A model generated the notes under the pieces. The model was not told the origin of the DNA. It saw only the letters and a list, made by a program, of their open reading frames with translations, and searched no databases. 35,835 nucleotides of DNA from Bacillota bacterium (lineage in GTDB: Bacteria > Bacillota > UBA4882 > UBA10575), in assembly GCA_012521315.1 (NCBI GenBank), contig JAAYMP010000062.1, positions 1 through 35,835 of the forward strand, written 5' to 3'. This document shows positions 1-35,835 of the stretch, one piece after another. Within the stretch, counting starts at the first letter, position 1; every line of letters starts with the position of its first letter. Made by a program: the position numbers and the translations under genes.

Positions 1-257
1 GAAGTTCGGGCGGGCATAATGGGTTGGCCTCGGTGATCGCCGCCGTCGGTCCCGATTTTCCCCGGTTGCGGGTGGGGATCGGGCGCCCGTCCGCCCCGGA
101 AGAGTTGATTGATTACGTTTTGGGTTGCTTTTCACCAGAAGAGCGGGAACTCCTCCCGGCGATCACTCGCCGGGCCGCTCAGGCCGTCGTCGCCTGGTGC
201 GCAGAAGGAATCGAAAAAGCAATGAGTAAATTCAATGGCCCGGTACCGCTGGAATAG
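1..257 (+). CDS. pth: peptidyl-tRNA hydrolase, C-terminal part (truncated by window start)
   Basis: The frame from base 3 reads SSGGHNGLASVIAAVGPDFPRLRVGIGRP...DYVLGCFSPEE, the typical Pth C-terminal half. Next to mfd, as in Bacillus. Confidence 0.9.
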   Translation, partial: SSGGHNGLASVIAAVGPDFPRLRVGIGRPSAPEELIDYVLGCFSPEERELLPAITRRAAQAVVAWCAEGIEKAMSKFNGPVPLE

Positions 258-412
258 AATATTACGCCGCCTGGCACCATATGTTTTTATGACAAGAGGT
301 GTTGGCGGTTTCAACGTGGAGTCATAATCAATAATCGGCACGGCCAAGGAAGGAGGGGCCCTTTTCTTCCGTTGGCTGTGTTTTCGTGCGTTTTTGTTTA
401 GGGGGTTATTGC

Positions 413-3400
413 TTGTTCGAACAATTGCTTGCCCCACTCCGGACGTGGGCTGAAACCAAAACACTCCTGACGGCCATGGAATCAAGACAAAGGTCGGTCT
501 TAGGGCAGGGGGTCCGCGGGACGTCCGGCCTGTTTCTCTTGGCAACCCTTTGGCAAACGTTGAACCGGAAGATGTTGATCGTGACCAGCACACCGTCGGC
601 GGCGGAACGCTTGAGCGCAGACCTGGCTGTGCTGGTCGGCCCTGAAAGCTGTTCCTTGTTTCCCGCTTACGACCTGTTGGCCCACGAGGAAGCCTACGAA
701 AAAGAGGCGGCCGGGCAACGCCTCCTCGTCCTCAGCCGGCTTTTGGCCAATGAGAAACTGATCGTGGTCACTTCTTGGCCGGCCCTGGTCAGAAAAGTAT
801 TACCCCCGCCAAAATTGACGGCCTTCATCACCCGGGTAGCCACTGGTGAGGAGTTGGGACGGGAAACCTTTCTCCAGAAGCTTGTAACGGTCGGTTACAC
901 CCGGGTGCCCAAGGTGGAGGTCCCGGGCGAATTCAGTGTCCGCGGGGATATCATCGATCTTTACCCGTTGGACCAGCCTGACCCCGTGCGGATTGAGTTT
1001 TTTGGGGATGGGATCGACTCGATTCGTACCTTCAATGCGGAGACCCAAAAATCCGTGCGGAAATTGGAAGCAATAACGATCCTGCCCGCCCGGGAAGGAT
1101 TATGGACCGCGGAGCAATTCCAAACGGCCCGCCCCGCCATTGTCTCCTCCGTTCAGCAACAGAGCCAACGCTTATGCAAACTGGAGACCAACCAAAAGGC
1201 GCAGGAAGGGGCGGTCTTTTTACAAAAACGTTTTGCCGAGTTACTGGAGAAGATCGAGAACGGCTTGAGTTTTCCGGGGATGGACCGCTTTTTACCGCTG
1301 GTCCACGACGAGCTTGTCCCCTTCTGGGCTTATCTTTCGGATGCCCTTTTGGTCTTGCATGAACCGGTGCGGGGCAGTGAGTACCTGCGGGCCCTGGAAG
1401 AAGAAAACACCCGGATTATTGGGGGTTTTCTCGAACGTGGACACCTCCTTTCGGATGAAACCCGTCTTTATCTGTCTTTAAATGAAATCCAAGCCGGCCT
1501 GGTTGCCCGGGCCCGGCTTCATCTTTCCACCGTTGGCCGGACCTTGAAGGGGAGCAGGGTCGATGCGGTTCTCAGTTTTCCGATGCGGATGGCACCCGAC
1601 TATGCGGGCCAGTTTAAAAAGCTGGTTCAGGACTTAAAGAAGCGGGCCGAAAAACGCTGGACCGTCGTGCTGGCGGTGCCGGGGGTGGAACGCCGGCGCA
1701 GCCTGGCGGAGGCGTTAAGAGCGGAAGATCTTTTCCCCAACGACTGGCCGGAGACCGGCGAGTTGGTTTCGGGACAACTCTATCTAGCCCCCCTTTCCCT
1801 GGGGGAAGGGGTCGAGTTTTCCACTGATAAACTACTGCTCTTAACCGAAACGGAGCTTTACGGCCAACAACGCCGGGTGAAAAAAGGCAAGGCCCGTTTG
1901 GCGAAGGAAGGCTTGAAATTCTCCGATCTCGAGGGGTTACAGGTCGGGGATTATGTCGTCCATATCAACCACGGAATCGGGAAATATCTTGGCATCAAGA
2001 AGCTGGAGATCAACGGGGCCAGCCGCGAATATCTGGAGATCGAATATGCCGACGCGGACCGGTTGTATGTGCCTACGGACCAGGTGGGGATGGTCCAAAA
2101 ATATATTGGTCTCGAAGAAACCCCGCCCCGGATTAACCGGTTGGGCGGGAGTGATTGGCAGAAGGTAAAGACCAGGGTTCAAGAGTCCATTAAGGAAATG
2201 GCTGACAAGCTACTCAAACTATACGCCGACCGCTTTGTCGCCAAAGGCTACGCCTATCCCCCCGATACCGTCTGGCAGAATGAGTTCGAGGAGGCCTTCA
2301 TTTACGAGGAGACCCCCGACCAGTTAAAGGCCATTGAGGAGATTAAAAGGGATTTGGAATCGGAACGGCCGATGGACCGGCTCCTCTGCGGGGATGTGGG
2401 CTACGGCAAGACCGAAGTGGCGATGCGGGCGGCGTTTAAGGTCGTGACCAACGGGAAACAGGTGGCGGTTCTGGTCCCCACGACCATCCTGGCCCAGCAG
2501 CATTTCCAGACCTTTGCTCAGCGGTTCAGTGGTTACCCGGTCAATATCGGCCTGTTGAGCCGTTTTCAGTCCCCTGCGGAGCAGGAAAGAGTGGTGAAGG
2601 GGTTAAAAAACGGAACAATCGATCTGGTGATCGGTACCCACCGCCTCTTATCCAAGGACGTCGCCTTTAAAGATCTGGGTTTACTGATCGTAGATGAAGA
2701 GCAGAAGTTTGGCGTCTCCCATAAGGAACGCCTCAAAGAACTCAAGAAAAATGTGGACGCATTAACCCTGACCGCCACCCCGATCCCCCGGACCCTGCAC
2801 ATGTCGTTGATCGGGATCCGTGATATAAGTGTAATCGATACGCCCCCGGAGGACCGTTACCCGGTGAAAACCTATGTGATTGAATACAACGAAGAAGTGA
2901 TCGCCGAGGCGATCCGGCGGGAATTGGAACGGGGCGGGCAGGTCTTCTTTGTCCATAACCGGGTCAAGACCATCGACCAAATGGCCGCTTATCTGCAGCG
3001 GCTTATCCCCGAAGCGCGGGTTGACATTGCCCACGGACGGATGTCCGAGGACCAACTGGAAGAGGTCATGCTCAGTTTTTACGAAGGGGCCAGCGATCTT
3101 TTGGTCTGTACCACGATTATCGAAAACGGGCTGGATATACCGAACGTAAATACCATTGTTGTTTATGATGCGGACCGGTTGGGCCTTGCCCAACTGTACC
3201 AGTTGCGGGGGAGAGTCGGGCGGAGCAACCGGGTTGCCTACGCCTACTTTACCTTCCGGAAAGACAAACTCCTCAGCGAAGTGGCGGAGAAAAGATTAGC
3301 CACGATCCGCGACTTTACGGATCTTGGGTCCGGGCTGAAAATCGCCCAGCGGGACTTGGAGATCCGGGGGGCCGGCAACCTGCTGGGCGCCGAGCAGCAC

Positions 3401-3949
3401 GGCCATATTGCGGCCATTGGTTTTGACCTGTACTGCCGCTTGTTGGAGGAGGCCATCACCGAGCGGCGCGGGGAGAAGAAACCGGACACCCCGGATCCCA
3501 CCATTGAGGTGGCGATGGATGCCTTGATCGAGGAAAATTACATTGGTGATCCGGCCCAGAAAGTTGAGATGTACAAGAAGATTGCCGCCATCGCCAGTCT
3601 GGCGGAGGCCGATGAGGTGGAAGCGGAGATGGAAGACCGCTATGGCGAACCGCCCCTGGCGACGCGGAACCTGGTGGAGATTGCCCGCCTGAAAGTGCTG
3701 GCCAAACGGCTGGGGGTCAGCACGGTGACCACGGAACGGGGTGATCTGGTCGCCCGTTTCTTACCGGGTTTGTCCTTGGATGCGGAACGGATCACCGCGT
3801 TACTGGTGGGTTATAAGGGCCGGGTTCGCTACCAACCGGGCCGCCAGCCGGTGATGCGCTGGCGGACGGCGGGACATGAAGCGGCGGACAATTGGAAACT
3901 GGTCAAAGATTCCCTCCTTTATCTGTTAGGGGAAAAGAAGTCTGTTTAG
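413..3949 (+). CDS. mfd: transcription-repair coupling factor Mfd
   Basis: About 1180 aa with CarD-like RNAP-interaction domain (LQVGDYVVHINHGIGKYLGI), helicase motifs GDVGYGKTEVAMRAAF and VDEEQKFGV, and C-terminal TRCF domain. The track ORF starts at 386; TTG at 413 has an AGGGGG Shine-Dalgarno 7 nt upstream. Confidence 0.97.
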   Translation: MFEQLLAPLRTWAETKTLLTAMESRQRSVLGQGVRGTSGLFLLATLWQTLNRKMLIVTSTPSAAERLSADLAVLVGPESCSLFPAYDLLAHEEAYEKEAAGQRLLVLSRLLANEKLIVVTSWPALVRKVLPPPKLTAFITRVATGEELGRETFLQKLVTVGYTRVPKVEVPGEFSVRGDIIDLYPLDQPDPVRIEFFGDGIDSIRTFNAETQKSVRKLEAITILPAREGLWTAEQFQTARPAIVSSVQQQSQRLCKLETNQKAQEGAVFLQKRFAELLEKIENGLSFPGMDRFLPLVHDELVPFWAYLSDALLVLHEPVRGSEYLRALEEENTRIIGGFLERGHLLSDETRLYLSLNEIQAGLVARARLHLSTVGRTLKGSRVDAVLSFPMRMAPDYAGQFKKLVQDLKKRAEKRWTVVLAVPGVERRRSLAEALRAEDLFPNDWPETGELVSGQLYLAPLSLGEGVEFSTDKLLLLTETELYGQQRRVKKGKARLAKEGLKFSDLEGLQVGDYVVHINHGIGKYLGIKKLEINGASREYLEIEYADADRLYVPTDQVGMVQKYIGLEETPPRINRLGGSDWQKVKTRVQESIKEMADKLLKLYADRFVAKGYAYPPDTVWQNEFEEAFIYEETPDQLKAIEEIKRDLESERPMDRLLCGDVGYGKTEVAMRAAFKVVTNGKQVAVLVPTTILAQQHFQTFAQRFSGYPVNIGLLSRFQSPAEQERVVKGLKNGTIDLVIGTHRLLSKDVAFKDLGLLIVDEEQKFGVSHKERLKELKKNVDALTLTATPIPRTLHMSLIGIRDISVIDTPPEDRYPVKTYVIEYNEEVIAEAIRRELERGGQVFFVHNRVKTIDQMAAYLQRLIPEARVDIAHGRMSEDQLEEVMLSFYEGASDLLVCTTIIENGLDIPNVNTIVVYDADRLGLAQLYQLRGRVGRSNRVAYAYFTFRKDKLLSEVAEKRLATIRDFTDLGSGLKIAQRDLEIRGAGNLLGAEQHGHIAAIGFDLYCRLLEEAITERRGEKKPDTPDPTIEVAMDALIEENYIGDPAQKVEMYKKIAAIASLAEADEVEAEMEDRYGEPPLATRNLVEIARLKVLAKRLGVSTVTTERGDLVARFLPGLSLDAERITALLVGYKGRVRYQPGRQPVMRWRTAGHEAADNWKLVKDSLLYLLGEKKSV

Positions 3950-4026
3950 CAAGTATATTCATAGCTGGACAGGGAAATCTAATCATGACAGTTTCCATCC
4001 GGCATTGTTCCAGAGACGGCGGCAAA

Positions 4027-4057
4027 TGAATATTCCTGCTCAGCAAGGTATATAATA
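4027..4057 (+). promoter_or_regulatory. candidate sigma-G-like (or sigma-A-like) promoter upstream of spoVT
   Basis: TGAATA (4027-4032), 18-nt spacer, TATAATA (4051-4057). Resembles sigma-G TGMATA-N17/18-CATWMTA; the TATAAT core could also serve sigma-A. Confidence 0.4.
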
Positions 4058-4169
4058 TCAATAAATAACAATAGATCCTGAACAATGAAGGAAGGGTTGG
4101 CAGCGAAAACATTGAAACCTTTGCCCCAAAATTGGCGGATGGAGGACTTAGAAGAAGGAGGGAAAAAGG

Positions 4170-4733
4170 ATGAAGGCAACAGGTATAGTTCGGCGCATTG
4201 ATGATCTGGGGCGTGTTGTGATTCCAAAGGAAATTCGCAGAACCCTCCGGATTAGGGAGGGGGACCCGCTGGAGATCTTTGTTGACCGCGAGGGTGAAGT
4301 AATCTTAAAAAAATATTCACCCATCGGTGAACTTGGGGATTTTGCCAAGGAATATGCTGATTCTTTGTATGAATCAACCGGACATATTTCCCTTATTGCC
4401 GACCGGGATCTCATCATTGCGGTCGCCGGTGCCCCGAAAAAAGAGTTTATTGACAAACCGATCTCAAAAGCGGTAGAAAATGCGATTGAAGAGCGGAAGG
4501 TTGTTTTGATGCCTTCGCCCGGCGAGCATAAATACTGCGAAACCTGTCCGATCCTCGAAGAGGAGGGCGAATGCAAATTTACCGCTCAAGTGATCGCGCC
4601 AATTATTGCCGAAGGGGATCCGATTGGGGCCGTTATTTTAGCGTCAAAGGAACCCGGGGTAACCATGGGGGAACTGGAGATAAAAGTGGCGGAAACGGCC
4701 GCGGGTTTCCTCGCCAAACAAATGGAACAGTAG
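4170..4733 (+). CDS. spoVT: stage V sporulation protein T (AbrB-type DNA-binding N-terminus + GAF-like C-terminus)
   Basis: MKATGIVRRIDDLGRVVIPKEIRRTLRIREGDPLEIFVDREGEVILKKYSPIGELGDFAKEYADSL..., full-length SpoVT pattern. AGAAGGAGG ribosome binding site. Confidence 0.96.
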   Translation: MKATGIVRRIDDLGRVVIPKEIRRTLRIREGDPLEIFVDREGEVILKKYSPIGELGDFAKEYADSLYESTGHISLIADRDLIIAVAGAPKKEFIDKPISKAVENAIEERKVVLMPSPGEHKYCETCPILEEEGECKFTAQVIAPIIAEGDPIGAVILASKEPGVTMGELEIKVAETAAGFLAKQMEQ

Positions 4734-4753
4734 GAAAAGACGGCAACAAGGCC

Positions 4754-4774
4754 ACCCCGGGTATCCCCCGGGGT
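4754..4774. terminator. GC-rich hairpin between convergent spoVT and the 4780-5193 gene; possible shared terminator
   Basis: ACCCCGGG (4754-4761) / CCCGGGGT (4767-4774), lying between two convergent stop codons. No long T tract. Confidence 0.5.
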
Positions 4775-4779
4775 TGTTC

Positions 4780-5193
4780 CTAGTCCCGTGGGCGGCTGGC
4801 TGCCAACATACTGACCAGACTGGCGAGGACCGTTGGGTTCAGACTCTGGTTATTGAGGGATGAGGTTATAAGCGGTAACATCCCGATGAGCGGGGCCAGA
4901 TTAGGATTGGCCGGGTTCTTTTGCGTGGTGTTTTTGACCGGGGCGGCGTAGTTGTTGATCAGTTGTAAAAGCTGCTCCGTATTGAGTTCACCCTTTTCGT
5001 TGAAGGCCTTCATTAGCAGGGCAATTACTTCTTGTCCCTTTGGGCTCAGCTTAGGTACCAATTCCTGAAAAGCGGCCAGGTCTTCCGGGGGTAAACCCTT
5101 GGCTGGCGTGGACGGTTCCGGTTTGGTCTGGCCCGCGTTGCGCCGGCGGTAGACCCGTTTTTTCGGGAAACTTTTCCCCTCATGATCGGACAT
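4780..5193 (-). CDS. hypothetical protein (137 aa), basic N-terminus, Asn/Leu-rich C-terminus
   Basis: Open frame with strong SD (AAGGAGGAAACATCAAGATG on the minus strand); divergent from 5261-5509. Family not recognised. Confidence 0.75.
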   Translation of the reverse strand: MSDHEGKSFPKKRVYRRRNAGQTKPEPSTPAKGLPPEDLAAFQELVPKLSPKGQEVIALLMKAFNEKGELNTEQLLQLINNYAAPVKNTTQKNPANPNLAPLIGMLPLITSSLNNQSLNPTVLASLVSMLAASRPRD

Positions 5194-5260
5194 CTTGATG
5201 TTTCCTCCTTGCCCCAGTTTTACGATAGCTTATGCGCTTGGCAGAAAGGTGGTGCCTGTC

Positions 5261-5509
5261 TTGGTACCAAGCGACCAAATGTTTCTCGTGGGGCTTCAGG
5301 TTCCAAACCGTGCCGATCTAGCCCCGGCGGTCCAGTCGGTGATCACCAAGTATGGTGACAATATTATAGGCCGTTTTGGCCTTCCCAGTCCCAATAAGGA
5401 AAAAGGATTGATTGTCCTGTTGATGCAAGAAGCGGCGGCGGTCGACCGTCTAACAACCGACCTGACTGAGCTGGCCGATTTACAAATTAGAACTGTTGCC
5501 TTCGATTAA
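5261..5509 (+). CDS. small ACT/NikR-C-like domain protein (resembles TM1266-type iron-only hydrogenase system regulators)
   Basis: MFLVGLQVPNRADLAPAVQSVITKYGDNIIGRFGLPSPNKEKGLIVLLMQEAAAVDRLTTDLTELADLQIRTVAF has the ACT-like pattern. The track ORF opens at 5195, but TTG 5261 after AGAAAGG is a more plausible start because the 5195 start lies over the divergent gene's SD. Confidence 0.6.
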   Translation: MVPSDQMFLVGLQVPNRADLAPAVQSVITKYGDNIIGRFGLPSPNKEKGLIVLLMQEAAAVDRLTTDLTELADLQIRTVAFD

Positions 5510-5512
5510 CGG

Positions 5513-5538
5513 AAAAGCCGGGTTTCCGGCTTTTTTTG
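5513..5538 (+). terminator. rho-independent terminator
   Basis: AAAAGCCGG gtt tCCGGCTTTTTTT directly after the 5509 stop. Confidence 0.85.
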
Positions 5539-5604
5539 TTTGGGTGGCGGGCAGGGGATTCTAGCCGGATCGCGAAATAACTCAAAGCGAGGGAAGGTGT
5601 TTGG

Positions 5605-7221
5605 ATGAACCCGGACGAGCTGCGAGTTATTCTATCCCGGTTAACCGCCGCCGGTTACCAGGCCCGGGAAGTCCCGGCAAAAGAAGGCTTTATTCTTCTG
5701 GCGAAGGATGAACCTTTTCACCGGAAATTGTTGTTGATCGGGGCAAACTTGTACCAAACAGATCAGTGGCGTGATTTGATCATCAAGACCGTTTTGGCGG
5801 AGCGTAACCAGCGGACCCAGTTGTCGCTGGCGGTTTTGTTGCTGGCGGATGTTGAGGGGGCAGGGGGGCAAAAGGTCCTGGCTTATCTGGGGGAGATGCC
5901 GTGGGTCGAAGCGGTCTGGGAAAAGGCCGGACCCCGGCTTTCAACGTTCAAAGCCCATTTTCGCTGGCAAGTCGAAGAAAGGATCCTTTCCCTGGCGGTC
6001 CAGTTGGCGAATGCGGTCGTGCTGGAGCAGCCAACCGTTCCCGGCAGCCGCCGGGAGGAAACGGGAGGCCGTCCACGGCTTACATATATACTGCTCTTCA
6101 TCAACCTGCTCGTTTTTTTGGCCACAATGCTCCACGGCGAAACCAACCCGACCAGTTTTTTGATTGGCATGGGGGCGAAGTATAATCCCCGTCTGTGGAT
6201 GGGGGAGTATTGGCGGCTCCTGACTCCCCTGTTTTTACATGCGGGGTGGGAACATTTTCTCTTCAGCGCGTTCGCCCTTTTTCAATTGGGTAGTCTGGTC
6301 GAACGTTTTTTTGGAGAAAGACGATTTTTCTGGATTTACTTTGGAGCTGGACTCTTGGGAACGCTCTCCGGCGTGCTTTGTCAACCGGACACGGTAGCGG
6401 TGGGCGTGCCGGGGGCGATTTGCGGACTGGTGGGCGCCCTCCTCTACTTTAGGATTCGCCGGCCGCAAACGGCGCAAGGGTTGTTCGGGCGGAGTTTCTG
6501 GATCATATTGGGTTTGAATCTGGTCCTTGGTTTGGTGCTTCCCGGGATCGATTACACGGGTTTGCTTGGGGGGTTTCTTGGGGGGTTGCTCTGGGCTTAT
6601 GCTTTAGGCCTGGGTAAGAAGGACCAAATCACCGGGCGCTGGTTATGGCGGTGTCTTCTCGGTTTGGTCATCGTTTTAGCCACCATCAAGGCGATGACAC
6701 CGCCCCCGAACAAGTGGTATCTGCCGTTGGAGACCGGCCGCCTTGCGCTGGAACAAGAGGATTATACCAATGCCCTTGCCGCATTGGAGGAGAGCTACCG
6801 TTTAAATCCGCAGTCCGCATTGGCCAGCCGCTTGTTGGCCAGTGCCTACTTGGCGGAAGGCGAGAAGGCGTTAGCGGCTGAAGAGTGGGATAAGGCGGTG
6901 CAATATTTGGAGGAGAGTCAAAAAGTGCAACCCAACGACAGGGCGGCCCGTCCTTTGCTGGCCCGGGCTTATCTCAACCGCAGTTTTCACCGTTATAACG
7001 CCGCTGATCTGGCCGGGGCCGAGGAAGACTGTGCCCGGGGGATTGCGCTGAACCTGAGGATTGAAGGATTCCATTACATTTTGGGTGCGGTCTACTATCA
7101 ACAGGAACGGTGGGCGGACGCCGTTCAGGAACTGGAGACGGTGCTGAGGCTGAACCCGGAGAACCAAGCGGCGCAAGCCCTTTTGGCGGAGTCAAAAAAA
7201 GCGGGTGAAAGTATGAAGTAG
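5605..7221 (+). CDS. YqgP/GluP-like rhomboid-family membrane protein with C-terminal TPR repeats; catalytic residues apparently missing
   Basis: Soluble N-domain, rhomboid core (YWRLLTPLFLHAGWEHFLFSAFALFQLGSLVERFFG... GVPGAICGLVGALL ... IDYTGLLGGFLGGLL), then TPRs (ALEESYRLNPQSALASRLLASAYLAEG...; ELETVLRLNPENQAAQALLAE). Confidence 0.9.
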   Translation: MNPDELRVILSRLTAAGYQAREVPAKEGFILLAKDEPFHRKLLLIGANLYQTDQWRDLIIKTVLAERNQRTQLSLAVLLLADVEGAGGQKVLAYLGEMPWVEAVWEKAGPRLSTFKAHFRWQVEERILSLAVQLANAVVLEQPTVPGSRREETGGRPRLTYILLFINLLVFLATMLHGETNPTSFLIGMGAKYNPRLWMGEYWRLLTPLFLHAGWEHFLFSAFALFQLGSLVERFFGERRFFWIYFGAGLLGTLSGVLCQPDTVAVGVPGAICGLVGALLYFRIRRPQTAQGLFGRSFWIILGLNLVLGLVLPGIDYTGLLGGFLGGLLWAYALGLGKKDQITGRWLWRCLLGLVIVLATIKAMTPPPNKWYLPLETGRLALEQEDYTNALAALEESYRLNPQSALASRLLASAYLAEGEKALAAEEWDKAVQYLEESQKVQPNDRAARPLLARAYLNRSFHRYNAADLAGAEEDCARGIALNLRIEGFHYILGAVYYQQERWADAVQELETVLRLNPENQAAQALLAESKKAGESMK

Positions 7222-7527
7222 CGGTCTCCGCCAGTAAGTTGAACAAATAAAAAGCGGGTTGGACCTTGCTTGGCCGGGATTGTTGGCCGGTGGCGGGGAA
7301 AGCTTAATTACGTTATTGTGAATCAGCGGCTGGACGGGCTGTTTTTTTTATGCCGCGGCCAGGTGGGCGGTTGTCCGGGAGCGCGACTGGCACCATGCCT
7401 TTCGCCCTTTCATATCATAAATAATGATTTTCCGTTCGCGGAGAACCCGACACCGATCAACGACCCGGGCGGGGGCAATGAAAGCACGCCCGGGGAAGAA
7501 GAAGCAAAGATAAAGGAGAGGGGAAGC

Positions 7528-8673
7528 ATGCCCCGTCTGGCGCTTTTGCCGGTCAACAGGTTACCTTTGGGGAAAAGATGGCTGTCGGTGGGCGGTCGTG
7601 GTCAAGATGTCCGGCAGTTGCAGACACTCTTATCCGCCTTGGGACTGTACGCCGGTGCGATCAATGGTGAATATGACCTTTTAACCCGGGAAGCGGTGAA
7701 AAGCTTCCAAAAAGCCTACCAGCTTCCGGTCGATGGGGTGTGCGGTCCGGACACCCTCAAGCTGCTGGCGGAAAAGGGGATTTACAACCGAACCCTGTTC
7801 ACCAGCGATGCAGGGGAGACCGTTCAAACCCTGGCCGCGCAGTACGGCGTAAGCGGGCGCGCCTTTAAGGATCCGGTGACCCGTTGCCGTCTCCGCCGCG
7901 TTCAGCCCGGGCAGCAAATCATGGTGGAAAGAAGGGAATTGATCTTAGCCTTCGCCGGCGAAGAGCTACCCGGGGAGGCGGGCGGTGAGCAGGCCGCGGA
8001 GGAAAGCTTTATTTATGTAAAAGCCGAGCGGCTCTTGGGGTTGGCGGCGGGTTGGGCGCTCCCGGACGGGGCGCCGTTGGTGGTCGATTTGTCCGGGGCA
8101 AAACTCTCCCGCCAGGTAAAGAAAGCTCTCCGGCGGGTACGCCGGACGATCGACACCGAACTGATCTGGTGGCAATCCTTGGACCATGCTTCTCTGCCCG
8201 CCAATACCGAAGCGGACGCCCTCATCGTTTCTGTACCGGTCTCCGTTGCGGCTGCCGATCCGCTGTCGGTTTGGCCGCGGCAGATTAAAAAGCTCTTAGC
8301 CTATTATCCATGCACGCGCCTGTTTCTCCATTTCGACCTCCACGGCAGGGGTTTGGACGAAAAGGGAGCGGCGTATTGTTTAACCCCGGTGGAGAAAAGA
8401 ATGGCCCGCCTCAACCGGATCGGGGAACCGAAAAGAATTGGCCGGTATGGTTGGCTTTGCTATCGTTACCGGTATAAAGATGAGACGAGAACGGTTTTCA
8501 TCCCCGACCGCTTGACCCTGCGGGGGATCTTGGACCAGGTTGACCGCTTAAATCTGCGCGGGGCCGTCTTTACCGGGCTGGAGAATGGATGGAAAGTCTG
8601 GCAGGAGGAGGGAAACCGCTATTTTTTAGCTACCCCCCGGCTGATGGTAATGAAAGATGGCGGGTTGGCATAA
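7528..8673 (+). CDS. peptidoglycan-binding protein (PG_binding_1, degenerate LysM-like segment, C-terminal GH18-like remnant)
   Basis: ATG 7528 with AAAGGAG SD; LSVGGRGQDVRQLQTLLSALGLYAGAINGEYDLLTREAVKSFQKAYQLPVDGVCGPDTLKLL is PG_binding_1. The C-terminus WLCYRYRYKDETRTVFIPDRLTLRGILDQVDRLNLRGAVFTGLENGW resembles the last strands of YaaH-type GH18 domains. Confidence 0.8.
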   Translation: MPRLALLPVNRLPLGKRWLSVGGRGQDVRQLQTLLSALGLYAGAINGEYDLLTREAVKSFQKAYQLPVDGVCGPDTLKLLAEKGIYNRTLFTSDAGETVQTLAAQYGVSGRAFKDPVTRCRLRRVQPGQQIMVERRELILAFAGEELPGEAGGEQAAEESFIYVKAERLLGLAAGWALPDGAPLVVDLSGAKLSRQVKKALRRVRRTIDTELIWWQSLDHASLPANTEADALIVSVPVSVAAADPLSVWPRQIKKLLAYYPCTRLFLHFDLHGRGLDEKGAAYCLTPVEKRMARLNRIGEPKRIGRYGWLCYRYRYKDETRTVFIPDRLTLRGILDQVDRLNLRGAVFTGLENGWKVWQEEGNRYFLATPRLMVMKDGGLA

Positions 8674-8695
8674 ATATTCTTATAACGTGGAAACG

Positions 8696-8721
8696 CGGCC
8701 TTAAAAAGGAGGGTAAGGCCG
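8696..8721 (+). promoter_or_regulatory. intergenic stem-loop with a Shine-Dalgarno-like loop
   Basis: CGGCCTTA (8696-8703), loop AAAAGGAGGG, TAAGGCCG (8714-8721), followed shortly by TTTT. Confidence 0.45.
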
Positions 8722-8761
8722 TACGCTTTTGGCACGCAAATTAACACAAGGAGGGGGTAGC

Positions 8762-10375
8762 ATGTTTACTTGCCATTACGGGCAGGCCGTGATGGAAAGA
8801 ACCTTACTCAACACCAGCAAGGATCTGGAAGCCCATGGCCAGCTTGAGTTGGCGGCCGATTGTCCGGACCTGGAAACGGTTCTTGCCGCCCACGGGTACT
8901 TGCGGGAGATAAAAGGGGAAATCGTCGGGAACAAACTTTATTTGTCCGGAATGGCCGACGTCCATCTGGTTTACCGGGGAAAGGAGAGCTTGGACCAGGT
9001 CCCGGTGTATGGAATGGTGTGGAAAGGGACGGCGGGTGCGGTTGTTAACGGAGAGATTGAGCTGCCTGAGCGGGAGGCGGACTGGGATTGGCAGGTGCGC
9101 TTGTTACAAACGAAACTGCAACCGGAGACGGAACGTACGCTAAAATACCAGTTGGAACTGGAAGTCCGGTTGCGGGCCCATGAACCGGTGGCGGTCGGCT
9201 TTGTCGAACAGATCGAAACCGAAGCCCCGGTCCATACGGAAGAGGAGCATTTGTTGGTAGCGGAGCCGCTGGTCCAAACCTATGTTAGCCGGGAGTTCAG
9301 CAACACGTTCGCGCTCACCTATCCGCGTCCGCCGCTGAGCCGGGTCATCAGTTGCCAGGCCTTCCCGGTGCACACGACAGTCTCGGTGGGCAAAGAAAAA
9401 GTCAACATCGAAGGGAGATTGGAAGTGCATCTGGTCTATGCGACCCTGACCGAAGACGGACAGGAGGGTGGCCTGGAGACCCAAAAATGGACCGAAGAGA
9501 ACGGCGGCGCCCTTCCCTTCCAGATTACGGTGGAAACCCCGGTGCCGCAGGAGCCCTCGGTTGCTTATGAACTTTGGGTGGAGAGCGTGGACTGTCTTTC
9601 CCCGCATCCGGAGAGCTGCCGGGTGCAGATCCAGCTTGGCGTCGACGTGTGCCTGACCAAAACCCGGCAAGCAAAGGCCGTTATTGATGTGTCGGCGGAG
9701 CAAGGGATCATCGATCTCAAGCGGGAAATCGGTTCATGGGTTGAAGTAGTGGAAGAAGCGGAACGCTCCTTTGTGGTGGAAAAACTTCTTACTCTTCCGG
9801 AGCAGCGGCCACCGATCAAAGAGGTCTTGCAGGTTATGGTGACGGAGCCAAAGCTCCAATGGGAGCTGGACCACGACCAGTTGATTGTCGCCGGGGAAGC
9901 CCTGGCCACCCTCCTTTACGAAGCGGAGAGGATGGGTGAGGAAGGGGACGTGATTACAGCGGCCGGTTGGGGGCAGGACGGGACGGAGGCCTTATCTTTC
10001 GGCACCACCGTCGATCTCCCCGGGGTGGAGGCGGAGATGCAAGCCCGGGTCTTTCTCAATCCCCAGCGGCCGGCGGTGGAACTGGTGGATGAAAGAACGA
10101 TCAAACTGATCTGGGAGTTCAAGGCGATGATTACGGTAACGCAAAATCGCGAGTTAGCACTGGTTACCGACAGCGCCTTGGTTTGGCCGGAGGAAGGGCC
10201 GAAACCAAGTATGTTGTTTTACTTGGTGCAGCCGGGTGACACGTTGTGGGGGATTGCCCGCCGCTACAATACGACCATGGCTGCCCTGGCCAAGGCGAAC
10301 CAGTTGACCGGTACCGACCAGGAACTGGTTTTCGGGAAAAAGCTCCTTATTCCAAAGGCCCCGCTTGCCAACTAG
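8762..10375 (+). CDS. DUF3794 (SPOCS) domain protein with C-terminal LysM, SipL-like
   Basis: ATG 8762 with AAGGAGGGGG SD; repeated SPOCS-type segments; C-terminal LysM MLFYLVQPGDTLWGIARRYNTTMAALAKANQLTGTDQELVFGKKLLIP. Confidence 0.88.
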   Translation: MFTCHYGQAVMERTLLNTSKDLEAHGQLELAADCPDLETVLAAHGYLREIKGEIVGNKLYLSGMADVHLVYRGKESLDQVPVYGMVWKGTAGAVVNGEIELPEREADWDWQVRLLQTKLQPETERTLKYQLELEVRLRAHEPVAVGFVEQIETEAPVHTEEEHLLVAEPLVQTYVSREFSNTFALTYPRPPLSRVISCQAFPVHTTVSVGKEKVNIEGRLEVHLVYATLTEDGQEGGLETQKWTEENGGALPFQITVETPVPQEPSVAYELWVESVDCLSPHPESCRVQIQLGVDVCLTKTRQAKAVIDVSAEQGIIDLKREIGSWVEVVEEAERSFVVEKLLTLPEQRPPIKEVLQVMVTEPKLQWELDHDQLIVAGEALATLLYEAERMGEEGDVITAAGWGQDGTEALSFGTTVDLPGVEAEMQARVFLNPQRPAVELVDERTIKLIWEFKAMITVTQNRELALVTDSALVWPEEGPKPSMLFYLVQPGDTLWGIARRYNTTMAALAKANQLTGTDQELVFGKKLLIPKAPLAN

Positions 10376-10396
10376 AAGGAAGAAAGGAACGGACAG

Positions 10397-10423
10397 AAAA
10401 GACGCCGCAAGGCGTCTTTTTTT
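10397..10423 (+). terminator. rho-independent terminator
   Basis: AAAAGACGCC GCAA GGCGTCTTTTTTT. Confidence 0.93.
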
Positions 10424-10449
10424 CTCGTTATTGGCGGAGGGGACAATCC

Positions 10450-10478
10450 TTGACAAGCATCTGGAATTAGCGTATATT
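10450..10478 (+). promoter_or_regulatory. sigma-A type promoter for the zinc-ribbon gene
   Basis: TTGACA (10450-10455), 17-nt spacer, TATATT (10473-10478), directly after a terminator. Confidence 0.75.
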
Positions 10479-10558
10479 ATTGTGATGTAGGCAAAAACGA
10501 AGTTACATCGCCGGAACTGCTTAGCGTAAGCTTTGGTCTCTAGTATGGAGGTGAGGAG

Positions 10559-10795
10559 ATGCCAACCTACGACTATAAGTGTGCAAACTGTGGCCGGTTC
10601 GAGTGGTTTCAAAAGATCACCGAGGAACCGTTGACAGTTTGTCCCCATTGCGGCGGAGAAGTCCAGCGTCAGATCAGCCGCAACGTAGGGATTATCTTCA
10701 AAGGGAGCGGTTTCTATACAACCGACAACCGGAAGCCGAGCCAGGACAAAGAAAGCACCCATTCTTCGGCGACAAGCGAACAAAAGGTTTCATAA
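10559..10795 (+). CDS. FmdB-family zinc ribbon protein
   Basis: [56 protein letters not shown]: two CxxC pairs and GSGFYxTD ending typical of FmdB. GGAGGTGAGGAG SD. Confidence 0.93.
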
Positions 10796-10800
10796 ATATC

Positions 10801-10833
10801 AGAAAGGTCCCTTCTTGAGGCGACCTTTCTTTT
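10801..10833 (+). terminator. rho-independent terminator
   Basis: AGAAAGGTC (10801-10809) / GACCTTTCT (10822-10830) followed by TTT. Confidence 0.75.
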
Positions 10834-11052
10834 AATGATTATTTGACGGTTGTTTTTCGACAACACCGTGCTGACCATTGGGGCCTTTCTTCATCCCGGT
10901 TTTGGTTGGTGTTGCCGGCACGTGGCGCGCCCCCTTACGATTCCTCTTTTACGGTTGCTTTATCCAGGTGGTTACGATTCGCTTGTTCCACGGCGTGATG
11001 GCGAAGGATCCGGCTCCCGTCGTTCCGCCCCTGGAAGAAGGAGCTGGGGTAA

Positions 11053-12753
<1,701 letters not shown>

Positions 12754-12867
12754 TCTGGACTAATTGGCGCCAGATCAGCGGTCATCCCGCGAACCCGTTT
12801 TTCCGCCTTTCCCCTGGCGGGGAGGGGCGGGTGCCGTTGGAAAAAAGGGAAGAACGGGAGGGGTAAC

Positions 12868-13719
12868 ATGGGAACGTCACGTCCGCTCCCTGGGACCAGG
12901 CCGGTAAAGAAGGTGAAGTCCCGGAAGGAGAAGGGGAACCTTCCACTGAAAATCTTCCGGATTGTCTGCAGCCCGCTCTTACTTTTCGTCGACATTTTCC
13001 GGGCGCGGCCTTCGCCCCGGGTTTTCAAGGCTTTCCTCTGGTTAATGCTGGCGCTTATTCTCCTGATGACCGGGTTGTTTTTTTGGGTCGACCGGCAGGA
13101 GACCCGGTTGCAGGAGGTTTTGGGGTCCTATTTTTCCTATGCGGCCGGGGCGATCCCGGTAAGTACCGAAATTCAGGAGATTATCCACCGTAATGCCCTT
13201 TTGTTTAATGTCAGCCCGCAATTGGTGACGGCGGTGATCCAAGCGGAAAGCAGTTTTGACCCCGAAGCCTACTCACCAAAGGGGGCCTGCGGTTTGATGC
13301 AGTTGACGCCCTTAGTATGGCAGGCCTATAACCCGGACTCCAAGTGCAACGGGCGGCACCGGCCGGGGGAAAAAAACCACGGGCGGGACTGTATTTACAA
13401 CATCGAAGCGAATATCGCCACGGGAGTTCGTTATCTTAAGGATTTAATCGATTACTTTGATGGTGAAACCGGCCGGGCGCTTGAAGCATATAATGCGGGG
13501 TTGACCAATGTTGATCTGGAGAAGATCCGCCCCAAGTACAGGGAGACCCGGGCTTATCTGGGCCGGATCGGGCAGTTGTTGGCCCGTGATGAGCTGAGGA
13601 GTTTCGTCAACCTTTACGACTTGAACCGTTACGGCCGCACGATCCTCCGGGGCCTCTTCCTTGTTGCGTTGTTTTTATGGGCCGTCTTTTTGTTTTGGGT
13701 CAAAAAACACTATACCTAG
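12868..13719 (+). CDS. membrane-anchored lytic transglycosylase (SLT domain)
   Basis: N-terminal TM helix, then LLFNVSPQLVTAVIQAESSFDPEAYSPKGACGLMQLTPLVWQAY...NIEANIATGVRYLKDLIDYF...ALEAYNAG. C-terminal TM helix. Confidence 0.92.
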   Translation: MGTSRPLPGTRPVKKVKSRKEKGNLPLKIFRIVCSPLLLFVDIFRARPSPRVFKAFLWLMLALILLMTGLFFWVDRQETRLQEVLGSYFSYAAGAIPVSTEIQEIIHRNALLFNVSPQLVTAVIQAESSFDPEAYSPKGACGLMQLTPLVWQAYNPDSKCNGRHRPGEKNHGRDCIYNIEANIATGVRYLKDLIDYFDGETGRALEAYNAGLTNVDLEKIRPKYRETRAYLGRIGQLLARDELRSFVNLYDLNRYGRTILRGLFLVALFLWAVFLFWVKKHYT

Positions 13720-13805
13720 CCGGACCGGCACCGGCCCTTCCTTGTCGCCAGACATAATTCCCGAACTCGAACATAAAAGATTAAAAGAGGGAAGGGGGCG
13801 CAAGG

Positions 13806-14120
13806 ATGGAAGGGATTGGGTGGCAGGTTAGTGGTTTGATGTTTCTTTTTTTGACCGGTTTGGGGTGGGGGTTACTCTACGATGGCTGCCTGTTCTTCTT
13901 TGCACGCCGGCGGCAAGCGGGCGACTTCTTGTTTTGGGTCCTCTCGGTCTTTTTGATCTTTCCGGTGCTCCTCTTTACGACCGGCGGCGAGCTACGGGTC
14001 TCTTTTGGGATCAGTTTAATCGTTGGGGTGGCTTGCTACCGGTGGGTCTTTCATCCGACGATTCATCTTTATTTAAAACTGTTAAAAAGAAAACTCCGTC
14101 GCCGGCGGGGGTTTTTTTAA
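13806..14120 (+). CDS. yabQ: spore cortex biosynthesis protein YabQ
   Basis: Small multi-TM protein LMFLFLTGLGWGLLYDGCLFFFARRR..., located directly upstream of a divIC-like gene as in Bacillus. Confidence 0.8.
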   Translation: MEGIGWQVSGLMFLFLTGLGWGLLYDGCLFFFARRRQAGDFLFWVLSVFLIFPVLLFTTGGELRVSFGISLIVGVACYRWVFHPTIHLYLKLLKRKLRRRRGFF

Positions 14121-14247
14121 GCACAGTTCAGGTCAAAGACAGGAGTGGACGGGTTTGAAGCGAATTAATTAAAATGGCTTTGCTTTTGCTGGGAGGGGAA
14201 ACGAGGCGGAGAGAGGGAAAAGGAAGGGGAAAGAAGGGGGGAGTAGG

Positions 14248-14508
14248 ATGAACCGGGTTGTTTATTTTCCGAAGCGGATGGGAACGGAAAATAGACGGAA
14301 ACGGTTTAAGGTAAAGGGTTTATCCCTTTTCTTGCTGCTCCTTTTTTTGATCCTAATCTATCAGATTGGGAGCGGGCTTTATATCTATTTTATGTATAAC
14401 CGGCGTTTACACAACGCCCGGTCGCTGCTTCGGGAGAAACAAAAGATCATGGAGCAGTTGGAAAGGCAGTTGCACAAGGCCGAAATTGAGACGTCGGCCG
14501 GGACGTGA
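14248..14508 (+). CDS. divIC: septum formation initiator family protein (DivIC/FtsL-like)
   Basis: Basic cytoplasmic tail, one TM helix, short coiled coil (RRLHNARSLLREKQKIMEQLERQLHKAE); conserved yabQ-divIC order. Confidence 0.75.
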   Translation: MNRVVYFPKRMGTENRRKRFKVKGLSLFLLLLFLILIYQIGSGLYIYFMYNRRLHNARSLLREKQKIMEQLERQLHKAEIETSAGT

Positions 14509-14526
14509 AGTGAACGGATGGATTGA

Positions 14527-14549
14527 ACGGCTGCGCGACAGCCGTTTTT
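14527..14549 (+). terminator. rho-independent terminator after divIC
   Basis: ACGGCTG CGCGA CAGCCGT TTTT. Confidence 0.8.
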
Positions 14550-14597
14550 GTTCGTTAAAATAAAAATAAAAAAAGCCGACAAAGGTCGGGAAGAAGG

Positions 14598-16775
14598 GTG
14601 CGGTTTATCACATTGACGTTGCTTGCACAGTTAGCATCTGAACTGGGGATTGGACTCGACCAGGTCAGACGGACAGTAAAATTGTTCGATGAGGGCAATA
14701 CTTTGCCGTTTATTGCCCGCTACCGAAAGGAAGTCACGGGCGGGCTGGATGAAGAACAACTGCGGCGGTTGGAGGAACGCCTTGGCTATTTGCGGAACCT
14801 GGAAGCGCGGAAGGAAGAGGTTCTGCGGAGCATTGCGGAACAGGGGAAACTTACCCCCGAGTTGGAACAGGCAATCAGAGCGGCCACGATCCGTCAGGAA
14901 GTGGAGGACTATTACCGGCCTTACCGACCAAAACGGCGGACAAGAGCCACCAAGGCGAAAGAACAGGGTCTGGAGCCTTTGGCCGCGTTGATCTGGGCCC
15001 AGGAAATGACCGCCGGTGATCCGGAAGAAGTGGCCACCGCCTATCTCCGCCCCGAGCTTGGCGTGGAAGAGCCGGAGCAGGCTTTGGCCGGAGCGCTGGA
15101 TATTATCGCCGAACAGATTGCCGACCAGGCGGAGTGGCGGCGGATGATCCGAGATTATCTGTGGGAACATGCCCAGCTTGCCTCGGAGTTGAAGACGGAA
15201 GGGCCGGAAGCGCAGGTTTACCGCCAGTACCATCAGTACAGCGAACCGGTGAAGCGGATTCCGCCCCACCGGGTGCTGGCTTTGAACCGGGGTGAAAAGG
15301 AGGGGGCTTTAAAAGTCGGGCTCCAAGTCGACCAGGCCCCCCTGCTCAGCCGCCTGGAGGAGCTGGTGCTGAAGAACCGGTCCTGTATTTTCACCCCTTA
15401 CTTGGAGGCCGCCGTTGAAGACAGCCTTAACCGCTTAATTTTGCCCAGTATCGAACGGGAGATCCGGGCCGCTTTGACGGAAACCGCTGAAGAACAGGCG
15501 ATTAGAGTATTTGGGATTAACTTGCGGCAGTTGTTGCTGCAACCGCCCGTCCGCGGCAAAACGGTGATGGGAATCGATCCCGGTTTCCGGACCGGTTGCA
15601 AAGTGGTGGTGGTTGACTCCATCGGCCGGGTCCTGGCGGCGACGACGATTTACCCCCACCCACCCCAGAACGAGTGGGAAAAGGCGAAAGCGGAATTGAC
15701 GGCGTTAATCGCGGAGTACCAGGTCGATTTGGTGGCCAGCGGGAACGGGACCGCCGCGCGGGAAACGGAGGAACTGGTCGCGGCGACTTTGGCCGGGATC
15801 GAGCGTCCGGTTTACTATACCATTGTCAGTGAAGCCGGGGCTTCCGTTTATTCCGCTTCGAAGATCGCCCGGGAGGAACTGCTCGGATACGATGTGGCCA
15901 TGCGCGGAGCCGTCTCGATCGCCCGCCGGTTGCAGGATCCCCTGGCCGAACTGGTCAAGATCGAACCGAAAGCCCTCGGAGTGGGGGAATACCAGCATGA
16001 TGTGGACCAAAACCGCCTCGGTGAAACGCTGAGAGGGGTGGTCGAGTCCTGTGTGAACTACGTTGGCGTTGATCTTAATACGGCTTCGGCTTTTCTCTTG
16101 CAAAACGTGGCGGGGATCGGGCCGACGCTGGCCCGGGCTATTGTGGCTTACCGTGAAGCCAACGGCCCCTTCCGGCGGAGGGAAGAACTCCTCAAGGTCA
16201 AAAGACTGGGTAACCACGTTTATACGCAAGCGGCCGGCTTTTTGCGCTTGCCCGATGGCGAATACAGTCTGGAGAATACGGGAATCCATCCCGAGTCGTA
16301 CCATGTGGCCGAAGCCCTCCTGGCGGCGGTGGGTTACGAGAGTGGGGATCTAAGGGACCCTTCCCGTCTGGCCGGGTTACGGGAAAAACTAAAAACCCTT
16401 GATTTGGCGGCGATGGCGGTAAAACTGGACGTCGGCCTTCCCACCCTGCAGGACATCTTCGACGGGCTCTGCCGCCCGGGACGCGACCCCCGCGCCGAGT
16501 TGCCGGGTCCGGTCTTCCGCCGGGATGTTAAATCGATGAACGATTTAAAACCGGGAATGATCCTAAACGGCGTGGTCCGGAATGTGGTTGATTTTGGCGC
16601 CTTTATCGACATCGGGGTGGAAGAGGATGGCCTGGCCCATATTTCAGAGTTGGCGACAAGGTATATTCGCCATCCGCTGGAGATCGTCGCCATTGGGCAA
16701 ACGGTGAAAGTGCGGATCTTAAATGTCGATCCGGAGCGCCGGCGGATTGCCCTTTCCTTGAAAGGGGTCGAGTAA
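14598..16775 (+). CDS. tex: Tex family RNA-binding transcriptional accessory protein
   Basis: DEGNTLPFIARYRKEVTGGLDEEQLRRLEERL, GIDPGFRTGCKVVVVD, HhH segment, C-terminal S1 domain PGMILNGVVRNVVDFGAFIDIGVEEDGLAHISEL. Exact start codon uncertain. Confidence 0.96.
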   Translation: MRFITLTLLAQLASELGIGLDQVRRTVKLFDEGNTLPFIARYRKEVTGGLDEEQLRRLEERLGYLRNLEARKEEVLRSIAEQGKLTPELEQAIRAATIRQEVEDYYRPYRPKRRTRATKAKEQGLEPLAALIWAQEMTAGDPEEVATAYLRPELGVEEPEQALAGALDIIAEQIADQAEWRRMIRDYLWEHAQLASELKTEGPEAQVYRQYHQYSEPVKRIPPHRVLALNRGEKEGALKVGLQVDQAPLLSRLEELVLKNRSCIFTPYLEAAVEDSLNRLILPSIEREIRAALTETAEEQAIRVFGINLRQLLLQPPVRGKTVMGIDPGFRTGCKVVVVDSIGRVLAATTIYPHPPQNEWEKAKAELTALIAEYQVDLVASGNGTAARETEELVAATLAGIERPVYYTIVSEAGASVYSASKIAREELLGYDVAMRGAVSIARRLQDPLAELVKIEPKALGVGEYQHDVDQNRLGETLRGVVESCVNYVGVDLNTASAFLLQNVAGIGPTLARAIVAYREANGPFRRREELLKVKRLGNHVYTQAAGFLRLPDGEYSLENTGIHPESYHVAEALLAAVGYESGDLRDPSRLAGLREKLKTLDLAAMAVKLDVGLPTLQDIFDGLCRPGRDPRAELPGPVFRRDVKSMNDLKPGMILNGVVRNVVDFGAFIDIGVEEDGLAHISELATRYIRHPLEIVAIGQTVKVRILNVDPERRRIALSLKGVE

Positions 16776-16805
16776 GCGTGGAGATTTGTCTGGTTCTGTC
16801 TCACC

Positions 16806-16835
16806 TTGACAACACATTTTTAACTGCGATATAAT
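16806..16835 (+). promoter_or_regulatory. sigma-A type promoter for the S1-domain gene
   Basis: TTGACA (16806-16811), 18-nt spacer, TATAAT (16830-16835). Confidence 0.85.
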
Positions 16836-16890
16836 AATATATATTACTTTGGAGAGAATTCTCTAAATCAAGGGGAGGAAATAACTGAAT

Positions 16891-17274
16891 ATGTCTTTTG
16901 CGGTGGGCCAGGTTGTGGAAGGGAAGGTCACCGGAATCACTAATTTCGGCGCATTTGTGGAGCTATCGCCAGGGATGACCGGATTGGTCCATATTTCCGA
17001 AGTCGCGGATGTCTATGTTAAGGACATCAAAGACTTTGTTCAACTTAACGACCAGGTTAAAGTGAAGATTTTATCGATGCAAGATGGAAAGATTGGTCTC
17101 TCGATCCGTCAAGCCCAACCGAAGCCCAGCCGACAAAGCCAGCAGTCTTTCGAGGATAAGCTAGCGAAGTTTCTAAAGGATTCTGATGAACGCCAATCCG
17201 ACTTGCGAAGAAGCATGGATTCGAAACGCGGGGGAAGAGGAGGAGGGCGTTTAAGCCTTTTAAAGGGGAAATAA
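16891..17274 (+). CDS. yabR: S1 RNA-binding domain protein (YabR / general stress protein 13-like)
   Basis: MSFAVGQVVEGKVTGITNFGAFVELSPGMTGLVHISEVADVYVKDIKDFVQLNDQVKVKIL plus a basic low-complexity tail; position after divIC/tex. Confidence 0.88.
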   Translation: MSFAVGQVVEGKVTGITNFGAFVELSPGMTGLVHISEVADVYVKDIKDFVQLNDQVKVKILSMQDGKIGLSIRQAQPKPSRQSQQSFEDKLAKFLKDSDERQSDLRRSMDSKRGGRGGGRLSLLKGK

Positions 17275-17309
17275 TTAATGGTCGGTTGACCAGTTGCGGA
17301 AAAAAGGTC

Positions 17310-17338
17310 TTGATTAACAAGGGGATTTGTATTATAAT
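17310..17338 (+). promoter_or_regulatory. promoter of the tRNA operon
   Basis: TTGATT (17310-17315), 17-nt spacer, TATAAT (17333-17338), 19 nt upstream of tRNA-Met. Confidence 0.75.
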
Positions 17339-17357
17339 CAGGAATGCAGTTGTCCTT

Positions 17358-17434
17358 GGCGGTGTAGCTCAGTTGGTGAGAGCATACGGTTCATACCCGT
17401 AGTGTCACTGGTTCGAATCCAGTCACCGCCACCA
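17358..17434 (+). tRNA. tRNA-Met (anticodon CAT), encoded CCA
   Basis: Cloverleaf GGCGGTG...CACCGCC-A-CCA; anticodon stem TACGG/CCGTA with loop TTCATAC; T arm GGTTCGAATCC. Elongator Met versus tRNA-Ile2(CAT) not fully resolved by eye. Confidence 0.95.
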
Positions 17435-17439
17435 AAAAC

Positions 17440-17515
<76 letters not shown>

Positions 17516-17529
17516 CTAAAAAGCAAAAG

Positions 17530-17554
17530 ACCGTCCGGAGAGGACGGTTTTTTT
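17530..17554 (+). terminator. rho-independent terminator of the tRNA operon
   Basis: ACCGTCC GGAGA GGACGGT TTTTTT. Confidence 0.93.
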
Positions 17555-17719
17555 GGTTCAGCGCAAGGTGTTTTTAATGATATAATTAATAACAAGGGAA
17601 AGCCGGCGCAAGAAGGAAGCGATAAATTAACATAACGCACCACCTCTTTGGCAGAAAAGTACTTTCCTAGGCCCATGCCCGCGAAAGCTTTCCGTGGAAA
17701 GAGAGTGGGAGGATTTAAG

Positions 17720-20062
17720 ATGGAACTGGGTCACACGCCATCGTCCTTTCTGGAAAAGGCCGCCCCTGAATCATTAGAAGAGATCTTCACCCATACCGAC
17801 GATGGGATGGTTTTGGTTGGACCGGATTATAAGGTAAAAAAAGTGAACGACCGTTTTGTCCGGCAGCTTGCGGCCCCGGTCCGGGATTGGGAAGGCGTTG
17901 CCATCGACCAACTCATCCCCGGGTTTGATCGGAAGCTGCGCGGACTTTTCTCCCAAGTGCAGGAGGGAAAGGAGCCGTTGGTCACGGAGCGGCTCAAGAT
18001 CTTTCCGGTCTTCGTTGCGGGGAAGTCCTTTGCCGGATGGTTGCTTTTGGTTTCGGCCGGATGGGAAGAGAGTCTCGGTTCCGTCGCCCAACCGGAGGGC
18101 GAGGCGAGCGGCGACCAAGGGAAAGCCGGCCAAAGCTTAGCCAATCCCCTGCCAAAACGCCGGATTGAGTCGCTCCTCTCGGCGGAAACGGTCTTTAGTA
18201 ATTTACCGGTGGGGATTGCCGTCTATGACAGCATCTCCTTGCGGCTGAAATGGGCGAACCCGGTTTACCGGGGATTCCTGGAGGAACAGGGCGCCTTGGG
18301 GCGGACCATCCTGGAGACGATCCCGGGTGCCCACGAGAACGGGCTGGTCCTTGCCTGTGACTACGTGACCACGACGGGAGAACCCTTCGTGGCGTCCGAA
18401 TTTCGAATTGAAGGTTTTAAGCGGGGAGTTGTATACTGGCGTCTGACGATTGTCCGTTTGGACCTTAACGAACCCGAAGCGCCAGCCCTTTTATTTATCG
18501 CGGTAGATGTGACCGAACAAGTCCAAACGGGAAAGCAACAGAAAGACACGGAGAAGATTACCGGAAGCGGCCTTGCTCGACTGAAAGCCGTGGCGAACGG
18601 CCTAAAGGAAGGGATGATCATTACGGATCCCCGCGGCCAAGTGGTCTTGTTGAACCTGGCGGGGATGAGAATGATGGGTTGCGACGCCATCGAAGAGACG
18701 TTGCGCCCGGTTGCCGAGTATAACCGGCGGTATAGGTTTAAAGAGCTATCGGGGGTCCTTTTGCCCCCGGAGGCTAGCCCGTTAGCCCGGCCGTTACAGG
18801 GGGAAGCCTTTTTTGACTGGGAATTGATGGTCGAAGATTGGCGCCAAGCCCGAACTTGGATTGGCAAGTTCAACGGGACACCCATCCGTAACCGGGAAGG
18901 CGAGTTGATCCTTGGGGTAGTAGTTTTCCATGATATTACCCACACCAAACAAGTGGAGCAAGACTGGGAAAAACTAGTGGCCCTTGAGCAGAAGGTGCGG
19001 ACCGCGGCTGAAAGGCAAGACCTGCAGAAACAGGTGCTCCTTGATAATATTGGGGAAGGGGTATTGGTGCTTTCCCCCAACGGTCGCCTGTTGATGGCCA
19101 ACAAAGTAGCGTTGGAGATCTGCGGCGTGCAAGGGTGGCCGGAAACGCTAGAAGACCTCCTTTCGCCGGCTGTTTTGTTCCGGAAAGACGGGTCGCGGTT
19201 GGCCCCGGACGAACTATTGGCGACACGCCTGCAGGCGGGCGACTACTTTACCGACGAAGAGTACCGGCTAAAAAGGGCGGACGGAACGGAACGGCGCCTT
19301 TTGGTCAGCGGAAATGCGGTTAAAGACCGCCAGGGGCAGATTTTCGTAAACCTGGTGACGATCCGGGATGTGACCGAGTTGCGGAATCTGGAACAGATTA
19401 GAGAGGACTATTTACAGATGGTCTCCCACGATCTCCGCTCGCCGCTGGCGGTGATCATATCCCATGCCCAGTTGTTGGGGTTAATCGCAAAGGAGGAAAT
19501 CCGGATCGCCAACAGTGTGCGCGCGATCACGGTTTCCGCCCACCGTATGAATAACATGATCGCCGATCTGGTTGATTCGACGCGGATCGAGGCGGGGCGG
19601 TTAGTCTTGAGAACGGTCCGCCTTGACTTGGACCGGTTTATCCGTGATTTATTACTGCGTATGCAAGGCGTCATCGCCGTCAGGCGTGTTCGCCTGCTTA
19701 AGAAGGAGCCTTTATTGCCGGTGGTCGCCGACCCCAGTCGCTTGGAACGGATCATGATCAATCTTTTGTCTAATGCTTTGCAGTATTCGCCGCCGGATAG
19801 TCCGGTCGAGATCGAATTTGGGGTGGACGGCGACCGGATGGTGGTCGCCATCCGGGATAAAGGCCAAGGGATCAGTCGGGAAAACTTACCCATGGTCTTT
19901 GACCGGTATTACCGGGTGTCGGGTGACGGTGGAGAAGGAATTGGTTTGGGCCTCTACATTGTGAAAAAGTTGGTCGAAGCCCACCAGGGGGCGGTTTGGG
20001 TGGAGAGTACGCTAGGGGAGGGGAGTACTTTCTATTTCACCCTGCCGGTGGCAGCTAAGTAG
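17720..20062 (+). CDS. multi-PAS sensor histidine kinase, apparently soluble
   Basis: ATG 17720 with GGGAGGA SD; several PAS-like segments; HisKA MVSHDLRSPLAVIISHAQLL; HATPase motifs MINLLSNALQYSP, DKGQGIS, GIGLGLYIVKKLVEAHQG. No convincing TM segment. Confidence 0.93.
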   Translation: MELGHTPSSFLEKAAPESLEEIFTHTDDGMVLVGPDYKVKKVNDRFVRQLAAPVRDWEGVAIDQLIPGFDRKLRGLFSQVQEGKEPLVTERLKIFPVFVAGKSFAGWLLLVSAGWEESLGSVAQPEGEASGDQGKAGQSLANPLPKRRIESLLSAETVFSNLPVGIAVYDSISLRLKWANPVYRGFLEEQGALGRTILETIPGAHENGLVLACDYVTTTGEPFVASEFRIEGFKRGVVYWRLTIVRLDLNEPEAPALLFIAVDVTEQVQTGKQQKDTEKITGSGLARLKAVANGLKEGMIITDPRGQVVLLNLAGMRMMGCDAIEETLRPVAEYNRRYRFKELSGVLLPPEASPLARPLQGEAFFDWELMVEDWRQARTWIGKFNGTPIRNREGELILGVVVFHDITHTKQVEQDWEKLVALEQKVRTAAERQDLQKQVLLDNIGEGVLVLSPNGRLLMANKVALEICGVQGWPETLEDLLSPAVLFRKDGSRLAPDELLATRLQAGDYFTDEEYRLKRADGTERRLLVSGNAVKDRQGQIFVNLVTIRDVTELRNLEQIREDYLQMVSHDLRSPLAVIISHAQLLGLIAKEEIRIANSVRAITVSAHRMNNMIADLVDSTRIEAGRLVLRTVRLDLDRFIRDLLLRMQGVIAVRRVRLLKKEPLLPVVADPSRLERIMINLLSNALQYSPPDSPVEIEFGVDGDRMVVAIRDKGQGISRENLPMVFDRYYRVSGDGGEGIGLGLYIVKKLVEAHQGAVWVESTLGEGSTFYFTLPVAAK

Positions 20063-20073
20063 GAAGGGGAGTA

Positions 20074-22197
20074 ATGCAACCAAGGATTTTCTTTGGATCA
20101 CAATTATTATCTGATAAAGGAGTTTCCCGGAAGATGAAGAGGTTTTGTTCGAATTGGCGCTCTTTTTTTAGTATTCTTTTGATCTTGGTCGTCCTACCGG
20201 TAGTTTCAGCCACCGAACCGGGGGGTGAAGAACCCGGTTGGGGGTCGGGAAAACCCCAGTGGACCGCCGACCGCGACTGGACTGAGGAGGACGAGGACCG
20301 CGCCTGGATGGAGGTAACCCTTGACTGGACGGCGGCGGCCGCGCCGGAGGAGGATTCCGCGGCGGATGGTCCCCAGTGGATTGTGGAAACCGGGCCGACG
20401 TTATGGTACGGTCTTTCCCCGCGGGCGGGCTTTCTGGTTTCGTTTGATGCGGGTATAACCTGGGAAACCCGGAACGAAGGGCTTCCCGGCCGCCTGTCGA
20501 CCGGGATGGAACAACCGGCGCTGCTTACCGCAATCGGGGTGGACCCGGTGCAGCCCCAGCGGGTAGCCGTGACCACCACGACCCAGATCTATCTCTCCGA
20601 AGATTGCGGTGCCACTTGGCGGCGGATTCCCTTTAACAACGGCAGTGTGATCACGACGGTGGCGCTGGCGCCCGGGCAAGCAGAGCGAATGATGGTTGGC
20701 ACTTCCTTTGCCGGTATTTATGAAACAACAAACGCCGGGCGCAACTGGACCAAGTTGTCCGGGGAGTTAAGTTTCCTGCAGCAGGCGCCTTATGAAGAAG
20801 AGATTGCCGCTTTGGCCTATCATCCCGAGAATCCCGACAAGCTCGTCTTGGCCTGTGGTTTTGGCAACGGCCTCTATCTATACAATAAGGCTTTACAGAT
20901 CTGGGAAGCATTGGAGGCGGGCGCGCGTCGCCGTTTGGTGAAAAACCTGTTATTCCGGCCGGTGCCACTCCCCGCGACGACTGAGGTTTCCACCTCGTTC
21001 GCGTCGCCATCCTGGTGGCTGCAGATTACATACGATGATGGACAAGCGATCTACTCCTGGCCTGCTTTTGAACTGATCGCGTTGGCGACCGAGCCGCGCC
21101 AGCCCTTGGCCGACCGGGCGAAAGCAGAAAGGATGGCCCTGGCCGCCGGTAAGTACGGGATTTACGTGCGTTCCGATTTTGCCGCCGGTCGCCAACTGGA
21201 CGACCACATCCGGTTCATCAAGAAAAACGGCTTAAATGCCATGGTCGTTGACTTTAAAGATGACATGGGCTACATCACCTACGATACCGGAGTCGCGTTT
21301 GCCCACCAAATCGGGGCGGTCCAAAAACGCTTCGCCGCCAAAACGCTGATTAAAAAGGCGAAGGAAAACGGGATCTATTTAATCGGCCGTTTGGTCGTCT
21401 TTAAAGACAGTCGTCTGTACCGGTACGACAACCACCGGTATGCGGTCTGGGACCGTAACAGCGGCGGACCCTGGCGTGATTTGGTGGCAACAGAAACGGA
21501 TGGCGGCGAAACCACCTATGTCCAGAGGGAACACTGGGTTGATCCTTATGCCAGGGAGGTTTGGGAATATAACCTGGCCATCGCCGAAGAGCTGCAGGCC
21601 TTGGGCGTAGATGAGATCCAGTTTGATTATATTCGTTTTCCCACCGACGGGGACCTTAGCCGGTGCTATTACCGGTATCAGCCACCCGATGCCCGGCGGA
21701 TTGACGCTTTGGAAGGATTTTTAGCCCTGGCCCGTTCACGGCTGAGGGTGCCGATCAGCGCCGACCTTTACGGTTACCACTGTTGGTATCTGATGGAAGG
21801 GCTGACCGGGCAGAATATTCGCATCTTCGCCCAGTATGTGGATGTGATCTGTCCAATGTTTTATCCTTCCCATTTTCCCAACTCCTTTTATCCCGTGGAT
21901 TATTTGGAACGGGCCGAGTATATTTACCGGGAAGGTTCCTTCCGGGCGCAGGTTTTGACGGGGGGAGAATGTCTGATCCGTCCATATGTACAAGCCTTTC
22001 GCTTAACCGGGCGGGAATTGAGGATGACCGCACCCGTTTATACGGAATACTTGATTAAACAGGTTACGGGAACCGTCGCCTCGCCTGCTTCCGGTTTTAC
22101 CTTGTGGAATAACAGCAACGACTACTATATGGTCAAGCGGCCGCTCACCGACATAATTTACCAGATTGACAAAGAGAGGGAAATCCAGTTTGATTAG
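20074..22197 (+). CDS. exported protein: N-terminal Asp-box (BNR/YCF48-like) repeats + DUF4015-type putative glycoside hydrolase domain
   Basis: Signal-like segment FFSILLILVVLPVVSA; Asp-box-like SFDAGITW, SEDCGATW, TNAGRNW; then GIYVRSDFAAGRQLDDHIRFIKKNGLNAMVVDFKDDMGYITYDT ... DEIQFDYIRFPTDG. Start may be ATG 20074 (GGAAGGGGAG SD) or 20134. Confidence 0.85.
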   Translation: MQPRIFFGSQLLSDKGVSRKMKRFCSNWRSFFSILLILVVLPVVSATEPGGEEPGWGSGKPQWTADRDWTEEDEDRAWMEVTLDWTAAAAPEEDSAADGPQWIVETGPTLWYGLSPRAGFLVSFDAGITWETRNEGLPGRLSTGMEQPALLTAIGVDPVQPQRVAVTTTTQIYLSEDCGATWRRIPFNNGSVITTVALAPGQAERMMVGTSFAGIYETTNAGRNWTKLSGELSFLQQAPYEEEIAALAYHPENPDKLVLACGFGNGLYLYNKALQIWEALEAGARRRLVKNLLFRPVPLPATTEVSTSFASPSWWLQITYDDGQAIYSWPAFELIALATEPRQPLADRAKAERMALAAGKYGIYVRSDFAAGRQLDDHIRFIKKNGLNAMVVDFKDDMGYITYDTGVAFAHQIGAVQKRFAAKTLIKKAKENGIYLIGRLVVFKDSRLYRYDNHRYAVWDRNSGGPWRDLVATETDGGETTYVQREHWVDPYAREVWEYNLAIAEELQALGVDEIQFDYIRFPTDGDLSRCYYRYQPPDARRIDALEGFLALARSRLRVPISADLYGYHCWYLMEGLTGQNIRIFAQYVDVICPMFYPSHFPNSFYPVDYLERAEYIYREGSFRAQVLTGGECLIRPYVQAFRLTGRELRMTAPVYTEYLIKQVTGTVASPASGFTLWNNSNDYYMVKRPLTDIIYQIDKEREIQFD

Positions 22198-22264
22198 CGA
22201 ATCTGGGATAAGGCGGGGTAAGGAGTCGAGCCAAAGAGAGGAAGAAAGGAAGGAGAAATTAACC

Positions 22265-22759
22265 ATGAGAAAAGTTTTTTTCGTCGGCTTACTGGTTATT
22301 GGTCTGTTGTTTATTCCCCAGGTTACCCTTGGGCTGACCTCGCCTGAAGTTAAAGCGCGGGGCGGCGAGACCACCGTAATGTTTATTGGGGACAAGGGTT
22401 TGCAACTTGACACGGAATACGGCATCAATTCGGAAGTCGGCTTAAACGTTGCGATCAGAAAAGACATGGCCAAAGTTGGGGCGAAGTATGAATTCGATTC
22501 CAACCTGGCCTTACTTTTAGGGGTGGTTGACCAGGCCCCATTTTTCGGTGCGAATCTGGCCATGCCGCTCGCCCAGGATATGGGGTTTATCGGCGATCTC
22601 ACCATTGCACTGGCCAGCAACCGGCTGATGGCCACCCTGGAAATGGGCGTGGTGATCGACTTGGGCAATAATCTCGACCTCCGGGGCGGGTTGTTGGCCG
22701 AAACCAACCAGTCCGGGAAGAATTTCAGTTTTCAGATCGGCTTGGGTGTGAATTACTGA
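22265..22759 (+). CDS. small exported putative beta-barrel protein
   Basis: ATG 22265; signal peptide MRKVFFVGLLVIGLLFIPQVTLGL; short alternating polar/apolar strands separated by turns; ends FSFQIGLGVNY with terminal aromatic. Track ORF start 22166 looks too early. Confidence 0.65.
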   Translation: MRKVFFVGLLVIGLLFIPQVTLGLTSPEVKARGGETTVMFIGDKGLQLDTEYGINSEVGLNVAIRKDMAKVGAKYEFDSNLALLLGVVDQAPFFGANLAMPLAQDMGFIGDLTIALASNRLMATLEMGVVIDLGNNLDLRGGLLAETNQSGKNFSFQIGLGVNY

Positions 22760-22832
22760 AGCAATGGCCCTAATATGGCTGGGCCAGTCTGGTTGACGGT
22801 GTTGGAGGGAGATTGTTTAAAGGCGGCACGAC

Positions 22833-22864
22833 AAAAAAGGGACCTGGCTAAGGACCCTTTTTTT
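22833..22864 (+). terminator. rho-independent terminator
   Basis: AAAAAAGGGACC tggctaa GGACCCTTTTTTT (one internal mismatch). Confidence 0.85.
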
Positions 22865-23030
22865 CGAGCATAATGGAAGTGGTGTGGAGAGGGGAACTTT
22901 AGACAAACTTCGACGTTTTATCGATGGATCCGTCGTTTCGCAGGCCGACGCGGACCGGCGCCGGGCAAGAGGCGCCAGGCGAGACGGGGAGAAGGTCTTT
23001 TTGGTCCTGGTGTAGAAAGGAAGGATCGGG

Positions 23031-24320
23031 ATGAACATCTTAATCGCCATTTTGGCTTTGAATCTAATTGTGATCCTGCATGAGTTGGGCCACTATATAC
23101 TGGCAAAAGCAGCGGGGATCCGTGTCTTGGAATTTTCGTTGTTTTTTGGCCCAAAACTGTTCAGCACCAAAAAGGGGGAGACCGCTTTTTCCCTGCGGCT
23201 CTTTCCGGTTGGTGCTTTTGTGCTCCTGGAAGGGGAGGAAGAAGCTTCCGACAGTGAGCGTTCCTTCAGTAGGAAACCATTGGCCGTCAGGATGGCGGTG
23301 ATTGCCGGCGGCCCGATCATGAATTTCCTTGGGGCCCTGGCCTTTATCTGCGTGGTCTTTGCCATGATTGGGTATGGTTCAATGGTCCTGGGGCCGGTTC
23401 CGGCCGGTTCCCCCGCAGCCGAGGCCGGTTTGATGGCCGGTGACCGGATTCTCCGTTATGACGGGCGGCGGGTGTACCAACCTTCCGACTTATATTCCTT
23501 TATGGCGATCAACAATGGAAAGCCCAGCGTGATCCAGCTTCAACGGGGGAACGAAAAGCGGCAGGTGTTGTTTGTTCCGGACGTTATCCCCGCGGAACGT
23601 TATGTTTTAGGTTTTGGGGCCGCCGAACCTTACGGTGAAGAATCCACCCTTGTTCAGTATATCGTCCCCGGTTCCCCGGCGGAGGAAGCGGGGTTGTTAC
23701 CGGGGGACCGGATTATCCGCCTTGATGGGCAGCCCGTCGCGACCAAAAAAGAGATCAGCCGGGTGGTCCAGGCGAAGCAGGACCAACCGATTACCGTAAC
23801 CGTTTTAAGGGCTGGGCGAGAGGAGACCTTGCGGCTCACCCCACGCCTGGAGAAGGACGCCACTTATTTTGATACCGGGCTTTCTTTCCAGACCCTCCGC
23901 GGCGGCGGCATTACCACCTTAAAACAGGGGATTGTTTATATTTACGCGGTGATCCGGAGCGTGGTTTATAGTTTTAGCTGGTTGTTGACGGGTAAAGTAT
24001 CATTGACGGAGTTGGCCGGGCCCGTCCGGATCGTCAGTATGATGAGCGAGGCGGTCAGTTACAGCCCGACCTTGTCTTTAATCGTGCTTAACCTGCTGAA
24101 TATCTCGGCTTTGATCAGTATTGCCATTGGGGCGACCAACCTCTTGCCGTTTCCCGCACTAGACGGGGGACGCCTCTTGCTCTATGTCCTCGAGGCGATC
24201 AGGGGGAAACCGCTCCCACCGGAACGGGAGGCCAGTATCTCGATGGTCGGTTTCGCGTTGTTGATGGTATTGGCCGTTTTTGTCCTCTTCAACGACATCA
24301 TCCAACTGGCCCGGGGTTGA
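23031..24320 (+). CDS. rseP: RseP-like site-2 metalloprotease (M50) with two PDZ-like domains
   Basis: HELGHYILAK active site; LLPFPALDGG second motif; two PDZ-like repeats (VPAGSPAAEAGLMAGDRILRYDGRRV and VPGSPAEEAGLLPGDRIIRLDGQPV). Confidence 0.95.
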   Translation: MNILIAILALNLIVILHELGHYILAKAAGIRVLEFSLFFGPKLFSTKKGETAFSLRLFPVGAFVLLEGEEEASDSERSFSRKPLAVRMAVIAGGPIMNFLGALAFICVVFAMIGYGSMVLGPVPAGSPAAEAGLMAGDRILRYDGRRVYQPSDLYSFMAINNGKPSVIQLQRGNEKRQVLFVPDVIPAERYVLGFGAAEPYGEESTLVQYIVPGSPAEEAGLLPGDRIIRLDGQPVATKKEISRVVQAKQDQPITVTVLRAGREETLRLTPRLEKDATYFDTGLSFQTLRGGGITTLKQGIVYIYAVIRSVVYSFSWLLTGKVSLTELAGPVRIVSMMSEAVSYSPTLSLIVLNLLNISALISIAIGATNLLPFPALDGGRLLLYVLEAIRGKPLPPEREASISMVGFALLMVLAVFVLFNDIIQLARG

Positions 24321-24441
24321 CCCGCCGGTTCCCGTTATAATAAACAAATTTTCAACAACGGCAAATAGAGGAAACGGTGACCGCATAGAGAATTCATCTC
24401 TAATGGTTTGATTTTTAGCGGTGGCAGGAGGGAGGGGAAAA

Positions 24442-25446
24442 ATGAAATTTTTACCGTTAAAAGAGATTTCGGAAGATATGTTTCTAGCGCATGCGGTGAT
24501 TGGAAATGACGGGCGCGTCCTGCTGAATAAGGGGACCAGGCTGACCTCGGCCTACCTGCATCGTTTGGAGAAGATGGAATATACCCATTTATACGTTTAT
24601 GAGTCACCAGCGGAGGACTGGAACTGCACCGGTCTGCTCAGCGACCGGATCCGGATTGAAGCCATTCGCGTTTTACGCGAATCCTTGATTCGGGTGGTGG
24701 AGCGCAAGCCCCTGGACGAACCGTTAATCTCTTTCATCATCGAAGGGCTTTTGAAGGATGTGCTGCAACAGGAAGACCGGGTTTTTGATATTATCGATAT
24801 TAAGACCCCCGACAACTATCTTTACAACCATTCCCTCAATGTGGCGGTGATCTCCGTTTTGATGGGAAGGCAGCTCCAGCTTGAACAGGAAGAATTGAAG
24901 GAGATCGCCTTGGGTGCCTTCCTCCATGATCTGGGTAAAGCGCACATCAAGACGGCGACCAAGAAGATTCATGCCCTTTCCGTAAACGACACGGTCCACA
25001 TCAAACAGCATACGACCAGAGGGTTTGAGACTTTGCAGGCCAGCTTTTCTCTTACCGTAGCCAACATCGCCAATCAGCACCACGAGCGGGAAGACGGTTC
25101 CGGCTACCCGCTGGGGTTAAGCGGGGTCGATATCCCCCTTTCCTCAAAGATTGTGGGGGTAGCCAATGCTTTTGAAACCATGGTCGCCGACCTCTGGAAC
25201 GACCAAGCGCTCGAGCGGTTAACGGCGGAGAGCCCGGCCAAGTATAATCCGAAGGTTGTGCGCGCCCTTCGCCAGGTGGTAGCCTTTTACCCGGTGGGGA
25301 GTGTGGTCGAGCTCACCGACGGCGAACAAAGGGTGGTGGTCGCTGTTTCGACCACCAAAATGATGCTGCAAAATCCAAAACAACTTTCGGACCTGCTGGA
25401 GTTACCGGTGGAGGAGTTCTCCCGGATTGCCAAACGGGTGCTTTAG
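24442..25446 (+). CDS. HD-GYP-type domain protein #1 (divergent metal/substrate residues)
   Basis: ATG 24442 after GGAGGG SD; FLHDLGK, HTTRGFETL, NQHHEREDGSGYPLGL; but VANAFETM instead of vaDxfDAlt and no RpYr. Confidence 0.9.
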   Translation: MKFLPLKEISEDMFLAHAVIGNDGRVLLNKGTRLTSAYLHRLEKMEYTHLYVYESPAEDWNCTGLLSDRIRIEAIRVLRESLIRVVERKPLDEPLISFIIEGLLKDVLQQEDRVFDIIDIKTPDNYLYNHSLNVAVISVLMGRQLQLEQEELKEIALGAFLHDLGKAHIKTATKKIHALSVNDTVHIKQHTTRGFETLQASFSLTVANIANQHHEREDGSGYPLGLSGVDIPLSSKIVGVANAFETMVADLWNDQALERLTAESPAKYNPKVVRALRQVVAFYPVGSVVELTDGEQRVVVAVSTTKMMLQNPKQLSDLLELPVEEFSRIAKRVL

Positions 25447-25496
25447 TAGCCCGGCACAACCAAACTTCAACAGGTGTGATCACAGGGGGAGATTTA

Positions 25497-26519
25497 ATGG
25501 GGGAACGATCATACTCCGTTTGTATTCCAAAAGATTACCGGTCCTTCCTGGGGATTAAGGATACCCAAATTGCCATCAAAAAACTGAAAGATTACTTTGA
25601 AAATGCCTTGGCGAAGGAGTTGAGTTTGGTCCGGGTTTCGGCGCCCTTATTCGTGACCCCGGAATCGGGGTTGAACGATAATCTGACCGGTACAGAGCGA
25701 CCGGTCAGCTTTGATGTGAAAGCTTTAAACGGGCGAGGGTGCGAGATCGTCCAATCCTTAGCCAAATGGAAACGGATGGCCCTGCAAAAATATGGTTTTG
25801 GCCCCGGTGAGGGACTATACACCGATATGAATGCGATCCGCCGGGATGAGCATCTGGATAATTTGCATTCGATCTACGTTGACCAGTGGGACTGGGAGAA
25901 AGTGATCCGGCGGGAGGAAAGGACGGTTGAGACTTTACAAGAGACCGTCCGGGCCATTTACCGGGTGTTGCAATCGACGGAGGCCTATATCCGACAGTAC
26001 TACCCGGCCCTTCCTGCGGAATTGCCGCCGGAGATTAAATTCATTACCGCCCAGGAGTTGGAAGACCGCTATCCGGACGCCAGCCCGAAAGAGCGAGAGG
26101 ACAAGATCACCCGGGAATGGGGGGCGGTATTTATCATGAAGATCGGGGGAACCCTGAAGTCAGGTCAGCGTCACGATGGACGCGCCCCCGATTACGACGA
26201 CTGGAGTCTCAACGGTGATATCATTCTCTGGTATAATCTGCTGGGGAAGGCGCTGGAGATCTCGTCGATGGGGATCCGGGTTGACGCCGAAAGTCTGCGG
26301 CAACAGGTGGCGGAAGCGGGCTGTGAGGAACGGCTGACCCTGGCTTACCACCGGGATTTGCTGGCGGGTAAGCTCCCCTACACGATTGGGGGCGGGATTG
26401 GCCAGTCGCGGTTATGCATGTATTTTCTGAAGAAGGCCCATATCGGGGAAGTCCAATCTTCGGTCTGGCCCGAGCAGATGCTGAAGACCTGCCGGGATGG
26501 GGAGATCTTCCTCTTATAA
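25497..26519 (+). CDS. asnA: aspartate--ammonia ligase
   Basis: DTQIAIKKLKDYFENALAKELSLVRVSAPLFV..., VDQWDWEKVI, YTIGGGIGQSRLCMYFLKKAHIGEVQ. Start at ATG 25497 after GGGGGAG. Confidence 0.96.
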   Translation: MGERSYSVCIPKDYRSFLGIKDTQIAIKKLKDYFENALAKELSLVRVSAPLFVTPESGLNDNLTGTERPVSFDVKALNGRGCEIVQSLAKWKRMALQKYGFGPGEGLYTDMNAIRRDEHLDNLHSIYVDQWDWEKVIRREERTVETLQETVRAIYRVLQSTEAYIRQYYPALPAELPPEIKFITAQELEDRYPDASPKEREDKITREWGAVFIMKIGGTLKSGQRHDGRAPDYDDWSLNGDIILWYNLLGKALEISSMGIRVDAESLRQQVAEAGCEERLTLAYHRDLLAGKLPYTIGGGIGQSRLCMYFLKKAHIGEVQSSVWPEQMLKTCRDGEIFLL

Positions 26520-26603
26520 GGTGGGGCAAGGAAACGGCTACGGACGGGCGACCAGCCTTAAAATAAAGAAACATAGCGCAGAAAAGCGATCGAAGTTGGG
26601 GGA

Positions 26604-28001
26604 ATGAACATGGGAGAAGTATTGGTGAAACAGATTTTCCGGGATCCCGGCTCTTTTTTGGGCCGCACAATCCAGGTTAGCGGTTGGGTCCGGACGATCC
26701 GGGCCTCGAAAAGCTTTGGTTTTATCGAGCTCAACGACGGCTCGTTCTTCTACAATATACAGGTGGTCTTTGACGACAATTTACCTAATTTCCAGGAGAT
26801 TGCAAAACTACCCATCGCCACCGCCCTGCGGATCGAGGGTGAGTTGGTGGAGAGTCCGGGGGCGAAACAACCGTGGGAGATCAAAGCGGCCAAGATCACC
26901 ATCGAAGGCCGGTCCGAGTCGGACTATCCCTTGCAGAAGAAACGCCATACGCTGGAGTACTTGCGGACCATCGCCCATTTGCGGCCACGCGCGAATACTT
27001 TTTCCGCGGTCTTTCGTCTGCGTTCCTTGGCCGCCTATGCAATCCACCGGTTTTTCCAGGAGCGGAATTTCGTCTATGTCCACACCCCGATTATCACCGG
27101 GAGTGACTGCGAAGGGGCCGGTCAGATGTTCCGCGTGACGACCTTTGATCTTGACGACCTTCCCCGGGATGTAGAGGGCCGTGTGGATTTTGGCCAGGAT
27201 TTTTTCGGCCGGGAGACCCATTTAACCGTCAGCGGGCAACTGGAAGCAGAGACCTTCTGCATGGCCTTCCGCAATGTCTACACCTTTGGACCGACCTTCC
27301 GGGCGGAAAACTCCAATACGCCGCGGCACGCCGCCGAGTTTTGGATGGTGGAACCGGAGATCGCCTTTGCCGACCTGAACGACAATATGGCTTTGGCGGA
27401 AGCGATGCTGAAGTACCTGATCAACTATTGCCTGGAACAGGCCCCGGAGGAGATGCAGTTCTTTAACCGCTTTATCGATCCCGACCTCTTGGCCCGGCTG
27501 GACAATGTGGTCAACTCCGATTTTGGGGTGGTTACCTACACGGACGCCATTGAGCTTCTTAAAAAAGCAGACCAAGACTTTAAATATCCGGTGAAGTGGG
27601 GAGTTGACCTCCAGACCGAACACGAACGCTACTTGACCGAAAAGGTCTTTAAAAAGCCGGTGTTTGTCATCGACTACCCCAAAGAGATCAAAGCCTTTTA
27701 CATGCGTCTGAACGATGACAACCGGACGGTGGCCGCCATGGATCTTTTGGTGCCGGGGGTTGGTGAGATCATCGGCGGTAGCCAAAGGGAGGAGCGGCTG
27801 CCGGTTCTGGAAGCCCGGATGCGGGAGTGCGGGTTGGATTTTGCTAATTACTGGTGGTACCTTGAATTGCGCAAATATGGCGGGACCAAGCACGCCGGCT
27901 TCGGTCTTGGCTTCGAGCGCGCGATTATGTACCTGACGGGGATGGCCAACATCCGGGATGTCCTTCCCTTCCCGCGGACGGTCAAGACGGCCGAATTTTG
28001 A
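26604..28001 (+). CDS. asnS: asparaginyl-tRNA synthetase
   Basis: OB-fold [25 protein letters not shown]; motif 2 [21 protein letters not shown]; motif 3 [28 protein letters not shown]. Confidence 0.96.
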
Positions 28002-28118
28002 CAAACCGTTTTTTCGGGGATAATTTTTGTTGCATTTGGCGATACTATAAATAACGAGGAGTTGTTACCAATGGGTTCGGTGGGGAAACCGGATTAAACC
28101 CGGCAAAGGAGGGCGCCA

Positions 28119-28991
28119 ATGAATAGCCAGGTCGAGCTGGTGGTTGACAGCAAAACCTTGATGGGAGGAAATCCTTACTGGGAAGAAGAGACCCAAACCT
28201 TCTACTGGGTGGATCTGATGGGGACGAAAGTCTATACTTATCAGCCGACCACCGGGGAACGGCACTGGCTGGAAGTAAACCAGCACGTCGGGGCGTATAT
28301 TCCCCGGCGGGGCGGCGGGGCGGTTATTGCGCTCCAAAGCGGCCTTTATCTTTTGGACCCCCAGACGAAAGAAGTGGCGCCTGTCTATCTTCCGGATCCT
28401 TCCGAAAACCGTTTTATTAGTGGAAAATGTGACCTGACCGGACGGCTTTGGGCCGGGACCTCCGATCTTTTGAGCCAGACGCCCTGGGGGACCCTTTACT
28501 GTATGGAAAAGGACCATACGGTCCGGCCGGTGTTGGTCAATGCCACCCTGCCGTGGGGGTTGGGTTGGAGTCCGGACTACCGGTTGATGTATTACGTGGA
28601 CACGCCGACGCGGGAGATTGTTGCTTTTGATTTTAACCCGGAGAGCGGCGCGTTAAACAATAGGCGGACGGTGGTTAAGTTTCCGGAAGGAGCGGGCATG
28701 CCCGCCGGGATGACCGTCGATGCCGAGGGGAAGCTTTGGGTGGCCCACTGGCAAGGTGGCCGGGTGACCCGTTGGGACCCGGAGAGCGGCGCGCTGCTCG
28801 ACACGGTTCAGCTTCCGGTTTCCCTGGTCACGGCTTGTCAGTTTGGCGGGAGTGACTTTGCGGAACTGTATATCACCACCGCCCGTTACCCGTTGAACCC
28901 CAAAGAAATAGCCCGGCAACCCCACACCGGGGGGATCTTCCGCTGCTGGCCGGGGGTGAACGGGCTTCCTACTCCGAAATATGCTTCTTAA
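28119..28991 (+). CDS. SMP-30/gluconolactonase-like beta-propeller protein lacking canonical metal ligands
   Basis: FYWVDLMGTKVYTYQPTTGE, GLGWSPDYRLMYYVDT, GMTVDAEGKLWVAHWQGGRVTRWDPESG, QFGGSDFAELYITTARY match the family scaffold. Confidence 0.88.
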   Translation: MNSQVELVVDSKTLMGGNPYWEEETQTFYWVDLMGTKVYTYQPTTGERHWLEVNQHVGAYIPRRGGGAVIALQSGLYLLDPQTKEVAPVYLPDPSENRFISGKCDLTGRLWAGTSDLLSQTPWGTLYCMEKDHTVRPVLVNATLPWGLGWSPDYRLMYYVDTPTREIVAFDFNPESGALNNRRTVVKFPEGAGMPAGMTVDAEGKLWVAHWQGGRVTRWDPESGALLDTVQLPVSLVTACQFGGSDFAELYITTARYPLNPKEIARQPHTGGIFRCWPGVNGLPTPKYAS

Positions 28992-29925
28992 AGGTTGGGG
29001 GCGGCGGGGTGGCCGGGGCCGGGTAGCGGTTCATCGCCAAGCAACGGGGCTTTTCGGCCGCTTCGTAACCGGCTTTTAGATTCGCCCTGATCTGGTCGGG
29101 ATCAAAAGAAAGGGCATGGCCTGGTAAAGGCTTGGCGGGCGCGATAATCTGGATCGGAATCGGTTTTTTTCCCGGATAGCGCCACCAAGCCTTATTAATT
29201 GCCTGGGCGAGTTGGAGATCATTGACCGCAATTTCACTGAGGAGGATCTCCACCGTACGCAGGATGGCCTGGAGGGCATTGCCTGGCCGGCCGGGGGGCA
29301 TGGTGGCTTCCAAGTTGGGGCTGAGGGGGAAAGTGGTAATCGCAATAATCTCATCGGGGTCTTCTTTGATTGCGGTCGCCAAAGGGGTTAGATCGCGCAA
29401 TCCCCCGTCGTACCAATGTTGGCCGGCGATGGGAACCGCCGGAAAGAAAAAGGGCATACTGGCGCTGGCCAAAACATAGGTGAGATAATCCTGGTGGAAG
29501 GCCGGCTGGCGGCTGTCGGCGCACAGGAGTTTTCCGGTTTCGAAGGAGACGACCGTTACTTTGACGACGGTCCGCGGATGGAAGAGGCGCGCCGGGTCAA
29601 TTTTACGGCGGATGAGATCCCATAGCCCGCTGGGGCTGTATAAAGCGCCATGCCGCAAGATCCGCCAGAGATTCCCCAACAACCCGCTCCGGTAAATGCA
29701 CCGGTTACCCTTAATCCCTAACCAGGTCGCCGTAAGTTCTTTGACCAGTTCCTGTAGTTCCTTGAAGTTTCTGGCCTGACCGAGGAAGGCGGCGTTGAGC
29801 GCGCCCACGCTCGTTCCGGTGATCAGCTGGAAATCCAGCTTTTTTTTGTTGACCAGATTGGCAATGGCGCCGGCCTCGAAAGCGCCTTTGCTCCCCCCTC
29901 CGGATAACACCAACGCTCGTTTCAT
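28969..29925 (-). CDS. patatin-like phospholipase
   Basis: MKRALVLSGGGSKGAFEAGAI (oxyanion loop), GTSVGALNAA (GxSxG), YDGGLRDLTPL (catalytic Asp). Start ATG 29925 after GGGGGAG on the minus strand. Confidence 0.93.
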   Translation of the reverse strand: MKRALVLSGGGSKGAFEAGAIANLVNKKKLDFQLITGTSVGALNAAFLGQARNFKELQELVKELTATWLGIKGNRCIYRSGLLGNLWRILRHGALYSPSGLWDLIRRKIDPARLFHPRTVVKVTVVSFETGKLLCADSRQPAFHQDYLTYVLASASMPFFFPAVPIAGQHWYDGGLRDLTPLATAIKEDPDEIIAITTFPLSPNLEATMPPGRPGNALQAILRTVEILLSEIAVNDLQLAQAINKAWWRYPGKKPIPIQIIAPAKPLPGHALSFDPDQIRANLKAGYEAAEKPRCLAMNRYPAPATPPPPTFKKHISE

Positions 29926-30032
29926 CTTTAACTCCCCCACTTGGATCGGTAATCCCCGAAAATGATCCGGCTTCGCTATTGGGATCGATCTATTTTATGA
30001 GTGGGCAGGGGAGTTGTTGCCAGGTTGTATCC

Positions 30033-31325
30033 TTACCCGGAGATGGTTACCCCATGCGCATGGATCCATGGCAAAAGGGCCGAACCAAAGTCGATGCGTT
30101 CCCGCGAAACAGCGGCAATCGACTGAAAGAGGGAGATTAGATTTCCGGCGATCATCGTTTCGCTTAGCGGATATTGAATCTTCCCGTCTTCAATGTAGAA
30201 ACTGTTCTTGGCCACACCGGAAAAGTCCCCGTTGGGGCTGGGGGCGCCTCCGGAAAAACGGTTCAGGAGGAGACCCTTTTTTACTTTTTTCATGATTACG
30301 GTGAGGGGGTGGTCGCCCGGGGTGACGACAAAGGCGCCTCCATCGTTGGCCCCCCGGGGCAGGCCTGTTCTTCGCGCGCCATACTGGCTTAAAAGAAAGC
30401 TTTTCAAAACGCCGTTCGCAAAGATGGTTGCGTTTTGGGCTTCATACCCGTCGCTGGTGATAAAATAGCCGCTGCTGATCTCCGGGGCCACCGGACAGCA
30501 GGCCAAGGTTAAGCGGGGGCTGACCACCAACTGGTTTAAGCTATGCCGAAAGGGGCTGGTCCCCGCGATCAAAGGCCCGTCGCTGATGGTGATCTCGAGT
30601 AAAAAGTGGAGAAAATCTTCGAGGCAATCCGGGGTGATCAACACCTCGCCGGTAAACTTGCCTGGGGACTTCCGCGGCGTTTGCCCCCGGTTGGCCTGGT
30701 CTAGAAGGATGCGGAGGGAACCGCCGTTCAGCAACTCCTCGTCCAGGTCCAAGGTGAAAAAGCCCGTGTGGTTAAAGGAAGAGGAACCGGGTCCTTCTTG
30801 GGCCGAGAAGGTGACGGCAAAACGGTACCCGCCTTGGTTCACGGTAAAATCGACACCGTTGGAATTCTGGAAGCACGTGGTCTGGCGCGTAAAATCCAGG
30901 TGGGCATTGAGCAGTACAATCCGGGGAAATTCCGCCGCCACCTCACTGGTGAAAGTTTTGAACCTTTGGTACATCAAGTCCAAATCGGGAGCGGTCCCGC
31001 CCTTGTTAAAGGTTTTGGCCGGTTGATACTCCGCGATATCATGGGCGGGGTCCGGCGCGGCAGCGGCGGCGATCGCCAACACTTCCTGCACGGCCGCGTC
31101 CACAACGCTCCGGTCGCTTTTGTTCAGGAGAAGGCTGCCCCGCCGCTGGTTTTGCAAAGCCGTCAAACGCAGATGGTGATCGACGGTGGTCCGGATCAGC
31201 TTCAATGCCCCGTTTTCCAAATTCATCTCCGTCTTTTCCGTCCGGGTCAGGATGGCTTCGGCTTTCTCGGCCCCGGACTGGGTTAAGGCGTGTAGCGCGT
31301 AGGTGTTTAATTCCTTTGTTGACAT
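30033..31325 (-). CDS. pmbA: TldE/PmbA-family protein
   Basis: MSTKELNTYALHALTQSGAEKAEAILTRTEKTEMNLENGALKLI..., C-terminal GDFSGVAKNSFYIEDGKIQYPLSETMIAGNL. Starts 2 nt after the tldD stop with GGAGG SD. Confidence 0.92.
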   Translation of the reverse strand: MSTKELNTYALHALTQSGAEKAEAILTRTEKTEMNLENGALKLIRTTVDHHLRLTALQNQRRGSLLLNKSDRSVVDAAVQEVLAIAAAAAPDPAHDIAEYQPAKTFNKGGTAPDLDLMYQRFKTFTSEVAAEFPRIVLLNAHLDFTRQTTCFQNSNGVDFTVNQGGYRFAVTFSAQEGPGSSSFNHTGFFTLDLDEELLNGGSLRILLDQANRGQTPRKSPGKFTGEVLITPDCLEDFLHFLLEITISDGPLIAGTSPFRHSLNQLVVSPRLTLACCPVAPEISSGYFITSDGYEAQNATIFANGVLKSFLLSQYGARRTGLPRGANDGGAFVVTPGDHPLTVIMKKVKKGLLLNRFSGGAPSPNGDFSGVAKNSFYIEDGKIQYPLSETMIAGNLISLFQSIAAVSRERIDFGSALLPWIHAHGVTISG

Positions 31326-31327
31326 CT

Positions 31328-32704
31328 TTAACGACCTCCGATCATAACTTGGCATTTGAGGGCGGGTCCGCCTAAGCCGACCGGGATCAGTTGTTTTTTT
31401 CCACACATTCCCCCGCTTAACCATTTAAACTCCCGTGAAACTTCGTTTACCGTCTGCAAAACCTGAAAGGCCAAGCCGGAGATGGTCGTGTCTTTGATCG
31501 CCCGGCCGAGCCTGCCGTTTTTTACTTCGTAACCCAATGTTACCCCAAACATAAACTCGCTGGTCGCATCGGCCTGACCGTTGCTGGGCCGCATCAGATA
31601 GTAACCGTCGTCGAGGGATGCGATCATCTGATCCAGGCTGGCCTTGCCCGGCAGGATGGCGGTATTCCGCATCCGGATTAAGGGTTCATCCGAATAACGA
31701 AAAGCACGGGCGTTCCCGGTCGGCGGGACTTGGAAGTGGCGGGCCGTTTCCTTGTTATGCAGGAAGCCCTTGAGGATGCCATGGTCAATCAAGAGCGCGT
31801 CGGTGGCGGAGGTCCCTTCGTCGTCGATGTAGATGGGAACCGGGCAAGCTTCACCCAGGGCGGTATGGGCAAAATCAACCAGGGAGACCAAGGGGCTGGC
31901 CACGGGCTGATCCAGTTTGGTGCCGGCCACCGATCCGCCCAGCACCAGATCGGCTTCACAGGTATGGCCGATGGCTTCATGGGCCAAGATTCCGGTTAAT
32001 TCGGGGGCGAGGATACAAGTTTTCAGCCCGGCGGTGGGGTAGACCCCTTCCCGTTTGCGCATCAAATGCTCGTATAACTGATCGATCTGCGGATAGAGCG
32101 TGTCCGGAGTAGGAAAATGGGTTTCAAACCGGCCGCGCCCCCCGAAGACCTCCTGCAGGCTGACGGGCGCCCCGTCGTGCTCCACGGTTAAGCCAATCTG
32201 AATTAGCGACCGGGTATGCAAAGAAAAGGCGGAAGCGCCGTCGGAAGTGAGGAGGGCCTTTTTCAGCTCGGTCCGGTTGAGGGTCACCGTCCGGCTGGCC
32301 AGATTGGGGTATTTTCCGGCAATGTACCGGTCAATTTCTTGCAGAAAAGCCACCAACTGTTCCGGACTGGGCGGCGGCGTGGTCAGGGGCGGATCGTGAT
32401 GGACGACCACGGCGCCACGGGGTAAAGGCGGGGCGCTTTGCCTTTCTTTGGCGGCGAGAAAAGCGGCGTTGTCGGTGGCGGCGGTTACCACAAACTTCAC
32501 GCCGTCGGCGTTCGCCTCGGGGGAGGAGGCAAAACCCCAGACCCCGTCCTTATAAACCCGGGCGGAGACCCCGCTGGTGGACAACCGGGTGTTTGTCGTG
32601 TTGTTACCTTTAAAAAAACTAATGACCAAACTGTTATTCTCTTGACAACGTAATTCGGTGTAATCCGTGAACAAGCTTTTAAAGGAAGACAAATCTATAT
32701 TCAT
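31328..32704 (-). CDS. tldD: TldD-family metalloprotease
   Basis: HEAIGHTCEADLVLGGS (HExxxH), ISGLAFQVLQTVNEVSREF, CGKKQLIPVGLGGPALKCQVMIGG. Confidence 0.94.
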   Translation of the reverse strand: MNIDLSSFKSLFTDYTELRCQENNSLVISFFKGNNTTNTRLSTSGVSARVYKDGVWGFASSPEANADGVKFVVTAATDNAAFLAAKERQSAPPLPRGAVVVHHDPPLTTPPPSPEQLVAFLQEIDRYIAGKYPNLASRTVTLNRTELKKALLTSDGASAFSLHTRSLIQIGLTVEHDGAPVSLQEVFGGRGRFETHFPTPDTLYPQIDQLYEHLMRKREGVYPTAGLKTCILAPELTGILAHEAIGHTCEADLVLGGSVAGTKLDQPVASPLVSLVDFAHTALGEACPVPIYIDDEGTSATDALLIDHGILKGFLHNKETARHFQVPPTGNARAFRYSDEPLIRMRNTAILPGKASLDQMIASLDDGYYLMRPSNGQADATSEFMFGVTLGYEVKNGRLGRAIKDTTISGLAFQVLQTVNEVSREFKWLSGGMCGKKQLIPVGLGGPALKCQVMIGGR

Positions 32705-32745
32705 CCGGACTTCCCTCGCTTTTAATTGCTAGGTGGATTAAAAGG

Positions 32746-32775
32746 ATTATAACATTAAAATAAACTCTTTACCAA
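32746..32775 (-). promoter_or_regulatory. candidate sigma-A promoter for tldD-pmbA
   Basis: Minus strand TTGGTA (32775-32770), 18-nt spacer, TATAAT (32751-32746), 42 nt upstream of tldD. Confidence 0.55.
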
Positions 32776-32907
32776 TCTTTCTAGAAAAAACAATCAATTT
32801 GATTTATACTTGAAATAAGGAGTCTTCTTTCCGCCGCGCAGGAGACGGCCCTTCCTCGTTAGTGTACCGTTTTGCTTAATCATTTATGAACAACGGAGGA
32901 TTCGGGA

Positions 32908-33936
32908 TTGCGTTATTTACCGTTGGATGAGATCGAAGAAGGAATGATTCTCGCCCGGAGTGTCATCACGGAAGACGGGGGAACGCTGCTGCCCAAAGGC
33001 TTAAAATTGACCAAAGACCACCTACAAGAACTAAAAGCCCTGAACTTTACCCATCTCTTTGTGGGGGTAGGGCCGGAAGATTTTGAAGCGGAGGGGATCA
33101 GCGAGCAAACCTACAGTCAGGCGCTGAGTTATGTACGGGAAGTCTTTCTGAACGCGGCGAAAAAACAGAACCTTGATTATAAAGGGGTTCTGGATGTGGT
33201 CGATTTCATGGTGGATGAAGTGTTGAATGAAGATGTTTTGTTTAATATTTTTGAGATCAGAAACCATGATAATTATACTTACCTGCATTCGGTGAAGGTT
33301 GGCATCATCGCCATCATCATGGGGAAAAACCTGGGTTTGGAGAAGGATCAAATCAAAGAGCTGGCGGTCGGTGCTTTGCTTCATGATATCGGCAAAATGT
33401 TTATTGAGAATTCGATTCTCGAAAAGAGGGGGCGCCTTACTTATCAAGAGTACGAAAAGATGCGTTTCCACCCGCGATACGGTTTTGAAATCCTATGCGG
33501 AGCACCGGGGTTGAGTCGTCAATCGACGCACGTCGCTTATCAGCACCACGAACGGGAGGACGGGTCCGGTTATCCCCGCGGCCTGATCAGCGAAGAAATA
33601 CATCTTTACGCCAAAATTGTGATGGCGGCCGACTCTTACGATGCAATGACTTCGGGGCGTAGTTACCGGCGAACGCTGTGGAGCCATGAAGCTCTGGCGC
33701 AATTGGCGGCGGAAGCGCCGGAGAAGTACGACCCCAAGATGATCAATCTTTTGGCCAAGTCTGTTGCTTTGTACCCGGTAGGCAGCGTCGTTTTACTAAA
33801 CAATTTGGAGGTAGGATTGGTCACCGATATAACCCGTGGCAGCGTTAAGATCGAATTCTTGACTGGAGAGGACAAAGGGAAAAAGATTGCTTTAAAGGCG
33901 AACGATTTATTAAAGATCGAACGGCGGCTTTCTTAA
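32908..33936 (+). CDS. HD-GYP domain protein #2 (canonical residues)
   Basis: TTG 32908 after CGGAGGA; HSVKVGIIAI, LLHDIGKMFIENSILEKRGRLTYQEYEKMRFHPRYGFEIL, YQHHEREDGSGYPRGL, AADSYDAMTSGRSYRRT. Confidence 0.93.
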   Translation: MRYLPLDEIEEGMILARSVITEDGGTLLPKGLKLTKDHLQELKALNFTHLFVGVGPEDFEAEGISEQTYSQALSYVREVFLNAAKKQNLDYKGVLDVVDFMVDEVLNEDVLFNIFEIRNHDNYTYLHSVKVGIIAIIMGKNLGLEKDQIKELAVGALLHDIGKMFIENSILEKRGRLTYQEYEKMRFHPRYGFEILCGAPGLSRQSTHVAYQHHEREDGSGYPRGLISEEIHLYAKIVMAADSYDAMTSGRSYRRTLWSHEALAQLAAEAPEKYDPKMINLLAKSVALYPVGSVVLLNNLEVGLVTDITRGSVKIEFLTGEDKGKKIALKANDLLKIERRLS

Positions 33937-33965
33937 AAAAAAATATAAATTAACATAAAACAACC

Positions 33966-33994
33966 TTGACAAGCTGTGTGCGCTTCATTATAAT
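33966..33994 (+). promoter_or_regulatory. sigma-A type promoter
   Basis: TTGACA (33966-33971), 17-nt spacer, TATAAT (33989-33994): perfect consensus hexamers. Confidence 0.88.
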
Positions 33995-34069
33995 AGCGGA
34001 GGCAGTTTTCCCTAATTATGTTATTTATGCCAGACCAGAAACAGTATATATGTTTATTTAACTCTATTT

Positions 34070-34297
34070 ATGATCGGGGAAGGAGAAACAGTCCTGGAAG
34101 AGATTATTACTTTTTTAGAGGAGAATAAAACCGGGGATTGGCAGAAAAACGTGGCTTACCTAAAGGGAAAAGGCCGCCTCAGGCTCTTGGAAGCCGGGCG
34201 TAACCTCCGTGTTTATCAATTTGTTTCCTTTAAAGGTGAACGTTTGAAAGTGCGGTTCTTCTGGGATGAAATCAAGAGCCAAACGGAGATCTTATAA
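34070..34297 (+). CDS. small hypothetical protein (about 68-75 aa)
   Basis: Complete ORF between a consensus promoter and a terminator. Start unclear: ATG 34070 lacks an SD, while AAGGAG at 34080-34085 is correctly spaced for a CTG at 34094. Confidence 0.65.
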   Translation: MIGEGETVLEEIITFLEENKTGDWQKNVAYLKGKGRLRLLEAGRNLRVYQFVSFKGERLKVRFFWDEIKSQTEIL

Positions 34298-34313
34298 AAA
34301 CAGGGAATAACAT

Positions 34314-34338
34314 AGTGGCCGCGGTCGGCCACTTTTTT
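34314..34338 (+). terminator. rho-independent terminator
   Basis: AGTGGCCG cggt CGGCCACT TTTTT. Confidence 0.92.
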
Positions 34339-34403
34339 ATTCCTTTGTTTTTTGGCATAATTAGATTAAGAGGGAGAAGAAGAGCGAAAAGGGGCAATCC
34401 TTG

Positions 34404-35835
34404 ATGAACGAAGAAGAATTGCGGATGATTCCCACGACCCCAGGGGTTTATCTGATGAAAAACGAAGCGGACCAGATCCTCTATGTCGGAAAGGCAAACT
34501 CCCTGCGCCACCGGGTGCGTTCCTATTTTCAACCCGCGAAGAAACACCCGCCGCGGATCGCGCGGATGGTCGAACAGGTTGCCAAGGTTGATTTCATCAC
34601 GACCGCCTCCGAACTTGAGGCGTTGGCTTTGGAATGCAATTTGATCAAAGAGCATCGTCCAAAGTATAACGTGCGACTCCGCGATGATAAACAGTATCCG
34701 TGGTTGAAAGTGACTTGGCAAGAACCTTATCCGCGGGTGTACATTGTGCGCCGTCCGCAACGGGACGGGTCGCGCTATTTTGGTCCGTTTACGGAAGCGG
34801 GAGCGTTACGGGAGATTCTTCGGCTCTTACAAAAGATCTTTCCGCTCCGTTCTTGTAAAAAAAGCTTGAAGCCGGAGGAAAGGCAGCGCCCCTGCCTCAA
34901 CTATCATATTGGCCGGTGTTTGGCCCCTTGCGCCGGTGAAGTTGATGCCGAAACCTACCGCCGGATGGTCCAGGACTTCTGCCGGATTTTGGAAGGTCAT
35001 ACCGAACAACTGGAGGCCAAGCTAAAGAAGGAGATGGAAGCCGCGGCGGTGCGGCAGGAATACGAAGAAGCGGCGTTGTGCCGCGACAAGTTGCGCGCCT
35101 TACAAATGGTTGTCCAGCGGCAGACGGTGGTCTCGACGGAGCCCATTGACCGGGATGTTTTCGGGTTGGCCATGACGGACGAGGGCAGTTTTATTCAGGT
35201 GCTCCAGATTCGCCGGGGGAAACTCATCGGGAAAGAGAGCTTCTTCTTCTCGGATCTGGTCGGGGAAACCGAGGAATTGCTGCGGAGTTTTCTCCTCCAG
35301 TACTATGATGAGCTGGATTATATCCCCAAAGAAGTGATCCTGCCGGTGGCCCTCCCCGACCAGGCACCGCTCGCTGCTTGGCTTACGGAACGGAAAAAAC
35401 AGAAAGTGGAATTAATCCACCCGAAACGCGGAGAGAAGCTGCAGCTTTTAGGGATGGCCCGGGAAAATGCGGAGATCCTCCTGGAAAGGGAACTGGCCCG
35501 GCGGAAACAGGCCGCGGCGACGACCCGGCTGGCTTTGGAACGGTTGCGTGATCTGTTGGCCCTTCCCAAGTTCCCGCAGCGGATCGAAGCCTTTGATATC
35601 TCCCACTGGCAGGGGGAGGAACCGGTGGCCGCGATGGTGGTTTTTCTTGACGGGCGGCCGGCGCCGGAAGCCTACCGGCGGTTCCGGATTCGCGGGATCA
35701 CCAAAAGTGATGACTACGCTGCCCTCCAGGAAGCGGTTAGCCGCCGGTTTCTCCACGGCAGGAAAGAAGAGGAGGAGGGGGTGGAGAACCCCGGTTTTCT
35801 ACCTTTCCCTGATTTACTGGTGATTGATGGCGGGA
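34404..35835 (+). CDS. uvrC: excinuclease ABC subunit C, N-terminal part (runs off the window end)
   Basis: Not in the ORF track because there is no in-window stop. Reads MNEEELRMIPTTPGVYLMKNEADQILYVGKANSLRHRVRSYF... (GIY-YIG), LNYHIGRCLAPCAGEV, ending ...DLLVIDGG. Confidence 0.95.
   Translation, partial: MNEEELRMIPTTPGVYLMKNEADQILYVGKANSLRHRVRSYFQPAKKHPPRIARMVEQVAKVDFITTASELEALALECNLIKEHRPKYNVRLRDDKQYPWLKVTWQEPYPRVYIVRRPQRDGSRYFGPFTEAGALREILRLLQKIFPLRSCKKSLKPEERQRPCLNYHIGRCLAPCAGEVDAETYRRMVQDFCRILEGHTEQLEAKLKKEMEAAAVRQEYEEAALCRDKLRALQMVVQRQTVVSTEPIDRDVFGLAMTDEGSFIQVLQIRRGKLIGKESFFFSDLVGETEELLRSFLLQYYDELDYIPKEVILPVALPDQAPLAAWLTERKKQKVELIHPKRGEKLQLLGMARENAEILLERELARRKQAAATTRLALERLRDLLALPKFPQRIEAFDISHWQGEEPVAAMVVFLDGRPAPEAYRRFRIRGITKSDDYAALQEAVSRRFLHGRKEEEEGVENPGFLPFPDLLVIDGG

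Follow-up and report, generated by a model that had tools for sequence, protein, structure and literature searches.

An SMP30/gluconolactonase-family propeller without metal ligands, fixed within one family of spore-forming Bacillota

The stretch of DNA analysed here (the window, 35,835 nucleotides from a Bacillota bacterium) carries an open reading frame with an ATG start and no internal stop, which encodes a 290-residue protein of the SGL (SMP30/gluconolactonase) family. It lies directly behind asnA and an asnS-like gene, is preceded by a conserved promoter-like block and a ribosome-binding site, and runs at its 3' end into a convergent patatin-like phospholipase gene. The features of the locus are as follows:

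25476 to 26519, forward strand: asnA, aspartate-ammonia ligase, the conserved upstream neighbour (PF03590, E 1e-108; synteny in four genera)
26604 to 28001, forward strand: asnS-like class II (D/K/N) aminoacyl-tRNA synthetase, the conserved immediate neighbour (PF00152, E 2.1e-65; synteny)
28018 to 28048, forward strand: promoter-like block of 31 nt, G[GA]ATAWTT..T.TTRCA....G..GAWACTAT, conserved upstream of the SGL gene
28107 to 28112, forward strand: Shine-Dalgarno sequence AGGAGG, conserved by the orthologues as GGAGGGGCGCC
28119 to 28991, forward strand: SGL-family six-bladed propeller gene without metal ligands (open reading frame P0001, 290 aa)
28969 to 29940, reverse strand: patatin-like phospholipase, convergent, 3' end overlapping the SGL gene by 23 nt (PF01734, E 7.5e-27)

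This arrangement is shared by representatives of four genera: the order rseP, HD-domain gene, asnA, asnS, SGL gene is the same in each, and the patatin-like gene stands convergent behind them. A different gene follows asnS in two genera of the same family (g3 and g4) and in G016, a genome of a neighbouring family, and a full SGL gene was found in none of their genomes; the g3 and g4 genomes also lack an adjacent asnA. A link to asparagine metabolism was considered and set aside: the synteny is real, but G016 has asnA-asnS without the SGL gene, and this, together with the promoter-like block that the SGL gene has to itself, leaves the link weak. Elsewhere in the window, paralogous HD-GYP-type HD-domain proteins (PF13487) are encoded on both sides of the asnA-asnS-SGL region (24421-25446 and 32908-33936), and in the product of 20074-22197 a weak BNR/Sortilin-like repeat region (about residues 117-287) is followed by a fused putative glycosyl hydrolase domain (DUF4015). 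A neighbouring PmbA/TldD-type pair on the reverse strand (30033-32704) is listed as two open reading frames overlapping by 97 nt, so that translation of the downstream one probably begins at a later start codon than the one listed.

The 31-nt pattern occurs in 11 of 11 orthologous upstream sequences across the four genera, 27-100 nt from the start codon (L010, the orthologue with an in-frame stop described below, is included and L011, at an assembly gap, is left out), whereas shuffled upstreams match at a mean of 0.006 of 11. Since the block also has no second genomic copy when up to 3 mismatches are allowed, the SGL gene very likely has its own promoter. The promoter consensus of the forespore factors sigma-F and sigma-G is of the type GNATA-N18-RANAHTR. 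The block fits this consensus, but the fit did not hold up as an assignment, as the genome-wide pattern count equals that of the reversed control (4 vs 4); the SASP promoters share just a -10-like element with the block. The window contains sporulation genes for a SpoVT-type regulator (4170-4733) and a SipL/LysM protein (8729-10375), and the carriers possess sigG and SASP genes in other parts of their genomes, which identifies the organism as a spore-former. Between the promoter-like block and the SGL gene there is also a tiny open reading frame (28071-28097, ATG GGT TCG GTG GGG AAA CCG GAT TAA) with GAGGAG ahead of it, whose conservation among the orthologues is not clear.

Membership of the 290-residue protein in the SGL family by descent is clear. 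It matches PF08450 over residues 19-256 (E 4.6e-70; 236.4 bits against a curated cut-off of 26.3), covering profile positions 5-246 of 246, and a phmmer search of solved structures returned human and mouse SMP30/regucalcin (E 4e-54), the luciferin-regenerating enzyme LRE (1e-38) and Caulobacter xylonolactonase (3e-38). An earlier note, made from the sequence alone, had described an intact reading frame encoding an SMP-30/gluconolactonase homologue, and both descriptions hold. That note had also read four family motifs as GGNPYW, RFISGK, WGLGWSPD and PAGMTVD, and had concluded that the counterparts of SMP30 residues E18, N103, N154 and D204 were lost. All four motifs are present in the protein, and a phmmer alignment with checked numbering places G17, I100, W146 and A196 at these positions; to the list we add the second-shell residue D104, which is replaced by S101. 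The codons concerned, all on the forward strand, are:

28167 to 28169: G17, at the position of metal ligand Glu18 (G in 10/10 clade sequences, E in 22/22 outgroups)
28410 to 28412: R98, the retained substrate residue Arg101 (R in 10/10 clade sequences and 22/22 outgroups)
28416 to 28421: I100 and S101, which take the places of Asn103 (substrate residue and fourth ligand) and second-shell Asp104 (clade sequences have I/V followed by S/C, and 22/22 outgroups have N followed by D)
28554 to 28556: W146, at the position of metal ligand Asn154 (N in 22/22 outgroups)
28704 to 28706: A196, at the position of metal ligand and proposed base Asp204 (A in 10/10 clade sequences, D in 22/22 outgroups)

The Glu/Asn/Asp metal site of an SMP30-type lactonase is therefore replaced in full, by G17, W146 and A196, and Asn103 and Asp104 are gone with it. 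Arg101, the other sugar-binding residue, is kept; it contacts sugar hydroxyls in mouse SMP30 (PMC3551927). The activity of human SMP30 depends critically on Asn103 and on the bound metal, as reported from mutagenesis (PMC3551927). From the letters of the gene and its relatives there is thus a strong case that the protein should neither hold a catalytic divalent cation nor act as a metal-dependent lactonase.

The replacements are not peculiar to one genome. A search of related genomes gave homologues in 11 more members of one Bacillota family, 7 of them from the window's own genus and the rest from 3 more genera, and the other relatives searched gave none or weak matches. Named carriers are metagenome assemblies, one of them titled Hydrogenispora sp., and the genomes are draft assemblies. 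The clade proteins are 62-94% identical to the window protein, and across the 10 full-length sequences aligned (window included; L011/L020, interrupted by assembly gaps, and L010 left out) the five positions read G, I (V in one), S (C in one), W and A. The codon of W146 is TGG in all 10, three changes away from an asparagine codon. L011/L020 is readable from about residue 45 on and carries the same replacements at the four positions covered; L010 has the clade residues at all five. The substitutions are thus kept at every readable site, which answers a check that the earlier note had called for. L010 (G013:C113, within 53634-54503) has an in-frame TAA in its last third, and the copy in G008, of the same genus, is intact; the TAA is either a true nonsense change, in which case the gene may be dispensable in G013, or an assembly error. 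In sum the 12 assemblies agree, and 11 of the 12 have no stop in their readable part. When the window gene is compared with its orthologues, dN/dS is 0.07-0.12 in every pair with unsaturated dS. A maximum-likelihood tree recovers the clade as monophyletic (100/99), with a stem of 0.67 changes per column, and the long rows of the solved enzymes fall near it, so that its exact sister group is left undefined.

Each carrier genome (83-99% complete) has one full-length SGL gene, the ligand-less one, and a search for a second full-length SGL in them found none. We therefore rejected the idea that the protein is the inactive partner or regulator of a live SGL paralogue, as there is no competent paralogue for it to serve. 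A viral or plasmid origin was also rejected for want of any sign of a mobile source: viral contigs held one distant SGL with all ligands intact, and the plasmid SGLs were below 60% identity.

The relatives outside the clade provide a sharp contrast. All 22 Bacillota outgroup SGLs (34-49% identity, those of Paenibacillales being best) carry E, N, D, N and D at the five columns, as do the viral-contig SGL and the three solved enzymes SMP30, LRE and XylC. The outgroups were chosen by similarity to the window protein, and the count therefore says that near relatives keep the site without gauging how rare its loss is across SGLs. The EGP, ND, NG and DG motifs are likewise recognisable in most of the other long SGL matches of the phylum that were inspected (L029, L030 and L131), the exception being L031/L134, which is divergent and aligned in part. 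Because the same substitutions recur in 10 of 10 clade sequences at 62-94% identity while the site is intact in 22 of 22 outgroups, chance is excluded. The loss also falls selectively on the active site. The 22 outgroups have 50 invariant columns, and at 8 of these every clade sequence departs from the outgroup residue: at all five functional residues, against 3 of the 45 other columns (Fisher p 2.6e-5, counting columns, which are not independent events). When SMP30, LRE and XylC are added, 28 columns are invariant. The clade retains 21 of these in full and varies at 2, and the 5 that it has wholly lost are exactly the equivalents of E18, N103, D104, N154 and D204. These five positions were taken from the SMP30 literature and the alignment, independently of the conservation counts. 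The remark in the earlier note that the surrounding scaffold is well kept is borne out by these figures and by the predicted fold.

An AlphaFold2 model, built with the window family and one distant homologue as input (pLDDT 86, pTM 0.87), overlays on mouse SMP30 (4gn7; human 3g4e) with a TM-score of 0.94 and an rmsd of 2.0 Å at 34-36% identity, and predicts the six-bladed SMP30-type beta-propeller. It replaces a mediocre model made from six near-identical sequences (pLDDT 77, TM 0.81). With the fold and the profile match in place and the metal site missing, the protein belongs to the SGL family by descent and very probably does not work as a metal-dependent enzyme of that family. By homology, the inner strands are 17-22, 57-63, 98-104, 145-150, 194-201 and 237-243. 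They contain no acidic residue except E22 and D201 at strand ends; D201 is invariant in the canonical enzymes and the position of E22 is Asp, Glu or His there, so neither is a new ligand. The earlier note had proposed that carboxylates filling the central site in another way would speak against its reading; at the level of strands and alignment, none of the ligand positions on the six inner strands has gained an Asp, Glu or His. When the cavity and entrance residues of mouse SMP30 (PMC3551927) are mapped by homology onto the clade, the wall residue Y219 corresponds to W211 (W in 20/22 outgroups), and the entrance residues P35 and D265 correspond to M34 and Y257, which are variable outside the clade and newly fixed within it. 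The pocket would then be hydrophobic and aromatic, formed by W146, W211, Y257 and M34, with the retained R98 as its one arginine. Such a pocket would favour ligand binding over a plain scaffold.

Comparison with known systems helps to place the protein. It resembles SMP30/regucalcin/gluconolactonase in full-length homology, in fold, in the Arg101 equivalent and in the scaffold glycines, prolines and tryptophans, but lacks E18, N154, D204, Asn103 and Asp104; its lid loop is also shorter, a feature that it shares with the bacterial outgroups. Caulobacter xylonolactonase XylC (7plb), which binds one Fe2+ and is an Fe2+ enzyme (PMC8529709), has the same bacterial SGL fold (TM 0.91-0.92, 1.7-1.9 Å), but retains E, N, D, N and D at the five columns where the window protein has none of them. 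The nearest ligand-bearing relatives found are SGLs of Paenibacillales (e.g. L075, 49% identity), which share the length, C104 and most scaffold residues and differ in having the full ligand set GEGP/NDGK/SNGL/PDGM. Within the nucleophilic-attack six-bladed propeller (N6P) superfamily, the strictosidine synthases are the members that work without a metal (PMC4215206). They likewise lack metal ligands within the N6P fold, a likeness by loss that is not evidence of common descent, but strictosidine synthase comes from plants, belongs to another subgroup and condenses tryptamine with secologanin. A Str_synth match is absent among the five Pfam hits of the window protein with E up to 1, and the loss in our clade is separate from that in strictosidine synthase. 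A literature search that left most subscription journals outside its reach found no ligand-less SMP-30 pseudoenzymes.

We propose, with a probability of roughly 0.6, that the protein is a metal-free pseudo-lactonase repurposed as a ligand-binding propeller. Under this hypothesis, the ancestor of this SGL-fold six-bladed beta-propeller was a metal-dependent enzyme of the lactonase type, and on the stem of one family of spore-forming Bacillota, related to Hydrogenispora, it would have had the substrate Asn and the second-shell Asp replaced along with all three metal ligands, at a cost of at least 8 nucleotide changes if the ancestor had standard Glu, Asn and Asp codons. The new set of residues would then have become fixed in the family, while purifying selection continued to act on the scaffold and on parts of the wall and rim of the pocket. 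In the proposed pocket floor, Trp146 would occupy the former place of the metal with Ile/Val100 beside it; Arg98 and Trp211 are retained, and Met34 and Tyr257 are newly fixed at the entrance. Most likely a small ligand binds in this hydrophobic and aromatic pocket with Arg98 as its polar anchor. The protein may serve as a sensor, a carrier or a regulatory partner, with a promoter of its own driving its expression behind asnA-asnS. The earlier note had suggested a deliberate non-lactonase propeller with a binding, structural or new chemical role. Its non-lactonase part stands at the sequence level, given the lineage-wide fixation, the omega of 0.07-0.12, the selective loss of the active-site columns and the SMP30 fold; among the three roles, we favour binding. 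Three points weigh against our reading: the invariant residues might be kept for folding or for contact with another protein and not for a pocket, the pocket picture depends on homology to SMP30 positions, and the stop codon in G013 may mark a gene that can be spared.

A doubtful but arguable alternative is that the clade gained a metal-independent enzyme, with Arg98 and other pocket residues catalysing new chemistry in the old pocket. Strictosidine synthase offers a precedent within the superfamily (PMC4215206), the entrance has been remodelled through M34 and Y257 while R98 and W211 are invariant, and purifying selection is strong; yet the channel positions hold Gly, Ile/Val, Ser/Cys, Trp and Ala with no newly fixed Asp, Glu, His or Lys, no Str_synth profile is matched and no biosynthetic genes lie nearby. 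Rather less probable is a structural or protein-protein scaffold in which Trp146 and Ile100 plug the channel and the blades offer a surface for interactions, for instance with the asnA and asnS products. The replacement of ligands by bulky hydrophobics agrees with this, as do the conserved linkage to asnA-asnS and the newly fixed residues W50, W123, K205, K262 and R266, which are not among the listed pocket positions. A plugged scaffold, however, has no need of conserved entrance positions or of R98, and the gene pair without an SGL gene in G016 and the separate promoter-like block argue against a partnership with asnA-asnS.

It is improbable that the metal site has simply moved, with N18, S101, main-chain oxygens or another channel position binding a cation and hydrolase activity surviving. 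N18 is newly invariant in the clade and adjoins the lost Glu, but beyond E22 and D201 the inner strands offer no acidic residue to such a site. That the gene is a decaying relic or an assembly artefact is hardly credible: the in-frame TAA in G013 and the metagenomic source of the named carriers would suit it, but not the agreement of 12 assemblies, the low dN/dS or the conserved promoter-like block and ribosome-binding site.

One consequence of our reading concerns annotation, since automatic assignment through PF08450 names this protein a gluconolactonase, which it very probably is not. More broadly, the family would provide a lineage-fixed natural case in which an SMP30-type metallolactonase became metal-free, had its pocket rebuilt and acquired a conserved promoter of its own, and in which it possibly, though we think it unlikely, turned into a metal-independent enzyme with new chemistry. 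If true, this would be an event of the strictosidine-synthase kind whose ligand-bearing relatives are still 45-49% identical. Because the loss is recent by this measure, and clean in that the active-site columns alone are affected, the path could be rebuilt and tested by ordinary mutagenesis, the protein being a harmless one. It would thereby bear on how metal-independent members arose in this propeller superfamily, an evolutionary path that has been called a mystery (PMC4215206).
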